A DNA stretch of 64,000 nucleotides from the NCBI RefSeq assembly GCF_000403395.2, contig NZ_KE159668.1, forward strand, positions 246,280 through 310,279, written 5' to 3'. This stretch comes from Anaerotruncus sp. G3(2012) (GTDB lineage Bacteria > Bacillota > Clostridia > Oscillospirales > Ruminococcaceae). A program made the position numbers and the translations under genes. Positions 1 to 64,000 of the stretch are shown piece after piece. The notes under the pieces are model-generated. The model searched no databases. It was not told the DNA's origin and was given only the letters and a program-made list of their open reading frames with translations. Within the stretch, counting starts at the first letter, position 1. Each line of letters starts with the position of its first letter.

Positions 1-173
1 ACATAGATCACGTGCCAATCTCCGTATTCTTTGGGCAGGCTCCTCCATTTGCACCCATTTTCCATTACGTACAGCGCCGCATTCAATACATCCAGATTGC
101 TGATTTTTGCTGGTTTCCGCTGTTTCGGAAAGCACTCTGCGATTTGTTCGTATTGTTCTTTCTTCAGTTCCAT
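1..173 (-). CDS. IS5-type transposase, N-terminal part (cut by window edge)
   Basis: Reading the minus strand from an ATG at 173 gives 57 residues up to the window edge with no stop. The sequence begins MELKKEQYEQIAECFP and continues with CKWRSLPKEYGDW, which is the N-terminal helix-turn-helix region typical of IS5-family (IS1031/IS427-like) transposases (DUF4096-type). The catalytic DDE part would lie outside the window. An AAAGGA-like ribosome site precedes the start. The putative insertion sequence end lies near 195-213, where the strand upstream of the gene reads GGGTCTGTTCACAC, a plausible terminal repeat. Whether the element is intact cannot be judged from here. Confidence 0.8.
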   Translation of the reverse strand, partial: MELKKEQYEQIAECFPKQRKPAKISNLDVLNAALYVMENGCKWRSLPKEYGDWHVIY

Positions 174-194
174 TCCTTTATTATAGCATATCTT

Positions 195-213
195 TGTTTG
201 TGTGAACAGACCC
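195..213 (-). repeat. Probable terminal inverted repeat of the IS5-type element
   Basis: Just upstream of the transposase start the minus strand reads GGGTCTGTTCACACAAACA. Its position (about 20-40 bp before the gene) and its sequence style fit an IS5-group end. The opposite end is not in the window, so the match between ends was not tested. Confidence 0.4.
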
Positions 214-215
214 TA

Positions 216-380
216 AGAACCTGTATTCATAATCAGAGGATGCCGGATGGGCGAGGGATTTTGCTGCCCTGCAAGGCGAAAAAACGCAGACAATACTTTG
301 TGTATTGCAAGATTTTTCAACGCGGCAGGCCGGCAAAAGACTCGCTCAGACGGTGTCGAATGGTTGTGAATACGGGTTCT
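216..380. repeat. 165-bp element with 15-bp terminal inverted repeats (MITE-like)
   Basis: The left end reads AGAACCTGTATTCAT and the right end is the inverse of AGAACCCGTATTCAC, so the 15-bp ends match with two differences. No ORF inside looks real. The right-hand 85 bp (296-380) recurs in inverted orientation at 63916-64000 with one visible mismatch, so this is a dispersed repeat and not a one-off hairpin. It directly abuts the IS5-type end. The size, terminal repeats and lack of coding capacity suggest a miniature transposable element; no target-site duplication could be assigned with confidence. Confidence 0.65.
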
Positions 381-532
381 AAACTAAAGGGGCGGGATGG
401 GTTATACCGGCCCGCTCTTATCCGTTTACATTGCTTTGGTTGGTGGTATCGGATGTAACTCGAGGAGGCAGCTCCCTACCATTCCTTATGAGAACACCAC
501 AAAAGTAGCTTGCCGCATTAGGTGAATTATGA

Positions 533-559
533 TATAATAGCTGCAAAGCAGCTATTATA
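533..559. repeat. Perfect 12-bp inverted repeat in a gene-free stretch
   Basis: TATAATAGCTGC and its exact inverse are separated by AAA. There is no T tract strong enough to call a terminator in either direction. It lies in the 380-762 gene-free stretch, where I see no convincing gene; a second, imperfect hairpin surrounds about 616-650. The stretch may be debris of mobile elements next to the IS end. Confidence 0.5.
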
Positions 560-762
560 CTAGAGCTATGGCCAGGACGATGTGCAGGCAGAGCCTGCCC
601 CCATCCCGATGGCCAATGATATCGCATCGCTTCGCGATTGTGGTATCATAACTACAGGCACGCCATTATACTGGGGTATGGTCCAGCCTGTCAGAGCGCT
701 CTACGCTTTTGACAGAATCAAAAAACCATATACACAATAATGACTGTAAAGGAAAATGAGCA

Positions 763-1674
763 ATGTGGAAAGAAAGCTACCGCCTAGGTGTTGAACGGAT
801 TGATAAACAGCATCAGAAGCTTTTTAAAATGACTGGCGCTCTGGTCCAGGCAGCGCGAGACGGTGCCGGAGAAGAAACCTACAAGAAAGCGCTTGACTTT
901 TTAAAAGAGTATGTGGTATATCATTTTCAGGATGAAGAGGATTATCAGAGGGCAATCGGCTATAGCAGGCTGGAAGAGCATATCCAGCAGCACCGCGAAT
1001 TTGCCGGAAAGGTACAGGAATACGAGGAAAAGCTGATCGAAAACGGGTATGACCAGCGGATGACCAAATATCTGGCCGGAACCTTGACTGCATGGCTGAT
1101 CCATCATGTGGCAGACAGCGACCAGAAGCTGGTGGCCTGTCCGCGCAAGAAGGCGATGCATCATCAGTCCCAGCACTGCACCGGGCTGTTTGCAGAACGG
1201 ACGGCCGATGTGCTCGAAAAGATGGCGTGCTTTGCCCGCAGCCAGATCTCATTGCATGAGACCAACCATTTTGGCGAACTGGGAGATTTCTTTGTTGAAA
1301 TCGAGCTGTGTGGAGAGCTGCGGGGGAAAGCGGTCTTTGGGTTTTCCAAAGAGCTGTCCTTCAGCCTGATTCGGAGGATGATGCTGTTTGATCTGGAGGA
1401 GCCGGATGAGCTGATGCAGTCCGCCCTTTGCGAATTAAGCAATATCGCCTGCGGCAGCACTGCGGTTAAGCTGGATCGGCGTGGAATTATTATCCAAATC
1501 AAAACGCCTGTTTTTTCCTGTGGATATGAAGGGCCGGACAATGTGGGCGTTCAGATTGACACTGGAACCGGACGTCTGGAGATTGCGGTTTTTCTGGATG
1601 AACAGACGTTGGAACGCCGGTACCGCAGCGGCTATCTACGGTTTTCGGACCTCAAAGAGAAAGGCAAAAAATGA
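763..1674 (+). CDS. Bacteriohemerythrin fused to a CheX/CheC-like phosphatase domain
   Basis: 303 residues in two parts. Residues 1-125 are a hemerythrin four-helix bundle with all seven di-iron ligands visible: H17 in the IDxQHxxLF motif, H54, E58, H73, H77, H115 and D120. This domain binds oxygen reversibly (or senses oxygen/NO). Residues ~145-290 resemble the CheC/CheX/FliY phosphatase fold: the segment CELSNIACGSTA carries the E..N pair (E224, N227) that removes phosphate from CheY-P in this family. Oxygen binding may thus be coupled to CheY-P turnover; that coupling is inference. A weak AAAGGA site precedes the ATG. The gene stands alone and ends at a terminator. The hemerythrin call is firm, the CheX call moderate. 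Confidence 0.8.
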   Translation: MWKESYRLGVERIDKQHQKLFKMTGALVQAARDGAGEETYKKALDFLKEYVVYHFQDEEDYQRAIGYSRLEEHIQQHREFAGKVQEYEEKLIENGYDQRMTKYLAGTLTAWLIHHVADSDQKLVACPRKKAMHHQSQHCTGLFAERTADVLEKMACFARSQISLHETNHFGELGDFFVEIELCGELRGKAVFGFSKELSFSLIRRMMLFDLEEPDELMQSALCELSNIACGSTAVKLDRRGIIIQIKTPVFSCGYEGPDNVGVQIDTGTGRLEIAVFLDEQTLERRYRSGYLRFSDLKEKGKK

Positions 1675-1688
1675 ACAGGACAAAAAAT

Positions 1689-1726
1689 CGCCCCGACTGC
1701 ATCTGCAACAGCCGGGGCGGTGTTTT
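1689..1726 (+). terminator. Rho-independent terminator
   Basis: CGCCCCG pairs with CGGGGCG around a 17-nt loop region, followed by GTGTTTT. It lies 15 bp after the hemerythrin fusion gene. Confidence 0.75.
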
Positions 1727-1789
1727 ATCGTCAGCACCCAAAAACACAGCGCTTATTTTTGGATTGCGGGCAAAAGCCTGACATGCACA

Positions 1790-2038
1790 TCATTCCTCGC
1801 CCATCTCGGCTTCCATCTGTTCTTCAAACATGTGTGCGTATTCTTGGGTTTTTCCGGTGATATAGCCCACTGCCTCGAAGTAAGTCTCCAGCATATAGTC
1901 CATCGCTCCCTGCGGGTCATAGTATGGGTTGACCTGATCGTCATTCTCCGCCTTAGCGTGCAGGTGATTTTGGGTATACAGCAGCGCAAGGTCCTGAATG
2001 GTGCGCGAAAAATCAATTCTCCAATCCTTTTTAGACAT
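1790..2038 (-). CDS. Hypothetical 82-residue acidic protein
   Basis: I do not recognise this family. The ATG at 2038 sits 7 bp after a GGGGAG ribosome site; a TTG two codons earlier (2044) is an alternative. The protein starts MSKKDWRIDFSRTIQDLALL, is predicted largely helical, has no membrane segment and ends in an acidic tail (EEQMEAEMGEE). It lies 29 bp downstream of the HExxH protein gene on the same strand, so the two are probably co-transcribed and may act together. Codon use and GC content look like the neighbours. Confidence 0.6.
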   Translation of the reverse strand: MSKKDWRIDFSRTIQDLALLYTQNHLHAKAENDDQVNPYYDPQGAMDYMLETYFEAVGYITGKTQEYAHMFEEQMEAEMGEE

Positions 2039-2067
2039 AGACAAGCTCCCCTTTTAAAATTGATCTT

Positions 2068-2802
2068 CTAAGCAGCAGCGAAAAGGCTGCGTCCGTCTTT
2101 GCGGGCGCCGGGCGTCCCCACCCGGAACAGGTCTTCCGCATCAGAACGGGTAACCGTGCGCGTGGTTCCGCCTGAGACATATACTCTGCCGCATTCCGGA
2201 CAGATACCGGTATGCAGAACCACACTCTGGGAGACAACCTCCCGCCCATCTTGCCGGGCCTGCGCCTGCTCATGGAACACATGCTCCATCTCGTGGCTGC
2301 GCACAACGCTTGCAGCCGCATCCGGGTTGATCTTACCAGGCGTCTTGAACGAAACTCCCGGGTCGGTAGAACCGTCCTGGTATTTCCGGTTTTCGCAGGT
2401 TTCACATTTTTCCGGATCCATCAGGTTTTCCGGCTCCTCCTCATCCTCCTGCCCGGGGAGAAGCGGACCAGCCGATTCCTCCTGCTGAACTTCCTCCGCG
2501 CCGGACTGCTGCCATGCGAGCGGGTTTGCGCGTCCGCTCATACTGCCGGTGCCGATTTCTCCGCCGGACAGCGCGGGCATACCGGGCATACTGGTGCGCC
2601 AGTCTCCGGTGTCCCCCCCTGCGGAAATGCCCGGCGCCCGGTTGGAGGACGGATTCGGTGCGGAGGCCTTCACCTGAACGGGACTCCGCGCCTGCGAGAA
2701 CCCCTGCCGCATAGACGGTGTGGAAGCCCCTGTTCTGCGCGGAATCGAATTTCGCTGATACAGGGGGAATCCTGCTGCTGACTGAAGAATGCCGCCAGTC
2801 AT
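2068..2802 (-). CDS. Putative zinc metalloprotease-like protein with CxxC and HExxH (SprA-like)
   Basis: 244 residues, preceded by a good GGGAGG site. Residues 1-130 are rich in Ser, Pro, Gly and Gln, look disordered, and show no signal peptide. The conserved part starts at about residue 134 with CETCENRKYQDGS, then SHEMEHVFHEQ, an HExxH zinc-protease signature, then a second Cys pair (CPECG). This layout resembles the SprA-related putative metalloprotease family found in many Clostridia. Substrate is unknown and catalysis is unproven. The downstream 82-residue gene is probably in the same transcript. Confidence 0.65.
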   Translation of the reverse strand: MTGGILQSAAGFPLYQRNSIPRRTGASTPSMRQGFSQARSPVQVKASAPNPSSNRAPGISAGGDTGDWRTSMPGMPALSGGEIGTGSMSGRANPLAWQQSGAEEVQQEESAGPLLPGQEDEEEPENLMDPEKCETCENRKYQDGSTDPGVSFKTPGKINPDAAASVVRSHEMEHVFHEQAQARQDGREVVSQSVVLHTGICPECGRVYVSGGTTRTVTRSDAEDLFRVGTPGARKDGRSLFAAA

Positions 2803-3033
2803 GATAAACTCCCTCCCAGATTCCAGATTTTAAGGTTGTTTTATGTAAACAATTATCTACTTTTCAGTATAAATAAAAATAGCTTGAAATACAAGAGAAA
2901 AAGTAAAAAATCTTCCTGCATAATTTTTTAAAAATGGGCCTGTTCCGGGGTTTTGTTTGGGAAGCTTCTGCCGAAAATAGAGGAACGGAAGAATGGTACA
3001 TATAAAAACAGCAGGGATTCAGAAAATTAAGGA
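2803..3033. other. AT-rich intergenic region between divergent genes
   Basis: This stretch separates the divergent HExxH-protein and chemoreceptor genes. Apart from the chemoreceptor promoter that follows it, I see no gene or clear structure here. Confidence 0.5.
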
Positions 3034-3062
3034 TTGCACAAACCAAAATCCTAATATATAAT
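3034..3062 (+). promoter_or_regulatory. Sigma-A type promoter for the chemoreceptor gene
   Basis: TTGCAC and a perfect TATAAT are separated by 17 bp. Transcription should start near 3069, leaving a leader of about 107 nt. Confidence 0.75.
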
Positions 3063-3064
3063 AG

Positions 3065-3115
3065 TAAAATGGTAGGTGCCGGATATTGAGGCTTCGGCAG
3101 GACTGCCCCATTTTA
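3065..3115 (+). promoter_or_regulatory. Leader hairpin in the chemoreceptor mRNA
   Basis: TAAAATGG at the predicted transcript start pairs with CCATTTTA 35 nt later, enclosing a smaller TGCCG/CGGCA helix. It lies between promoter and gene with no T tract, so it is more likely an mRNA-stabilising or regulatory structure than a terminator. It does not match the c-di-GMP riboswitch consensus I know. Confidence 0.45.
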
Positions 3116-3176
3116 CGTCTTTGCTGTTGCAGGCGAAAGGCATAACAAAATAAAATAATAAAGAGAGGGTTTTTCT

Positions 3177-4865
3177 ATGAAAAAATCGATAAAAACGGCC
3201 GTATGGCTGCGAGTGATCGTGATTTTTGTGGCATTGGTATTGAGCGCGGTGTTCACCATTACCGGACTGCTCAATATTCGAAGTTCCTCCCTTTCCTCCA
3301 AAACGGCGAATGAAATCCACGTGATTGCTCTGTCGGCGGAAAAAGCACATCTGAACTGGATCGAAAACCTCAGCTCTTCGATCAGCTTTGGAACCGAATT
3401 CACCGGAAGTACCGACTATACCAGCTGTTCGCTTGGTAACTGGCTTTATCATACCGACCGCACAGCCCTCCCTGATCCCAGGATTGATGCGATCATGAAT
3501 GAGATCGAGCCGATCCACCAGCGTATCCACTCCTCCGCATCTGAAATCCTCGGCTGTAAGGATACCGACCATGCCAGGGCACAGGATATCTACCTGAACC
3601 AGACTAAGGCGGACGTAAACACTCTGCTCGGCAAGCTGGAAGAGGTGATTGCGATCATCAATGAAGTGGTTGTCGATGATGCCCGTCTGCTCCAGAATGC
3701 AGAGCTGCAAACGATCACTGTGTTTGTTATCTCGATGCTGATGATCTTTATTGTCTGTATCCTCCTGATCCGCTACATCATGCATAGCGTTGTTTCTCCA
3801 ATCACCATCATCACCGAATCGAGCCAGAAGCTCGCGAAGGGAGAACTAAATTTCCAGATAGACATCCACAGCGAGAATGAGATTGGCGTACTTGCCGACA
3901 GTCTCAACTCCTCGGTAAAGACTTTGAGTACCTATGTAGAAGATATTTCTGACACCCTCACAGAGATTTCGGAAGGTGACCTGACCCGGGAAAACAACCT
4001 GCACTATATTGGCGATTTTGTGCGGATTGAACAGTCGATCAAGATTATCCTTGACCAGCTGAATGATATGGTAAGCCGGCTTGCAGCTACCTCGGAAGAG
4101 GTTTCCCGTGGCGCGGAGCAGGTCGCAAGCGGTGCACAGTCCCTCGCACAGGGGTCGACCGAACAGACCACCGAGATCGAAAAACTGCTCGAGCGGGTTC
4201 ATCTCGTCTCTGGGCAGATCGGGGAGAGCGTTCAGAGTGCACGCGATACCAACAGTGCGGTTGCGGCGATGGGAGGACAGATTGATGTTTGCAGCCAGAC
4301 AATGAAGGATATGTCCGGCGCCATGCAGGAGATCAGCTCAAATTCCAAGGAGATCGGCAACATCATCAAGGCGATTGAGGACATCGCCTTCCAGACCAAC
4401 ATCCTCGCACTGAACGCTGCGGTGGAGGCTGCAAGGGCAGGCACCGCAGGCAAGGGATTTGCAGTCGTGGCGGATGAGGTGCGCAACCTCGCTGCCAAGA
4501 GCGCGGAAGCAGCGCAGAGCACGACCGCCCTGATCGAGAAGTCCCTGAAGGCGGTTTCCCGCGGGGTTGATCTGACCGGTTCCACACAGGATTCCCTCGA
4601 CGCGGTGATTAACGATGCACGCATCGTGACCGACAGGGTCCGTGAAATTTCCGATGCATCCGCCGCGCAGGAGATGTCGGTTTCGGATATCTCGGTCGGC
4701 CTCGCGCAGATCTCACAGGTTGTCCAGACCAACTCCGCTACCTCCGAGGAGAGCGCTGCTGCAAGCGAGGAGTTGTTCGGTCAGGCACAGATCGTGAAAA
4801 ATCTGGTTGGGCAGTTCAAGATCAAGACAGCTGTTGTTTCGGCTGGCCATCGGGCTGAATTCTGA
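3177..4865 (+). CDS. Methyl-accepting chemotaxis protein with an extracytoplasmic CZB-like zinc domain
   Basis: 562 residues. Membrane segments span ~9-31 and ~178-200, so residues 32-177 face outside. That outer domain carries the zinc-ligand pattern of CZB chemoreceptor domains: H58, C84 in CSLGNW, then H114 and H118 (HxxxH). A HAMP domain follows (~201-255), then the cytoplasmic hairpin, whose tip ([19 protein letters not shown]) identifies an MCP. It should signal to CheA/CheW, perhaps in response to zinc, pH or oxidants such as hypochlorous acid, as CZB proteins do elsewhere. CZB domains are usually cytoplasmic, so this placement is notable. The gene has its own promoter and terminator. 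The MCP call is certain; the CZB assignment rests on residue pattern. Confidence 0.93.
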
Positions 4866-4885
4866 TTTCCCATATCCTTTCAGAG

Positions 4886-4917
4886 GGCGTCTGCCGGTTC
4901 AGGCAGGCGCCTTTGTT
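4886..4917 (+). terminator. Rho-independent terminator of the chemoreceptor gene
   Basis: GGCGTCTGCC pairs with GGCAGGCGCC (one G-T pair) across a 6-nt loop, followed by TTTGTTGTTG. The 4918-5343 stretch beyond holds no gene I can support. Confidence 0.85.
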
Positions 4918-5343
4918 GTTGTCTGTTCCCCTTCTCGGTTACACCGGGGGGGCTTTCTTTTTTCAGAGTCCTTGTTTGCATTCTGGCAGGAGGAGCTGCG
5001 AAAGCCTCTCACTGGCCTGGCTGCGAACCGGGCAGCGTTTTCCGCAAGGCTTACCGCTTACTGTTGAAAAAGACAACCATTCTTCCTCTTTAACTGGCCT
5101 ATAACCGGATCTGTCCCGCCCAGGCCCAGAAAGCCGTATTTTCATGGAAGTGCATTTCCACAAAAAAGGGGGGGAGCTACAAGGTACGCCGGAATGGCCG
5201 CCTGGAGCGCTCGCCGTGGTTCGCAGCCTGTACGCTGCGCCCAGCCTGGGCGATAACCGATGCTGCAACTCCACGCTTGCAGCCCGCGCATCCACGGCCC
5301 TCTTCCTCGTAATTTTCGAAAAGAGGGGGAAAACATAAAAAGG
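4918..5343. other. Gene-free stretch
   Basis: Only overlapping, low-quality ORFs in several frames are present, with no ribosome sites that fit. I see no RNA gene, repeat or strong promoter here. It lies between two convergent transcription units, each with its own terminator. Confidence 0.5.
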
Positions 5344-5369
5344 CCCGCGCCTGTGGAGGCAGGCGCGGG
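5344..5369 (-). terminator. Rho-independent terminator of the surface-protein gene
   Basis: A 10-bp stem, CCCGCGCCTG with its exact inverse, a 6-nt loop, then CCTTTTTA on the minus strand. Confidence 0.85.
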
Positions 5370-5394
5370 TATTTACGCAACTGAAAGTAGGAAG

Positions 5395-6603
5395 TTATCT
5401 GGAGACTTTTTTGAAAGCAACCGCACCGGCAGCGGCCAGAGTACCGATCCCACCGAGGATCGCGGCTGTGACCATGTCGGAACCACCGGTCGAAGGAACC
5501 GGTTTTTTCAGGCTGACCTTCTCAATGACCTCATCCTGCACCGCATCGAGGTCCAGCTCGGTGTCCGAAACGATATAGTTGGTGAGTTTGCGGGTCTTAA
5601 TGCTCCAACCCTCAATATCATCCCAGTTCTCATAGTAAGTAAATTCGCTGGTGATATCCGAGAGGGTCCCGTCCGGATTGCGGGTGTAGATATAGACGTG
5701 TTTCGGGTTCAGGGCATTGTCGGAATCGGTATTCCACGGCACGCCCAGTGTCAGAGTTGCGCGGGAAGTGGAGGGGACGGTCGGTGCGCCGACAAAGGTA
5801 TAGAACCAGAGCTCTGCGCCTACCGGGTCCGCATATTTGCGATAGATCTCGCTGTCCGCCTTGGTGGAGAGCTTGGCATAAAATTTGGAAGCTTCGCTGC
5901 TCGCATCAAACCGGAGGGTCGCCATCTCGCCCCACGAGATATAGTTTTCGTCGTTGGATTCGGGTTTGAAGATAAACCCGTCGCCCGCTTCCGCATCGGC
6001 GGAGGAACCCGACATCTCGTCATTGCTGATCCAGAAGGTCAGCTCATATTCCGCGGTGTCGTATGTATCCACCGAAACGCCGTTGTCCACCAGGATATCC
6101 TTGTAAACGCTGGTTGCAAGGTCGCCTGCATTGACATATTTGCGGGGCTTGAAGGTCACTTCAACGGTCGCCTTTTTTTCTCCGGCCTCATGGGTGGAGC
6201 CGGTGATGACCTTCAGATAAGCGGTGCGCTTGTCAGGCGTGCTGCCGCCAAGATTCTTTCCGTTGACCAGCTCGACCGATTTGATCAGCGAGCGGCCTTC
6301 TCCTTTTTTGGATGCCTTGAAGCTGAACAGGCTTCCATCCCCCAGCTTGTTGATTGCATTGGCATTTTCGCCGCTGTCCTTTACCTGATAGGTGGTGCCA
6401 TCCCGTTTGGTAAAGGTGATGCTGGAATCCAGGTCTTCAACCGGGATATAATAGGTGCTGTCCGGGCGGACTTCGTCAAATACCAGCCCATTTCCAGAGA
6501 GTGTCAGGTCACCATGGCTGTTATACGCATCGGCGGCAAGGGCGGATACCCCCATGCCGGCGACCAGCGCAACGGCCATCACGCAGGAAAGGATTCTCTT
6601 CAT
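5395..6603 (-). CDS. Secreted surface protein with a PxTG-type sortase anchor
   Basis: 402 residues from the ATG at 6603, which follows AAAGGAGG; a longer frame upstream is not needed. Residues 1-23 are a clear signal peptide (MKRILSCVMAVALVAGMGVSALA). The C-terminus has VPSTGG, a hydrophobic stretch of about 20 residues and a KKVSR tail, the layout of a cell-wall sorting signal. The motif is PxTG rather than LPxTG, a form accepted by some clostridial class B sortases. The body is rich in beta-prone segments and I do not recognise a catalytic domain. The class B sortase domain encoded at 20116-24477 is a possible processing enzyme; this is inference. Confidence 0.75.
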   Translation of the reverse strand: MKRILSCVMAVALVAGMGVSALAADAYNSHGDLTLSGNGLVFDEVRPDSTYYIPVEDLDSSITFTKRDGTTYQVKDSGENANAINKLGDGSLFSFKASKKGEGRSLIKSVELVNGKNLGGSTPDKRTAYLKVITGSTHEAGEKKATVEVTFKPRKYVNAGDLATSVYKDILVDNGVSVDTYDTAEYELTFWISNDEMSGSSADAEAGDGFIFKPESNDENYISWGEMATLRFDASSEASKFYAKLSTKADSEIYRKYADPVGAELWFYTFVGAPTVPSTSRATLTLGVPWNTDSDNALNPKHVYIYTRNPDGTLSDITSEFTYYENWDDIEGWSIKTRKLTNYIVSDTELDLDAVQDEVIEKVSLKKPVPSTGGSDMVTAAILGGIGTLAAAGAVAFKKVSR

Positions 6604-6898
6604 TCGTAATTTGCCTCCTTTGAAAAATCCAGCTTTGAAATCGTAACCAACAGGGTCCTCCAATCCCTCTCTGTTACGTTTCCAAGTATAACTATTTGTA
6701 TATTCAATGTCAAGGTATCGTGCTTTCCAAATTATTCATATTGCACTATAAATACCTCTGAAAATCCAATATAACCCGTCAATATTGCTGAATTATTCCA
6801 ATTTTAGGGCCTTTCATGAAAAAGGTTCCTCTATTTCCTGATACATGATATACTTTAAGTATTATTTTCCTTTGCTGCCAGTATTTTTGGAAACGCAC

Positions 6899-6926
6899 AA
6901 AACCCCGCTGTGTTACCACAGCGGGG
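6899..6926 (-). terminator. Rho-independent terminator of the candidate ncRNA
   Basis: On the minus strand CCCCGCTGTG, loop GTAA, CACAGCGGGG, then TTTTGTG: a perfect 10-bp GC-rich stem with a tetraloop. Confidence 0.85.
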
Positions 6927-7517
6927 CCTACATTTCCATATACCCACGCACAGGGCGGTTGGAGAGACCCGTCCCGTTTTGGGGGTTGTGTGCGGCTGTC
7001 CGGAGGGAACATCCGCATACCCGCAGCTTACAACCGGCCTTGCAGCCTGTTTTCCGCCTCGGGGTGGGCTTGCATATCACACTGTGCCTCCAGCCTCTGT
7101 CCCCTCCGGGCCAGACAGCAGCCTTTTGTTGACCACTGTATCCGAAACGCACAAAGGTCTATACAGTGAAACATGCTTCCCGCCGGATCCCGTTGCACAG
7201 AACCCGGCTGTTCAATTTGTCGCACGCGAATCCAACTCAGGGTCAGGCTCGCGAGAACTTGTCCGCGTGCCTTTGCTTGCGCTGGGTACGCGGGCGGATG
7301 CAGAGCGCCGCTTCCCACTTTCCAGCCGTTCCGAGACTGTTCAGCGCGAACGCTGCCCGAACCCGTCCCGGCTCGGTCCACAGGAGGCGATGCTGTAACC
7401 CGGATGGCCAAGCTGTCGGACAGAGCCTCCCAAAAGAGAAAGCCTGTCGTTTACAGCTGCCCGCCCGGAAGCAATCGGTTCTGTCAACGACTGGAACCCT
7501 CCGTTCCATTGATTGCT
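6899..7517 (-). ncRNA. Candidate ~610-nt structured noncoding RNA of unknown class
   Basis: A strong minus-strand promoter (7524-7552) and a strong terminator (6899-6926) bracket about 610 bp with no credible ORF. The stretch is much more GC-rich than its flanks. The predicted RNA shows nested pairing: AGCAATC at the 5' end pairs with GATTGCT (7511-7517 with 7470-7476) and encloses a perfect 6-bp hairpin with a GGAGG loop (7492-7508). Other helices are AGCTGT/ACAGCT (7411-7458) and CACTGTAT/ATACAGTG (7134-7168). I could not find the conserved cores of RNase P RNA, tmRNA or SRP RNA. The size is near that of OLE and ROOL RNAs, but I cannot assign it to either. Confidence 0.6.
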
Positions 7518-7523
7518 GAACCT

Positions 7524-7552
7524 ATTATACCGCGAATCTGGTAGAAAGTCAA
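7524..7552 (-). promoter_or_regulatory. Sigma-A promoter of the candidate ncRNA
   Basis: On the minus strand TTGACT and a perfect TATAAT are separated by 17 bp, which predicts a start near 7517. No ribosome site or start codon follows in a plausible frame. Confidence 0.75.
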
Positions 7553-7728
7553 TCTATTTTGTAACCGTTTTGTAACTTTTGCAATTTTTTTGTTACCGGT
7601 TTGTAATACTTCCCGCAAAGAACGTTCTGGTTCGACCATTTTACAGCTTTTTTCGGGCTTTTAGAAGGGTTCACAGAGAGGCGCGGGGAAAGATTTATTC
7701 CCATATTTCACACTCTGTTCAAAAAGTG

Positions 7729-7745
7729 ATGTTATAATATGCACA
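7729..7745 (+). promoter_or_regulatory. Extended -10 promoter for the M23 lipoprotein gene
   Basis: TGTTATAAT gives an extended -10 (TATAAT at 7733-7738) without a good -35. The leader of about 140 nt holds a perfect 8-bp hairpin, CGAAAACC with GGTTTTCG, at 7774-7798. The leader does not match a riboswitch that I know. Confidence 0.5.
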
Positions 7746-7885
7746 ACATACGTCTGTGCATATTGTGTCAGGGCGAAAACCGGCGGGACTGGTTTTCGCG
7801 CCGGTTCTTAGTGTGTAAGCGGATGGGGCGCCGGCTGCCAACAGGGAAGCCTGTGTGAGAGTATGATATTTATGGGAGGAGCATT

Positions 7886-8941
7886 ATGATATTAAAACGG
7901 TTTTTGGCGATATTCTGTGCATTTGCGGTTCTGCTTGGCGGATGCGGAAAGGACGACTCCGCCCCGGAAAATCCGGAGGATGCCTCTTCTGTTTCGGAGT
8001 CAGAAGAATCGGTCCCGGAAGAATCGGAACAGGAGTCGTCGGATGAAAGCTCCAAAGAAGAGCCCGAGATATCCGGCGACACTTCCAGTGCAGGGGGAGA
8101 AAGCAGCGGAGATGGTGCTTCCAGCGGGGAGGAAAGTACCCCGGTTCCGGAGCAGCCCAAGTCCCCGCCGCGCGTCTCGCTCTCCAACCGCATCATTGAG
8201 CTGGGTGAGGTCCTGGTTTTGCATATCTCCAATGTGGAAAGCTCAGAGGTCGTTGCGGACACCGACCTGCCGCACAACTCCCTGTTCTATCCGGATGGTG
8301 ACGGGTTGACCGTCCTGCTCCCGATCTCCTATAATGAAGCGCCCGGCAACTATACCCTTTCGATTCAGGCGCGGGATAAGACCTTCGACTATACCATTAT
8401 GGTTGTTGACCGGGAGTTTGAGGTTCAAAACCTCACGATTTCTGAGGACACCGTCGGTGCGACCGATACCGCCGAGGCAAACCAGGAGTGGGAACAGAAG
8501 ATCGAGCCGCTTAAGATGCTCGCAAGCCCTGATAAATACTGGGAAGGACCGTTCATGCAGCCGGTTCAGGGGGAGATCACCACTGAGTTTGGCAGCATCC
8601 GCTATACCAACGGTTCGGCCTCCTCGACCCGGCACAGCGGCATCGACATCGCAGCCGCCCAGGGCACATCAATTGCAGCCGCCAATAACGGGAAAATCCT
8701 TTTTGCGGATTTCCTACAGCTCACCGGGAATACGGTCGTGATCGACCATGGGTTTGGCCTCAAGAGTTTCTATTATCATATGGATTCCCTGAATGTGAAG
8801 GAAGGGGATATGGTTCAAACAGGGGATATTGTCGGTACGGTTGGCTCCACCGGCTATTCGACCGGGCCGCATCTCCATTACAGCCTCCTGGTAAACAACG
8901 TGTTTATCAATCCGTGGACTGCGTTTGAACATGGGATTTGA
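7886..8941 (+). CDS. M23 (LytM-type) peptidase lipoprotein
   Basis: 351 residues with a good GGGAGG site. The N-terminus is a lipoprotein signal with lipobox LLGGC (Cys at about residue 20). An acidic Ser/Glu-rich linker (~25-90) leads to a beta-rich region and then the M23 domain (~230-350). Zinc-site motifs are RHSGIDIAAAQG (HxxxD) and the HLH of GPHLHYSL. M23 enzymes cut peptide cross-links of peptidoglycan, and all metal ligands are present, so it may be active outside the membrane. The gene is alone, with its own promoter and a shared terminator. It could equally be a regulatory or spore-wall hydrolase. Confidence 0.9.
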   Translation: MILKRFLAIFCAFAVLLGGCGKDDSAPENPEDASSVSESEESVPEESEQESSDESSKEEPEISGDTSSAGGESSGDGASSGEESTPVPEQPKSPPRVSLSNRIIELGEVLVLHISNVESSEVVADTDLPHNSLFYPDGDGLTVLLPISYNEAPGNYTLSIQARDKTFDYTIMVVDREFEVQNLTISEDTVGATDTAEANQEWEQKIEPLKMLASPDKYWEGPFMQPVQGEITTEFGSIRYTNGSASSTRHSGIDIAAAQGTSIAAANNGKILFADFLQLTGNTVVIDHGFGLKSFYYHMDSLNVKEGDMVQTGDIVGTVGSTGYSTGPHLHYSLLVNNVFINPWTAFEHGI

Positions 8942-8984
8942 TCCCGCGAAGCCGCAGTTTCTGCCGCTCATCTGCCTATGTTAA

Positions 8985-9021
8985 AACTGCCCGGGATACT
9001 TGATGTATCCCGGGCGGTTTT
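8985..9021. terminator. Bidirectional terminator
   Basis: TGCCCGGGATAC pairs with GTATCCCGGGCG around TTGAT, with A and T runs on either side. It serves the M23 gene (plus) and the hydrogenase gene (minus). Confidence 0.85.
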
Positions 9022-9097
9022 TCTGCGCCCACCCTCTGCCCGCGGGAAACCCACCAGGTTCCCGCCCTTCAAACGGCCCAGGGAGGTCTTTTTCCGG

Positions 9098-10603
9098 TCA
9101 GTCCAGAAGGGTAAGGGTGATTTCGTATTTGGAGTCGAGCGCATTCTGAAGCTCAGCGTCCTTTTTATATTTTGCGATTGCCGCAGAAGATTTTGCGGTC
9201 GGCTGGAGGGTGCCCGCACCGGCGACGCATCCGCCCGGGCAACCCATCCCTTCCAGCAGGTAACCATTATATTTGCCGGCTTTGGCGAGCATAAGCATCT
9301 TTTTGCACTCCTGTAAGCCCTGTGCGGAAGCGATCTTGACTTCCCGGCTGGGGTCAAGCCGCTTGACCGCGTCGGCAACCGCCTGCGCGACCCCGCCGCT
9401 CACCGCGAATCCGCGTCCGGCGCCGGTCGCCTCAAGCAGCGGCTTGTTCGCCTCGCAGGATTTGAAGTCCACCCCTTTCGCGACCACCATCCCCATCAGT
9501 TCCTCGAAGGTCAGCACAAAATCGACGTCGCTGCGGATGGTGCGGCGGCTCGCCTCCAGTTTTTTGGCGGAGCAGGGGCCGATGAACGCAACCTTGCAGT
9601 TTTTGTGCTCCTTCTTTTGCAGGCGGGCGGTCAGGACCATCGGGGTCAGCGCCATGGAGATGTAGGGCGCGAGGTCGGGGAACAGCTTCTTTGCCATGAC
9701 CGACCAGGACGGGCAGCAGGAGGTTGCCATAAACGGCTGTTCGCTTGGTACAGAGCGCATGAAGTCCTTCGCTTCCTCGATCGTGCAGAGGTCTGCGCCA
9801 ATCGCAACCTCAACCACGCTGTCGAACCCGAGCTGCTTCATCGCGCTGTTGAATTTTTCCGGGGTGAGGTCGGGCCCGAGCTGCCCGAGGAAGGCGGGCG
9901 CGACGATCGCAATCACCCGGTCCCCCTTCTTGATCGACTGGATCAGCTGGAAAATCTGCCCCTTGTCCGCGATGGCACCGAACGGGCAGTTGACCAGGCA
10001 CATCCCGCAGGAGACGCATTTGTCATAGTTGATGGTGGCGCGTCCATGTTCGTCCGAACCGATCGCATCCATGCCGCAGGCTTTGGCGCAGGGGCGCTCG
10101 AGCTTGAGGATCGCCCCATACGGGCAGACATCCTTGCAGCGGCCGCATTTGACGCATTTGGACTGGTCGATTACCGATTTGCCGTGTTGAATCGAGATCG
10201 CACCTTTGGGGCAGACCTCCTTGCAGGGATTTTCCAGACAGCCCTGGCAGGCATCGGTCACATGGAATTTTTTATCCGGGCAGGCGTTGCAGGCGAATTT
10301 GATAATATTAATCAGCGGCGGATCGTAATATTTTTCCGCGATTGCGCTTTCATCGATTCCCTGCGAAAGCGGTGCGTGTTCATCTACCGGGCGCAGCGGC
10401 AGGCCGATTGCAAGACGCAGGCGCTCGCCGATGATCGCCCGCTCCAGAAAGATCGAATCCCGATAGCTGGCGACCTCCCCGGGCAGGATTTTATAGGGCA
10501 GCTCATCAATGCGGGAATAGTCCCCGCCCTCGTAGGCGAGGCGCGCAACCTCGGTAAAGACCTTGCGCCGTATATCGGTGACAGAAGAATAGATACCTCT
10601 CAT
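9098..10603 (-). CDS. [FeFe] hydrogenase, monomeric, group B-like
   Basis: 501 residues from the ATG at 10603, which follows a GAGGT site; an upstream 39-residue extension lacks a ribosome site. After an N-terminal region of about 130 residues come Cys clusters for several 4Fe-4S clusters (CNACPDKKFHVTDACQGC, CVKCGRCKDVC, CVSCGMCLVNC). The catalytic part has all three H-cluster motifs: TSCCPSW, GPCSAKKLE and EGMGCPGGCVAGAG. The third motif ends AGAG in place of the GGGQ of group A enzymes, which points to group B. It should interconvert protons and hydrogen using ferredoxin. Partner proteins and direction are unknown; no maturase (HydEFG) gene is nearby. Confidence 0.92.
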   Translation of the reverse strand: MRGIYSSVTDIRRKVFTEVARLAYEGGDYSRIDELPYKILPGEVASYRDSIFLERAIIGERLRLAIGLPLRPVDEHAPLSQGIDESAIAEKYYDPPLINIIKFACNACPDKKFHVTDACQGCLENPCKEVCPKGAISIQHGKSVIDQSKCVKCGRCKDVCPYGAILKLERPCAKACGMDAIGSDEHGRATINYDKCVSCGMCLVNCPFGAIADKGQIFQLIQSIKKGDRVIAIVAPAFLGQLGPDLTPEKFNSAMKQLGFDSVVEVAIGADLCTIEEAKDFMRSVPSEQPFMATSCCPSWSVMAKKLFPDLAPYISMALTPMVLTARLQKKEHKNCKVAFIGPCSAKKLEASRRTIRSDVDFVLTFEELMGMVVAKGVDFKSCEANKPLLEATGAGRGFAVSGGVAQAVADAVKRLDPSREVKIASAQGLQECKKMLMLAKAGKYNGYLLEGMGCPGGCVAGAGTLQPTAKSSAAIAKYKKDAELQNALDSKYEITLTLLD

Positions 10604-10756
10604 ACAGTCTACCTCATTTCCAGACAGTTTTTTTGGTGTGCGGCCAACGGCTTGTACCGGTTGTAGAACATGGCGAAACACTCCAAAGTGAAGAGTAGTA
10701 CAAATCGACGGTTTTGTCAAGAAATACCGGGCCTTTTCAGAAGTTTCCCCGGAAAT

Positions 10757-11728
10757 TCATGCAAGCGGGCGGATGCTGATTTCCCCCCACCGGAGCGTCT
10801 CCTCCCGCCCGTCCGGATAGCGGACGGTCAGCCCCCCGTCATCCGCGACCGAAACGGCACGCGCGGTACGGGGCGGGACCCCCTGCCCACAGATCTCGAT
10901 CTGCCTGCCGAGCGCGGTCGACCGCCTCCGGTATTCATCCAGGTACAAACGGGCGGGGAAATCCTCCGCAAAGAAAAACAGATGGCGCAGGATGGCGGCA
11001 GCAAGCTCGTTGCGGGTGACACATGGGCGCCCGCTTCCGAAGAGGGAACAGGCAATCCCGTCCAGCTCGGAGGGGAAGGGGGCATCGGTGAGGTTAAGCC
11101 CCACCCCGACGACCACTGCTTCGACTGCGCCGCTCTCAAACGCGGTGATCCCCTCGGTGAGGATGCCGCCGGCCTTTTTTTTGCCGAGCAGCAGGTCGTT
11201 GACCCACTTGATCCCAAGCTGGATGCCCGTGGTTTCCTCGACCGCCAGACAGACCGCGACCGCTGCCGCGATGGTGACCAGCACCGCATCCGCCGAGCCG
11301 ATTTCAGGGCGGAGCAGGACGCTCATATAAAGCCCGGCGCCGACGGGAGAGAAAAACGTACGCCCCAGCCGCCCGCGGCCCTCGGTCTGCCCGCTGGCAA
11401 GGACGGTGGTGCCATGGGCAGCGCCCTCGATGGCCAGTTTTTTGGCGGCCTGATTGGTCGAGGGGAGGCTCTGTTCCAGAAAGAGCGGGAGGTTGAACGG
11501 GAGGCGGGAGCGGATCCCCTCGGCGGAGAGCAGGTCGGAGTCCGGGTCGAGACGATAGCCCCTGTTCTGGACAGCCTCAATCCGGTATCCCTCTTTTTTG
11601 AGCTGGTTGACCGCCTTCCAGACCGCAGCCCGCGATATGTTCAGCTCCTGGGCGATCTGCTCCCCCGAAAGGGACACGCCGCGGCTCTGTTCGAGCAGCC
11701 GCAGGATGGTTTGTTTTGCAGCAGGCAT
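10757..11728 (-). CDS. birA: Biotin--protein ligase / biotin operon repressor
   Basis: 323 residues. Residues ~1-60 form a winged helix-turn-helix (ISRAAVWKAVNQLKKEGY), then the ligase domain with the biotin/ATP loop GRGRLGR (117-123) and GIKWVNDLLL, and a C-terminal SH3-like cap. It attaches biotin to carboxylase carrier proteins and, with its N-terminal domain, can repress biotin genes. The start lies 12 bp after the stop of the metallo-beta-lactamase-fold gene, so the two form one transcript. Confidence 0.95.
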   Translation of the reverse strand: MPAAKQTILRLLEQSRGVSLSGEQIAQELNISRAAVWKAVNQLKKEGYRIEAVQNRGYRLDPDSDLLSAEGIRSRLPFNLPLFLEQSLPSTNQAAKKLAIEGAAHGTTVLASGQTEGRGRLGRTFFSPVGAGLYMSVLLRPEIGSADAVLVTIAAAVAVCLAVEETTGIQLGIKWVNDLLLGKKKAGGILTEGITAFESGAVEAVVVGVGLNLTDAPFPSELDGIACSLFGSGRPCVTRNELAAAILRHLFFFAEDFPARLYLDEYRRRSTALGRQIEICGQGVPPRTARAVSVADDGGLTVRYPDGREETLRWGEISIRPLA

Positions 11729-11740
11729 AGGTCCTCCCGG

Positions 11741-12550
11741 TCACTCGGACAGGCGGATTACGTCGAGGTCGTAGGGGACGAACAGCTGTCCGTGATAATA
11801 CACCCTGCCCTCGGCGGTGTAAAGCGCCTGCCGTTGTTCATAGTTTTTGTCCTCGGTGTGCCAGAGCACGAGATTGGGGACGCCGAGCCGCTCCGCAAGC
11901 TGGCACGCGTCCTTGACTGTGCTGTGGTGCTTCTCGTAGGGTTTGAACCGTTCCCGTTCCCCGTACAGGCAGAACGCCTCGCTTAAAAGCCAGTCACACC
12001 CCGCGACATACGGCTCGCAGAGCGGGTTGTACGGCTCATCTCCCAGGCAGGTGAGCCGCCCTGCGCCGGGCAGTCGGAAGGTAAACCCGAACTGCGGGGC
12101 CTTGGTCGAGTGGATGTCAAAAAAGACAGTTTCGCAGCCAAGGAGGTTGAGAAGATCGCCATCCGCAACCGGGACGAGCCAGATCCGCTGGTCGAACAGG
12201 CTGGTGAATTTTTTTTGCAGGGTAAAGCCGCAGATCGCCCGGATCGGCTCGACCAGCCCGGCGTGGCAATAGATCCGGAAATCCCCGTCATAGGCCCCGC
12301 TGCGCATCAGCGTCGCAATCCTGCGCACCACCCAGACCACCCCCAGCAGATGGTCACAGTGCTCATGGGTGACAATCATGTGATGCAGCCGGCTGTAGGC
12401 GATCCCGGCCGCTTCCAGGCGCGCAAGGATACCGTTTCCGCCTCCGGCGTCGGTCAGGAGAACCCCTTCTCCGGTGTCAATCGCGAAACAGGTATTGTAA
12501 CATTTGGTGCACATGGCGTTTCCGGTGCCGAGGACGATCAGCTGTTCCAT
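11741..12550 (-). CDS. Metallo-beta-lactamase-fold hydrolase, RNase Z-like
   Basis: 269 residues from the ATG at 12550; the frame is open for 32 more codons upstream but without a ribosome site. The zinc motif THEHCDH sits at residues 61-67, with later ligands plausible in LGDEPYNP and the final HTED region. It begins like RNase Z family members (VLGTGNAMC), with a Cys-rich start (CTKCYNTC). Substrate cannot be told; candidates are tRNA 3' ends, cyclic nucleotides or small phosphodiesters. It is co-transcribed with birA. Confidence 0.85.
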   Translation of the reverse strand: MEQLIVLGTGNAMCTKCYNTCFAIDTGEGVLLTDAGGGNGILARLEAAGIAYSRLHHMIVTHEHCDHLLGVVWVVRRIATLMRSGAYDGDFRIYCHAGLVEPIRAICGFTLQKKFTSLFDQRIWLVPVADGDLLNLLGCETVFFDIHSTKAPQFGFTFRLPGAGRLTCLGDEPYNPLCEPYVAGCDWLLSEAFCLYGERERFKPYEKHHSTVKDACQLAERLGVPNLVLWHTEDKNYEQRQALYTAEGRVYYHGQLFVPYDLDVIRLSE

Positions 12551-12901
12551 CTCTGTCCCAGTCCTTTCCGAGGCGTTCAGGACGGTTCGCCATTCCCTTT
12601 CCATGGCTGAACTGTCAGTAGTTCGATTATAGCGTTTTTCGCGCATTTTGTAAACACCGATACGGTTTTTACAGCTCGTTTTTCCGGAAAAACGTCCAAA
12701 ACAGAGGGGGATTCTGTGCGGATTTCAGAGGATTTTATGAATAATTATGCATAAGCTGGAGAAAATACCGAAAATCTGTTGACTTTTCAGACGCTCTATG
12801 CGATTCTATACCAAGAGGTAGTTTCCCTGTGACGTCAAAGCCAGAGGTTGTGCGAAACGGCGCTTTGGCGGCAAGTAGCTTGAGATGGAGGGGTTAAAAT
12901 C
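12551..12901. promoter_or_regulatory. Divergent promoter region upstream of the antiporter
   Basis: This AT-rich stretch separates the MBL-birA unit and the NhaC gene. A TTGACT at 12779 lacks a -10 at proper spacing, so I do not call a promoter. CAAAGC and GCTTTG at 12836-12867 could form a small leader stem before the antiporter gene. Nothing else is visible. Confidence 0.35.
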
Positions 12902-14434
12902 ATGGAACCTTATTATGCTGGCATTCTTTCTCTTTTGCCTCCGGTGATCGCGATCACGCTGGCGCTGATTACCAAAGAGGTGATTTCCTCGCTGCTGGTC
13001 GGTATCCTCACCGGAACACTGATCTATTCGCTGAACACAGGCCTGAACCCGATTGTTGGAACGGTGGACATCACATTTAAGCTGATGACACAGAGGATGG
13101 ATGTCAGCATCCTGCTCTTTCTGGCGCTGCTGGGCGCGCTGGTCGTGGTGGTTTCGATGGCGGGCGGTTCCCGCGCATATGGACGCTGGGCATCCGAGAA
13201 GCTCCGGAGCAAACGCAGTGCACAGCTTGCCACCAGCGCGCTGGGGGCGCTCATCTTCATCGACGATTATTTCAACTGCCTGACCGTCGGCACCGTGATG
13301 AAGCCGGTCACCGACAAATATGGCGTTTCGCGCGCCAAGCTCGCCTACATCATCGACGCAACAGCCGCACCGGTCTGCATCATCGCGCCGGTTTCAAGCT
13401 GGGCGGCAGCGGTCGGCTCCAACCTACAGATCACAGGCGCGTTTGAGAGCGACCTCGCCGCGTTTGTTTCCACCATTCCTTATAACCTTTATGCGCTGCT
13501 CTCTATTTTTCTGGTGGTGGTTCTGAGCTGCACCAACCTCGATTTTGGCCCGATGGCGAAAGCCGAGCAGCGTGCCAGGAGAGGGGACCTCGGTGCAATC
13601 GACACCAGCAGCTCAAGTAGCATGAAGATTTCTGAAAAGGGACAGGTATACGACATGCTGATCCCGGTGATCGCGCTGATTATCTTTTCGGTGCTTGGGA
13701 TGCTCTATAACGGCGGCTATTGGGGTGAAGACCCCGCCTACCATTCGATCGGCGCGGCATTCGGAAACTGTGTGGCGGCCGAAGCGCTGGTGCTCGGCGG
13801 GTTCGGGGCACTGGTCGTTGCGTTCCTGCTCTTTGTGCCGCGGGGGGTTGTCCGATTCCGCGACTTCATGGGCGGCATCGGGGAAGGGGTCAAATCCATG
13901 GTTCCTGCGGATATCATCCTGATCCTCGCATGGACCATCTCGGGCGTCTGCCGCGACCTGCTCATGACTGGCGAGTTCGTCCGGGATTCGGTTGAGAAAA
14001 GCAGCATCCCGGGTGCGCTGCTCCCGGCGATCATCTTTATGATTGCGGCGTTCCTCTCGTTCGCGATGGGTACCGCATGGGGAACCTTCGGCATCCTGAT
14101 CCCGATTGTGGTCCCCGCCTGTGCGGCAATTGCGCCCCAGCTTCTGGTCGTTTCGCTTTCGGCAACCCTTGCGGGAAGTGTGTTCGGGGACCACTGCTCT
14201 CCGATTTCGGATACCACCATCCTTTCTTCGACCGGCGCGGGCTGCAACCACATTGAGCACGTCTCTACCCAGATGATGTATTCGATTCTGGTGGCCTGCT
14301 GCTGTGTGGTCGGCTATCTGGTAGCGGGATTCACCAATGCGAATGTCCTGTTGACGCTGGTTGCTTCGGTGGTTGTGCTGATGGTTGCGCTGGTGATCCT
14401 GCATAAGCAGTCTGCCGCGTCCGCCGATTCCTGA
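12902..14434 (+). CDS. Na+/H+ antiporter, NhaC family
   Basis: 510 residues with about 12 hydrophobic segments and a good GGAGGGG site. Family features include FIDDYFNCLTVG in the first half and FGDHCSPISDTTILSS in the second. NhaC proteins exchange sodium (or, in some members, an amino acid or organic acid pair) for protons across the cytoplasmic membrane; the true substrate of this branch is not certain. It is monocistronic and followed by a strong terminator. Confidence 0.88.
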   Translation: MEPYYAGILSLLPPVIAITLALITKEVISSLLVGILTGTLIYSLNTGLNPIVGTVDITFKLMTQRMDVSILLFLALLGALVVVVSMAGGSRAYGRWASEKLRSKRSAQLATSALGALIFIDDYFNCLTVGTVMKPVTDKYGVSRAKLAYIIDATAAPVCIIAPVSSWAAAVGSNLQITGAFESDLAAFVSTIPYNLYALLSIFLVVVLSCTNLDFGPMAKAEQRARRGDLGAIDTSSSSSMKISEKGQVYDMLIPVIALIIFSVLGMLYNGGYWGEDPAYHSIGAAFGNCVAAEALVLGGFGALVVAFLLFVPRGVVRFRDFMGGIGEGVKSMVPADIILILAWTISGVCRDLLMTGEFVRDSVEKSSIPGALLPAIIFMIAAFLSFAMGTAWGTFGILIPIVVPACAAIAPQLLVVSLSATLAGSVFGDHCSPISDTTILSSTGAGCNHIEHVSTQMMYSILVACCCVVGYLVAGFTNANVLLTLVASVVVLMVALVILHKQSAASADS

Positions 14435-14440
14435 AAACAA

Positions 14441-14473
14441 AGCCATCCGGCACACAGGGTGCGCCGGATGGCT
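14441..14473 (+). terminator. Terminator of the antiporter gene
   Basis: AGCCATCCGGC pairs perfectly with GCCGGATGGCT around an 11-nt loop. The T tract is weak. Confidence 0.65.
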
Positions 14474-14679
14474 GCATAAGAATCGACCGGGTCAGGGGTG
14501 GTGTTCTGAAAGGGCACCACTCCTTTTGGTTTTGTCTGTTATCTCTGCACAGCAGAACCCGTTTGATGTCCTGCCGCATTTCAAACCGCAATTTTTTGCA
14601 ATCCAGCGGCCTGCGGAATCGCGTATACTGTTCGTGGAGCAGGACAACTGCGCCAACATACAGAAAGGACGTGTTCAGG

Positions 14680-15075
14680 ATGGCATCTCAAAATCTGTTT
14701 GAAAAGTTCGACCATAGCGGCAGGCTGCTTTTGCCGGATGCGGAGGTCCCATTCGGGGAGATCCCATGGACAGCACACCCTGCGTTTGAAGGGGTATCAC
14801 TCAAGCCGCTCGTCTGTTCGGAGCAGACCGGCGGTCAGTTCAGTTTTCATCTGGTTCGGGTTGCCCCGAACCGGGAGATCGGACTCCATGTCCACGCAGG
14901 ACAGGTGGAAACCCATGAGGTGGTCTCCGGCAGCGGCATCTGTATCAACAACGGGACCGAGCTGCGGTATGCACCGGGCGTCATCTCGATCCTCCCGGTC
15001 AACCAGCCGCACCGGGTAACCGCAGGTCCGGACGGGCTGTGCCTGTTTGCCAAGTTTATTCCTGCTTTGGAGTGA
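14680..15075 (+). CDS. Cupin-domain protein
   Basis: 131 residues from the ATG at 14680, with AAAGGA upstream; the frame is open for 39 more codons but without a better site. A single cupin fold is indicated by the motif HVHAGQVETHEVVSG in the first half (metal-binding His/Glu) and PVNQPHRV in the second. Such proteins bind metals and small ligands; no substrate can be assigned. Its 3' end overlaps the convergent AraC-type gene by 20 bp, an arrangement that links the two. Confidence 0.85.
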   Translation: MASQNLFEKFDHSGRLLLPDAEVPFGEIPWTAHPAFEGVSLKPLVCSEQTGGQFSFHLVRVAPNREIGLHVHAGQVETHEVVSGSGICINNGTELRYAPGVISILPVNQPHRVTAGPDGLCLFAKFIPALE

Positions 15076-15808
15076 GCTTCCGGAGCGATGCACAGGAGGT
15101 TAGGTAGGCTGAAGGGGTCAATCCCACATACCGCTCAAACAGCCTGATGAAGTGGCTTTGATCGCAAAAACCAGCGGTCAGGGCCGCTTCTGTCATGGTG
15201 CCGGACCGGCCCAGAAGCCGCTGCGCCTTCCGGACGCGGTTCTGCATCTGGAACTGGTGGGGCGTCAGGCCGACCGCCTGCTTGAAGCGCCGGATCAGAT
15301 GGTACTTGCTTACAAAAGCGGCTTGGGCCATCTCGTCGATGCTGACCCGGGATTCCGGGTGCTGTTCCAGCTGCCTTTTCAGCCGCTCGATCGAGGGATC
15401 GTCAATTTCGGGCTGTGGGACCGCGCACAGGCCTTCCAGGCATTCCAGCAGCGGCGCAGGCAGGGCTGTTCCCATCCGGGCCTCCAGCATGTCAGGGAGC
15501 GGCGGCGCAAGGCCGGTTCCGGATGGCGGCAATCCCTGGCTTTGGATGCACAGGCTCAGGAGGGTATACGGCCCATCTGCCCGGATGCTGTGGGGCGTGT
15601 ACGGCAGGATTCCAAAGACCGCCCCTTCCTGGCAGAGCCGAGGGCCATCCCCGTCTGTCAGGATGATCCCGCCTTCCAGCACCATGCCGGCCGTCAGGAC
15701 CGAGACATGGCTGTGCGTGGGGTAGGAGATGCTGGAATGTTCACACAGGATCAGCTCCGCATGGGTCGTTTCGTCGTGTAAATATTGAATCCGCCCAGTT
15801 TTTGCCAT
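15056..15808 (-). CDS. AraC-family regulator with cupin-like sensor domain
   Basis: 250 residues. Residues 1-90 are a cupin-like sensor (CEHSSISYPTHSHVSVLTAG, PYTPHSI). Two C-terminal helix-turn-helix units follow (~150-250), with typical text SKYHLIRRFKQAVGLTPHQF and DQSHFIRLFERYVGLTPSAY. It probably controls genes in response to a small molecule, perhaps including the overlapping cupin gene. Ligand unknown. Confidence 0.93.
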   Translation of the reverse strand: MAKTGRIQYLHDETTHAELILCEHSSISYPTHSHVSVLTAGMVLEGGIILTDGDGPRLCQEGAVFGILPYTPHSIRADGPYTLLSLCIQSQGLPPSGTGLAPPLPDMLEARMGTALPAPLLECLEGLCAVPQPEIDDPSIERLKRQLEQHPESRVSIDEMAQAAFVSKYHLIRRFKQAVGLTPHQFQMQNRVRKAQRLLGRSGTMTEAALTAGFCDQSHFIRLFERYVGLTPSAYLTSCASLRKLTPKQE

Positions 15809-15888
15809 ACGATCACCGCCATAAAAATCAGAAGTTCCCCTGCTTCAAGGATACCATAGAAGGTGAAAAAAGGAAAGACGGGCCCTGT

Positions 15889-17244
15889 TTATTTGGTCAG
15901 CGTACCGCCGGGAGTTTCGATCAGCAGAAGAATCTGTTCTTCTGCACCGGTTGCGGCGTTGATATAGGTCAGCAGCTTCTGCCCGCCCTCCGACTGCGCC
16001 AGAAATTCATAGGTGAGCACCTCGTTCTGTCCACTGGTTGGGATCAGCGCCACCCGGCTGGACAGGATGGTCAACGAGGGGTTCACCGATGCGAGCGCCT
16101 CTTCTTCAGTGATTGCGGGTGGTTCAAGTGCGCGCTCCCGGTGGTTGTTGATATAGCCGCGCGCATCATAAAAGACGATCCCACCGTCGTCCAGCGCAAC
16201 GCCCACCTTCACCAGATCGGTGTAGAGGGTCACTTCCCCGTTTGTCGCCGCATAATTGACGGTGCAGATCCCATCGTTTGTCTCGTAGTAGGTCGCCCGC
16301 ATCCCGTCCAGCCCGAGCAGGTTCAGATAGCGGTCCGCGTGTTCAAACACGGTGTCTTTGCTCAGCCGCTGCTCCCCGGCCTCCCGGTCGTTTATCAGGT
16401 AGGTCACAAGGCCGCCCGCCTTGGTCACGCCGACCGAAATCCCCTCCCCGGTGAACAGGTAGGACGGCATATTGGAATTTTCCTCACCCGCAGGCGTGAG
16501 ATCGGATGGCCTGAGCCGCGCCGCCGATGCCGCCCGCTGTAACGCCTGCTCGGGTGTCACGAGTGCCAGCCCCTGGGTCATACGGGGGCGGCGGGTCAGA
16601 AGATGGTCGGAGAACGGTCCGTCATAGATCAGGGTGGGGTATCCGGTCATCGTCTGTTCGATCTCCTCAAACCCCGCCGCCACTCCCTGTGCCCGGGTGC
16701 CTTCGGCCTCCTCGCCGGAAGGATGGGCGGTGCGCAGTGCGGCAACGTCGATCTGCCCGTCTCGGATTTTCTGCTGCATCTCATCAACATAATCCCGCAG
16801 CCCAGCCGCATATTTTTGCAGCGCCTGGGCGTTTTTCTTCTCATCCTGGGTCAGCACGCCGCCTGCCGCCACTTTTTTGGAAAGCGCCATCGCATAATCC
16901 CCCACCTGCGAGAGAAATTTATAAGTGCCGTCCATATGCAGCTCGCTGACCGGCAGGGCAGAAAGTGCGGATTTCGCCCCGCCGCTCTCCTTCCAGATCC
17001 GAGCGGAAAGCTGGGAGAGCTGCACCCCTGTGCCGATATACTGCCCCTTGTCCAGATCGGTCGAGAGGTTGGCCAGATAGCTCGAAAGCTCCCCCAGTGA
17101 GCGCGCGTAGCTGTTCTCAAGCTGGCGCCGGTAGTCGGCCGCCTCTGTAAAATGCTGGGCTGACAGCCCGCCGAGCACGAGGACCAGCGCAGCGGTATAG
17201 CTGACCGCCCGCACAAAAGCCCTCCTGGAAATAGAAATCTGCAT
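15889..17244 (-). CDS. ypeB: Germination protein YpeB
   Basis: 451 residues. An N-terminal membrane anchor (~12-30) is followed by a helical region and then PepSY-like repeats in the second half. The conserved text FEEIEQTMTGYPTLIYDGPFSDHL marks YpeB, a spore protein that in Bacillus is needed to place and hold in check the cortex-lytic enzyme SleB. In many genomes sleB is the neighbouring gene; it is not next to this copy. It is good evidence that the organism makes spores. Expression in the forespore is expected, but I could not identify a sigma-G promoter. Confidence 0.9.
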   Translation of the reverse strand: MQISISRRAFVRAVSYTAALVLVLGGLSAQHFTEAADYRRQLENSYARSLGELSSYLANLSTDLDKGQYIGTGVQLSQLSARIWKESGGAKSALSALPVSELHMDGTYKFLSQVGDYAMALSKKVAAGGVLTQDEKKNAQALQKYAAGLRDYVDEMQQKIRDGQIDVAALRTAHPSGEEAEGTRAQGVAAGFEEIEQTMTGYPTLIYDGPFSDHLLTRRPRMTQGLALVTPEQALQRAASAARLRPSDLTPAGEENSNMPSYLFTGEGISVGVTKAGGLVTYLINDREAGEQRLSKDTVFEHADRYLNLLGLDGMRATYYETNDGICTVNYAATNGEVTLYTDLVKVGVALDDGGIVFYDARGYINNHRERALEPPAITEEEALASVNPSLTILSSRVALIPTSGQNEVLTYEFLAQSEGGQKLLTYINAATGAEEQILLLIETPGGTLTK

Positions 17245-17321
17245 AAAAGATCACGCCCTCTTTTCCCTGTTTTTTATCTAGTTTTCCATCCGGAGCGGGA
17301 AATATTTATGCCGGCTCCAAG

Positions 17322-17350
17322 TTGAAAGACCGCGAATTTTGTTGTATAAT
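17322..17350 (+). promoter_or_regulatory. Sigma-A promoter for the cysteine desulfurase gene
   Basis: TTGAAA, 17 bp, then TATAAT. The leader of about 85 nt has a small AACCGC/GCGGTT hairpin near 17408-17425. Confidence 0.75.
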
Positions 17351-17441
17351 AGGTGCGATACACTCCGGAAGGCGCCCTTGCCCTTTGGAGGCTGTTTGAA
17401 AATAAAAACCGCCTGAAAGCGGTTAAAGGAACGATCAACCA

Positions 17442-18572
17442 ATGGAAGCCTATCTTGACAACGCCGCGACTACCCGGGTCTGTGATGCGGCGGCAGACGC
17501 TGCCCTCCGGATGATGCGGGAGTGCTATGGGAACCCGTCCTCCCTGCATCGGATGGGTGCCAGTTCCGCGCGGGAGCTGGCGCAGGCGCGGGAAGCTGCC
17601 GCCGGGCTGCTGGGGTGTCAGGGCGAATGTATCTGTTTCACCTCGGGCGGCAGTGAAGCCAACAATCTGGCGGTTTTCGGCGCGGCAAACGCCAAAATCC
17701 GCCGCGGCAGAAAGCTGGTCACCACGGCCGCGGAGCATTCTTCGGTCTCCGCAGCGATGAAGCGTCTGGAGGAGACCGGCTGGACGGTGGCCTGGGTGAG
17801 GCCCGGCCCATCGGGTGGGATTGACCCTCAGGCGGTCGCTGATGCGGTTGATGGGGAAACCACCCTGGTCAGCATGATGATGGTCAATAACGAGACCGGC
17901 GCGCGATTCCCGGTCGAGCGGGCCGCGCAGCTCATCCACGCGAAAAACCCCCAGACGCTGATCCACTGCGATGGGGTACAGGCGTTCGGAAAATTGCCGC
18001 TCAAGGTTGCCCGGACCGAAATTGACCTGATGAGCGTCAGCGGGCACAAAATCTGTGCGCCGAAGGGCAGTGGCGCGCTCTACATCCGGCGGGGGGTGCG
18101 GATTCTGCCGCTGATCTATGGCGGCGGACAGGAACGCGGCCTGCGTTCCGGCACCGAAAGCCTGCCCATGATCGCCGCATTCGGCGCAGCATGCGGTCAG
18201 CTCGCCGGGCAGGTGCAGAAAAATCTCGCACATGCGCAGGAGCTGAAAGCCCATCTGCTCAAGCGGGTGGAACAGATTCCCGGGGTACAGGTCAACTCGC
18301 CGGACGATGGTTCCCCCTATATCATCAACCTTTCGGTCCCCGGCTACCGCTCGGAAACCATGCTCCATTTTCTCGAAAGCCGGGGTGTCTATGTTTCGAG
18401 CGGTTCTGCCTGCTCAAAAGGGGCGTCCAGCCCGGTGCTGGCCGCAATGGGGCTGCCCCCCGCAGTGATCGACAGCGCCCTGCGGGTCAGCCTGATCTAC
18501 GACACCACCCCCGGTCAGATCGACCGTTTTGCCGATGCACTCGAAGAGGGGATCGCTTCGGTGGCGCATTAG
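17442..18572 (+). CDS. Cysteine desulfurase (NifS/IscS-type)
   Basis: 376 residues. The PLP lysine is K203 in SVSGHK and the sulfur-carrying cysteine is C324 in SSGSACSKG; EHSSV and DNAATT motifs are also in place. It takes sulfur from cysteine and passes it on as persulfide. Because thiI is the next gene (324 bp on), the likely acceptor is ThiI for 4-thiouridine in tRNA, as with the dedicated NifS-like partner in Bacillus; this is inference from position. An Fe-S cluster role cannot be excluded. Confidence 0.95.
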   Translation: MEAYLDNAATTRVCDAAADAALRMMRECYGNPSSLHRMGASSARELAQAREAAAGLLGCQGECICFTSGGSEANNLAVFGAANAKIRRGRKLVTTAAEHSSVSAAMKRLEETGWTVAWVRPGPSGGIDPQAVADAVDGETTLVSMMMVNNETGARFPVERAAQLIHAKNPQTLIHCDGVQAFGKLPLKVARTEIDLMSVSGHKICAPKGSGALYIRRGVRILPLIYGGGQERGLRSGTESLPMIAAFGAACGQLAGQVQKNLAHAQELKAHLLKRVEQIPGVQVNSPDDGSPYIINLSVPGYRSETMLHFLESRGVYVSSGSACSKGASSPVLAAMGLPPAVIDSALRVSLIYDTTPGQIDRFADALEEGIASVAH

Positions 18573-18593
18573 AAGGTACGCGGGCCTTTTTCG

Positions 18594-18627
18594 GAGGGGG
18601 GCTTTTTCACTTGCAAAAAGCCCCCTC
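18594..18627. terminator. Hairpin terminator within an intergenic repeat
   Basis: GAGGGGGGCTTTTT and CAAAAAGCCCCCTC form a long stem with loop CACTTG. A related sequence occurs inverted at about 42752-42785, so this hairpin belongs to a repeat family. Confidence 0.7.
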
Positions 18628-18732
18628 TTGGCTCTGACTAAAAGTCGGAGCCAATTCACCCCCAAAATGCGCTTCTCAGGCGGGCACCCGGCGTCCAGTC
18701 AGGTGTTCCTCCGCGTGCGCGCGGCGGAGGCC

Positions 18733-18850
18733 CTGCGATTTTTTTCAAAAAATTGAGTAAAACTTTCGTTTGATACCTTGCTTTATAATGGACCAAAAGT
18801 TTCGCCAGCCTTTTCAAAGGCTGCGGATTCCAAAGGCAGGGCCTTTGGCC
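18733..18850. repeat. Intergenic repeat copy (ACCAAAAGTTTCG family)
   Basis: Two modules are seen. 18733-18775 is close to the inverse of 42570-42600. 18791-18850 begins GACCAAAAGTTTCG and carries a CAGCCTTTTCAAAGGCTG palindrome; it corresponds to copies at 35046-35103 and 42826-42870. The repeats fill most of the gap between the cysteine desulfurase and thiI. Confidence 0.65.
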
Positions 18851-18896
18851 GCGCTTCGCAAAGCGTGGAACTCTTTTTAGAAAGGGAAACCATAAG

Positions 18897-20063
18897 ATGA
18901 AAGAACTGATCCTGCTCAAATGCGGCGAGCTGGCCCTGAAAGGGCTGAACCGCCGGATGTTCGAGGATGCACTGATGCGCAACTGCCGCAGACGGCTCGA
19001 GCCGCTCGGGAAATTTAAAATCCGTTCCTCCCAGTCGACCATCTATGTCGAGCCGCAGGAGGAGGGGGTTGATCTGGACGAGGCGGTCGACCGGCTGCTC
19101 AAGGTGTTCGGTGTGGCAGCGCTCACCCGATCGGCGGTGGTCGAAAAGTCGTTTGACGCGATCAGGCAGTCTGCGCCCGCCTACCTCGCGGACGATCTCG
19201 GGCGTGCCCGGACCTTCAAAGTCGAAGCCAAACGGTCGGACAAATCGTTCCCAATGAAATCCCCCGAACTCTGCAACGAACTCGGCGGGGTTCTGCTCGA
19301 GGCGTTCCCGCATCTGGCGGTGGACGTGCACCAGCCGGATGTGACTGTCTATGTCGAAATCCGGGAGGCGGGCGCCTACCTGCATGCAGACCAGCTCCAC
19401 GGTGCGGGCGGCCTGCCGGTGGGCACCTCGGGGAGGGCCTGCCTGCTGATCTCAGGCGGGATCGACAGCCCGGTCGCCGGGTATATGATGGCCAAGCGCG
19501 GCCTGCAGGTGATGGCGGTGCATTTTGTCAGCCCGCCCTATACCAGCGAACACGCGCTCGAGAAGGTCAAGACCCTCTGCAAAAAGCTGACCCCCTACTG
19601 TGGGCGGGTCCGGCTGGCGGTCGTTCCGTTCACAAGGATGCAGGAGGCGATCCGGGATAACTGCCCCGAAGAGCTGTTTACCGTCATCATGCGCCGGTAT
19701 ATGATGAAGCTGGCTGAGCGGGTCGCGCAGGAGAACGAATGCGGTGCGCTGATTACCGGCGAGAGCGTGGCGCAGGTCGCAAGCCAGACGATTCAGGCGA
19801 TCGCCTGCACCGACGTGGCCTGCCAGATGCCGGTGCTCCGTCCGGTGATCGGGATGGACAAGGATGAGATCGTCAAAATCGCCTACCGGATCGATACGTT
19901 TGAAACCTCGATCCTCCCGTATGAGGACTGCTGCACCGTTTTTACCCCGCGGCATCCCAGAACCAAGCCGCGCCTGGAGATGGTGCTGAAAGCGGAGCAG
20001 GCGATGGACGAACAGCTTCTGGAAGAGGCGTTCGCGGGGATCGAATATTGCAACATTGGATGA
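18897..20063 (+). CDS. thiI: tRNA 4-thiouridine synthase ThiI (no rhodanese domain)
   Basis: 388 residues: N-terminal ferredoxin-like/THUMP region (~1-165), then the PP-loop ATP-binding motif SGGIDSP (~185) and the C-terminal EDCCTVFTPRHPRTKP block. It adenylates and thiolates U8 of tRNA and can supply sulfur for thiazole. The C-terminal rhodanese domain of the E. coli form is absent, as is usual in Firmicutes, so it depends on a dedicated cysteine desulfurase, most likely the upstream gene. A GAAAGGG site precedes the ATG. Confidence 0.95.
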   Translation: MKELILLKCGELALKGLNRRMFEDALMRNCRRRLEPLGKFKIRSSQSTIYVEPQEEGVDLDEAVDRLLKVFGVAALTRSAVVEKSFDAIRQSAPAYLADDLGRARTFKVEAKRSDKSFPMKSPELCNELGGVLLEAFPHLAVDVHQPDVTVYVEIREAGAYLHADQLHGAGGLPVGTSGRACLLISGGIDSPVAGYMMAKRGLQVMAVHFVSPPYTSEHALEKVKTLCKKLTPYCGRVRLAVVPFTRMQEAIRDNCPEELFTVIMRRYMMKLAERVAQENECGALITGESVAQVASQTIQAIACTDVACQMPVLRPVIGMDKDEIVKIAYRIDTFETSILPYEDCCTVFTPRHPRTKPRLEMVLKAEQAMDEQLLEEAFAGIEYCNIG

Positions 20064-20115
20064 AGCTCCCGGCAGGACAGAACAGATGGGGAGCCGAAAC
20101 AGGGAGGCTGACGAT

Positions 20116-23100
20116 TTGATAGCGGAAATCATCGGTGTAGGACAGGCGCTGCTCGACGGGCAGACGCTGGATACGGTTGCAGACCTGATTGCGGAGCAGC
20201 TGGAGGGCTGCGGCGTACAGACCGAAGATGTCTGTGCGGCTGGCAGCGATCCGGTCAGATTGCGCGGCGCGATCGGTCGGGCGATCGGACGCAGCGACAT
20301 CGTGGTATTGGTTGGGGGGCTTGGGATGACCCCTGCCGACATCTCAAAAGAAACGGTCTGCGCAGGGCTTGGGCGGCGTCTGGTGCTGCATGAGGAGAGC
20401 CAGCGCAGAATCCGGGAAGCCTACCTGCACGCGGGGCGGCAGATGCCCCAGCAGGCGGTCAAGCTGGCGATGATGCCCGAACAGTCGATCGTCTTTCCGG
20501 GCGTCAAGGGGGTTACCCCCGGATGCGCGATCTCGGCCGGGCGGCAGTTCCTTCTGATGATCCCCGATAACCCGGACGAGTTCCTGCCGATGTTCCACAA
20601 GAGCATTGTGCCGTATCTGTCCAGATTTTCCCCGGCGGCGGTTTTTACCAGGACCCTCAGCCTGTTCGGGATCGAAGAAGCCGAGCTGCGCACCCTGCTT
20701 GAGGGATACTTGGATTCCGAAAATCCAAAGGTCGAGCTGTTCCCGTCCAATGGCGAATTTCTGGTGCGGATCACCGCGAACGCCGAAAACAAGGAGGAGG
20801 CTGCCGAACTGCTGAACCCGGTGCTGTTTGAAATCCGGGCAGTTCTCGGAGGCAGTGTCTACGGGGTGGATGTGCAGGGCGGGCTGCCCGCAGCCACCGC
20901 TGCGCTGCTGCAGGAACGCGGGATACAGGTGAATGTGGGGGAATCGGGCACCAATGGCCTGCTCGCTGACCTGCTCACCGGGCAGTCGGACGGTCGGGTG
21001 GTCGCCTACAGCGTGTCGGCCTATGCGAGCCATGTCAAAAAAGACGCCCTCGGCATCCCGGACAAGGTGCTGAAAAGATACAGCCCGGTCAGCGAGCAGA
21101 TCGCGGTACATATGGCGCATGGGGCATTGCAGCAGGAGAACGCCGCGTTTGGGGTGGCGGTCACCTGCAATACCGCCCTGCGCGGCGAGGACCCCAAAAA
21201 GAACGGCCTGCTTTATGCGGCGGTCTGCGACGGCAAACAGGTCTGGGTGCGGCGGGTCCTCCTGCCGCAGGATAGTTCGGGGGATTACGTGCGTCACATG
21301 GCCGCGATGCATACCCTCAACCTGCTGCGGCTCTGTGCGGGGACGTCCGGCTGTCCGGGCGGCATCCCGGTTGATGAAGCGCTTGATCCCAAATTTGCCC
21401 TGCCGAAACAGGAAAATGCATTTGTCTCCGCCCGGAAATGGGAGAGCGGCAGCAAACCCGCACCAGTGCTTCCATCCCAAAACCGCGCATGGTATGCGGC
21501 AGTCTTCCCGGTGAAAGGGGATACTCCCGGCGCGGTGTTCCGCAAGCTGCTTCTTCTGGCCGCACTGGTGGTCTTTCTCGGATCGGCCGCGTTCCTGATC
21601 CACTACTACCTGTCCGGCAGGTCCAACGCCGCCCTCTATGACGAGCTGAGACAGGTCTATCTCACCGGGGCGGACGATCAGCAGGCGGAAGAGGCGGTCG
21701 CCCGCGGGAAGTTCCCGGCAGGGTACCAGAGCAAATTCCTGAACCTTTACCAAACCAACGAGGACCTGGTGGGGTGGCTTTCGGTGGGGAAAAACCTGTT
21801 CAGCTATCCGGTGGTGCAGGCGGACGACAACGAACGCTATCTCAATACAAATTTCCAAAACAAGTCCAGCCGGTACGGGACTCCGATGCTGGATGCGGGC
21901 AACAGCCTCGCGTCCGAATCGGACAACTACCTGATCTATGGGCACAACATGTCCGACGGGCAGATGTTCGCCGGATTGACCCGTTATAAACCTGCGGAAG
22001 GCGGGCTGGACTTCCTGAATGCTAACCCGACCATCTCGTTTGCGGATGTTTATGAGGACAACGAATATGAGATTGTGTCGGTGTTTATCACCAATGTGAC
22101 CGACAAATATGGCGACGTGTTCTACTACAACGACTATCAGGACCTGAGCGACCCTGCCCGGTTTATCGAATTTACCGAAGAGGTCACCGCCCGGTCGTTC
22201 TACACTTCGGACATTGCAATCCAGCCGGGCGACCGGTTCCTCACTCTTTCAACCTGCTCCTATGAGTACGGGCCAAAATCCCGGGATGCGGATGTGAGGA
22301 CAGTTGTTGTTGCCCGCCGCTTGCGGGATGGGGAATCCCCGTCCGCCTCCTATGCGCTGAATCCCTCCCCGCGGATGCCCTCCGGCTTCACCGACCATCA
22401 GGGCGGGCAGTCGGCCCCGCAGGATGCGGACAGCATCCCTTCTTCCGGCAATGCGGCGGATGTGATCGACGCACTTGCGCCGGTCGTGGACCCCGATTCG
22501 CTCGACGACCACGAATACAGCGCCTATGCGGCTTACGAGTCGATCAAGCAGGCGCTGGTTGATGCGGAGCAGGCTGCGAAAGCTACCCGGCAGGCCGCAC
22601 AGAAGGCCGCGTCCGCAGCGGATGAAGCTTCCGCACAGAGTGAAGCCGAAAAGGCGGCACTGGAGATGAAAAAGGCCGAGGACGCCTATTGGCGGATCGC
22701 GGACCATGTCGGGGTGCTCAACGACCTTCGGGAGGAGCGTTCGACCGAATACATCGAAAGTATCTGCGAGCGTGCGCAGGCCGCACTTGTGCAGGCGGAG
22801 GCATACCGCGACGCCAGCAGCCAGAGCGCGGCACAGGCCGGGCAGACCGGCGGTGGCGCACCGGTCGCCTCGATGGAGGTGGCCAGTTCCGCGCCATCAG
22901 CGGGCAGTTCTGCACCGGCACCGAGTTCCACGCCTGCGCCGAGCAGTTCCGCACCGGCCCTGTCCAGTTCTGCGCCAGCGCCGGGCAGCTCTGTACCGGC
23001 ACCATCCAGTTCCGCGCCTGCGCCGAGCAGCTCTGTACCGGTATCGTCCAGTTCCGCGCCAGCGCCGAGCAGCTCCGCACCGGCACCATCCAGTTCCGCG

Positions 23101-24477
23101 CCCGCGCCGAGCAGCTCCGCACCGGCACCATCCAGTTCTACGCCTGCACCGAGCAGCTCCAGGCCGGTACCATCCAGCTCTGTCCCCGTAAAACCGGTGG
23201 TCAGCAGCTCGAGCCGGGAGGATGTCGCTGCCCGCAACAAGGAGGCGCTGGAAAAGACCGAGGAATATCAGCAGACCCTCGACGATGTGGTTTCGGACGC
23301 GCGGGAGGTGCGGGAGATCGCGCGGGATGCCTCGGACGAAGCCTATGACGCCAAGACCGCCAAAGCGGTGCGTACCGCTGCCGACCGGATCGAGGATGCA
23401 CTCGAAGAGATCCGCTCCCTCTGCGGGGAGGTGGAGGACACCTCAGACGGATTGAAAACCCTTTATCAGCGGACCAACCTCCAGCAGACCCGGGAGGCTG
23501 TTCAGGATGCGGCGGATATCCTGGAGGTTTTGGAGGAGTACGAATCCGAGGTCGAGGAACTTTGGGTCGACGCGGATAACAAGGCGTACAAGCTGGAAAA
23601 TGAGCCATCCAGTTCCGCGTCCTCCTCTTCCAGCGGTTCTTCTTCCGGCAGTTCTTCGAAAGGGGACGAGGACGATGAGGACGATGAGGACGATGAGGAC
23701 GGCCGCCCGAACAGTGCCGGGGAACTGACCATCTCGATCAGCGGGAAAAAGACCACCGGCTCCGCCTCCGAGATCGTCCAGCAGGTGGTGATGGCGGAAA
23801 TGGGCAGCTCGTTCAACGACGAAGCGATCAAGGCGCAGGCGGTCGCCGCATACAGCTATATCCTCCACCAGAACCGGGGCGGGACGATCCCTGCGTTGGG
23901 GGTCAAGACCCCAAACGACCGGATGAAAAAACTGGTGGATTCGGTGATTGGCGAGGCGGTCTATTACAACGGCAGCCTTGCATTTACCCCGTTCTATGCC
24001 ACCAGTGCTGGTATCACCGTCTCTTCGGAGGACACCTGGGGCGGCTCCTATCCATATCTGGTCTCGGTGGACAGCAGTGTTGACGAGCAGGCCGGCGGCT
24101 ACGAACGGACAGTGACTATGAGTACCAGCAAGGTTGCCGAGCGGATCAAAAAGATATTGAAAGAGGACATCTACGATTACAGCGACGACCCCGAAGACTG
24201 GATCGAGATTTTGAGCTACAGCAAGGGCGGCAAGTATGTCCGCAAGGTGCGGATCGGCAAAGACGAGGTCAGCGGCCGGTACATGCGCGAGAATGTGTTT
24301 GGCCTGCGTTCGGCAGCGTTCGAAGTGGTCTGCGACGGCGATTCCTTCCAGTTTACCACCTATGGCTATGGACATGGGGTTGGAATGAGCCAGACCGGCG
24401 CGAATCTTTACGCTGCAAAAGGCTGGGATTACGTTGACATCCTGACTCACTATTACCCTGGGACTACCGTAAAGTAA
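20116..24477 (+). CDS. CinA-like / class B sortase / SpoIID fusion protein (1453 residues)
   Basis: The chosen start is TTG at 20116, 8 bp after AGGGAGG; a longer frame opens at 20056. Residues ~1-255 resemble the CinA N-terminal region (VGGLGMTPADISKE). Residues ~258-420 resemble the CinA amidase domain: S277 and K308 of the Ser-Lys pair are kept, but the usual TGxAGP loop is altered. One membrane helix lies at ~478-500. Outside it is a class B sortase with H610, C714 (LSTC) and R728. Then come an Ala-rich helical region (~799-908), a Ser/Pro/Ala repeat (~924-1033), a second helical region, an acidic tract, and a SpoIID domain (~1203-1453) with E1228 and GHGVGMSQTGA. The protein should be inner-membrane bound, CinA part inside, sortase and peptidoglycan-cleaving part outside. 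Substrates are unknown. Confidence 0.9.
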   Translation: MIAEIIGVGQALLDGQTLDTVADLIAEQLEGCGVQTEDVCAAGSDPVRLRGAIGRAIGRSDIVVLVGGLGMTPADISKETVCAGLGRRLVLHEESQRRIREAYLHAGRQMPQQAVKLAMMPEQSIVFPGVKGVTPGCAISAGRQFLLMIPDNPDEFLPMFHKSIVPYLSRFSPAAVFTRTLSLFGIEEAELRTLLEGYLDSENPKVELFPSNGEFLVRITANAENKEEAAELLNPVLFEIRAVLGGSVYGVDVQGGLPAATAALLQERGIQVNVGESGTNGLLADLLTGQSDGRVVAYSVSAYASHVKKDALGIPDKVLKRYSPVSEQIAVHMAHGALQQENAAFGVAVTCNTALRGEDPKKNGLLYAAVCDGKQVWVRRVLLPQDSSGDYVRHMAAMHTLNLLRLCAGTSGCPGGIPVDEALDPKFALPKQENAFVSARKWESGSKPAPVLPSQNRAWYAAVFPVKGDTPGAVFRKLLLLAALVVFLGSAAFLIHYYLSGRSNAALYDELRQVYLTGADDQQAEEAVARGKFPAGYQSKFLNLYQTNEDLVGWLSVGKNLFSYPVVQADDNERYLNTNFQNKSSRYGTPMLDAGNSLASESDNYLIYGHNMSDGQMFAGLTRYKPAEGGLDFLNANPTISFADVYEDNEYEIVSVFITNVTDKYGDVFYYNDYQDLSDPARFIEFTEEVTARSFYTSDIAIQPGDRFLTLSTCSYEYGPKSRDADVRTVVVARRLRDGESPSASYALNPSPRMPSGFTDHQGGQSAPQDADSIPSSGNAADVIDALAPVVDPDSLDDHEYSAYAAYESIKQALVDAEQAAKATRQAAQKAASAADEASAQSEAEKAALEMKKAEDAYWRIADHVGVLNDLREERSTEYIESICERAQAALVQAEAYRDASSQSAAQAGQTGGGAPVASMEVASSAPSAGSSAPAPSSTPAPSSSAPALSSSAPAPGSSVPAPSSSAPAPSSSVPVSSSSAPAPSSSAPAPSSSAPAPSSSAPAPSSSTPAPSSSRPVPSSSVPVKPVVSSSSREDVAARNKEALEKTEEYQQTLDDVVSDAREVREIARDASDEAYDAKTAKAVRTAADRIEDALEEIRSLCGEVEDTSDGLKTLYQRTNLQQTREAVQDAADILEVLEEYESEVEELWVDADNKAYKLENEPSSSASSSSSGSSSGSSSKGDEDDEDDEDDEDGRPNSAGELTISISGKKTTGSASEIVQQVVMAEMGSSFNDEAIKAQAVAAYSYILHQNRGGTIPALGVKTPNDRMKKLVDSVIGEAVYYNGSLAFTPFYATSAGITVSSEDTWGGSYPYLVSVDSSVDEQAGGYERTVTMSTSKVAERIKKILKEDIYDYSDDPEDWIEILSYSKGGKYVRKVRIGKDEVSGRYMRENVFGLRSAAFEVVCDGDSFQFTTYGYGHGVGMSQTGANLYAAKGWDYVDILTHYYPGTTVK
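22885..23215 (+). repeat. In-gene Ser/Pro/Ala-coding tandem repeat
   Basis: About 16 imperfect 21-bp units encode variants of APAPSSS. Alternate units differ at third positions in a regular way (GCGCCGAGCAGC against GCACCATCCAGT), giving a 42-bp higher-order period. It forms a flexible wall-spanning stalk between the sortase and SpoIID parts, and is a likely site of length variation between strains. Confidence 0.85.
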
Positions 24478-24484
24478 ACAGATG

Positions 24485-24520
24485 GCCGCCGGTGCACATA
24501 TTGTGCACCGGCGGCAGTGT
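24485..24520. terminator. Bidirectional terminator
   Basis: A perfect 13-bp stem, GCCGCCGGTGCAC with its inverse, around ATATT, followed by AGTGTTTTG. It separates the fusion gene (plus) from the recombinase gene (minus). Confidence 0.85.
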
Positions 24521-24597
24521 TTTGCAGTCCGAAACCGTCTTAGAGCCTGTTTGAGAACGGAGGAAAAGGCGACGGTTTCGATTGCCCAAGTGGGCTT

Positions 24598-25224
24598 TTA
24601 AAGCGTACAGAGTTCTTTTTCCAGATCGAAGGTATCTTCGTTCTTCCAACGATAGAGCGTCCGACGGCTGACCCCGAGCTGTGTGCTTGCCTGGCTCGCG
24701 GAAATCCGGTTTTCACACCATGCCAGGAATACCGGGTGATCCCGCAGCGCCTGCTTTCCGGTGGGCCTGCCGAACTTCACCCCGCGCATCTGGGCGGCGG
24801 CAATCCCTTCGTGCTGGCGGCGCCGGATGTTCTGCCGCTCGTTTTCCGCCACAAACGAGAGAAGCTGCAATACAAGATCGGAGATCAGTGTACCGAGCAG
24901 GTCGCGGTTTTGCCGGGTATCGAGCAGCGGCATGTCGAGCACCACAATATCTACCTCAAGGTCATGGGTGATCCTGCGCCATTGTTCCAGAATCTCGCTG
25001 TAGTTACGGCCTAGGCGGTCGATGCTGCACACGATCAGCAGGTCCCCCTTTTTGAGCCGGCACATCAGCTGGTGATAGGCCGGACGGTTGAAATCCCGGC
25101 CGCTTTGTTTGTCAATAAAGATGTTTTGTGGGAGAATCTGGAACCGCCCGTTCATCGAGATCATCTGTCGGTCCTCATACTGGCTTTTGGATGAGACGCG
25201 GGCATAGCCGTAGGTATTGTTCAT
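24598..25224 (-). CDS. Serine recombinase (resolvase/invertase type)
   Basis: 208 residues from the ATG at 25224, which follows AAAGGATGG. The catalytic domain starts YGYARVSS (S11 as nucleophile) and has the arginine-rich region with CSIDRLGRNYSEI and the E helix ENERQNIRRRQHEGI. A C-terminal helix-turn-helix ends the protein (ASQASTQLGVSRRTLYRW). It cuts and rejoins DNA at short crossover sites. No partner transposase or obvious res/inversion site is next to it, so it is an orphan, perhaps a remnant of a mobile element or a domesticated invertase. Confidence 0.9.
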   Translation of the reverse strand: MNNTYGYARVSSKSQYEDRQMISMNGRFQILPQNIFIDKQSGRDFNRPAYHQLMCRLKKGDLLIVCSIDRLGRNYSEILEQWRRITHDLEVDIVVLDMPLLDTRQNRDLLGTLISDLVLQLLSFVAENERQNIRRRQHEGIAAAQMRGVKFGRPTGKQALRDHPVFLAWCENRISASQASTQLGVSRRTLYRWKNEDTFDLEKELCTL

Positions 25225-25394
25225 CGTTGTTCCATCCTTTCTCAATACGCAGCCGGCCCTGCGCATCCGCGCAGCCGGCTTTATGTCTACGGCTGTTCAC
25301 TTGCGCAGCGGGCTTTTTACCGCCTGCGAAAGCAGCCGCCAGCCTCCATTCTGTGTATCAAAATTCCAAAGGAAAAAATGGAATTCACGAAAAA

Positions 25395-25433
25395 ACGGTC
25401 ACCGCATCCCATTTATCGGGATGCGATGACCGT
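25395..25433. terminator. Bidirectional terminator of secA
   Basis: ACGGTCA-CGCATCCC pairs with GGGATGCG-TGACCGT around ATTTAT with one internal mismatch; the minus strand continues with a TTTTTT run. Confidence 0.8.
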
Positions 25434-25465
25434 CCGGTTTTTATCTTTCGAGCTCTTTATGCCCT

Positions 25466-28204
25466 CTACGACTGCCTGCCGCAGCATTTTTTATATTTTT
25501 TCCCGCTTCCGCAGGGGCAGGGGTCGTTGCGTCCCACCTTGCCGGGTTCACGCTTGGCCGGCTGGTTGGGGATGCTCCCGTCGCTCCCGCTTTCAGCAGA
25601 GGGCTTTGCGACCTGCTCGCGCTTAGGCTCTTCATTGGTGCGGAGCTGGATGGTGAACATCAGCCTGACAGTATCCTCCCGAATTGACTCGATCATTGCG
25701 TCGAACATATCAAACCCTTCGATCCGGTATTCAACCACCGGGTCTTTCTGGGCGTAGGAGCGCAGGTACATGCCCCGCTTCAGCTCCTCCATGTCGTCGA
25801 TATGCTGCATCCATTTGGTGTCTACCACCCGCAGCAGGACCACCCGCTCAACCTCCCGCATGATTTCGGGGGTAAACATCTTCTCGCGTGCCTCGTAAAT
25901 CTTCATCGCCCGCTCGTTGAGCATGTCCTTGACCTGTTGGTCAGTCACTTCCGCGAGCTGCTCGGTGGTGAACCGCAGGTCCTGTTCGACCGTCAGCCAG
26001 CCGAGGAAGTAGTCCCGCAGCCCGGTGAGATTCCAGTGGTCGTGGACCTCCTTGTCCACCAGGTAGCGGTCAACCGTATCGTCGATTGTCTCTTTGACCA
26101 TCGTGCGGACAGCGCTGCTCAGGTCCTCGCCGTCGAGCACCTTGGCACGCTGGGAGTAGATGATCTCGCGCTGGCGGTTCATGACGTCATCGAACTGGAG
26201 CACGCTCTTGCGGATGCCGAAGTTGCGCGCCTCGACCTTCATCTGCGCCGACTCGATCGAGTTGGTGAGGATCCGCGCCTCGATCGGCATATCGTCCTCT
26301 GCGCCGAGCATGGTCATCATGTTCTGAATCCGCTCGCCGCCGAACAGCCGCATCAAGTCATCTTCCAGCGACATGAAGAACCGGGTTTCGCCCGGGTCAC
26401 CCTGACGTCCGGCGCGCCCGCGCAGCTGGTTGTCGATCCGGCGGGATTCGTGGCGCTCGGTGCCGATGATGAACAGCCCGCCCGCCTCACGGACCTTTTC
26501 GGCCTCGACGTCGATCACCTTTTTGTGTGCGGCCATGCTCTCGGTGAACAGCTTGCGCGCTGCATTGATCTGCTCATCGTCGGTGTCGGCGAAGCCGGTC
26601 GCCTCGCTGATCACATCATCCTCGTACCCGGCCCGCCGCAGCTCGGCCTTGGCCATGAATTCGGCGTTTCCGCCGAGCATGATGTCGGTGCCGCGGCCCG
26701 CCATGTTGGTTGCGATCGTCACCGCGCCCAGCTTGCCCGCCTGTGCAACGATCTCTGCTTCCTTCTCGTGGTACTTGGCGTTGAGCACCTCGTGTTTGAC
26801 CCCATGCCGGGCGAGCATTTTGGAAAGCAGCTCGGACTTTTCGATCGAGATAGTGCCCACCAGCACCGGCTGGCCCTTTTCGTGGCATTCGATGATCTTT
26901 TCGATCACCGCGTTGAATTTCGCCTGTTCGGTTTTATAGACCACGTCCGCGTGGTCGTGGCGCTGGATCGGCCTGTTGGTCGGGATCTCGATGACATCCA
27001 GCTTGTAAATCTCCATGAACTCATCCGCTTCGGTCTGGGCGGTTCCGGTCATGCCCGAGAGCTTGTTGTACATCCGGAAGAAGTTCTGGAAGGTGATGGT
27101 GGCGAGGGTCTTGCTCTCCCGCTCAACCTTGACCCCTTCCTTTGCCTCGATCGCCTGGTGCAGCCCCTCATTATACCGGCGCCCTAGCATCAGGCGTCCG
27201 GTGAACTCGTCCACGATGATGACCTCATCATCCTTGACCACATAGTCCACATCCCGCTGCATGATCCCATGCGCGCGGATCGCCTGGTTGATGTGGTGCT
27301 GAAGCTGCATGTTGTCCGCATCGGTCAGGTTCTCGATGCCGAAATAAGCCTCCGCCTTTTCAACGCCCGACTGGGTGAGGGTGACCGTCTTGGCCTTCTC
27401 ATCGACGATGTAATCGCCGTCCACATCGTCCTGCTCCTCCTTGTTGTCCTTCTCGGCAACCCGGAAGCATTTGAGGGTGCGGGCGAACTTGTCCGCGCGC
27501 TGGTAAAGGTCGGTGGACTTGTCCCCCTGTCCCGAGATAATCAGCGGGGTGCGCGCCTCATCCACCAGGATCGAGTCAACCTCGTCGACGATCGCGTAGT
27601 AGTGTCCGCGCTGGACCTGCTCACGCTTATAGATAACCATGTTGTCGCGCAGATAGTCGAACCCGAACTCGTTGTTGGTACCATAGGTGATATCGCACCG
27701 ATAGGCGGCGCGGCGCTGGTTGTTGTCCAGCCCGTGGACGATCAGCCCGACACGCAGCCCCAGAAACCGGTAGACCTTGCCCATCCACTCCGAGTCGCGC
27801 TTTGCGAGGTAATCGTTGACGGTGACAATATGCACCCCTTCGCCGGACAGCGCGTTGAGGTAGGCCGGCAGAGTCGCGACAAGCGTTTTGCCTTCACCGG
27901 TGCGCATCTCGGCGATCCGCCCCTGGTGTAGCACAATGCCGCCGATGATCTGCACCGGGAAATGCCGCATCCCCAGAACCCGGTCGGCCGCCTCCCGGCA
28001 GACCGCAAACGCATCCGGCAGGATGTCGTCGAGGGTCTCGCCGTTCGCCAGGCGTTCCTTGAGCGCCGGGGTGCAGGCTTTCAGCTCCTCGTCGCTCATC
28101 GCGCGGTATTTCTCCTCCAGATCAAGCACCTTTTTCTGGATCGGGTAGATCCGTTTCAGCTCCCGTTCCGAATAGGTCCCGAAGATTTTTTGCATAATTC
28201 CCAT
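25466..28204 (-). CDS. secA: Preprotein translocase ATPase SecA
   Basis: 912 residues, full length. Walker A is MRTGEGKT (~100-107) and the DEAD-like box is [16 protein letters not shown]. The preprotein cross-linking, helical scaffold and wing regions are in order, and the C-terminus ends with the SEC-C zinc motif [13 protein letters not shown]. It drives export through SecYEG. The ATG at 28204 follows GAGGTGA. It is transcribed alone from a promoter at 28336-28363. Confidence 0.99.
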
Positions 28205-28335
28205 TTTGTCACCTCATATGATTCATTGTTCCTGTGCTCCCGCATATTCAGAGCCGTACAATCGAAGTACTTGCCTTTAAGTATTTTGACTATATCAGCA
28301 AAGATAAAACGATCAAAAATTAAGACACCTTAACT

Positions 28336-28363
28336 TATATAGTCTACACTTTGAAACTGTCAA
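28336..28363 (-). promoter_or_regulatory. Promoter of secA
   Basis: On the minus strand TTGACA, 16 bp, TATATA. A second TTGACA directly precedes the first. The leader of about 125 nt is AT-rich; I see no feature in it. Confidence 0.65.
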
Positions 28364-28570
28364 TGTCAAACCCTTTTGGGGAAAACAAGGTAAATAAATT
28401 GTTAAAATCTGCTCATCGTCCCCTATTTAATAAGAAGCTGGGGTTCCAAACATGTGCGGAAGGATGGTTTTCCCGCTTTGCGAATTAGTATTTACCGTTT
28501 TGTATCAAAAAACGCCAAAAGTGGATCGGAATTTACTGTTTAATTTTTAACAAAAACCGGTCCGGAACGC

Positions 28571-28599
28571 TTGATAATTCCAAGGGAAGCTAATATAAT
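28571..28599 (+). promoter_or_regulatory. Promoter of the NifU-like/GGGtGRT operon
   Basis: TTGATA, 17 bp, TATAAT: close to consensus, so strong expression is expected. The rest of the 28205-28646 gap holds only this and the secA promoter. Confidence 0.8.
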
Positions 28600-28646
28600 A
28601 AAAGATAGTCAAGCCCCATGTTCAACAAACCGAAAGGAGTACCGAT

Positions 28647-29339
28647 ATGAACTATTCTCATGAAGTGGAGAGAATGTGCGTTCTCGCCAAAGGACCCAAG
28701 CATGGTCCCGCCCCCATTCCCGAAGAGGGGAAATGGGTAAAAGCCTACCAGATTCCGGACATCTCCGGCCTGACCCACGGTGTGGGCTGGTGCGCACCCC
28801 AGCAGGGCTGCTGCAAGCTGACCCTGAACGTCAAGGAGGGCATTATCGAAGAAGCGCTGGTGGAAACCCTCGGCTGCTCGGGCATGACCCATTCGGCGGC
28901 GATGGCGGGCGAAATCCTCGTCGGCAAAACCCTGCTTGAGGCGCTCAATACCGACCTGGTCTGCGACGCGATCAATGTTGCGATGCGCGAGCTGTTCCTC
29001 CAGATCGTCTACGGACGTACCCAGACCGCCTTCTCCGAAAACGGCCTGCCGATCGGCGCAGGGCTTGAGGACCTCGGAAAGGGCCTGCGTTCGCAGGTTG
29101 GGACCATCTTCTCGACCAATGCAAAGGGTGTGCGCTATCTCGAGATGGCGGAAGGATATATCCTCTCGGTTGCGGTAGACGGCAACGGCGAAGCGATCGG
29201 TTACAAGTTCGTCAAGGTTGGCAAGATGCTCGAGGACATCCGCCACGGCAAAGACCCCAAAGAGGCATTCGAGAGCAATATCGGAACCTATGGCAGATAC
29301 GAGAACGCGCCGAAATATATCGACCCGCGTGAAGAATAA
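28647..29339 (+). CDS. NifU N-terminal-like protein (Fe-S scaffold family)
   Basis: 230 residues. The middle part resembles the N-terminal IscU/NifU scaffold fold: Cys-containing stretches WCAPQQGCC (~49-57), LGCSGM (~76) and the later LVCDAINVAMREL (~112) occur at about the spacing of the three cluster ligands. The protein is longer than IscU (about 125-150), with extra N- and C-terminal segments. It is probably an Fe-S cluster carrier or binder serving its partner gene, which follows after 20 bp. Some databases group it with the GGGtGRT protein. Exact role unknown. Confidence 0.8.
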   Translation: MNYSHEVERMCVLAKGPKHGPAPIPEEGKWVKAYQIPDISGLTHGVGWCAPQQGCCKLTLNVKEGIIEEALVETLGCSGMTHSAAMAGEILVGKTLLEALNTDLVCDAINVAMRELFLQIVYGRTQTAFSENGLPIGAGLEDLGKGLRSQVGTIFSTNAKGVRYLEMAEGYILSVAVDGNGEAIGYKFVKVGKMLEDIRHGKDPKEAFESNIGTYGRYENAPKYIDPREE

Positions 29340-29359
29340 GAGGAGAGGGAGGCAACACA

Positions 29360-30370
29360 ATGGTTAAGTTTGAAGGACAGGAAAGAAGAATGCCCAAGAT
29401 TGAGGCCTGCCTCAAGGAATATGGCATCTCTTCCCTCGAGGATGCAAAAGAGCTTTGCCTTTCGAAAGGCATTGATGTAGAAAAAATCGTCAAAGGTGTA
29501 CAGCCGATCGCGTTTGAAAATGCGGTCTGGGCCTACACCCTCGGCACTGCGGTAGCGATCAAGAAAGGCACTTCCAAGGCAGCGGACGCTTCTGAAGCAA
29601 TCGGGATCGGCCTGCAGGCGTTCTGCGTGCCCGGATCGGTTGCGGAGCAGCGTTCGGTCGGCCTCGGCCACGGCAACCTCGGCGCAATGCTGCTGCGCGA
29701 CGAAACCAAATGCTTCTGCTTCCTCGCGGGGCATGAGTCGTTCGCGGCCGCGGAAGGCGCAATCGGCATCGCCCGCAATGCGAACAAGGCCCGCAAAGAG
29801 CCGCTGCGGGTAATCCTGAACGGGCTCGGCAAGGATGCGGCCTATATCATCTCCCGCATCAACGGGTTCACCTATGTCGAAACCGAGTACGATTTCTCGA
29901 CCGGTGAGCTGAAAGAGGTCCGCACCATCCCCTATTCGGATGGTGAGCGTTCCAAGGTCCGCGTCTACGGCGCAAACGATGTGCTCGAGGGCGTTGCGAT
30001 CATGAAGCATGAGAAGGTGGATGTTTCGATCACCGGCAACTCGACCAACCCGACCCGGTTCCAGCATCTGGTGGCCGGCACCTATAAGAAATGGGCGTTT
30101 GAGAACGATGTGAAATACTTCTCGGTCGCATCGGGCGGCGGCACCGGACGTACCCTGCATCCGGACAACGTCGCAGCCGGCCCGGCTTCCTACGGCCTGA
30201 CTGACTCGATGGGCAGAATGCATGGGGATGCACAGTTTGCAGGTTCGTCCTCTGTCCCGGCGCACGTCGAGATGATGGGCCTGATCGGTATGGGCAACAA
30301 CCCGATGGTCGGCGCAACTGTCGCATGTGCGGTCGCGGTCGAAGAAGCCGCGAAAGCTGGCAAGTTCTGA
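29360..30370 (+). CDS. GGGtGRT family protein
   Basis: 336 residues. It carries the family-defining sequence SGGGTGRTLHPDN at about residue 255-268, and no domain I can link to a known reaction. A glycine-rich loop of this sort could bind a nucleotide or phosphate, but that is guesswork. It is co-transcribed with the NifU-like protein, both with strong ribosome sites and a strong promoter, and the operon ends with a strong terminator. Codon use suggests high expression. Confidence 0.85.
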   Translation: MVKFEGQERRMPKIEACLKEYGISSLEDAKELCLSKGIDVEKIVKGVQPIAFENAVWAYTLGTAVAIKKGTSKAADASEAIGIGLQAFCVPGSVAEQRSVGLGHGNLGAMLLRDETKCFCFLAGHESFAAAEGAIGIARNANKARKEPLRVILNGLGKDAAYIISRINGFTYVETEYDFSTGELKEVRTIPYSDGERSKVRVYGANDVLEGVAIMKHEKVDVSITGNSTNPTRFQHLVAGTYKKWAFENDVKYFSVASGGGTGRTLHPDNVAAGPASYGLTDSMGRMHGDAQFAGSSSVPAHVEMMGLIGMGNNPMVGATVACAVAVEEAAKAGKF

Positions 30371-30386
30371 TTTTAGTCTGCTTGGA

Positions 30387-30415
30387 AAACGGGATGCGAA
30401 CCGCATCCCGTTTTT
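30387..30415. terminator. Terminator of the NifU-like/GGGtGRT operon
   Basis: CGGGATGCG, loop AAC, CGCATCCCG, then TTTTTG, with AAAA before the stem. Confidence 0.9.
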
Positions 30416-30520
30416 GTATCTCTGGGCAGGCGCATAGGTCCTCTGCTTCTGGGCGGATGCCTCTGAGCCTCGGTCTTTTCGATCCCAATATCAAAGCTTA
30501 GCGGTATTTGGAGGGTTCCA

Positions 30521-30877
30521 CTATCTTTCCATAGTATCGTCAATCATGTTTACCTGGGCATCAAAAATCGCCCGATACCGGGTACAGCAATCATCCTCTT
30601 CATCGGTAATGCGAATCGTGCAGGAGACCGTGTCAATAGGCGGGTTAAAGTTAAAATTTTTAGTGATAGAAACAAACTCGTTGTAAAAATGGTATTGCTC
30701 CAGTACCGTGATCAAATCTGCCCGCATACATTCTGTAAAGCTATCTGTATCATCTTTATACCAGCTTGTAAGATATTCTTGCATGGATGATCTCGTCTTA
30801 TCAAAGATTCTTGATTTCTCAATAAAGATGGAGAACTGCTCCGGATGAACAGGAGCGGAATACAGGTTATCTTGCAT
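30521..30877 (-). CDS. Hypothetical 118-residue protein
   Basis: I do not recognise it. The ATG at 30877 follows a strong AGGAGGGG; the longer frame from 30985 is less likely. It has no membrane segment, is acidic, and ends ...RYRAIFDAQVNMIDDTMER with two neighbouring Cys (DDCCTRY). The base composition is more AT-rich than the flanking housekeeping genes, which suggests recent arrival. Confidence 0.65.
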   Translation of the reverse strand: MQDNLYSAPVHPEQFSIFIEKSRIFDKTRSSMQEYLTSWYKDDTDSFTECMRADLITVLEQYHFYNEFVSITKNFNFNPPIDTVSCTIRITDEEDDCCTRYRAIFDAQVNMIDDTMER

Positions 30878-31066
30878 AAAACCCCTCCTAAGCATACAAC
30901 TTTTAATAATTATTCCTGCTTTTATATCATATTTTTTGTCTGTTGTAAAGAAAACTCTGAGGTAAGCCGTATCTGAATGCAGCACCCGTTAAAAAGGAGT
31001 TCTCCCTTTTCAGATTGGTGTTGCCGAACGCGGATTTGCTAAACCATTCGTTAAGATATTCAAAGT

Positions 31067-31096
31067 GGGTAGTCATCCACCAGTGGATGACTACCC
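31067..31096. repeat. Perfect 14-bp inverted repeat
   Basis: GGGTAGTCATCCAC and its inverse are separated by only CA. There is no T tract on either strand, so it may be a weak terminator for the gene at 31120-31455 (minus), or a protein-binding palindrome. Confidence 0.6.
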
Positions 31097-31119
31097 GATA
31101 AACTGGAAATTACTTCTCT

Positions 31120-31455
31120 TTATTCAATCCTAACATTTACTGGCCCTACTGTAAGATTCCCTCCACCCGCTATCGTGTACCACTTGCCTTTTTGCAACTT
31201 GATTTTTTCTGATACACCGGATGTAATGTACCCTATCACATATTCTTCACCCGTCTCAACGTCAGTGAAAACTACGTCTGTATCACAGTCACCGCTTACT
31301 TTTACAGTGCCAAATAGTGGTTGTATTTGCTCTGACTTAACCGGATTTCCTCTGTCTGCAAGTGTGAATGTATGGGCCTTTTGAATATTAGAATAAAAGA
31401 GAATTGCAATTACAAAAATTGCCACCACACATGGAATTATCCATTTTCTTTTCAT
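31120..31455 (-). CDS. Hypothetical 111-residue membrane-anchored or secreted protein
   Basis: Not recognised. A good GGAGG site precedes the ATG. Residues ~5-23 are one hydrophobic segment (IIPCVVAIFVIAILFYS) that may be a signal anchor; the rest is beta-rich (DTDVVFTDVETGEEYVIGYITSG) and should face outside. AT-rich like the gene at 30521. Possibly acquired together with it. Confidence 0.65.
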   Translation of the reverse strand: MKRKWIIPCVVAIFVIAILFYSNIQKAHTFTLADRGNPVKSEQIQPLFGTVKVSGDCDTDVVFTDVETGEEYVIGYITSGVSEKIKLQKGKWYTIAGGGNLTVGPVNVRIE

Positions 31456-31669
31456 TAAAACGCCTCCAGAACTTTCGATTTATCGAGCTGATTATAGCAC
31501 AGGGCATCTGTCATATCAATGTTCCTCTGCAGAAATCGCCGGAGTTATATTCCAACAACACTTATTTCAAAAGGGACAAGGAGTTCTATTGATTGACAAA
31601 AGCAGACTTTCAAGGTAAAATAAACAGATAAAAGATTGTCTGAATTTGGGACAGTGGGAGGACGGCGGA

Positions 31670-32554
31670 TTGCAGATGGTTCGGAGTATGACAGGCTATG
31701 GGCGCGCCCAGCGGATTATAGATGGGCGGGACATCACGGTGGAAATCAAATCGGTCAACCACCGTTTTCTGGAATTCACTGCCCGTGTCCCCCGCGGATG
31801 CGGTTATCTGGAAGAAAAACTGAAAAGCTATATGCAGGGCAGGGCTTCGCGCGGCAAGGTGGAGGTTGGCGTCCAGATTCAGACGGTAGAAGCGGCCAAC
31901 ACGGTTGTAGAGGTCAATCAGGAACTGGCGGGGGCGTATATCCACGCCCTGCGGGAGCTCGGCAAACAGTATGGGCTTACCGACGACCTTTCGGTTTCGT
32001 CGATCTCCCGTTTTTCAGAGATTTTTACCGTCCGCCGCGCGCCGGAGGACGAGGATGCGGTCTGGGAAGCGGTGCAGGCAGTGACCGGGGAGGCCGCCGA
32101 ACGGTTCCTGCGGATGCGGGAACTGGAAGGAGAAAAGCTCCAGGACGACCTGCTCGACCGGCTTTCGCAGATTGAGCAGCGGGTCGGGCTGGTTGAGGAG
32201 CAGTCCCCGCGCACCCTTGCGGCCTACCGGGAGCGGCTGACCGCGAAAATCAGCGAGGTGCTCGACGACCGGCAGATCGACGAAGCGCGGATCCTGACCG
32301 AGGCGGCTGTGTTTGCCGACCGGATTGCGGTGGACGAAGAAACGGTGCGGCTGCGCAGCCATATTGCGCAGTTCCGCGGGATTCTGGGGCAGGGCGGCGC
32401 CGTCGGGCGGAAGTTGGACTTCCTGGTGCAGGAGATCAACCGGGAAGCCAATACCATCGGGAGCAAGGCGCAGGATGTCGAAGTAGCCCGGCTTGTGGTC
32501 GAGATCAAAAGCGACATCGAAAAGATACGGGAGCAGATTCAGAACATCGAATAA
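31670..32554 (+). CDS. YicC/YloC family endoribonuclease
   Basis: 294 residues from TTG at 31670, 8 bp after GGGAGG; ATG at 31676 is the alternative. The N-terminus MVRSMTGYGRA, and the C-terminal QEINREANTIGSK block, are diagnostic for this family, whose members are RNA endonucleases. It opens the conserved array yicC-remA-gmk-rpoZ, as in many Firmicutes. 12 bp separate it from remA. Confidence 0.93.
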   Translation: MQMVRSMTGYGRAQRIIDGRDITVEIKSVNHRFLEFTARVPRGCGYLEEKLKSYMQGRASRGKVEVGVQIQTVEAANTVVEVNQELAGAYIHALRELGKQYGLTDDLSVSSISRFSEIFTVRRAPEDEDAVWEAVQAVTGEAAERFLRMRELEGEKLQDDLLDRLSQIEQRVGLVEEQSPRTLAAYRERLTAKISEVLDDRQIDEARILTEAAVFADRIAVDEETVRLRSHIAQFRGILGQGGAVGRKLDFLVQEINREANTIGSKAQDVEVARLVVEIKSDIEKIREQIQNIE

Positions 32555-32566
32555 GGGGTAGCTTGT

Positions 32567-32836
32567 ATGAAACTGATCAATATAGGCTTTGGCAACATGG
32601 TTTGCGCAAACCGGCTGGTGGCGATTGTCAGCCCGGAATCCGCCCCGATCAAGCGGATCATCCAGGATGCGCGGGAACGCGGTTCGCTGGTGGACGCAAC
32701 CTATGGGCGGCGCACCCGGGCGGTGATTATTACCGATTCGGACCACGTGATCCTCTCGGCAGTGCAGCCCGAGACCGTTGCAAACCGGCTGGTGGATGAC
32801 GAGGATGATGAGGAAGAGGTCGATGATGATGCGTAA
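32567..32836 (+). CDS. remA: RemA-like DNA-binding regulator (DUF370)
   Basis: 89 residues. The RemA core is clear: [24 protein letters not shown] and [13 protein letters not shown]. In Bacillus RemA activates matrix and osmoprotection genes by wrapping DNA as an oligomeric ring. This copy carries a strongly acidic C-terminal tail (about 13 residues, nearly all Asp/Glu) that may temper DNA binding. The tail's GAT codons overlap the ATG triplets that start gmk. Confidence 0.93.
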
Positions 32837-33437
32837 AGGGCTGCTGATCGTGTATTCCGGTCCGTCCGGCGTGGGCAAGGGGAGCATCCTCGGCCCGTAT
32901 TTGAAGGAACATCCGGAAGCGGTGCTTTCGGTTTCAATGACCACCCGCGCCCCGCGCCCGGGAGAAACCGACGGGGTGGAATACCATTTTGTGACCCGGG
33001 AGCAGTTTGAATCGGAGATCGCCGCGGGCGGCCTGCTCGAATATGCACAGTATAGCGGGAACTATTACGGCACCCCGCACCGGATGGTTGAGGAACAGCG
33101 TGCACAGGGCCGGGATGTAGTGCTCGAAATCGAGGTGCAGGGGGCGGCGCATATCCGCAAGGTCTGTCCGGACGCGGTATTCATCTTTGTGATGCCCCCT
33201 TCCTATGAGACGCTGGAAAACCGCCTTTCCGGACGCGGCACCGAACCGCCCGAGGTGGTGCAGCGGCGTTTGGAAGCCGCGCGCACCGAGCTGCGCTGTG
33301 CGGCCGAATATGATTACATCATTGTCAACGATGATCTGGAAGAGGCACGTGCGCGTCTGGGCGCGGTGATTATCGCCGCCAGATGTGAGGCCCGCCGGAT
33401 GAAAAATATGATAGATAAGGTGGAACAGAACGTATGA
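32823..33437 (+). CDS. gmk: Guanylate kinase
   Basis: 204 residues. The P-loop GPSGVGKGS lies at ~12-20, followed by the GMP-binding region ([17 protein letters not shown]). Converts GMP to GDP. The start is ambiguous because three ATG codons lie in a row (32823, 32826, 32829) inside the end of remA; the AGAGGT site best serves the second or third. The overlap implies translational coupling. Confidence 0.96.
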
Positions 33438-33649
33438 ATATGCTCAGACCCTCGATGGCTTCGATGCTCAAACCGGGCGACAACTACTACGCATTTGTAG
33501 TTGCGGTGGCAAAACACGCCCGCGAGCTGGCGCAGGAGGCCGAGGATTCGCATGAGATCATGGAGGAAAAGCCGGTGAAGAAGTCTGTGGAGGATTTTTC
33601 CGCTGGAAAGTTCCGTATGGGCGAGGTCCATCAGGAGATCGACCAATAA
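33434..33649 (+). CDS. rpoZ: RNA polymerase omega subunit
   Basis: 71 residues, overlapping gmk by 4 bp. It has the omega core (MLRPSMASML, NYYAFVVAVAKHARELA). Position between gmk and coaBC is the usual one. It promotes assembly of RNA polymerase. Confidence 0.9.
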   Translation: MNMLRPSMASMLKPGDNYYAFVVAVAKHARELAQEAEDSHEIMEEKPVKKSVEDFSAGKFRMGEVHQEIDQ

Positions 33650-33655
33650 GCAGAC

Positions 33656-33684
33656 GGCCCTGTAAGATTACAGGGCCTGTTTTT
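33656..33684 (+). terminator. Intra-operon terminator/attenuator
   Basis: GGCCCTGTA, loop AGAT, TACAGGGCC, then TGTTTTTT. It lies 7 bp after rpoZ and 20 bp before coaBC, so it probably lowers read-through into coaBC. Confidence 0.8.
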
Positions 33685-33704
33685 TCAGACAGGGGGAATC
33701 TGTT

Positions 33705-34907
33705 TTGTTCGACGGAAAAACCATCGTGCTGGGGGTGTCCGGGGGGATCGCGGCGTATAAAGCGGCGCAGCTTGCGAGCGACCTTGGCAAAACCGGCGCG
33801 GATGTGCATGTCATCATGACCCGCAATGCAACCGAATTTGTCTCGCCCATGACCTTCGAGACGCTGGTCAACAATCGGGTGGCGGTGGACACCTTTGACA
33901 GAGGTTTTGAATATAACGTTGAGCATGTTGCGCTGGCGAAAAAGGCGGACGTGTTCCTGATTGCGCCCGCAACCGCGAACGTGATCGCGAAGATGGCAGC
34001 CGGAATCGCTGACGATATGCTTACCACAACCGTGTTGGCTGCGCGGTGCCCGAAGATCGTCGCGCCCGCGATGAACACCGGGATGTATGACAACCCGGTG
34101 ACCCAGCGCAACCTGCAAACCCTGCGGGCGTTTGGGGTGGCGGTGGTTGAGCCGGAGAGCGGGTATCTTGCCTGCGGGGATACCGGGCGCGGGCGGCTGG
34201 CGGAGGAAGGCGCCCTGCTGGAAGCGGTGCGGGATGCGCTGACCCCCAAGGATTTGGCGGGACTTTCGGTGCTGGTGACCGCCGGGCCAACCCGAGAGGC
34301 GATCGACCCGGTACGGTATATCACCAACCATTCGACCGGGAAGATGGGCTACGAAGTCGCGGCGGCGGCGAAGCGGCGGGGCGCATCGGTCACGCTGGTG
34401 AGCGGTCCGACCAGCCTGAAACCGCCCTACGGGGTCACATTTGTCCCGGTCCATACGGCGCAGGAGATGTTCGATGAGGTGACCTCCCGTGCATCCGCCC
34501 AGCAGATGGTTGTAAAATGCGCGGCAGTGGCGGACTACCGCCCGGCAACAACCGCAGAGGACAAGATCAAAAAACAGGATGGGGAGATGCAGATTGCGCT
34601 GACACGAACGCGGGACATCCTCGGCTGGCTGGGGGAACACCGTGTGCCCGGGCAGGTACTCTGCGGGTTTTCGATGGAAACGCGGGATATGGTGGAAAAC
34701 AGCGCTGCCAAGCTGGAAAAAAAGCGGGTGGATATGATCGTCGCGAACAACCTCAAGGAGGCCGGCGCGGGATTTGGCACCGAAACCAACATTGTCACCA
34801 TCCTGACCAAAGCGGGCGCGGAGCCGCTGCCGATCATGGGCAAAGATCAGGTCGCGGATGAGGTTCTGACCCGTCTGCTTGCCCTGCGTACAGAGACTGG
34901 GCCCTGA
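33705..34907 (+). CDS. coaBC: Phosphopantothenoylcysteine decarboxylase / phosphopantothenate--cysteine ligase
   Basis: 400 residues, start TTG at 33705 after AGGGGG. The CoaC half begins VLGVSGGIAAYKAA and has APAMNTGMYDNP; the CoaB half begins near residue 185 (VLVTAGPTREAIDPVRYITNHSTGKMG) with KCAAVADYRP. Makes 4'-phosphopantetheine on the route to coenzyme A. The TTG start and preceding terminator suggest modest expression. Confidence 0.97.
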   Translation: MFDGKTIVLGVSGGIAAYKAAQLASDLGKTGADVHVIMTRNATEFVSPMTFETLVNNRVAVDTFDRGFEYNVEHVALAKKADVFLIAPATANVIAKMAAGIADDMLTTTVLAARCPKIVAPAMNTGMYDNPVTQRNLQTLRAFGVAVVEPESGYLACGDTGRGRLAEEGALLEAVRDALTPKDLAGLSVLVTAGPTREAIDPVRYITNHSTGKMGYEVAAAAKRRGASVTLVSGPTSLKPPYGVTFVPVHTAQEMFDEVTSRASAQQMVVKCAAVADYRPATTAEDKIKKQDGEMQIALTRTRDILGWLGEHRVPGQVLCGFSMETRDMVENSAAKLEKKRVDMIVANNLKEAGAGFGTETNIVTILTKAGAEPLPIMGKDQVADEVLTRLLALRTETGP

Positions 34908-35045
34908 TTCCAAACTTCGTATCTTTTCCGGAGGAAGAGCGCTTTTTCTCCCGCAGAAAATACCTGATTGCTGCCGCGGCATCAAGGCTCTGTCCCTTGC
35001 CCCATGATTTTTTGAAAAAATCCAGCAATACGCTTATTCTCTTTC

Positions 35046-35103
35046 AAACCAAAAGTTTCGTCCACCTTTTCAAAGGTGGCGGGGTCGAGGGGCAGGGCCC
35101 CCG
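35046..35103 (+). repeat. Intergenic repeat copy (ACCAAAAGTTTCG family)
   Basis: AACCAAAAGTTTCGTCCACC followed by a TTTTCAAAGGTGG palindrome arm and GCGGGGTCGAGGGGCAGGGC. It matches 42826-42870 and, less closely, 18791-18850. It sits immediately before priA. The rest of the 34908-35127 gap looks like degraded copies. Confidence 0.75.
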
Positions 35104-35127
35104 GCCCTATAGCAGAGGAGGTCAGGA

Positions 35128-37581
35128 ATGCCGCAGACAGCACAGATTGTGGTGGAGAACGCAACCATTCATTTCGATAAGCCGTATTCCTACCTGATTC
35201 CAGAGGGGATGCCGGTCCGCCCCGGATGCCGGGTCACCGTCCCGTTCGGCGCGGGCAACCGTACCCGGTTCGGCATGGTGCTCGCCCTTTCCGAGTCCGG
35301 GGACATCTCCAGGCTCAAGCCGGTTGCCTCCCTCGTGGACGCCCGGCCGCTTCTCAGCCCGGATCTGCTCTCACTGGTCGAATGGCTGCATGAGCATACC
35401 TTCTGCGGCTATTATGATGCAGTGCGCACCCTGCTGCCGCCTGGCATCGGGGTGGAACTGAAATATACCTACGAGCGCGCAAAGGACGCAGGCCCGCCCG
35501 AGGACCTGCCGCCCGAACAGCAGCAGATCCTGGAATATCTGAACGGGCGGGGCAAACCGGTCCGGGAGGAGACGCTGCTCGCCGCACTCGGCCTGGATGC
35601 TGAGTCCCCCAGCCTGCGCGCCCTCTGCGAAGCGGGTGCGGTGATCAAGTCGCAGGAGGTGCGGCAACGGGTGCTGGACGAAAAACTGGTGATGGTGCGT
35701 CTGGCGGACGGGATCACCGAATTGGGGGACATCACCGATGTAAAAATCACCGCCAAGCAGAAGGCGGTGGTCGAGCTGCTCGCGCAGGCAGGACAGGCTA
35801 CCCTGAAAGAGGTCTGTTATTTTGCAGGGGTGGGAAAAACGGTGGTTGACCGTCTGGAAAAGGCAGGGGTCACCCATTATTTCACCCGGGAGGTTTATCG
35901 CAGCCCCTATGAGGTACGTACGGCCCGGGAGGATGCCTCTGCGCTCTCCCTCTCGGACGAACAGCAGGCTGCATACCGGACCCTCTGTGAACTGGCCGAT
36001 TCGGGAAAGCCGCAGGCCGCGCTGCTCTATGGGGTGACCGGGTCGGGGAAGACCGAAGTCTTTCTCCGAACGATCCAGCACCTGCTCGGGAGCGGGCGCG
36101 GCGTGATCGTGATGGTGCCCGAAATCTCCCTGACCCCCCAGATGATCGAACGGTTCCACCGGTATTTCGGGGACCGGGTCGCGGTGCTGCACAGCGGCCT
36201 GACGATGGGCGAGCGGATGGACGAATGGAAGCGGATCCGGGACGGCGGCGCACAGATCGTCGTCGGCACCCGGAGCGCGGTGTTCGCGCCGCTTGCGCGG
36301 ATTGGGATGATCGTGATGGATGAGGAACAGGAGGCGACCTATAAGTCCGAGATGTCCCCCCGCTACCATGCGAGGGATGTGGCGCGGGTGCGTGCCGCCA
36401 GCCATAATGCGTTGCTGCTGCTCGCCTCGGCGACCCCGAGCGTCGAGAGCTTCTACCGGGCCAAACAGGGGCGGTACCATCTCATACAGCTAAAAAACCG
36501 GTTTGGGGCCGCGAAGCTGCCCGATGTCACCATCCTCGACATGTCGACGCAGGCGCTGAACGCGGCGTCCGGCTCCCTCTCGGCGGAACTGATCGGCCAG
36601 CTTCGCCAGAACCTCGAAAACAGCGAACAGAGTATCCTGCTGCTCAACCGGCGGGGGTACAACACGCTGGTGAAATGTTCGATCTGTTCGGCCGTGGCAG
36701 GATGCCCCAACTGTTCGGTCGCCCTGACCTACCACACCGCAAACGGGCTTCTGATGTGCCACTACTGCGGTTATACGGCGCGTCCGGACGAGACCTGCCC
36801 GACCTGCGGGAGCAAGTTCCGGCGGTTTTCGGGAGCGGGCACCCAGAAGGTGGAGGAGGAGCTGCGGGAACTGCTGCCGCAGGCGCGGGTGCTCCGGATG
36901 GATATGGACACCACTATGGCACGATTTTCCCATGAAAAACATTTTGCTGATTTTTCGGCGGGAAAATATGATATAATAATCGGGACGCAGATGGTTGCGA
37001 AAGGGCTGGACTTTCCAAATGTCACCCTTGTGGGGGTGCTTTCGGCGGACAGTTCGCTCTATGCGCAGGATTATTGCAGCTTTGAGCGGGCGTTTTCGCT
37101 CTTCACACAGGTGGTCGGGCGGAGTGGGCGTTCGGATAAGGCGGGACGCGCCTATATCCAGACATTCACCCCCGAAAACCCGGTGATCGCGCTGGCGGCG
37201 ATGCAGGATTACGACAGCTTCTACGAAAGCGAGATCGAAAACCGACGCATCCACCTCTATCCGCCGTTCTGCGACATGGTCGGGATCGGGTTTTCCGGGA
37301 TCGACCGGGCGGAGGTGCAGGCCGCGTCCAGACAGTTTCTGGCGCAGTTTGCCGCGTTTGCCAGCGCCGAATACAGCGACCTGCCGCTGCGGGTGCTCGG
37401 GCCGTGTGAAAGCGCGATCCCCCGGATTTCCGGGAAGTACCGCTGGAGGATGGCGGTCAAATGCACCTTCGGCGCACGCACCCGGGAGCTTCTCTGGCGG
37501 ACGGTGCGATGGTACCATGCGCAGAGCCGGAACCGTCCGGTCTCGCTTTATGTCGATCCGCGGTATGAAAGTTCGATCTGA
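35128..37581 (+). CDS. priA: Primosomal replication restart helicase PriA
   Basis: 817 residues. Order: N-terminal 3'-DNA-binding domain, a winged-helix region, helicase lobe 1 with GVTGSGKTEVF (Walker A) and DEEQEATYK (motif II, DEEQ in place of DEEH), eight Cys of the zinc-binding insert (CSICSAVAGCPNC and CHYCGYTARPDETCPTCG), lobe 2, and a C-terminal domain. It reloads the replisome at stalled forks. A GAGGAGG site precedes the ATG. Confidence 0.98.
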   Translation: MPQTAQIVVENATIHFDKPYSYLIPEGMPVRPGCRVTVPFGAGNRTRFGMVLALSESGDISRLKPVASLVDARPLLSPDLLSLVEWLHEHTFCGYYDAVRTLLPPGIGVELKYTYERAKDAGPPEDLPPEQQQILEYLNGRGKPVREETLLAALGLDAESPSLRALCEAGAVIKSQEVRQRVLDEKLVMVRLADGITELGDITDVKITAKQKAVVELLAQAGQATLKEVCYFAGVGKTVVDRLEKAGVTHYFTREVYRSPYEVRTAREDASALSLSDEQQAAYRTLCELADSGKPQAALLYGVTGSGKTEVFLRTIQHLLGSGRGVIVMVPEISLTPQMIERFHRYFGDRVAVLHSGLTMGERMDEWKRIRDGGAQIVVGTRSAVFAPLARIGMIVMDEEQEATYKSEMSPRYHARDVARVRAASHNALLLLASATPSVESFYRAKQGRYHLIQLKNRFGAAKLPDVTILDMSTQALNAASGSLSAELIGQLRQNLENSEQSILLLNRRGYNTLVKCSICSAVAGCPNCSVALTYHTANGLLMCHYCGYTARPDETCPTCGSKFRRFSGAGTQKVEEELRELLPQARVLRMDMDTTMARFSHEKHFADFSAGKYDIIIGTQMVAKGLDFPNVTLVGVLSADSSLYAQDYCSFERAFSLFTQVVGRSGRSDKAGRAYIQTFTPENPVIALAAMQDYDSFYESEIENRRIHLYPPFCDMVGIGFSGIDRAEVQAASRQFLAQFAAFASAEYSDLPLRVLGPCESAIPRISGKYRWRMAVKCTFGARTRELLWRTVRWYHAQSRNRPVSLYVDPRYESSI

Positions 37582-37675
37582 GGGTTGAAGTTTCTGCCCG
37601 GGCCGGCTCGTTAAAATCAAAAGAGAACCATGTGACAGCATGAAGATCAAAAGCAGAATTGGGAGGAACAGAAAA

Positions 37676-38146
37676 ATGGCAATCCGCAATATCTTGAAGG
37701 AAGACGACCAGCGCCTGCGCAAAAAAAGCCGGGCCGTTACCGAGTTCAACGAACGGCTCTGGACGCTGCTTGACGATATGTACGAAACGATGGTCGACGA
37801 GGGGGTCGGGCTGGCTGCGCCGCAGGTGGGGGTTCTCCGCCAGGCAGTGGTCATCGACGTCGGCGAGGGAAAATGGGAGTTGGTCAATCCCGAGATCGTC
37901 AGCGAAGAGGGCGAGCAGTGCGACACCGAGGGATGCCTGTCCATACCCGGCGTCTGGGGAGTGGTGCGCCGTCCCAAAAAGCTGCATATCTGTGCGCAGG
38001 ACCGGTTCGGCAAGCCGTTCGAATTTGATGCGGAGGACTTTTTCGCGGTCGCCTGCTGCCATGAGATCGACCACCTTTCGGGCGTCCTCTTTACCGACAG
38101 GGCCGAACGCCTTCTGACACCGGATGAATTGAGGGAAGCCGAATGA
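37676..38146 (+). CDS. def: Peptide deformylase
   Basis: 156 residues from ATG 37676 after GGGAGGA; the frame runs 12 codons further upstream. The three active-site motifs are GVGLAAPQVG (43-52), EGCLSIPG (C87) and HEIDH (H129, E130, H133). Removes the formyl group from new N-termini. The stop overlaps the fmt start by 4 bp, the classical def-fmt pair. Confidence 0.98.
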   Translation: MAIRNILKEDDQRLRKKSRAVTEFNERLWTLLDDMYETMVDEGVGLAAPQVGVLRQAVVIDVGEGKWELVNPEIVSEEGEQCDTEGCLSIPGVWGVVRRPKKLHICAQDRFGKPFEFDAEDFFAVACCHEIDHLSGVLFTDRAERLLTPDELREAE

Positions 38147-39063
38147 GGATTGTGTTCATGGGTACGCCGGATTTTGCGGTCCCCTGCCTGGCGCGCCTGA
38201 TCGCAGACGGCCACGAGATCGCCGGGGTGTTCACCCAGCCGGACAAACCCAAGGGGCGGGGATATAAGCTCGCGCCGCCGCCGGTCAAGGAATTGGCGCT
38301 TGCCAACGGGCTGCCAGTCTGGCAGCCGGAAAAACTCCGCGACGGTACCGCGCTTGCGGTTTTGCGAGAGCTGGCCCCCCAGCTGATCGCGGTGGTTGCC
38401 TATGGGCGGATGCTGCCAAAGGAAATCCTTGATCTGCCGGAATACGGCTGTATCAATGTGCATGGATCGCTGCTGCCAAAGTACCGGGGTGCAGCGCCGA
38501 TCCAGTGGAGCGTGCTTAACGGTGACCTGACAGCGGGTGTGACCACCATGTACATGGCCGAAGGGATGGACACCGGGGACATGATCCTTTCCCGGTCGGT
38601 TCCGGTGGGGGAAGATGAAACATCGGGGGAGCTGTTCGACCGGCTTGCGGTGCTGGGCGCGGAGGCACTCTCTGAAACGGTGCGGCTGATCGCCGGGGGC
38701 AACGCCCCGCGCACGCCGCAGGATGATGCACAGGCGAGCCGCGCCAGTATGCTGACCAAAGAGATGGCAGTGATCGACTGGTCGAAATCCGCGCGGGAGG
38801 TACACAACCTGATCCGCGGGATGAACCCCTGGCCGACAGCACATACCCGGCTGGGCGGCAAGGTGCTGAAGGTGCACCGGTCGCGGGTCGTGGAAGGCGC
38901 AGGGGAACCGGGCATCGTGCTCGACGGGAAAAGGCTGATCGTCGGATGTGGGGAAGGCGCGGTCGAACTGGTGGAAATCCAGCCCGAGGGGAGCCGCCGG
39001 ATGCCCGCCGCCGACTATCTGCGAGGGCATCCGGTTGAAACCGGCACCCGGCTGGGGGAATGA
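38143..39063 (+). CDS. fmt: Methionyl-tRNA formyltransferase
   Basis: 306 residues with MGTPDFAVP at the start, the formyl-folate motif HGSLLPKYRGAAPIQW and the C-terminal OB-like region. Formylates initiator Met-tRNA. Co-translated with def. Confidence 0.98.
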   Translation: MRIVFMGTPDFAVPCLARLIADGHEIAGVFTQPDKPKGRGYKLAPPPVKELALANGLPVWQPEKLRDGTALAVLRELAPQLIAVVAYGRMLPKEILDLPEYGCINVHGSLLPKYRGAAPIQWSVLNGDLTAGVTTMYMAEGMDTGDMILSRSVPVGEDETSGELFDRLAVLGAEALSETVRLIAGGNAPRTPQDDAQASRASMLTKEMAVIDWSKSAREVHNLIRGMNPWPTAHTRLGGKVLKVHRSRVVEGAGEPGIVLDGKRLIVGCGEGAVELVEIQPEGSRRMPAADYLRGHPVETGTRLGE

Positions 39064-39095
39064 CCAGAGGTTTTGCCCCTCAATCCCGCAGCGGT

Positions 39096-39150
39096 GCATA
39101 GTCCAACCGGCGCGAAGCGGTGGCTCTTGGGCCGGCGATCAAGATTGGCA
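39096..39150 (+). repeat. Degenerate intergenic repeat (CCAACCGGCGC family)
   Basis: CCAACCGGCGCGAAGCGGTG followed by GCTCTTGGGCCGG matches the core of repeats at 42268, 43124, 43220, 43438 and 50140. It fills the gap between fmt and the YugP-type gene. Confidence 0.55.
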
Positions 39151-39191
39151 AAGCGTTTAGGGCCTCAAAACTTCAAACAAGGGGGAGCTGT

Positions 39192-39875
39192 ATGTTTGAC
39201 CTTTATTATCTGATTCTGGTCGTCCCGGCGTTGCTGTTCGCGAGCTGGGCTCAGATGCAGGTTTCCAGCACGTTTGACCAGTATTCCAAAGTCCGCTCGT
39301 CGCGCGGGATCACAGCCGCACAGGTTGCGCGGCGGATTCTCGATGCAAACCGCCTCCAGCAGGTCCGGGTGGAACGGATTGCGGGGAAACTCACCGACCA
39401 TTTTGACCCGAGCAGCGGCGTGATCCGCCTGTCGGACGACGTTTATGGCAGCAGCTCGGTGGCGGCGATCGGGGTAGCGGCTCATGAATGCGGGCATGCA
39501 GTCCAGCACGCCCAGAAATATGCCCCCATGCAGCTGCGCGCCGCGATCATCCCAGTGACCAACCTTGGCTCCAAGCTCTCGATCCCGTTGTTTGTGGCAG
39601 GGCTGATCCTGAGCTATCAGCCGCTTTGCAACATCGGGCTGCTGCTCTTTTCGCTGGCGGCGATCTTCCAGCTCGTGACCCTGCCTGTCGAGTTTGACGC
39701 CTCCGCCCGCGCGCTGCGCACGCTGGAGAAGGAGCGGTTTCTGGAGTCCTCCGAGCTGCGCGGCTCCAAACGGGTGCTTAAGGCCGCCGCACTGACCTAT
39801 GTGGCCGCGCTGGTGGTCTCGCTGGCACAGCTGCTGCGGCTGGTACTGATCTCCCGCAGCCGCAACCGAGACTGA
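39192..39875 (+). CDS. Membrane zinc metallopeptidase, YugP family
   Basis: 227 residues, ATG 39192 after AAGGGGGAG. Membrane segments lie at ~5-23 and in two hydrophobic blocks at ~125-165, plus a C-terminal one. The zinc motif is HECGHAVQH (H98, E99, H102). The gene is conserved in this array in Clostridia; its substrate is not established. It sits 15 bp before rsmB. Confidence 0.92.
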   Translation: MFDLYYLILVVPALLFASWAQMQVSSTFDQYSKVRSSRGITAAQVARRILDANRLQQVRVERIAGKLTDHFDPSSGVIRLSDDVYGSSSVAAIGVAAHECGHAVQHAQKYAPMQLRAAIIPVTNLGSKLSIPLFVAGLILSYQPLCNIGLLLFSLAAIFQLVTLPVEFDASARALRTLEKERFLESSELRGSKRVLKAAALTYVAALVVSLAQLLRLVLISRSRNRD

Positions 39876-39890
39876 AACCGGAGGGAACAG

Positions 39891-41171
39891 ATGAAGAATG
39901 CGAGAGAAACCGCTGTGCAGGCGCTTCTGCGTCAGAGTACGGAGAATGCCTATTCCAACCTTGTGATCGACGCACTGGCCACGAAAAACCGTCTGGATGC
40001 GCGGGACGCCGCATTCGCGGCTGCGCTCTTTTACGGAACGCTCGAGCGGCGGCTGACCATCGACCATATCCTGAAACAGTACAGTGCGCGGCCGCTCACA
40101 GCCCTGTCCCCGCAGGTGCGGGAGACGCTGCGGGCTGGGGTTTGCCAGCTTGTTTGGATGGACGGCGTGGACGATTACGCGGCAGTGAATGAGAGCGTCA
40201 ATCTGGTGAAGGCGCTCGGACAGGCAAAGGCGTCCGGTTTTGTCAATGGGGTTCTGCGCAGTTTCCTGCGGGATGGAAAGCGCATCCCCCCGGTGGACGG
40301 TGGGCGCGCCGAACAGCTCGCGGTGGAATATTCCTGCCCGGCGTGGCTGGTCGGCCGGTGGCTTGAAGCCTATGGGGAACCCGCCTGCCTGCGGCTGCTC
40401 TCCCAGTCGATCGGGCGTCCGCCGCTCTATCTGCGCGCCAACACCCTGATGGTTTCCCCCGAACGGCTGGCGGAAATCCTGACTGGCGAGGGGGTTCCCT
40501 GCACCGTGGAAACGGAGCCGGACGGTTGTATCGCGGTCGAGGGCAGAGTACCGATCGAACGCCTGGAATCGTTCCGGTCGGGGTTGTTCCATGTGCAGGA
40601 CCGGGCGTCCCAGCTCTGTGCCGCTGCGCTTGATCCCCAACCGGGCGAGCGGGTGCTGGATGTCTGTGCGGCGCCGGGCGGCAAGTCCTTCACCGCTGCC
40701 GAGCGGATGCGGGACGAGGGGGAGTTGGTCGCCCGTGACCTGCATCCCAAACGTGCCGCGCTGGTGCGTCAGGGGGCACAGCGGCTTGGGATCGAGTGTA
40801 TCCGGGCGTCCGCGGGAGACGCGGGGATCTATGACCCCGCACTCGGCAGCTTTGACCGGGTACTCTGTGATGTTCCCTGTTCCGGCTTTGGGGTGATCCG
40901 GCGCAGGCCGGAAATCAAGTATAAAAGTTGGGAATCGGTCCGGAATCTTCCGGAAATTCAGTATAAAATCCTGCAAACCTCCTCACACTATTTAAAGACG
41001 GGCGGCAGTCTGGTCTATTCGACCTGTACCCTGCTCCCCGAGGAGAACGAACAGACCGTCGCGCGGTTCCTCGAGGGGAACCCTGAGTTCACGCTTGAAT
41101 CTCAGCGCACCTGTACCGGCGAAGCGGCGGATACCGACGGATTTTTCATATCCGTCCTGAAAAAGCGGTGA
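39891..41171 (+). CDS. rsmB: 16S rRNA (cytosine-967-C5) methyltransferase
   Basis: 426 residues. An N-terminal NusB-like helical domain (~1-140) is followed by the methyltransferase domain with the SAM motif DVCAAPGGKSF and the catalytic-Cys motif DVPCSGFGVIRRRPEIKY. Methylates C967 of 16S rRNA. Its stop overlaps the rlmN frame. Confidence 0.97.
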   Translation: MKNARETAVQALLRQSTENAYSNLVIDALATKNRLDARDAAFAAALFYGTLERRLTIDHILKQYSARPLTALSPQVRETLRAGVCQLVWMDGVDDYAAVNESVNLVKALGQAKASGFVNGVLRSFLRDGKRIPPVDGGRAEQLAVEYSCPAWLVGRWLEAYGEPACLRLLSQSIGRPPLYLRANTLMVSPERLAEILTGEGVPCTVETEPDGCIAVEGRVPIERLESFRSGLFHVQDRASQLCAAALDPQPGERVLDVCAAPGGKSFTAAERMRDEGELVARDLHPKRAALVRQGAQRLGIECIRASAGDAGIYDPALGSFDRVLCDVPCSGFGVIRRRPEIKYKSWESVRNLPEIQYKILQTSSHYLKTGGSLVYSTCTLLPEENEQTVARFLEGNPEFTLESQRTCTGEAADTDGFFISVLKKR

Positions 41172-41176
41172 ACAGC

Positions 41177-42214
41177 ATGGAAAAGAGTGACCTCAAGTCT
41201 CTGACAGAACAGCGGATCGAAGCGGAATTTGTCCGGATGGGCCAGCCAAAATTCCGCGCCCGGCAGGTCTACCGGTGGCTGCACCAGAAACAGGTGTCTA
41301 CTTTTGCCGAAATGACCGACCTGCCAACCCCGCTTCGCGGGCAGCTTGACGAAAAATTCTACATAAACACCATCCGCATCAAAAAAAGACTTGTTTCCAG
41401 CATAGATGGTACGGTAAAATATCTCTATGAGCTGCGGGACGGCAACTGTGTCGAGGCGGTGCGGATGCAGTATAAGCATGGGGCCTCCCTCTGCATCTCG
41501 ACACAGGTGGGCTGCCGGATGGGCTGCCGGTTCTGCGCTTCCACGCTGGCGGGCTGGGTGCGCAATCTGACCGCCTCCGAGATGCTTGATGAAGTCTATA
41601 CCGCCCAGCAGGATCTGCGCGGACGGATTTCCAATGTCGTACTGATGGGGATTGGGGAGCCGCTCGACAACTTCGACAATGTGATGGCGTTTCTCGAAAT
41701 CCTTTCCTCCCGGGAGGGGATCAACCTCAGCCTGCGGCATGTCTCGCTTTCCACCTGCGGGCTGGTGGATGGGATCCGGGCGCTTGCGGAGAAAAAGCTC
41801 CAGCTCACCCTTTCGGTTTCACTGCACGCGCCCAACGACAGCATCCGCAGCCAGTCGATGCCGGTAAACCAGCGGTACAATATGGACGATCTGCTCGACG
41901 CCTGCCGGGACTACTTCGAGCAGACCGGGCGCAGGATTTCGTTTGAATACGCGCTGATTGCAGGGGTGAACGACGCGCCCGCACACGCGGAAGAGCTGGC
42001 CTCCCGTCTGAGCGGGATGGGGGCGCATGTCAACCTGATCCCGGTCAATCCGGTGGCTGAAACCGGGTACCGCCGGGGAAAGCGCGCGGGGATCGAGGCG
42101 TTCCAGGCGCAGCTCGAGCGGCTGGGGGTCAACGCGACCATCCGGCGGGAACTGGGGACAGATATTGCGGCCGCCTGCGGGCAGCTGCGCAGGCAGGACA
42201 CTGAGACAGCGTAA
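41177..42214 (+). CDS. rlmN: 23S rRNA (adenine-2503-C2) methyltransferase
   Basis: 345 residues from ATG 41177; a GTG at 41168, overlapping the rsmB stop, would add three residues. The radical-SAM cluster motif is GCRMGCRFCAST, followed by GEPLDN and the C-terminal Cys region. Methylates A2503 of 23S rRNA and A37 of some tRNAs, which affects ribosome antibiotic binding. The next gene in the conserved array, prpC, starts only after 1.38 kb of repeats. Confidence 0.97.
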   Translation: MEKSDLKSLTEQRIEAEFVRMGQPKFRARQVYRWLHQKQVSTFAEMTDLPTPLRGQLDEKFYINTIRIKKRLVSSIDGTVKYLYELRDGNCVEAVRMQYKHGASLCISTQVGCRMGCRFCASTLAGWVRNLTASEMLDEVYTAQQDLRGRISNVVLMGIGEPLDNFDNVMAFLEILSSREGINLSLRHVSLSTCGLVDGIRALAEKKLQLTLSVSLHAPNDSIRSQSMPVNQRYNMDDLLDACRDYFEQTGRRISFEYALIAGVNDAPAHAEELASRLSGMGAHVNLIPVNPVAETGYRRGKRAGIEAFQAQLERLGVNATIRRELGTDIAAACGQLRRQDTETA

Positions 42215-43599
42215 GTTTTTGGCCCCCAGACCAAACTTGCAGGCGTAAGGCGCCTTCCTTGGCCCGGACTGCGAGCCGCAGCGAGCGTTTCAAGGCCAAC
42301 CGCCGCAGGCGGCTCTTAGGCCGAGATCGCGCAAAGCGTGCTGCCCCTGCGTGCTGTCTTGCGGGCGAGGGGGTCAAAGGCAACGGAAGTTTGGATTCCC
42401 GACCAAACTTCCGGGGCGCAAGCGCCCTTCTTCGGGGGACTTCTCGGACCTGCGGTCCGAAGCGCGGCATACGCCGCGACGCCCCCTCAGTTTGCCTTAC
42501 GGGCGAGGGGTCGGTGCCCCCTCCCCGTAGGCCCCTCCCTTCCGGGCCGGGTGCCGCTTTTTTCCCAAAACCAAAGTTTTACTCAATTTTTTTCAAAAAA
42601 CTGCGGGGTCGAGGGGCAGCGCCCTCGACGCGCTCCGCACTGCGAGCCGCAGCGAAGCGTTTCGAGCGCAACCCGCCGAAGGCGGGCTCTTGGCGCGAGA
42701 TGAGCGCGGAACGCTTTCTCCTGTGAAGCGCTTTTTTCGGGTGAATTGCCGCGAAGCGGCAAGAGGGGGCTTTTGGCAAGTGAAAAAAAACCCTTGCAGG
42801 AATAAATGCGGAACAGGCTTTTAGAACCAAAAGTTTCGTCCACCTTTGAAAAGGTGGCGGGGATTGAGACAACGTAAGTTTGGTTCTGGACTAAACTTAC
42901 AGGCGCAAGTGCCTTCCTTGGGTCTTCTCGGTCCCAGAGGGCACCGGACTGCGAGCCGCGGCGAGCGTTTCGAGGACAACCGCCACAAGCGCTTTTAGGC
43001 CGAGATCGCGGCATACGCCGCGACGACCCTGCGGGCTGTCTTACGGGATAGGGGCCACCGGGCGCATGTTGTTTTGAATTCCAGACCAAAACAACACCCG
43101 TCGCTTCTCGGGCTTTCAGCCCGGACTGCGAGCCGCAGCGAGCGTTTCGAGGCCAACCGCCGCAGGCGGCTCTTGGGCCGAGATCGCGTTTCACGCGACA
43201 CTCGGGCAGGATGCGCCTTACTGCGAGCCGCAGCGAGCGTTTCGAGGCCAACCGCCGCAGGCGGCTCTTGGGCCGAGATCGCGTTTCACGCGACACTCGG
43301 GCAGGATGCGCCTTGCGGGTTAGGGGTCAGCGGCCCCTCCCCGCAGGCCCCACCCCGATGGGGCAAAGTGCGCTTTTTATCTGTTCTTTTCTTTCACTGC
43401 CGCTGGATGAGGCTCTTAGCGCGGAGATCGGCGTACATAGGCCAACCGGTGCAGAGCGGAAGCTCTCAGGCCGGAGCAAAAAATTGCGCGGTCGAGGGGC
43501 GGTGCTCTCGATGTCTGACGCGGCGGTTATCAATATAAAATTCCGAGGTGCGGGCTTTCGGGCGACGTAGTATACACATCTCTTTTAGGGGGCTTTCGA
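42215..43599. repeat. 1.38-kb gene-free repeat island between rlmN and prpC
   Basis: This GC-rich island holds at least five copies of a core reading TGCGAGCCGCAGCGAGCGTT, then CCGCCGCAGGCGG (hairpin) and a GGGCCGAGATCGCG end, near 42268, 42640, 42947, 43125 and 43220. It also holds an ACCAAAAGTTTCG-family copy (42826-42870), an inverted copy of the 18601 hairpin (about 42752-42785), and a TTTACTCAATTTTTTTCAAA module (42570-42600) seen inverted at 18733. ORFs inside are overlapping repeat translations without ribosome sites. It breaks an otherwise tight gene array. Confidence 0.8.
43125..43314 (+). repeat. 95-bp tandem duplication
   Basis: Two copies, 43125-43219 and 43220-43314, run from ACTGCGAGCCGCAGCG to GCAGGATGCGCCTT and look identical over their length. 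Each contains the CCGCCGCAGGCGG hairpin. The identity implies a recent event. Confidence 0.9.
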
Positions 43600-44343
43600 T
43601 TGATCAAGATTTATGGAGGGACCGACCGGGGACGGGTTCGGGCGACCAATCAGGATACCTATGCCTACAAGGTGGTTGACGAGGAAACCGCCTTTGCGAT
43701 CGTCTGTGACGGGATGGGCGGCGAGAAGGGCGGGCATGTTGCGAGCGCCAAGGCCGCAGAGGTGATCGGCCAGGCGCTGACCCGCGGCCTGACCCCGCAG
43801 CTTCCGGCCGGGTCGGTCAAGTCGCTGCTGATCTCGGCAGCCGCTGCGGCAAATGCGGTGGTCTATGAGATGGGATGCCGGGACGAATCGCTCGACGGGA
43901 TGGGTACAACAGTGATCGCGGTTGTGGTGAAGGGAGACCTGCTCTGCGCGATCCACGCGGGAGACAGCCGTCTCTATCTCTTTGAGAATGATGGGGAGAA
44001 CCCTGGCGCTGCACAGCGCCTGACCCGGGACCACAGTGTGGTGCAGCTGCTGATCGACAGCGGCGAGATCTCTGAGCAGGAGGCGCGCAACCATCCGAAG
44101 CGCAATTACATCACCCGCGCTCTGGGAGTGGAGCGCAGCACCGAGGTGGAATATACCGAACGGGCCTTCCGCAAAGGACAGCTTCTGCTCTGTTCCGACG
44201 GGCTATATAACTATGCCCCGCCGGAGGAACATGCCGCTCTGATTACCACCTGTACCAGCGAGCAGGACCTTTTCCTGCTGATCGACGAGGCGAACAAGGC
44301 AGGCGGCGCCGACAACATTACCGCCGTCATCGTCGCAAAGTAG
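43600..44343 (+). CDS. prpC: PP2C-type Ser/Thr protein phosphatase
   Basis: 247 residues, TTG start at 43600 after AGGGGG. PP2C metal motifs: RATNQD near 17, CDGMGGEKGGHVAS near 40, AGDSRLYL, and GGADNITAV near the end. It reverses the action of the PASTA kinase next door (11-14 bp apart). No transmembrane segment, so cytosolic. Confidence 0.96.
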   Translation: MIKIYGGTDRGRVRATNQDTYAYKVVDEETAFAIVCDGMGGEKGGHVASAKAAEVIGQALTRGLTPQLPAGSVKSLLISAAAAANAVVYEMGCRDESLDGMGTTVIAVVVKGDLLCAIHAGDSRLYLFENDGENPGAAQRLTRDHSVVQLLIDSGEISEQEARNHPKRNYITRALGVERSTEVEYTERAFRKGQLLLCSDGLYNYAPPEEHAALITTCTSEQDLFLLIDEANKAGGADNITAVIVAK

Positions 44344-44356
44344 GAGGAACCATTTG

Positions 44357-46318
44357 ATGGATAAATATTTAGGCAAAAAGCTCGAGGGCCGGTATGAGGT
44401 CATGGAGATCATCGGCATCGGCGGCATGGCGAACGTCTATAAGGCGTACGACGTGCTCGAAAACCGGGTGGTTGCCGTCAAGATTCTGCAGGAAGAGCAT
44501 ATGAATAATGAGGATATGCGCCGCAGGTTCAAGAACGAGAGCAAGGCAATGGCGGTGCTCAACCATCCGAATGTCATGCGGGTCTACGACGTGAGCTTTT
44601 CCGACCGGATGCAGTCGATCGTCATGGAGTATATCGACGGGATCACCCTCAAGGAATATATCGAGCAGCAGAAGGTGCTCCGCTGGAAAGAGGCAGTCCA
44701 TTTTACCGTCCAGATCCTCCGGGCGCTCCAGCACGCGCACGACAAGGGCATTGTCCACAGGGACATCAAGCCGCAGAATATCATGCTGCTGTCAGATGGG
44801 ACGATCAAGATCACCGATTTCGGGATCGCGCGGTTCGCCCGCAGCGAGACCCGCACCCTCACCGACAAAGCGATCGGCTCGGTGCACTATATCAGCCCGG
44901 AACAGGCGGCAGGCGGCGCGATCGACGCCCGCACCGACCTCTATGCGGTTGGGGTGATCCTTTACGAAATGCTCACCGGCCGGGTCCCGTTCGAGGCGGA
45001 CACCCCGGTTTCGGTTGCGCTCAAGCAGATACAGAGTACAGCCGTCCTGCCCCGGGAGCTGAACCCCTCGATCCCCGAGGGCCTGCAGGAAATCACCATG
45101 CATGCGATGGAGAAGGAGCTCTCCAAACGGTACCAGAGCGCGGCGCAGATGCTCCGCGACATCGACGAGTTCAAGCGCGATCCTTCGATCCTTTTCGAAT
45201 ACAAATACCTCGACGTCAAAAGCCCTGCCGCCGAGAGCCGGTATTCGGATGCGATCCAGAGCGCGCGTAAGGAGAAAACAGTGAAAGACAAGCGCAAAAA
45301 GAAAAAGAGAAGAAGCAGGCGTGCCCCGATCATCCCGGTGTTGGCGGGGGTGACCGCCGCGTTCGTGATCGTCTCAGCGGCGTTTATCGGCTGGATGATC
45401 TATCTGAACAACCCGTTTGTATCGGTCGAGGACGATATCGTCCCCAGCCTGGTGGGGGAAAAATGGGACAACGTGAAGATTTCCCCCAAGTACGCCAACT
45501 TTAACCTCGATCCCACCGAGCTGGAATACAACAACGAATACGGCAAAGGGGTGATCTTCGACCAGGAGCCGCGCGCGGGCAGTAAGGTTAAGGTCGGCTC
45601 GACCATCAAGGTCAAGATCAGTACTGGTAAGCTCACCACCCGCCTGCCCAGCTTTGTCGGGCAGGATTCCGCGCAGGTGGTCGCCCAGCTCAACGAATGG
45701 GGCATCAACTACGAAGAGAAGATGCTGTTTGACGACAGCATCCCGTCCGGCGGGGTTATCAAAACCCTGCCCGAAGCGGGGGCAGAGGTCGCCGCAGACG
45801 AAACGGTGATCCTCTATGTCAGCATGGGGCGGGAGGAGACGCTGGTAACGGTGCCCGACCTGACCGGTATCAGCCTGAATGATGCGAAAACCCTGCTGGA
45901 TAACTATAAGCTGCGGATCGGTAAGATCACCTATGACGAGCGCAGCGACGAACCGCAGGGGACGATTATCCACCAGTCGGTGGCACAGGATTCGCAGGTC
46001 GAGCAGAACACGGTGATCGACCTGGAGGTCGCGGGCAACAGCGGGGGAAGCATCCGGCTGACCGTGATGATCCCGCTGCCTGAGCAGGTCAACCGGATGG
46101 TCGAACTGGTTGCGCTTCAGGATGGCATCCAGATCCAGCGGGAGCAGGTGAACCCGTCCGAGGCGAAGACATGGAAACCGGTCTTTTCCGGGGAGCCGGA
46201 CCAGATTTCCGAAATCAGCATCCTGATCGATGGGGCGGAATATCAGGTCTATGAGCTGGATTTTGAGGCAAAGGGACACCGCATACTGGCGGATTTCACA
46301 GAGGACTTCTCCGAGTGA
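44357..46318 (+). CDS. prkC: PASTA-domain Ser/Thr protein kinase
   Basis: 653 residues from ATG 44357 after GGAGG. The kinase domain (~12-275) has the glycine loop GIGGMANVY, catalytic HRDIKPQN (H134, D136) and DFG (D154). A basic stretch (KDKRKKKKRRSRR) precedes the membrane helix (~328-350). Outside are three PASTA repeats (~358-565), which in this family bind muropeptides or lipid II, then a C-terminal domain of about 85 residues of unknown role. It links wall state to growth or spore germination. Confidence 0.97.
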   Translation: MDKYLGKKLEGRYEVMEIIGIGGMANVYKAYDVLENRVVAVKILQEEHMNNEDMRRRFKNESKAMAVLNHPNVMRVYDVSFSDRMQSIVMEYIDGITLKEYIEQQKVLRWKEAVHFTVQILRALQHAHDKGIVHRDIKPQNIMLLSDGTIKITDFGIARFARSETRTLTDKAIGSVHYISPEQAAGGAIDARTDLYAVGVILYEMLTGRVPFEADTPVSVALKQIQSTAVLPRELNPSIPEGLQEITMHAMEKELSKRYQSAAQMLRDIDEFKRDPSILFEYKYLDVKSPAAESRYSDAIQSARKEKTVKDKRKKKKRRSRRAPIIPVLAGVTAAFVIVSAAFIGWMIYLNNPFVSVEDDIVPSLVGEKWDNVKISPKYANFNLDPTELEYNNEYGKGVIFDQEPRAGSKVKVGSTIKVKISTGKLTTRLPSFVGQDSAQVVAQLNEWGINYEEKMLFDDSIPSGGVIKTLPEAGAEVAADETVILYVSMGREETLVTVPDLTGISLNDAKTLLDNYKLRIGKITYDERSDEPQGTIIHQSVAQDSQVEQNTVIDLEVAGNSGGSIRLTVMIPLPEQVNRMVELVALQDGIQIQREQVNPSEAKTWKPVFSGEPDQISEISILIDGAEYQVYELDFEAKGHRILADFTEDFSE

Positions 46319-46391
46319 GAGGGCTACAGTCTACAGGCGCGCGGGCGGCTTCCGGATCGAGGCCGCCCGCGCCGGAACAATGGGGGGCCGT

Positions 46392-47282
46392 ATGAACACA
46401 CAGAGCGGATTGATCGTCAAAGCGACCGGGGGATTCTACTATGTGGAGTCGGAGGGCGCTACATACGAATGTCGGGCGCGGGGGCTGTTCCGCAAGGAGG
46501 GGGTCAGCCCGCTGGTCGGTGACCGGGTGACCGTTGAGCCGACCGGCGAGGCCACCGGGCAGGTGCAGTCGATCCTGCCCCGCAAAAACCAGCTTGTGCG
46601 CCCGCCGCTAGCCAACCTTGATACCTTTGTGGTCGTTGCATCGGTCGCCGACCCTGCGCCCAATCCGTTTGTAATCGACAAGATGCTGGCGATCGCCTGT
46701 CACAAAGGAATTTCCCCGATGCTGGTCATCACCAAAAGCGACCTTGGCGCTCCCGACCGGATGGAGGAGGTCTACCGGATGGCAGGCATCCCCCTGCTTG
46801 CGGTTTCCAACCAGAGCGAACAGGGGCTGGACCGCCTGCGGGAAGCGCTTTCCCATGGGATCAGTGCCTTTTCCGGGAATACCGGGGTTGGGAAGTCCAG
46901 CCTGCTCAACCGGCTCGATCCCCGGCTGGCCCTCGCGACCGGCGAGACCAGCCAGAAGCTCGGGCGGGGGCGGCATACCACCCGGCATGTCGAGCTGTTC
47001 CGGATCGGCAAGGATGGTTATATTGCGGACACGCCCGGCTTTTCGGCAGTCGAGCTGGAGCGGTATGAGGTCATCCTGAAGGAAGAGCTGGCGGAGTGTT
47101 TCCCCGAATTTGCCGAATTTACCGGGGATTGCCGGTTCACCGGCTGTTCCCATACGGTGGAAAAGGGTTGCGCGGTGCTTGAGGCAGTGCAGGAAGGCAG
47201 GATACACCCGTCCCGACACGCGAGCTACTGCGCCCTTTACGAGGATGCAAAGAAGATCAGAGAATGGGAGCTGAAACGATGA
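46392..47282 (+). CDS. rsgA: Ribosome small subunit-dependent GTPase RsgA
   Basis: 296 residues from ATG 46392 after GGGGGG; the open frame starts earlier but in spacer. An OB fold is followed by the circularly permuted GTPase (TKSDL, SGNTGVGKSSLLN, DTPGF) and a C-terminal zinc region (CRFTGCSHTVEKGC). Assists late 30S maturation. Usual neighbour of prkC. Confidence 0.97.
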   Translation: MNTQSGLIVKATGGFYYVESEGATYECRARGLFRKEGVSPLVGDRVTVEPTGEATGQVQSILPRKNQLVRPPLANLDTFVVVASVADPAPNPFVIDKMLAIACHKGISPMLVITKSDLGAPDRMEEVYRMAGIPLLAVSNQSEQGLDRLREALSHGISAFSGNTGVGKSSLLNRLDPRLALATGETSQKLGRGRHTTRHVELFRIGKDGYIADTPGFSAVELERYEVILKEELAECFPEFAEFTGDCRFTGCSHTVEKGCAVLEAVQEGRIHPSRHASYCALYEDAKKIREWELKR

Positions 47283-47911
47283 ACAGATGTATCCTGTTTT
47301 CGGGCGGCCCGCTTTCCGACTGCGACCAGGTCGAAGTCAAGGTGGGGCCGGGGGATTTTGTGATCGCCTGTGACGCGGGATGCCGGACAGCGGCACAGTT
47401 CGGCGTACGTCCCGACCTCGCGGTTGGGGATTTCGATTCGCTGGGTGGGCCGGTGCCGGGAGGAATCCCGGTGCAGAAAGTCCCAGCGGAGAAGGATGAT
47501 ACCGATACCATGCTTGGGCTGCGGGTCGGCCTGGAACAAGGGTTCCGGGAGTTCCTGCTGGTCGGTGGGTTCGGCGGCAGGCTCGACCACACGGTCGCCA
47601 ACCTACAGGCGCTCGGCTGGCTCTGCCGGCAGGGCGCGTCGGGACAGATTCTCTCCAACCGGAACCGGGCGTGGGCGGTGCGGTGCGGCACCCTTGTCCT
47701 GCGCAGGCTCGATGGATGGCATCTTTCGGTGTTCGCGTGGGACGGGCCTTGCCGGGGTGTCACGCTCGAAGGGCTGCAATACCCCCTTCGGGATGCGGAA
47801 CTGACGCCCAGCCTGCCGATCGGCGTCAGCAATGAATTTGTGGGGGAATATGCGCGGATTACCGTCACAGATGGTACCCTGCTGGTCATTGCAGCAGAAG
47901 AATGCCGCTAA
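47279..47911 (+). CDS. thiN: Thiamine pyrophosphokinase
   Basis: 210 residues, overlapping rsgA by 4 bp. Motifs: CDAGCRTAAQFGVRPDLAVG, DFDSLG, KDDTDT and the C-terminal beta domain with SNEFVG. Converts thiamine to thiamine diphosphate. In most Firmicutes rpe lies between rsgA and thiN; it is missing here. Confidence 0.95.
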   Translation: MNRCILFSGGPLSDCDQVEVKVGPGDFVIACDAGCRTAAQFGVRPDLAVGDFDSLGGPVPGGIPVQKVPAEKDDTDTMLGLRVGLEQGFREFLLVGGFGGRLDHTVANLQALGWLCRQGASGQILSNRNRAWAVRCGTLVLRRLDGWHLSVFAWDGPCRGVTLEGLQYPLRDAELTPSLPIGVSNEFVGEYARITVTDGTLLVIAAEECR

Positions 47912-48042
47912 AAATTGTGGGTAAAAGCCGCCAGCGCGGCAACTGGAAGCGGGGTTGCCGTAAGCAGACTTATTGCCGCAGGCTTGAAGAAGGTCCAAAC
48001 GATTTTTTCAGCGTTTCCATGACTAAGAGGAGGATGGGTCAG

Positions 48043-49107
48043 ATGGCAGTTATCACAGAACGGGAATTTTTCACCACCAGCAAAGGTGGAAAAGCGGTGC
48101 TTTACACCCTCAGAAACCGCGCGGGGAGTGAGGTGGAAATTACCAATTTTGGAGGTGCGATCGTCTCGATCAGGGTGCCTGATCGGAACGGGGCGTTTGC
48201 CGACGTGGCGCTGGGTTTTGACAGCGGAGCGGGCTATGAAGGACATGCCTATTTTCTCGGGGCAATGATCGGCAGGTGCTGCAACCGGATCAAGGCCGGG
48301 CGGTTTACCCTGAATGGGAAGGCGTACCAGCTCGCCTGCAACGACAACGGAAAAAACCACCTGCATGGCGGGGTGCATGGGCTGGAATCCAAGCTCTGGG
48401 ATGCGGAGGTCTCCCAGCAGGACGGCGAGGATGTTTTGACGCTGCGTTGTGTCTGCGAGGATGGGGAGGAAGGGTATCCCGGCCGGCTCGAGATTTCGGT
48501 GGCGGTCACCTTTTCGGAGGATCATGCGCTGAAGCTGCAATATCAGGCGGTTTCGGATGCGGACACCGTTTGCAGCCTGACCAACCATTCCTATTTTAAC
48601 CTGTCAGGGCACGCCTCGGGAGATATTTTGGGACATGAGCTTAAGCTGTATGCCAGCCGGTTTACCGAAGCGGACGCGGAGAGCATCCCGACCGGGCAGG
48701 TGCTGCCGGTAGCGGGGACGCCGATGGATTTCCGGGAGTTTCACCGGATTGGGGAGCGGATTGGGCAGGACTATCCCGCGCTGATCTACGGGAATGGTTA
48801 TGACCATAACTGGGTGCTTGACCATCCGGATGGAACACTCGCTCTGAGCGCGGAACTCTACGACCCGGAGAGCGGACGCCTGCTGGAGTGTTATACTGAC
48901 AGTCCTTGTATGCAGGTCTATACCGGCAATTTTATTGATGGAAGCAGTTGTGGGAAGGAAGGCTGCTGGTATCAGCAGCGGGCAGGGATCGCGCTTGAAA
49001 CGCAGTATGCGCCCGATGCGGTCAACCATCCGGAGTGGGACAGCCCGATCCTTCGCAAGGGGGACCGGTATGCACATGCTACAATCTACCGGTTCTCTGT
49101 GAAATAA
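48043..49107 (+). CDS. Aldose 1-epimerase (galactose mutarotase)
   Basis: 354 residues from ATG 48043, 9 bp after GAGGAGG. Family motifs include NFGGAIVSI, FLGAMIGRCCNRI, HLHGGVHG, NHSYFNLSG (catalytic His) and ALETQYAPDAVNHP (catalytic Glu). Interconverts alpha and beta anomers of hexoses. It is the last gene of the array and is followed by a terminator. Confidence 0.95.
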   Translation: MAVITEREFFTTSKGGKAVLYTLRNRAGSEVEITNFGGAIVSIRVPDRNGAFADVALGFDSGAGYEGHAYFLGAMIGRCCNRIKAGRFTLNGKAYQLACNDNGKNHLHGGVHGLESKLWDAEVSQQDGEDVLTLRCVCEDGEEGYPGRLEISVAVTFSEDHALKLQYQAVSDADTVCSLTNHSYFNLSGHASGDILGHELKLYASRFTEADAESIPTGQVLPVAGTPMDFREFHRIGERIGQDYPALIYGNGYDHNWVLDHPDGTLALSAELYDPESGRLLECYTDSPCMQVYTGNFIDGSSCGKEGCWYQQRAGIALETQYAPDAVNHPEWDSPILRKGDRYAHATIYRFSVK

Positions 49108-49113
49108 CAAATA

Positions 49114-49149
49114 AAAAAACGCCTTCTGGGTTTCCAGAGGGCGTTTTTT
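49114..49149. terminator. Bidirectional terminator
   Basis: AAAAAACGCC-TTCTGG pairs with CCAGAG-GGCGTTTTTT. It separates the epimerase (plus) and permease (minus) genes. Confidence 0.9.
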
Positions 49150-49157
49150 CAGGCGCT

Positions 49158-50057
49158 TTACTCGGCTTTTTCCGAAGGGGCGTTGTGCTGGGCGGCCGAC
49201 TCTCTGCTGCGCCGGTTGGTGTACAGATAGACCATCACCGAGCCGCCGGTCACCAGTGCCCCGCCCAGCAGCGAGGTCGCGGGAATCTGTTCCCCGAGCG
49301 CGGCCCAGCCGAGCAGGATGGAAAAGAGAATCCCCGAATAGTCGTAGATGCTGATTTCCGCTGCGGGCGCCATCTGATAGGCATAGGTCACAAGGATCAA
49401 TCCGAACGAACCGGAAGCCGAAATGAGCAGTAGGAACAGCCACTGGCGAAGGTCGGGCAGGATAAATCCGTTGAACAGCATCAGGGGGAATGCCGCCAGC
49501 ATACAAAATGTCGAGAAATACATGGTGATGGTCATGGTATCCACCTTGCCCTTGAAATAGCTGAGCAGCGTATAAGCGACACCGGTTGCAACCGCAGACA
49601 GAAACGCCATCAGCAGCGGCAGGACATTGGAGTTGAAGCCGGGCCGCGCAACCAGCACCGCGCCCGCAAACGCGAGGATCAGCGCAGGGATCTGCACTGG
49701 GAGCAGTTTTTCCTTGAGAAAAACCATCGCCAGAATCGTGACCCAGAAAGGGGAGGTTTTCAGGAGGATTGCCACATCGCCCTGATTGGCGTGTCCGGAC
49801 GCATAGAACGAAGCAGACACTGCAAAAAATCCAAAGACCGACCGCAGAAACAGGAGGAGCTGATACCTGCGCGGGCCAAAGAAGGAGCCGCCGGTTTTGC
49901 GGAGAATCACCCAGGCGACGAGGGCATTGAACAGATTTCGGAAAAACATCTGCTCCATGACAGGAATCTCGTTGATGCAGCGGATTGCCACCGACATTAC
50001 CGACAGCAAAAATGCCGACAGGATCATCAGAAGGATACCCTTTTGTTTTTGTGGCAT
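49158..50057 (-). CDS. DMT-superfamily permease (EamA family)
   Basis: 299 residues with about ten hydrophobic helices in two repeats, each ending in the EamA pattern (FLKEKLLPVQIPALILAFAG; ALGEQIPATSLLGGALVTGG). It probably moves a small metabolite or amino acid across the membrane; substrate unknown. GAGAGGGG precedes the ATG. Single gene. Confidence 0.9.
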   Translation of the reverse strand: MPQKQKGILLMILSAFLLSVMSVAIRCINEIPVMEQMFFRNLFNALVAWVILRKTGGSFFGPRRYQLLLFLRSVFGFFAVSASFYASGHANQGDVAILLKTSPFWVTILAMVFLKEKLLPVQIPALILAFAGAVLVARPGFNSNVLPLLMAFLSAVATGVAYTLLSYFKGKVDTMTITMYFSTFCMLAAFPLMLFNGFILPDLRQWLFLLLISASGSFGLILVTYAYQMAPAAEISIYDYSGILFSILLGWAALGEQIPATSLLGGALVTGGSVMVYLYTNRRSRESAAQHNAPSEKAE

Positions 50058-50124
50058 GGGAGCCCCTCTCTTTCTGTCTCAAGATCAACGGCGGGGACTC
50101 CGCCCCTCACCGCATTTGACTGCC

Positions 50125-50206
50125 GCCTCTGCGGCGCGTAAAGGCCAACCGGCGCGGAGCACCGGCTCTTAGGCCAAAACAAAGATGGACAAAACTTTTG
50201 GTTTTA
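50125..50206. repeat. Intergenic repeat copy (two modules)
   Basis: GGCCAACCGGCGCGGAGCAC and GGCTCTTAGGCC belong to the family seen at 39096 and 43438. The stretch to 50206 contains the inverse of AACCAAAAGTTTTGTCCA, related to the ACCAAAAGTTTCG family. Both lie in the gap upstream of the permease gene. Confidence 0.65.
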
Positions 50207-50238
50207 TAGATAGCAGATAGGATTTTTAAAACTTGGCT

Positions 50239-50700
50239 CTAACGGATGGGATAGACGATTTGCGTAAGCAGCTCCTCCGCGGGTGTTTTGTCGGCATCGT
50301 TTAAATAAATCTCGTAGGAAACCCCGGTATTCTCCAGCGAATGTTCCTTTTCATATGCCATAATTGCGGAGTATGCCCTTTCGAGCGTGGGGTATGGGCC
50401 TTTATGCGTCATGAGGATGGCTTTCCCCCCGTATGTTTTGGTCATGTAAAACTCGCCAAAGTCCGGGACAGGGTCTGCAACAGGAAATCCCCACTCAATA
50501 TCAAATTCGGAAAAGTCAGGCTTCATATTCGTATATTTCAGATATGGAGGTCCGGACATCTCTTTGCCCTGTTCGGATAAATACGCCAAAAGTTTCCCAC
50601 ACATCTCGCCTATGGCTTCGTGGATATTGCGCATGCTTACTGCTGTTCTCTTGCTTGCCACAGCAATTTGCGGGGTTAAGTTTGCAACTTCCATTTTCAT
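50239..50700 (-). CDS. GyrI-like small-molecule-binding protein
   Basis: 153 residues from ATG 50700, 7 bp after AAAGGAG. It resembles stand-alone GyrI/SOUL-type effector-binding domains (PYLKYTNMKPDFSEFDIEWGFP; LMTHKGPYPTLERAYSAI) and lacks a DNA-binding part. Such proteins bind or hydrolyse drug-like or toxic hydrophobic molecules. It lies 52 bp after the GNAT gene on the same strand. Confidence 0.82.
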   Translation of the reverse strand: MKMEVANLTPQIAVASKRTAVSMRNIHEAIGEMCGKLLAYLSEQGKEMSGPPYLKYTNMKPDFSEFDIEWGFPVADPVPDFGEFYMTKTYGGKAILMTHKGPYPTLERAYSAIMAYEKEHSLENTGVSYEIYLNDADKTPAEELLTQIVYPIR

Positions 50701-50752
50701 TGACAGGCTCCTTTGAACTGTTTTTTGGTGGTTGGCTGTCTGATGGCTGGCT

Positions 50753-51403
50753 TCACTGTATAAAAGAATGGCTGTGAATATAAAATTCTTCCTGAGAAGC
50801 CTGATACCGTTTTTCTTTGGGTGCAAATTGTTGGTCGAACCGCTCCGCCTCCGCGCTGTCGACGCTGTGATAGGCCGGGCTGTCGGAATAGGTCCATGGC
50901 CCCTCTTCTACAGAGAGCGCGTCCGGCTTCAGCTCTTTCGCCAGCATGGCGGACGGGTATATGCCGCCCTCCATGCAGATGTTGTATTTTTTACAGCTTT
51001 TGAAACCGAGGCCGACATAGTTGCCGGGATTGCCCAAAATGACAATCAGGTCATATCCAAGTTCCAGCGCCTTGCAAAACGAATGCTCTAACAGAGCCTT
51101 TCCGTACCCTTTGCGCTGGAAGTCCGGATGGATGCAGACCGGGCCGAACGTCAGGATCTGTTTTTTCCTGCCCAACTGGCTGGTCAGGGTGGATTTGGTA
51201 TACATCACATTCCCGATCACCTGACCGTCCAGCTCGGCGACAAAATCCAGCTCCGGAACAAAGTCCGCATGTCCCCGCAGAATATGCGCCAGATAGTGTT
51301 CCTCGCATCCCGGTACATACAGGTTCCAGAATGCTTCCCGCGTGATCTGTTCTACAATGGCGTAATCTTTTTCTGTCTCATTTCGAATCTGAAGACGTTC
51401 CAT
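50753..51403 (-). CDS. GNAT-family N-acetyltransferase
   Basis: 216 residues from ATG 51403 after AAAGGA. The GNAT core is visible: VIGNVMYTKS, then the acetyl-CoA motif FGPVCIHPDFQRKGYGKALLEHS and VILGNPGNYVGLGF. The substrate is unknown. Probably co-transcribed with the GyrI-like gene. Confidence 0.92.
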   Translation of the reverse strand: MERLQIRNETEKDYAIVEQITREAFWNLYVPGCEEHYLAHILRGHADFVPELDFVAELDGQVIGNVMYTKSTLTSQLGRKKQILTFGPVCIHPDFQRKGYGKALLEHSFCKALELGYDLIVILGNPGNYVGLGFKSCKKYNICMEGGIYPSAMLAKELKPDALSVEEGPWTYSDSPAYHSVDSAEAERFDQQFAPKEKRYQASQEEFYIHSHSFIQ

Positions 51404-51452
51404 AGTGGATTTTCCTTTCCGACAAACCCGCCAACATAGACGGGGGCCTCCT

Positions 51453-53135
51453 TCATCCCTGTTTTCCCACAAGTGCGGCTGCCCCGGCGGTCAGCGCGTC
51501 CAGTGCCGCCAGAGATTCCGCCTCGCTTTCACCCCGGACAGAGAGGTAGAGTTTCAGTTTCGGTTCTGTGCCCGAGGGCCGAACGATCAGTTTGGTATCC
51601 CCGGAGAGCCGGAATTCGAGCACGTCCGAAGGAATCAGCCCGGTGGGATCGTTTTGATAATCCACCAGATGGAGGACCTTCTGTCCGGCGATTTCGGCGG
51701 GCGGAGCTGTGCGCAGAGAGTCCATCAGGGATTTCATCTCCCGCATCCCATCCTGCCCTTCAAAGGCCCAGCTCAACAGGCTGTTCTGATAAAATCCAAA
51801 TTTCTGATAGAGTGCATGGAGCGCGTCCAGCAGAGTCATCTGCTGCCCCCGGTACCATGCCGCACATTCACAGGCAAGCATCACCGCGTTCACCCCGTCC
51901 TTGTCCCGGACGTGCGCCCCGGAAAGATACCCATAGCTCTCCTCAAATCCAAAGAGATAGCGGTCGGCTTCCCCCGCAGCTTCCAGCAGACCGATCTGCT
52001 CGCCTATGTATTTGAAGCCGGTCAGCATCCGGCGCAGCTCCACACCGTAGGCCGCTGCCACCGGCGTGGCCATGTCGGTCGAGACAATGGTGGTCACCGC
52101 CACCGGGTTTTCAGGCATTGTTCCTTTTTCGATCCGGGTGCGGCAGAGGTAGTCAAAAAGAAGGATGCCCATTTCGTTCCCGTTAATGAGCCGGTATCCA
52201 CCGCTGCCATCCGGGACTGCCGCTCCCATCCGGTCGCAGTCCGGATCGGTGCCCAGCAGCAGGTCAGGCCGCACCCGCTCACAGAGGGCAAGCCCCCGTT
52301 CCATGGCCTCCCGGATCTCCGGATTTGGATAGGGGCAGGTCGGGAAATTCCCGTCGGGCAGTTCCTGCTCCGGAACGACGGTCACGTCCCGGACCCCCAT
52401 TTTGGCCAGCAGCTTTTTGACCGGCTCCAGCCCGGTACCGTTCAGCGGAGTATAGACCAGTTTCAGGTCGGAAACGTCGTTGCCGGGGCGCAGAGCCAGC
52501 ACCGCGTCCACAAAGGCATCCAGGCAGGCGTCCGGGATATACTGGATGCTCCCCGCCTGTAGGGATTCCTCAAAATCCACTAGGCGGACACCATCGAAAC
52601 AGTCGATTCCCTCAATGGCGGCCAACACCTGGCCGGCAGCCTCCGGCGTGATCTGGCAGCCGTCCGCGCCGTAGACCTTATATCCGTTGTAACGGGCGGG
52701 GTTGTGGCTGGCGGTGATGCACACACCAGCCCCACAGCCCAGATACCGGACCGCCCAGCTCAAGGCCGGCGTAGGCTCCAGCCGGGGATAGAGGAAGGCT
52801 GTGATACCGTTGGCGGCGAGCACCCGGGCGGTTTCCCGGGCAAACAGTTCCCCCTTGATGCGGCTGTCGTGTGCGATAGCCACAGACTTTGGCAGGCCGG
52901 ATGCGTTGAGATAGTCCGCCAGCCCCTGTGTGGCCCGCCGGACCGTATAGAGATTCATGCGGTTGGTCCCCGCACCGATGACGCCCCGCAATCCGCCGGT
53001 GCCGAACTCCAGATTGCGGTAAAACCGGTCGGAAACCTGCCCGGCATCTGATTTGATCTGCTCCAGCTCCTGAATCAGATCGGGGTCCTCCCCAGCCTTC
53101 GCAAGCCAGAGAGCAAGCTGTTCCTGATACGACAT
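51453..53135 (-). CDS. Phosphoglucomutase/phosphomannomutase
   Basis: 560 residues with the four domains of the alpha-D-phosphohexomutase family: phosphoserine loop TASHNPARYNGYK (S143), metal loop GTDPDCDR, sugar loop GFEESYGYL, and C-terminal phosphate loop RPSGTEPKLKLY. Interconverts hexose 1- and 6-phosphates (glucose most likely). Single gene; the next one downstream (GNAT) starts 50 bp after its stop and may be read through. Confidence 0.96.
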   Translation of the reverse strand: MSYQEQLALWLAKAGEDPDLIQELEQIKSDAGQVSDRFYRNLEFGTGGLRGVIGAGTNRMNLYTVRRATQGLADYLNASGLPKSVAIAHDSRIKGELFARETARVLAANGITAFLYPRLEPTPALSWAVRYLGCGAGVCITASHNPARYNGYKVYGADGCQITPEAAGQVLAAIEGIDCFDGVRLVDFEESLQAGSIQYIPDACLDAFVDAVLALRPGNDVSDLKLVYTPLNGTGLEPVKKLLAKMGVRDVTVVPEQELPDGNFPTCPYPNPEIREAMERGLALCERVRPDLLLGTDPDCDRMGAAVPDGSGGYRLINGNEMGILLFDYLCRTRIEKGTMPENPVAVTTIVSTDMATPVAAAYGVELRRMLTGFKYIGEQIGLLEAAGEADRYLFGFEESYGYLSGAHVRDKDGVNAVMLACECAAWYRGQQMTLLDALHALYQKFGFYQNSLLSWAFEGQDGMREMKSLMDSLRTAPPAEIAGQKVLHLVDYQNDPTGLIPSDVLEFRLSGDTKLIVRPSGTEPKLKLYLSVRGESEAESLAALDALTAGAAALVGKQG

Positions 53136-53342
53136 ATCAAATCCTCCAAAAGATCACATATAGAAAGGTAAAAAGGCCCGTCGGCTTTGGCCCTGGCCTG
53201 ACAGGTGAGCTGGCCAAAAGGGGAGGCGGATGAAAAATCCCCTGATAAAGCCACAAAAGCAGACGATCCCTTTCAGGTTCTTTGACTATACCACGTATGC
53301 GGGCAAAATTCAAGCAGAGCGGTCCGGAATCCATTTCATGGC

Positions 53343-54161
53343 TTAGCTGCGCGGCTCGTCAGAAGCCAGCTGCCGCTCTGCAGCCCAGGAACCGTACCAA
53401 GTTTTCCCCGCCTCCTGCCGCAGACGCAGCAGATAGTCCTGTGCAGCCTGTTTTTTGCCGCTCCGCAGGCACCACATGGCCAGAAGCTGGAGAAGGTCCA
53501 GCCGCCGCATCCGGTAGGTTGACTGCGGGAGCTGTTCCTCCAGCCAGCTGGTTTCCACCCTGCCGCCCTCCAGACAGACCCGCCGGTTCTGGTGAATCCG
53601 CAGGTTCAGCGCCATATTTTCTGAGAGGGCAGACTTGGAATCGCGGCAGTCTTTCACGATCTGTTCCAGCTTTTGCTCCGCCTGACGGGCCAACACCAGG
53701 TCCTCCTTGGAAAGGGCGTAGCCGCACAGATTGTTATAATATAAAGCCCGAAGCGCCTGATCGCCCTTCTTCACATTCCGGAAAGCCCCGCACAGGGTCT
53801 CGATGGCCTGATCGAACTCCCCGGCTGCGGCATATCCGTCTGCCAGGCAGGCGCTGGCGATCGGGAAATCCCGGCTGTTGGGATTCAGCCGCCCCGGAAT
53901 CTGCTTGTATTCTGCCAGAAAAGCCTGTGGATCAAGGTCCAGGTGCAGCAGGCCCAGACAGCGGGTGTTCTGGGTTCCGGCCACGAGGTTTCCCAGCAGC
54001 CGTCCGGCAAAATATCCGATGCCGAGCAGGAGCAGTGAAGCGATCGCGGGAATGTAAACGGGATATTCCCGGTCCCGCACCCAGACCGCCACAGCCAGCC
54101 CCAGGCAGACCACCATTACGGCACCAACCGCCAGTTTGCTCTTCCAAAATGCGCGAATCAT
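53343..54161 (-). CDS. Membrane-anchored TPR-like protein of unknown function
   Basis: 272 residues, start after AGGAGGGG. Two hydrophobic segments (~10-27 and ~34-58) anchor it; the remainder is helical with features of tetratricopeptide repeats (ASACLADGYAAAGEFDQAIETL; ALYYNNLCGYAL). No catalytic motif is seen. Similar proteins are often annotated hypothetical in Clostridia. It may be a scaffold at the membrane. Confidence 0.75.
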   Translation of the reverse strand: MIRAFWKSKLAVGAVMVVCLGLAVAVWVRDREYPVYIPAIASLLLLGIGYFAGRLLGNLVAGTQNTRCLGLLHLDLDPQAFLAEYKQIPGRLNPNSRDFPIASACLADGYAAAGEFDQAIETLCGAFRNVKKGDQALRALYYNNLCGYALSKEDLVLARQAEQKLEQIVKDCRDSKSALSENMALNLRIHQNRRVCLEGGRVETSWLEEQLPQSTYRMRRLDLLQLLAMWCLRSGKKQAAQDYLLRLRQEAGKTWYGSWAAERQLASDEPRS

Positions 54162-54332
54162 CCAAAATCCCCTCCTGCGTTTTTCTCAATTATATACAGG
54201 CTGTCCCGGAATTGCAAGGATTTCCAGCAGAGCAGTGGTTTTTTATCTCCAGCACAAAGCAGCGTTCAAAATTTTGTAATATTTTAGTCTGTAAACCAAA
54301 CAAAGGGTATTCCATTTTGGAGAAATATAGGC

Positions 54333-54338
54333 TATAAT
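54333..54338 (+). promoter_or_regulatory. Probable -10 box of the MBL-CdaR-GntP operon
   Basis: A perfect TATAAT with only a poor -35 (TTCCAT) 17 bp before it, a picture that suits activator-dependent expression, possibly by the CdaR-type protein of the same operon. Confidence 0.45.
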
Positions 54339-54414
54339 ATCTACATAAAATATGAGGAATCGAATGTTTCATGGCAATATTCAATAAATATTTCAGAGAG
54401 TGGGTGGTTTTGGA

Positions 54415-55245
54415 ATGGTACGTATCACAGCCCTGATGGACAACGAGCCTTCGGAACACAGAGCTCTGGTTCACGAGCATGGCCTGTCCTACCTTGTGGA
54501 ACGGGAGGGCTGCCGGATTCTTTTTGACTGCGGCGCCGGGCCGAATCCCTGGGTTAACGCGCAAAGGCTCGGCCGGAGCGTGCGCAATCTGGACGCTGTG
54601 GTTTTGAGCCACAGCCACTACGACCATGCGGCAGGGTTCCGCTCCCTGGTGGAGCTGGGCGGCGGCAGCCGGCTGCTCTATACCGGCCCCTGCTTTTTCG
54701 AGGAAAAATTCGCCTGTGACGGCCTGCGCTATACCGACCTGTCCGCAGGGTTTTCCGAGGGGTTTCTGGAGGAGCACGCGATCTGCCACAGGGAGGTTTC
54801 CGGGGTGGTCGAGATATTCCCCGGCGTCCATCTGGTGGGCGGGTTCCCGCGGACCCATGCGCTTGAAACGATCCCGCAGCGCTTTGTCCGGCAGGTCGGG
54901 GACGGGTTTGTCCCGGATGCCTTTGAGGATGAAATCTGCATGGCATTGGAGGTCGACGGCAGGCTGGCAGTTCTGGTGGGCTGCTCGCATCCCGGCATCC
55001 TGAATATGATCGAGCATGTCCATCAGGCCCTCGGAAAACCGGTTTACGCTGTTTTTGGCGGCACCCATCTCAAGGAAGCCGAGAGCGCCCGCATCGATTC
55101 CACCATCTCACGTTTGCAGGAGATGGGGCTGGAAATTCTGGGGTTAAGCCATTGTTCGGGGGAGCGGGCGGAATGCGCGGTCCGCGGCAATACAGCGGTT
55201 CAGAGCTGCCATATGGGCTCCGGTGACTGCGTTTTTCTGAGATGA
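54415..55245 (+). CDS. Metallo-beta-lactamase-fold hydrolase (DHPS-like branch)
   Basis: 276 residues from ATG 54415 (a GTG at 54400 is possible). Zinc motif SHSHYDHAAG (H66, H68, D70, H71), later ligands in VGCSHPG and FGGTHL. The layout, with an early MDNEP motif, resembles the branch that contains the 7,8-dihydropterin-related (DHPS/MptA-like) proteins. It is the first gene of a tight unit with CdaR and GntP (16 and 14 bp gaps), so a role in sugar-acid or lactone metabolism is plausible but unproven. Confidence 0.85.
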   Translation: MVRITALMDNEPSEHRALVHEHGLSYLVEREGCRILFDCGAGPNPWVNAQRLGRSVRNLDAVVLSHSHYDHAAGFRSLVELGGGSRLLYTGPCFFEEKFACDGLRYTDLSAGFSEGFLEEHAICHREVSGVVEIFPGVHLVGGFPRTHALETIPQRFVRQVGDGFVPDAFEDEICMALEVDGRLAVLVGCSHPGILNMIEHVHQALGKPVYAVFGGTHLKEAESARIDSTISRLQEMGLEILGLSHCSGERAECAVRGNTAVQSCHMGSGDCVFLR

Positions 55246-55261
55246 GGCGAGAGGGCCGCCC

Positions 55262-56398
55262 ATGCTGATTGAGAAGGTCGCCAAGGAGCTGGTAGAGGTT
55301 TCCTCCGGGTTGTTGGGCGGACGTACCGTCAACATTATGGATGTGAATGGGACGATTGTTGCTTCCACCGAAAAGGAACGGGTCGGCAGCTTCCATCAGG
55401 GCGCGAAAGAAGCCATTGAAACCGGCCGGCAGGTCATCATCCGGAAGGACCAGCTCGGGCAGTATCCCGGCGCAAGAGAGGGCTATAACATGCCTCTGCG
55501 CGTGAACGGCTCGGTAATCGGCGCAGTCGGTATCTTTGGTACCCAGCAGGAGCTGCAATATCTGGCGCCGCTTTTGGAACTGTATGCCGCTAAATACTAC
55601 CAGCTCGAAGCGATGACCATTCCGCATCTGGCGGAACAGGGGCTGCGGGGGCGGCTGTTGCAGAACCTGCTCGCCCCGACGGATACAGCGCTTGCGGATG
55701 CGAAAGCGCTGCTCGAATCGCTGCGGATCCATCTTGAACTGCCGCTGACGGTAGCGATTATCTCGCCGCCCGCCAGAGCTATGCTGGAGCAGAGGCAGGA
55801 ATCTTTAATCAACTGGCTGCTTTCCCGCGGGGTTCTGCGGTCGAACCGGGATGTCTGGGGGATTGTGGAGGATCGGATCGTGCTGTTATGCAGCCATGGC
55901 AACCCTGCTCTGGACGAGGCTGTGCGCCAGCTGGACGGTTGGGACGGTGTTCCGTACCGCGTTTGCCTGGGAGAACCCTGCAAAACCTTATGGGATGTCC
56001 ACAGCTCTTACGAGCAGCTTGTGATTCTGGACCTGACCTCCTCGAAGCCGTTCAACGACATCCGGGAGCTGGACACCCGATGCCATTACATACTTTATCA
56101 TACTGCGGTCACCGAAGCGGAGTTCATCGACAGTTTTTATCAGAAGCTGAATGCCGCTTTTCCCAGCCGTGAGCAGGAGGTGCTGATGAAAACAGCGCAG
56201 GGGTACTACGACAACGACCGGAGTGTATCCAAGGCTGCTGCCGCGCTGTTTATCCATAAAAATACCCTGCAATACCGGGTGCACAGGCTCCTGGAAGCGC
56301 TGGGACTTGCCGGCTGCACCAGTTTTCAGCAGGAATATCTGGTCCGGCTGCTTTTGGAACATTATAAACGTAAACAGGGCCTTCGAGCCTTGCAATAA
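55262..56398 (+). CDS. CdaR-family sugar diacid regulator
   Basis: 378 residues. The N-terminal diacid-recognition domain (~1-135; LLGGRTVNIMDVNGTIVAST) is followed by a GGDEF-like linker and the C-terminal PucR-type helix-turn-helix (SVSKAAAALFIHKNTLQYRVHRL). The family activates genes for glucarate, galactarate or glycerate use. Directly upstream of a GntP permease gene, it likely controls its own operon. Confidence 0.93.
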   Translation: MLIEKVAKELVEVSSGLLGGRTVNIMDVNGTIVASTEKERVGSFHQGAKEAIETGRQVIIRKDQLGQYPGAREGYNMPLRVNGSVIGAVGIFGTQQELQYLAPLLELYAAKYYQLEAMTIPHLAEQGLRGRLLQNLLAPTDTALADAKALLESLRIHLELPLTVAIISPPARAMLEQRQESLINWLLSRGVLRSNRDVWGIVEDRIVLLCSHGNPALDEAVRQLDGWDGVPYRVCLGEPCKTLWDVHSSYEQLVILDLTSSKPFNDIRELDTRCHYILYHTAVTEAEFIDSFYQKLNAAFPSREQEVLMKTAQGYYDNDRSVSKAAAALFIHKNTLQYRVHRLLEALGLAGCTSFQQEYLVRLLLEHYKRKQGLRALQ

Positions 56399-56412
56399 AA
56401 GGAGGAGTAGAC

Positions 56413-57768
56413 ATGCAAACATTCTTCTTGTTCGCGCTTATCATCCTGTCGGTGGTAGCGATGGTCATCGCTATCTCAAAACTGAAAATGCATCCGTTTG
56501 TCGTCATGCTGGTGGTTGCGCTTGCAGTTGGCCTGATCTGGGGGGCGATCTTCCCGGAATCCGAGATTACGCCCACCAAGGTTGTCAATGAGGTCAAAGG
56601 CGGCTTCGGAAGCATCATGACAAGTATCGGTATTGTTATCCTTTGCGGCACAATCATCGGTACCATCCTGGAGAAAACCGGCGCAGCGCTCACCATGGCA
56701 AACGCGATTCTGAACATCGTCGGCAAAAAGAACAGCGTCCTTGCAATGGGTGCGATGGGCTATGTCACCGGTATCCCCGTATTCTGTGATTCCGGATTCG
56801 TGGTTCTGTCCCCAATCAGCCGCGCGCTGGCACAGCAGTCCAACATCTCGCTGGCTGTGATGGCGACCGCTCTCTCCGGCGGCCTGTACGCCACACACTG
56901 CCTGGTTCCCCCGACGCCGGGCCCCATCGCGATGGCAGGTACCTTGAATGCGGACCTGGGGCTGACCATCCTGATCGGGCTGATCGTCTCGATCCCTGCG
57001 GTGGCAGTAGCGATTATCTGGGCGAAAGTGGTTTCCAGCAAGGTCGAAATCCCTGCGAATTCCGAGTATACACTGGAAGAATTGCAGCAGAAATACGGCA
57101 AACTGCCCGGCGCGCTGCATAGCTTCTCTCCGATCCTGCTCCCGATTATCCTGATCGCGATTGCCTCGATCGTCGATTTCCCCAGCAAACCGCTTGGCGA
57201 GGGTGCCGCTTACCAGATCGTCATGTTCATCGGTAACCCGGTGGTCGCGCTCCTGTTGGGCGTGTTCCTGGCCATGACACTGATCCCGCAGAGCGAGAAA
57301 AGCAAGACCCTCGACTGGGTTACACAGGGTGTCACTGATTCTGCCGGGATTCTGGCGATCACCGGTGCAGGCAGCTCGTTTGCCGCGATCCTGAAGCTCC
57401 TGCCAATCGCTGACTCGGTAGGCGGGCTGGTCAATTCCGGTCTGGGCGTTATCATCCCGTTCGTTATCGCAATGATCCTCAAACTGGCGATGGGTGCTTC
57501 TACCGTCGCGATGATTACCACCGCGGGCATGATGGCCCCTCTGATGGAAACGATGGGCTATACCTCGCCGGTTGCAAAGGTGCTGGTGGTACTGGCGATT
57601 GGTGCTGGTTCGATGGTCGCTTCCCACGCAAACGACTCCTATTTCTGGGTTGTCTCCCAGTTCTCCGACATGAAGACAGAGGATGCTTACAAATGCCAGA
57701 CCGGTATGACTGCCGCAATGGGTATCACGATCATCATCCTGCTGTTCATCATCTCGCTGTTCGCCTGA
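56413..57768 (+). CDS. GntP-family sugar acid permease
   Basis: 451 residues and about 12 membrane segments. Family signatures: GYVTGIPVFCDSGFVVLSPI and ATHCLVPPTPGPIAMAG. Imports gluconate, glycerate or a related acid with protons; the exact substrate cannot be read from the sequence. Third gene of the MBL-CdaR-GntP unit, followed by a terminator. Confidence 0.95.
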   Translation: MQTFFLFALIILSVVAMVIAISKLKMHPFVVMLVVALAVGLIWGAIFPESEITPTKVVNEVKGGFGSIMTSIGIVILCGTIIGTILEKTGAALTMANAILNIVGKKNSVLAMGAMGYVTGIPVFCDSGFVVLSPISRALAQQSNISLAVMATALSGGLYATHCLVPPTPGPIAMAGTLNADLGLTILIGLIVSIPAVAVAIIWAKVVSSKVEIPANSEYTLEELQQKYGKLPGALHSFSPILLPIILIAIASIVDFPSKPLGEGAAYQIVMFIGNPVVALLLGVFLAMTLIPQSEKSKTLDWVTQGVTDSAGILAITGAGSSFAAILKLLPIADSVGGLVNSGLGVIIPFVIAMILKLAMGASTVAMITTAGMMAPLMETMGYTSPVAKVLVVLAIGAGSMVASHANDSYFWVVSQFSDMKTEDAYKCQTGMTAAMGITIIILLFIISLFA

Positions 57769-57852
57769 GAATTCTGTTCTGTATAAAAGGGCTCTCTCAA
57801 TCCTTTCCAGCGCATAGGGATTGCAGTGATCCTTTGACATCCGTTATCATCG

Positions 57853-57885
57853 GAGGTGGCTTTTGACAAAAAAGCCACCTCTTTG
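57853..57885 (+). terminator. Terminator of the MBL-CdaR-GntP operon
   Basis: GAGGTGGCTTTT pairs with AAAAGCCACCTC around GACAA, followed by TTTG. Confidence 0.85.
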
Positions 57886-57999
57886 ATTGTCCTGTGGTTG
57901 TTCCGTATCCAGAGATACGCCTGTTAAAAAATGGCACAGAGCGGCATCCTTACCGGGGTTCGCAGTGAGGAAAGGGTGAATTGTCGCTTTGAAAACAAC

Positions 58000-58037
58000 A
58001 AAGATAGGGCTTTTTCTTTGTAAAAAGCCCTATCTTT
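58000..58037. terminator. Hairpin terminator with perfect 16-bp stem
   Basis: AAAGATAGGGCTTTTT and its inverse enclose a 6-nt loop. On the minus strand it lies just after the DUF3870 gene; in the plus direction it gives a second stop for the GntP operon. Confidence 0.85.
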
Positions 58038-58059
58038 CAATATAGATGGAAACGGTTCC

Positions 58060-58386
58060 TCAATTTTCCCCTGTTACCGCTATATAACGGTGGTAGGCAT
58101 CCTTCATGCAGGCAATCAGCGGCTTCTGGGTCAGCGCAAAGTACCGGCTGCGGATCTCTGCTTCGAGCACCTGAAGGTCGGTTCTGAGGTTCTTGCCCAC
58201 GAACATGGATGCCACAAAATCGCTCGTCACCGAAAGGATCGTGTTGCATTCGACATCCAGAATCCACCCGGAATCCCGCTCCACCACCAAGCTGATGTAG
58301 AATTCCCCATGTGTCATATAGATTGCGTCATCCCGGCTGGGCTTCGCCTGCCCCACCACCAGAATAGAATTGTTAGGATATTTCAT
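58060..58386 (-). CDS. DUF3870-family protein
   Basis: 108 residues from ATG 58386 (a TTG one codon upstream is possible) after GAGGAA. It matches the DUF3870 pattern: SILVVGQAKPSRDDAIY, an acidic beta-rich centre and RSRYFALTQKPLIACMKDAYHRYI. Function unknown; members occur as small stand-alone proteins. It lies between the sugar-acid operon and the phosphorelay genes. Confidence 0.75.
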   Translation of the reverse strand: MKYPNNSILVVGQAKPSRDDAIYMTHGEFYISLVVERDSGWILDVECNTILSVTSDFVASMFVGKNLRTDLQVLEAEIRSRYFALTQKPLIACMKDAYHRYIAVTGEN

Positions 58387-58469
58387 CAAAATTCCTCCGC
58401 TCTCTCATGAAGATGCTCTTGCGGAAAATACGAAGGAGGGGACAGATGTTCCCTCCTTCGCGCTTCTGC

Positions 58470-59573
58470 TTACCGGAATTCAAACGGCTCATCTGCCGGC
58501 AGTGCGTTCCCGGCGTAGAACTTTTCAAGCTGCGGGGCGATCAGGCGCAGGATATTCATCAGCATCGGGTTAAAGACGCCGCATTCCCCATTGAGGATCA
58601 TGTCAACCGCTGTCTGATGGCTGAACGCAGGTTTATAAACCCGCTTGCTCACCAGCGCGTCGTAAACATCTGCAACTGATACCACCTGCGCCCAGATCGG
58701 AATGTCGCTGCCTTTGAGGTGGTCAGGGTATCCGTTGCCGTCCCACCGCTCATGATGGTAGCGGCAGATGTCGTAGCTAAACCGATAGTACTCCTCGAGC
58801 TGCACCGACGAGAGCTTTTCGAGGATTTCGCAGCCCCTTGTTGTATGGCTTTTCATCAGCTCGAACTCCTCGGGGGTCAAACGTCCGGGTTTATTGAGGA
58901 TCGCGTCGGGGATCGCGATTTTCCCGATGTCATGCATGGCAGCCGCGTTGCTGATAATCTCGATCATATCGCTGTTGAAGCGGTACTGCGCTTCCTGCTG
59001 CCCCAGCGCTTCCAAAAGCAGCTGGGTGACATTGCGTATCCGCGAGATATGCTCGCCCGATTCGCTGCTGCGGAACTCTACCGCTGTGCTCAATGTGTCA
59101 ATGAAGAACTGGTTGGACCGGCGCAGTTTGCGGGACTGCTCCTCAATCTCGTTGATCTGCTCGGCGATTGTCCATTCCAGCTCGCAGCGGTAGTCATAAA
59201 GCTCAATGATATTCTGGACACGCCGTTTGACCAGCTCCTGATTGAAGGGCTTGGAGATCAGGTCGGCGATGCCAAGACGGTAAACCTCGATACCGAGCCG
59301 TTCGCTCGTTTCTGCGGTAATCATGACGACTGGAATATTATGGTATTTATATTTTCCCGCGATCTTGCGGAGAACGTCAATCCCGTTCATCTCGGGCATG
59401 ATGTTATCCAGCAACACGACCGCTATCGAATGGTACTCCTCTTCCAGAATATCCAGCGCCACCCTGCCATCTTCCGCTTCCAGGATCTCGTATTCTTCCT
59501 CGAAAAGCTTTTTCAGAATTACCCTGCTCATCTTGGAATCATCCACGATCAGTATCTTTTTATCCTGCTCCAT
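58470..59573 (-). CDS. Response regulator with HD-GYP domain
   Basis: 367 residues from ATG 59573 after GGAGGGA. The receiver domain (~1-125) has phosphate-accepting D56 in LLDNIMPEMNG and the conserved Lys near SKPF. The HD-GYP domain follows with HDIGK (H214, D215) and HHERWDGNGYP, the GYP signature, so it should hydrolyse cyclic-di-GMP. Third gene of the operon after the hybrid kinase and Hpt genes (transcribed from 63602 downwards), and the likely output of that phosphorelay. Confidence 0.95.
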   Translation of the reverse strand: MEQDKKILIVDDSKMSRVILKKLFEEEYEILEAEDGRVALDILEEEYHSIAVVLLDNIMPEMNGIDVLRKIAGKYKYHNIPVVMITAETSERLGIEVYRLGIADLISKPFNQELVKRRVQNIIELYDYRCELEWTIAEQINEIEEQSRKLRRSNQFFIDTLSTAVEFRSSESGEHISRIRNVTQLLLEALGQQEAQYRFNSDMIEIISNAAAMHDIGKIAIPDAILNKPGRLTPEEFELMKSHTTRGCEILEKLSSVQLEEYYRFSYDICRYHHERWDGNGYPDHLKGSDIPIWAQVVSVADVYDALVSKRVYKPAFSHQTAVDMILNGECGVFNPMLMNILRLIAPQLEKFYAGNALPADEPFEFR

Positions 59574-59619
59574 CTTTCCCTCCTGTTCCGGCCAGTGCGT
59601 CTCCTCCACGCTGTCCCGA

Positions 59620-59976
59620 CTATACCTTGTAATATGATTTCAAAAGTCCCACGATACGCTCATATTCCCTGGCGATCCCGGCGAGGTCCTCTTTCATCCC
59701 GCTGGCGTCTCCGCCGCGCAGCCGGTCAACAAAATCCGCGTTAAGCCGGCTTAATTCAGCCATTCCAAGGTTGCCGCACATCCCCTTGAGCGTATGGGCA
59801 GCGTGTTCCGCAGCCTCTGCATCCCCCTGTTCTACTGCCTCTTTCAGTCCGGCAAAGTTTTGGTCATCGAGAAAATTTTTCAACATCTTTTCCAGCAGCA
59901 TCTGGATACCGCCAAACCGCTCTAGTGTTTCGGCTTCATTAATCCCCATTTCCGAAAGAAGCTCTGCAAACTGCAT
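59620..59976 (-). CDS. Histidine phosphotransfer (Hpt) protein
   Basis: 118 residues. The phosphate-accepting residue is H61 in HTLKGMCGNLG. It should shuttle phosphate from the hybrid kinase's receiver domains to the HD-GYP response regulator. Located 38 bp from the kinase stop; AGGAG lies upstream of the ATG. Confidence 0.92.
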   Translation of the reverse strand: MQFAELLSEMGINEAETLERFGGIQMLLEKMLKNFLDDQNFAGLKEAVEQGDAEAAEHAAHTLKGMCGNLGMAELSRLNADFVDRLRGGDASGMKEDLAGIAREYERIVGLLKSYYKV

Positions 59977-60014
59977 GGCCCTGTTTCTCCTTTCCTATGC
60001 CCATATGTAAATTT

Positions 60015-63000
60015 TTAAGAAAACAGCTTCTCAACGCCCTGATAAAGGAGCTGGTGGATGCTCCGGTAAAGGGCTTTTGTATCAATCGGCTTAATCAGAT
60101 AGCCGTTCATCCCGATCTGTTCAGCGGTTTCCTCATCCTTTTCAAAGACATTCGCTGTCATCGCCACAATCGGTACGGTCTGGGCATCCGCTTTGTCCAT
60201 CGAACGGATTTCCCGGGTTGCTGTGGTTCCGTCCATTACCGGCATCCGGATGTCCATAAGGATGACTCTGTAATATCCCGGCGGAGAATCACGGAACAGC
60301 TCGACCGCTTCCAGACCGTTGCGGGCGGCATCTACTTTCAGATTTTTCATCTCGAGCAGCGTTTTGGCGATCTCGAGGTTGATCTCATTGTCCTCGACCA
60401 GCAGTATCTGTTCACCGTTGAACTGATATTCCGGCTCCGCCTGCTTGCGCAGAGAGTTCGGGTCTTCCCGAAGTGCCTTGGTCAGCACCCAACGGATATT
60501 TTCAGGGAAAACCGGTTTGTTGACAAACTCGTCGACCCCACCGGTGCGGGCTTCATACTCAATCGAAGCCCAGTCGTAAGCGGACATGACAATCAGCAGG
60601 GTATGGGCGTTTTCATCCCTGCGAATCTGCCGTACCGCTTCAATCCCGTCTATCCCGGGCATCCGCCAGTCAATAAATGCAACATCATACGGTTTCCCGT
60701 CTTGCCGCGCCTGCTGGATCTCCTGGACCGCATCGGTGCCTGAACTGACACAATGGGCCCGGATCCCGAAGGTATTCAGAATGGTCTGGAGATGTTCACA
60801 GGCGATCGTATCGTCGTCTGCGATCAGCACCCGGAGCGTTTTCAGGTTTTCCTCTCCGGTGTATGCGGCGCATTCGAGGCTGTTCTTGGCGATCTCGAGC
60901 GGGAGTTCGACAGTGAACCGGCTGCCCTTGTCCCGTTCGCTCTCCACCCAGATTTTTCCGCCCATCAGCTGGACGAGGTTTTTGGTGATCGTCATACCAA
61001 GCCCTGTGCCCTCGAACACCTTCCCGCTCTCCTGAACCTCCTGTTCGAACGGTTCAAAAATCTTCCGTTGGAATTCTTCACTCATCCCGATGCCGGTATC
61101 CTCCACCCGGAACCGGAGAAGCGCGCGAGAATCCTGCGTACCGGCCAGCTCCACAAAAAACGAAATCCGACCCTGAAGCGTATACTTCAGAGCATTGCCG
61201 AGCAGGTTCATCAGAATCTGGTTGAGCCGCAGCTCATCCCCGATGCAGACCGCCGGAACCGACTGGTCGATCTGGAGGTCGAACGCAAGGCCGTGTTCCA
61301 CCGCCTGCGGGTAGATCACCGCGGAGATGTCCTGCACCATATTCCGCAGGTGGAATTCCCGTTGGGAAATCCGGACCTTGCCGCTCTCGATTTTGGACAT
61401 ATCCAGGATGTCATTGATGAGTGAAAGCAGGAATTTTGCCGAAATTCCGATTTTGTTCAAGCAGTCAGAAATCTTTTCCGGGTCATCCAGATTGGCCCGG
61501 GCGATCGCCGACATGCCGATGATTGCGTTCATCGGGGTACGGATATCATGCGACATGCGGGAGATAAAGTCTGTCTTGGCGTGGTTGGCATTCTCTGCAA
61601 GCAGCAATGCATCCCGCAGCGCCTGGCGGGTTCGCTCATCTTCGCGGCGGGTGGCGTCGATGTCCCTCATATAGATTAGAACCCGGTAATTGTCGCTATC
61701 CTGCACCAGACGCTGAATCTGGATCGCAACCCAGTGGTAGGCCCCGCTGTTGCTTCTGCGCAGCACCTCAAAATAGATGTGCGGCTGCTCCTCCAGCTTT
61801 CGGGGCATCTGGTCGATGTCCATGCAGCTGCGGTACCGTTCCTGATGATCCGGATGGATTAACGACCGCTCCCGTTCGGCCAGGATCTCACGCAGATTCT
61901 TTTGAACCAGATGGCGGATAATTCCCTCGTCGCTATACCGAAGCTCATAGAGGGCATCGGTCGTAAGATTGGCCTCGAAGATAATGTCGTAAAGCCCCCT
62001 GACCGCAGCCACGAACATCTGGGTGGCCATCATTTCCTTATCTTTGGCCTCCCGGGCTTCCTGCACGTCCTGCACAGTAAAGAGTACCTTGTGGCTGAAC
62101 TGGTCCAGATAAACATACCGGACGCACCGCCAGCTATAGGCCCCGTCATTTCCCCGGATACGGAAATAAAACCGTTTTTCCTTCCCCTTCTCGTTTTCGA
62201 GCAGGGAGGAAAGAGAATGGACACTGAGTTTTTCGGAGAATTCCTCCCGGTCTGCCGGATAGAGCGCATATTGCGCGATCGTATCCAGAGCTGTCTGATA
62301 GACCCCGGAATGAGAAACCCCGAACACCTCCGCACGCAGGGTGGTGAAGCTGATCTCATACAGGCCGGTTTTCATATCAAGGGTCGCGACCAGGTTATAG
62401 TCCCGGCTCACCGTGAAGCTGCAAACCTGCTCCAGATCCCGGCGGCGCTCCTCCATCACTTTGTATTCATTGATGTCCCGCAGAGTACCAACCATCATGA
62501 CGATCTCGCCGTCCCCGTAGATCGCCTCTCCGCTGATCCGGAACCAGTGGAAGTCATCCATGGTAGGTGAACGCATCTTAACCTCGAACTGCCCGACTAC
62601 CCCGCCGTTCAGCATATCCCGGAACTGCTGCTCATACTCTGGATGGACCAGACCATACTCCTGCATCCGGCTAAGAAAGCCGGAAAGCTCGACCCGGCTG
62701 ATCGTTTTCATGCCATCCTTCCATTGCGGTTCATAGGCAACAAAGGTGTCCTTTGCCAGTATGTATTCAAACATGATGTCCTGCGTGCTCTCAACCGCCA
62801 CCCGATAATGGCTTCGCTTCTGTTCAAGCTGCTCATGCTCCTTGAGCCGTTCTTCAGCCAGCTTTGCCCGGTTGATACTGCGGCAGAGCACCACAGCCAG
62901 AACATCGTCATCATAAGGATTATCCATCCAAACCACCCGGAGCATCACCCATCGGTCGGTTCCGTCCTCGACGATCTCGATGCATTCCATATAAGGTCCT

Positions 63001-63602
63001 GCATCCCCTGCGCGATAAAGCTCAAGCAACCGTTCCCTCTGGAACATCGTGGTAAAATTCTCCCGGAAATTCGGACGAATACGCTCTTTTACATATGACA
63101 CCCACCGCCCGAAATCTCCCTCGGGCGCGATCTCACGTTTGGAGCGAAGCCCTTCCGCCCCGGCGATCGAGTAGGTGTTCTGCGTCAGGTTGATCGAGAC
63201 GATCATCTCATACACCTGCGAGATCGCAGCAAATGTCCTCTGAAGCTCAAATTCCGATTTCTGCTGCTCCTTGGTCATCCGACGCGGGTCAATGACAACC
63301 ATAAAAGCCGGAATATCTTCGCCCCAGGTGATACGGGTGGCCGAAAAATCGACCTTGCCGCCAAACGGGCTGTTGTAGCCCTGGACAACATGTCTGTCCT
63401 TTTCGCCGATCTTCTCGAGCGGACAGTCCTTACAGGTTTCCGCCCATAGCTCCTGACAGATACGGCCCCGCTCGATCTGCGGCGCCATCTTTTTAGCCTG
63501 TGCGTTAAAATAGAGGATTTCATGGGTATCCTGCCGGACAGCATAAATGATACTATTGGTAATCTGGTCCAGTACTGTTTCCAAACGCTGCAAATCGCTC
63601 AT
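60015..63602 (-). CDS. Hybrid sensor histidine kinase with several PAS domains and two receivers
   Basis: 1195 residues, with no membrane segment seen, so cytosolic. About four PAS-like sensor regions fill residues 1-660; the first contains a Cys-rich stretch (CQELWAETCKDCP, about 48-60) suited to metal or redox sensing. Then HisKA (H685 in MSHDIRTPMNA), HATPase (NLLGNALKYT, GTGLGM), receiver 1 (D978 in FIDWRMPG) and receiver 2 (D1117 in LMDIRMPVMDG). It starts a three-gene phosphorelay with Hpt and HD-GYP proteins. Confidence 0.96.
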   Translation of the reverse strand: MSDLQRLETVLDQITNSIIYAVRQDTHEILYFNAQAKKMAPQIERGRICQELWAETCKDCPLEKIGEKDRHVVQGYNSPFGGKVDFSATRITWGEDIPAFMVVIDPRRMTKEQQKSEFELQRTFAAISQVYEMIVSINLTQNTYSIAGAEGLRSKREIAPEGDFGRWVSYVKERIRPNFRENFTTMFQRERLLELYRAGDAGPYMECIEIVEDGTDRWVMLRVVWMDNPYDDDVLAVVLCRSINRAKLAEERLKEHEQLEQKRSHYRVAVESTQDIMFEYILAKDTFVAYEPQWKDGMKTISRVELSGFLSRMQEYGLVHPEYEQQFRDMLNGGVVGQFEVKMRSPTMDDFHWFRISGEAIYGDGEIVMMVGTLRDINEYKVMEERRRDLEQVCSFTVSRDYNLVATLDMKTGLYEISFTTLRAEVFGVSHSGVYQTALDTIAQYALYPADREEFSEKLSVHSLSSLLENEKGKEKRFYFRIRGNDGAYSWRCVRYVYLDQFSHKVLFTVQDVQEAREAKDKEMMATQMFVAAVRGLYDIIFEANLTTDALYELRYSDEGIIRHLVQKNLREILAERERSLIHPDHQERYRSCMDIDQMPRKLEEQPHIYFEVLRRSNSGAYHWVAIQIQRLVQDSDNYRVLIYMRDIDATRREDERTRQALRDALLLAENANHAKTDFISRMSHDIRTPMNAIIGMSAIARANLDDPEKISDCLNKIGISAKFLLSLINDILDMSKIESGKVRISQREFHLRNMVQDISAVIYPQAVEHGLAFDLQIDQSVPAVCIGDELRLNQILMNLLGNALKYTLQGRISFFVELAGTQDSRALLRFRVEDTGIGMSEEFQRKIFEPFEQEVQESGKVFEGTGLGMTITKNLVQLMGGKIWVESERDKGSRFTVELPLEIAKNSLECAAYTGEENLKTLRVLIADDDTIACEHLQTILNTFGIRAHCVSSGTDAVQEIQQARQDGKPYDVAFIDWRMPGIDGIEAVRQIRRDENAHTLLIVMSAYDWASIEYEARTGGVDEFVNKPVFPENIRWVLTKALREDPNSLRKQAEPEYQFNGEQILLVEDNEINLEIAKTLLEMKNLKVDAARNGLEAVELFRDSPPGYYRVILMDIRMPVMDGTTATREIRSMDKADAQTVPIVAMTANVFEKDEETAEQIGMNGYLIKPIDTKALYRSIHQLLYQGVEKLFS

Positions 63603-63731
63603 CGAATCGCTCCCGCTGAAAAAACTCTGTAGATGTTCCCTCTCTACCGCCCGCTCACAGGCCCATCAAAAAAGGCCTGCTTCCATAACCCGTCCACTGG
63701 TTTTAGGGAATACATCGCACATTTTATCCTT

Positions 63732-63760
63732 ATTTTAGCACATTTTAAAGTGCAACGCAA
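63732..63760 (-). promoter_or_regulatory. Probable promoter of the phosphorelay operon
   Basis: On the minus strand TTGCGT, 17 bp, TAAAAT. The 63603-63915 gap is AT-rich and otherwise empty. Confidence 0.5.
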
Positions 63761-63915
63761 TGTCTCTTACACTTTTTCCTAAATTGAAAATTGTAAAATA
63801 AATTGTAAAAAAGAGGATGAATTAGAATTTATAATTACACAATCTTTTTATGGGTCATTGTATGCCCCATGCTGCAAGGATTTGACTTTATCGCCGCCAT
63901 TTGAACCTATATTTT

Positions 63916-64000
63916 AGAACCCGTATTCACAACCATTCGACACCGTCTGAGCGGGTCTTTTGCCGGCCTGCCGCGTTGAAAAATCTTGCAATACACAAAG
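63916..64000 (-). repeat. 165-bp TIR element, second copy (cut by window edge)
   Basis: Starts with AGAACCCGTATTCAC and follows the inverse of 296-380 for 85 bp with one mismatch (GCGGGTC for GCGAGTC), then meets the window edge. It is the same dispersed element as at 216-380 in inverted orientation. Confidence 0.85.

Follow-up and report, generated by a model that had tools for sequence, protein, structure and literature searches.

In a 64,000-nucleotide stretch of Anaerotruncus sp. G3(2012) (hereafter the window), a single gene encodes a 1453-residue protein in which a CinA-like half, one membrane helix, a class B sortase (SrtB), a stalk and a SpoIID/LytB domain follow one another. This architecture, and its origin by fusion of neighbouring genes, are almost certain. 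The best explanation overall is probably that the protein is a fusion product of a conserved NifS–ThiI–CinA–SrtB–SpoIID cluster, with outward anchoring and glycan-cutting functions. An earlier note made from the DNA letters knew of no described system joining these activities, and no description of a three-domain CinA/SrtB/SpoIID fusion was found in the literature searched. The relevant features, all on the forward (+) strand, are as follows.

17322..17350, +, promoter-like TTGAAA-17-TATAAT 5' of NifS (judged by consensus alone; 3 such sites found, 1.7 expected)
17442..18572, +, start of the conserved cluster, a gene for a NifS-like cysteine desulfurase (named from similarity)
18897..20063, +, ThiI, the first upstream neighbour, marking the conserved cluster
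20101..20107, +, likely ribosome-binding site AGGGAGG, found by eye, 8 bases before TTG 20116
20116..24477, +, fused gene, 1453 aa: CinA-like half, membrane helix, class B sortase, stalk, SpoIID/LytB
20125..20622, +, MoCF/COG1058 domain, aa 4-169 (Pfam), with Ala and Ser at the Glu-12 and Asp-45 equivalents
20647..20865, +, CinA KH domain, aa 178-250 (Pfam)
20890..21330, +, PncC/CinA amidase-like domain, aa 259-405 (Pfam), lacking the TGxAGP loop and the phosphate-binding Arg
21523..21612, +, single membrane helix, aa 470-499 (hydropathy)
21541..22380, +, class B sortase region, aa 476-755, with H610, C714 and R728; the membrane helix extends into its first residues
22381..23739, +, stalk, aa 756-1208, rich in Ser/Ala/Glu/Asp/Pro, with an acidic run DEDDEDDEDDED from aa 1184
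22883..23177, +, tandem repeat of 42 bases x 7.1 copies, coding for the Ser/Pro/Ala part of the stalk
23740..24474, +, SpoIID/LytB domain, aa 1209-1453, with catalytic Glu E1228
24485..24515, +, terminator-like 14-pair stem (both strands) directly after the stop codon (9 sites found against 6.8 expected)

Domains of the fused protein

The reading frame is unbroken from TTG 20116 to the stop codon ending at 24477. This start is favoured over the TTG at 20056, which would give a longer frame, because AGGGAGG lies 9-15 bases 5' of it and the first start codon of the sister species is a TTG at the same place. The claim of the earlier note that three domain types share one frame was borne out by Pfam and NCBIfam profiles. 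In the window protein every Pfam match exceeded its gathering score: MoCF_biosynth (aa 4-169, E 2.5e-20), CinA_KH (aa 178-250, E 6.8e-21) and CinA (aa 259-405, E 2.7e-20), which together follow the CinA order, then sortase (aa 563-735, E 3e-9) and SpoIID (aa 1219-1262, E 4.3e-8). The NCBIfam class B sortase model TIGR03064 matched aa 475-720 with E 3.8e-42 and 144.2 bits, just under its cut-off of 153.75, and SpoIID_LytB TIGR02669 matched aa 1222-1452 (E 2e-39, 136.1 bits), passing its cut-off of 83.3. H610, C714, R728 and E1228 were located where that note had placed them, and Ser277 and Lys308 of the CinA half are present.

Structure prediction, which the note had proposed for the N-terminal half, gave a CinA-TM-SrtB model (pLDDT 86.8, pTM 0.48) with CinA and SrtB as best PDB matches, so that the CinA fold is matched by structure as well as by profile. 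The one membrane helix it had described is seen by hydropathy, and corresponds to a helix at 469-515 in the model (numbered from aa 3). Model and hydropathy together indicate a signal-anchor helix preceding the catalytic sortase domain, which would place the latter outside the cell. In 40 of 41 fused proteins, a lone membrane helix separates CinA from the domain that follows. The catalytic His, Cys and Arg are complete in 35 of 39 fused sortases, that of the window included, and are lost in four (L094, L095, L104, L109). Three of these four carry SpoIID, showing that the SpoIID arm can persist without a working sortase.

The SpoIID model (pLDDT 96.0) found SpoIID structures as its best PDB matches, and of 41 SpoIID domains (23 in fusions, 17 from standalone neighbours of a sortase, and L003, a separate SpoIID in the same genome as the window) 40 retain the catalytic Glu. 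The standalone set comprised 19 rows minus the sporulation-type L003 and L075_751, which matches only partially and over a short length. An N-terminal helix of their own is present in 16 of these 17; the fused SpoIID has dropped its own helix and relies on that of the sortase. On the sporulation equivalog TIGR02870 (cut-off 234.75), the fused SpoIID scored 166.2 bits and L003 250.4 bits. Sporulation was considered as a role for the fused domain and is unlikely, L003 being the sporulation-type SpoIID by this score; a non-sporulation role of the fused protein is therefore likely. The zinc-ligand stretch of C. difficile SpoIID (H134, C140, H145, C146) falls in a gap between two aligned pieces, where the window protein has ~7 residues with no Cys or His. 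Both the sortase and the SpoIID domain are likely to be active.

The substrates of the sortase were sought in the same genome. The SrtB-target model TIGR03063 found none over cut-off, a weak test that also returned none in 14 control genomes, and the LPXTG-anchor model PF00746 found one (over cut-off in 2 of the 14 controls), although short motifs may escape such models. No obvious substrate gene was seen by eye among the window frames at 15-30 kb. The fused SpoIID was rejected as a substrate of its own sortase, as no sorting motif (loose pattern) is present in the window protein. Of the 17 standalone SpoIIDs neighbouring a sortase, 16 have a domain that reaches to within 0-6 residues of the stop, and in L082 the distance is 15 residues; the loose sorting pattern occurs inside two of the 17 (L088, L155).

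The conserved cluster and its fusions

A search for the same domain order elsewhere, as the earlier note had suggested, showed CinA and SrtB fused in all 11 genus genomes examined, with SpoIID included in nine. The window and its sister share 92% identity across the CinA-SrtB part, and one of the independent assemblies with the same frame and gene order is a single contig of 3.56 Mb (L033/G001). The single uninterrupted frame is thus reproduced across independent assemblies, and misassembly or a frameshift joining separate genes is ruled out by the genus genomes, its probability being practically nil.

The conserved gene order is NifS, ThiI, CinA, SrtB, SpoIID. The family shows a graded series: all five genes are separate in L077; CinA and SrtB are joined and SpoIID is the adjacent gene in L082, L083, L087, L090, L092 and L098; and 12 loci beyond the genus carry the triple fusion. 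Two species, G003 and G008, each have the sortase on one paralogue (CinA-SrtB) and SpoIID on another (CinA-SpoIID), so that one shared chain is not essential. L157 and L158 retain the CinA-like half, and SrtB is gone. A CinA gene or domain stands between ThiI and SrtB in 52 of 53 ThiI-holding loci, the loci having been picked by sortase similarity.

Fusion states were placed on a ThiI tree, which omits the 21 of 74 loci without ThiI in the stretch taken, as well as L009 (contig of L039), L159 (contig of L095), L002 and L003. With 23 of 50 inner branches unresolved, the tree requires at least six changes for the CinA-SrtB fusion state and at least seven for SrtB-SpoIID. Outside the family the SrtB link recurs, and SpoIID adjoins SrtB in one of 10 cluster loci examined (L138). 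In other orders, the NifS-ThiI-CinA triad was present in four of 20 loci examined and a sortase in none; one of these 20, L180, carries no sortase but does have a gene with a SpoIID domain ~1.8 kb upstream of CinA. At class level, 167 of 196 genomes have a CinA match. In the search for fusions outside the order, only the window's own genome and a 777-aa frame in G458 exceeded 600 aa among the matches listed, and the G458 frame is a plain 420-aa CinA.

State of the CinA-like half

The active-site residues tested, taken from the available text of PMC4246079 on T. thermophilus CinA, were Glu-12, Asp-45, Asp-76, Glu-156 and Glu-187 of the COG1058 domain and Tyr-296, Lys-301, Thr-340 and Arg-377 of PncC. 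The window retains three of the five COG1058 residues (equivalents of Asp-76, Glu-156 and Glu-187) and three of the four PncC residues (Tyr-296, Lys-301 and Thr-340); a Gly replaces Arg-377. Lys308 occupies the alignment column of Lys-301, the proposed general base. The loss of the PncC TGxAGP loop, noticed earlier, is confirmed, since the loop reads TCNTAL. The window CinA half scored 261.8 bits against NCBIfam equivalog PRK00549, below the cut-off of 379; the triple fusion L109 passes it with 499.7 bits. Among the 11 genus rows, all retain the Glu-156 equivalent and 10 that of Lys-301, while Glu-12 is lost in 11, Asp-45 in 10 and Asp-76 in nine; the remaining members have as few tested residues as the window, or fewer. 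Large portions of CinA are absent in L072, L073, L085, L086 and L089.

The earlier note had read this half as related to a nucleotide-cleaving enzyme that could sense metabolism. That part of its interpretation was not supported, as both active sites miss residues and a separate intact CinA is encoded elsewhere in the genome; its domains, single tether, fitting topology and the catalytic residues of sortase and SpoIID were. The window CinA half very likely lacks NMN deamidase and ADP-ribose hydrolase activity, and the CinA-fold half is probably a pseudoenzyme in this genus. Residual ligand binding is conceivable, because some of the tested residues remain. In six relatives (L082, L083, L090, L109, L141, L144) the fused CinA is intact at every tested residue, and may therefore have an enzymatic role there.

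Pairwise dN/dS between the window and its sister was 0.063 for the CinA half, 0.079 for SrtB, 0.042 for SpoIID and 0.028 for ThiI; the window CinA half is under purifying selection despite the loss of active-site residues. The values were 0.112 for the CinA half compared to 0.026 (SrtB) and 0.072 (SpoIID) in L033/L034, 0.219 compared to 0.089 (SrtB) in L035/L040, and 0.260 compared to 0.113 (SpoIID) in L157/L158. By these point estimates, three of the four close pairs show weaker constraint on the CinA half than on the outer domains.

Another PncC copy was present in 24 of 26 genomes with a decayed cluster PncC, compared to none of 14 with an intact one (Fisher p 5e-9). States were set by hand for these 40 chosen genomes, with G079 (no ThiI row) added by hand, and a second copy was counted if it holds a PncC domain; the 24 include a 235-aa frame in G032 and a PncC-only gene in G071. 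G042 and G036 have a decayed cluster PncC without a second copy. G023, in the intact group, has a further 273-aa gene without a PncC part, and in G043 the COG1058 domain is decayed and PncC intact. The association comprises one independent pair on well-supported branches and four on all branches, too few to prove the link between decay and second copy causal.

Possible working and relation to known systems

We infer that the sortase's signal-anchor helix tethers the protein, whose outer part comprises the class B sortase and then, beyond a flexible stalk, a SpoIID-type enzyme that would bind or cut glycan strands. It may be a vegetative unit for surface-protein anchoring, in which the SpoIID arm would bind and trim denuded glycan at the growing or dividing wall, place the sortase where acceptor peptidoglycan is made and open room for attached proteins, with the CinA halves pairing chains in the cytosol. 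Joint action of sortase and SpoIID at the wall has a slightly less than even chance. The suggestion that the CinA half is a dimer scaffold is more tentative; T. thermophilus CinA is a dimer (available text of PMC4246079). The fullest form, a vegetative wall machine whose chemistry-free cytosolic CinA-fold dimer pairs at least two outward arms across the membrane, one attaching proteins to peptidoglycan and the other cutting glycan, and couples attachment to local wall opening, with split paralogues heterodimerising via CinA, is unlikely.

Alternatively, the fusion could be an accident of neighbourhood, in which stop codons were lost and the parts keep separate jobs, the sortase anchoring, SpoIID trimming the wall and CinA being ballast that tolerates decay. 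Fusions may have arisen by chance in a gene neighbourhood that is itself stable, as the labile fusion state, the unresolved tree branches, the occurrence of the triad without a sortase, the independent loss of parts among loci and the weaker constraint on the CinA half would suggest. However, the fusion of CinA and SrtB is kept throughout the genus, the window CinA half is under purifying selection after its residue loss, and L157/L158 keep this half though SrtB is gone; we consider such an accident rather unlikely. The SpoIID domain could also be a wall-binding arm only, placing the sortase without cutting glycan. C. difficile SpoIID alone is inactive without the amidase SpoIIP, according to the available text of PMC6221140, and the fused protein contains no amidase and has no counterpart of the zinc-ligand segment. 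The same text describes the zinc turn motif as unique to C. difficile SpoIID, and the near-universal catalytic Glu also argues against binding alone, which we regard as improbable. Sensing of a nucleotide (ADP-ribose or NMN) by the inward half, setting the activity of the outer enzymes, would fit the retained CinA fold, the six residues kept in the window, the conservation of the Glu-156 and Lys-301 equivalents in the genus and the six relatives with every tested residue. It is nevertheless very improbable given the loss of Glu-12, Asp-45 and Asp-76 equivalents across the genus and the loci missing much of CinA.

Sortases and enzymes that cut glycans are usually investigated independently of each other. 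Across many genera of a single bacterial family, they occur as one protein or as side-by-side cluster genes, and the series from five separate genes through triple fusion to split paralogues is a natural experiment by which a link between anchoring and glycan cutting can be tested. It also offers an example in which a metabolic enzyme seems to have been pared down to a scaffold tethered to the membrane, where the genome encodes another copy.

Several known systems resemble parts of this protein. In C. acetobutylicum, a sortase is linked with a SpoIID-like predicted substrate bearing several LPXTG motifs (available text of PMC4877998); that pair consists of separate proteins, whereas here SpoIID is a cluster neighbour or fused, and no sorting motif was found in the window protein. 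SpoIID and SpoIID-LytB proteins (C. difficile 5i1t/5txu, B. anthracis 4rwr, Waddlia SpoIID) share the whole domain and catalytic Glu, with a TM-score of 0.89 (by query length) between the fused SpoIID model and 5i1t, and a Chlamydiales homologue is a septal peptidoglycan-binding glycan cutter (available text of PMC6635528). The fused domain differs in falling under the sporulation equivalog cut-off, in lacking the C. difficile zinc-ligand segment, in standing on a sortase stalk and in coexisting with a sporulation-type SpoIID of the same genome. CinA (NMN deamidase/ADP-ribose pyrophosphatase; T. thermophilus 4ct8, S. mutans 6mr3) has the same full-length MoCF-KH-PncC order and is the best structural match of the N-terminal half, but the window half is without residues of both active sites, is joined by a membrane helix to outer enzymes, and coexists with a separate intact CinA in the genome. 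SrtB (B. anthracis 1rz2/2oqw, S. aureus 1qwz, C. difficile 4ux7) has the same catalytic His, Cys and Arg and the same fold, whereas the window sortase lies between a CinA half and a stalk that leads to SpoIID.

One frame for the CinA, sortase and SpoIID domains

The gene lies in the window as a single open frame:

20116-24477, + strand: fused gene, encoding one protein of 1453 aa

TTG 20116 is the start codon, preceded by AGGGAGG, and the first start codon of the sister species is a TTG in the same position. The presence of a CinA-like half, a class B sortase (SrtB) and a SpoIID domain in this one frame, put forward in the earlier note, was borne out by domain profiles, residues and structure model matches in the PDB. 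The Pfam domains MoCF_biosynth, CinA_KH, CinA, Sortase and SpoIID all exceeded their own gathering scores; of the NCBIfam models, SpoIID_LytB spans aa 1222-1452 over its cut-off, and the class B sortase model spans aa 475-720 slightly below its cut-off. The residues named earlier, H610, C714 and R728 in the sortase and E1228 in SpoIID, are all in place, as is the one membrane helix (~aa 470-499). A structure model of the CinA half, helix and sortase (pLDDT 86.8, with a low-confidence linker at model residues 431-454; pTM 0.48, relative domain placement uncertain) was compared to the PDB using Foldseek and matched CinA of T. thermophilus and S. mutans as well as class B sortases, while the SpoIID model (pLDDT 96.0) matched the C. 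difficile and B. anthracis SpoIID proteins.

The same domain order was sought elsewhere in the genus. A 375-aa query covering the linker, helix and sortase matched a long frame in 11/11 genus genomes, the window's own counted. Profiles were then built from the domains of the window protein and their matches; searches with them revealed that CinA and SrtB are joined in all 11, with SpoIID also on the chain in 9, the exceptions being loci L035 and L040. One of these genomes is a single contig, and the nearest relative (L009/L039), a separate MAG labelled Anaerotruncus sp., has the gene order of the window. Stalks of genus members differ by insertions and deletions; that of the window contains a 42-base tandem repeat at 22883-23177. 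An assembly artefact is ruled out, as the fused frame is found in 11/11 genus genomes.

Gene cluster and origin of the fusion

A search of the family matched 62 of 80 genomes at E <= 1e-20, and loci were inspected from 38 of the 80, mostly best matches and with the window counted. The fused gene is present in 25 of these 38 and the triple CinA-SrtB-SpoIID fusion in 14. The fusion originated from neighbouring genes, whose order reads cysteine desulfurase, ThiI, CinA, SrtB, SpoIID. A CinA gene or domain stands between ThiI and SrtB in 52/53 loci with ThiI within the stretch taken, all chosen by sortase similarity (exception L142). All five genes are separate, in cluster order, in L077; CinA and SrtB are fused and directly followed by a SpoIID gene in L082, L083, L087, L090, L092 and L098; and a short PncC-only gene is followed by 1-4 sortases and SpoIID in L093, L096, L107, L154, L155 and L156. 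L155:4591-9426 comprises four consecutive class B sortase genes, flanked by the PncC-only gene and SpoIID.

At the order level, 26/197 genomes matched at E <= 1e-35. The 20 loci opened include 12 with the ThiI cluster, 7 with a sortase only, and L141, a CinA-SrtB fusion with ThiI not within reach. CinA and SrtB are joined in three of them: L139 (PncC-only part), L141 and L144. SpoIID adjoins SrtB in 1/10 cluster loci from other families (L138), two or three of the others stopping at or near a contig end. Of 20 loci chosen in other orders of the same class, the NifS-ThiI-CinA triad is present in 4, and a sortase lies within about 4 kb in none. The triad is probably older, the sortase appears to have joined in this order, and SpoIID mainly in this family; the label Anaerotruncus points to Oscillospirales as the order. 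On the ThiI tree, with 23/50 inner branches unresolved, the CinA-SrtB state must have changed 6 times or more and the SrtB-SpoIID state 7 times or more. The fusion is real and conserved, and its evolutionary path is clear.

In an unfused cluster of a Clostridia MAG, L010:5797-6870, located after the second sortase, encodes a protein of 357 aa whose COG1058-like domain is decayed and which, by eye, ends in a C-terminal membrane helix; here a CinA-like pseudoenzyme sits at the membrane although it is not fused. The window also contains, at 28647-30370, a gene pair that we take from motifs to be a NifU-like/TSCPD protein and a GGGtGRT-type protein.

Decay and constraint in the CinA half

The residues examined were those named for T. 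thermophilus CinA in the available text of PMC4246079. All 5 COG1058 and 4 PncC residues are present in 10/10 unfused full-length CinAs of the set, and also in fusions L082, L083, L090, L109, L141 and L144. The window retains 3/5 and 3/4, and the rest of the genus the same or fewer: none of the 11 genus rows has the Glu-12 equivalent, all have that of Glu-156, and 10 that of Lys-301. In the window, GGLGMTPAD replaces GGLGPTxDD, PDNP replaces PGPP, and TCNTAL stands where TGIAGP is expected.

The CinA half is nonetheless constrained in the window's lineage. The dN/dS between the window and its sister (all such figures are point values without confidence limits) is 0.063 for the CinA half (MoCF 0.078, KH 0.093, PncC 0.029), near the outer domains (sortase 0.079, SpoIID 0.042) and above ThiI (0.028). 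In the other three close pairs, constraint on the CinA half is weaker than on the outer domains: L033/L034 (0.112; SrtB 0.026, SpoIID 0.072), L035/L040 (0.219; SrtB 0.089, ThiI 0.202) and L157/L158 (0.260; SpoIID 0.113). Values between the window and L042 are 0.265 (CinA half), 0.178 (SrtB) and 0.222 (SpoIID).

With the genome's standalone CinA as query in 40 genomes, another PncC-bearing gene was found in 24/26 genomes with a decayed cluster PncC and in 0/14 with an intact one, which we give as a pattern only, since no more than 1 to 4 comparisons on the tree are independent. Most simply, the presence of a second copy would have allowed the CinA of the cluster to decay and become a scaffold.

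Outer domains and proposed mode of action

The 41 fused proteins gathered comprise 21 CinA-SrtB-SpoIID, 18 CinA-SrtB and 2 CinA-SpoIID; CinA is partial in L072, L073, L085, L086, L089, L103 and L139, and L098 is interrupted by a contig end. Sortase His, Cys and Arg are present together in 35/39. The triad is replaced, wholly or partly, in L094:3172-5847, L095, L104 and L109, yet L109 has every tested CinA residue. The SpoIID catalytic Glu is present in 40/41 domains (23 fused, 17 standalone adjoining a sortase, and L003, the genome's sporulation-type SpoIID), the exception being a partial match, L156. One membrane helix lies at the junction of CinA and the next domain in 40/41 fused proteins. 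Of the standalone SpoIIDs adjoining a sortase, 16/17 have their own N-terminal helix; the fusion lacks it, and the sortase helix does for both domains. Stalks are of several kinds: Ser/Pro/Ala repeats in the window, and Big_2 immunoglobulin-like domains in L078, L084 and, weakly, L087.

In genomes G008 and G003, the cluster gene is CinA-SrtB without SpoIID (L040, L035), and a second gene elsewhere (L157, L158) encodes a decayed CinA, one membrane helix, a stalk (seen to be Ala-rich in L157) and SpoIID, but no sortase. In G058, the cluster gene L095 has SpoIID and a sortase without His and Cys, and L076 a complete triad without SpoIID. G032 (L073/L078) and G048 (L085/L084) each have two copies, one with SpoIID and one without, with sortase residues intact in both. 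Both outer activities thus persist in such genomes although one chain has lost one of them, and sortase and SpoIID may act on separate chains.

A second class B sortase gene lies directly downstream of the fused gene, at about 170-350 bases, in 7/11 genus genomes (L033-L038, L040). Its best match in the window's genome is L007 (48-67% identity over main segments), on contig C2, as is L003. In the window, its place right after the fused gene is taken by 24598-25266 (- strand), by eye a resolvase-type serine recombinase and possibly a mobile insertion.

Class B sortases attach proteins to peptidoglycan. In the accessible parts of the reports, C. difficile SpoIID cuts glycan once the amidase SpoIIP has acted (PMC6221140), and a SpoIID from Chlamydiales, located at the septum, both binds glycan and cuts it (PMC6635528). 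In the fused protein, sortase and SpoIID would both face outward on the wall side; the SpoIID arm could bind and trim denuded glycan at sites of wall remodelling, thereby placing the sortase there, and the CinA half might pair chains inside the cell. A sporulation role for the fused SpoIID is unlikely, because the genome holds a separate SpoIID over the sporulation cut-off.

In the literature searched, with most subscription journals outside it, no description was found of a CinA, sortase and SpoIID fusion, of a ThiI-CinA-sortase operon, or of a sortase-SpoIID or Clostridia class B sortase fusion architecture; such absence is weak evidence. A SpoIID-like protein of C. acetobutylicum is predicted to be a sortase substrate in the available text of PMC4877998, providing a loose precedent for the sortase-SpoIID link. 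The window protein is not of a new kind but a variation on kinds already known.
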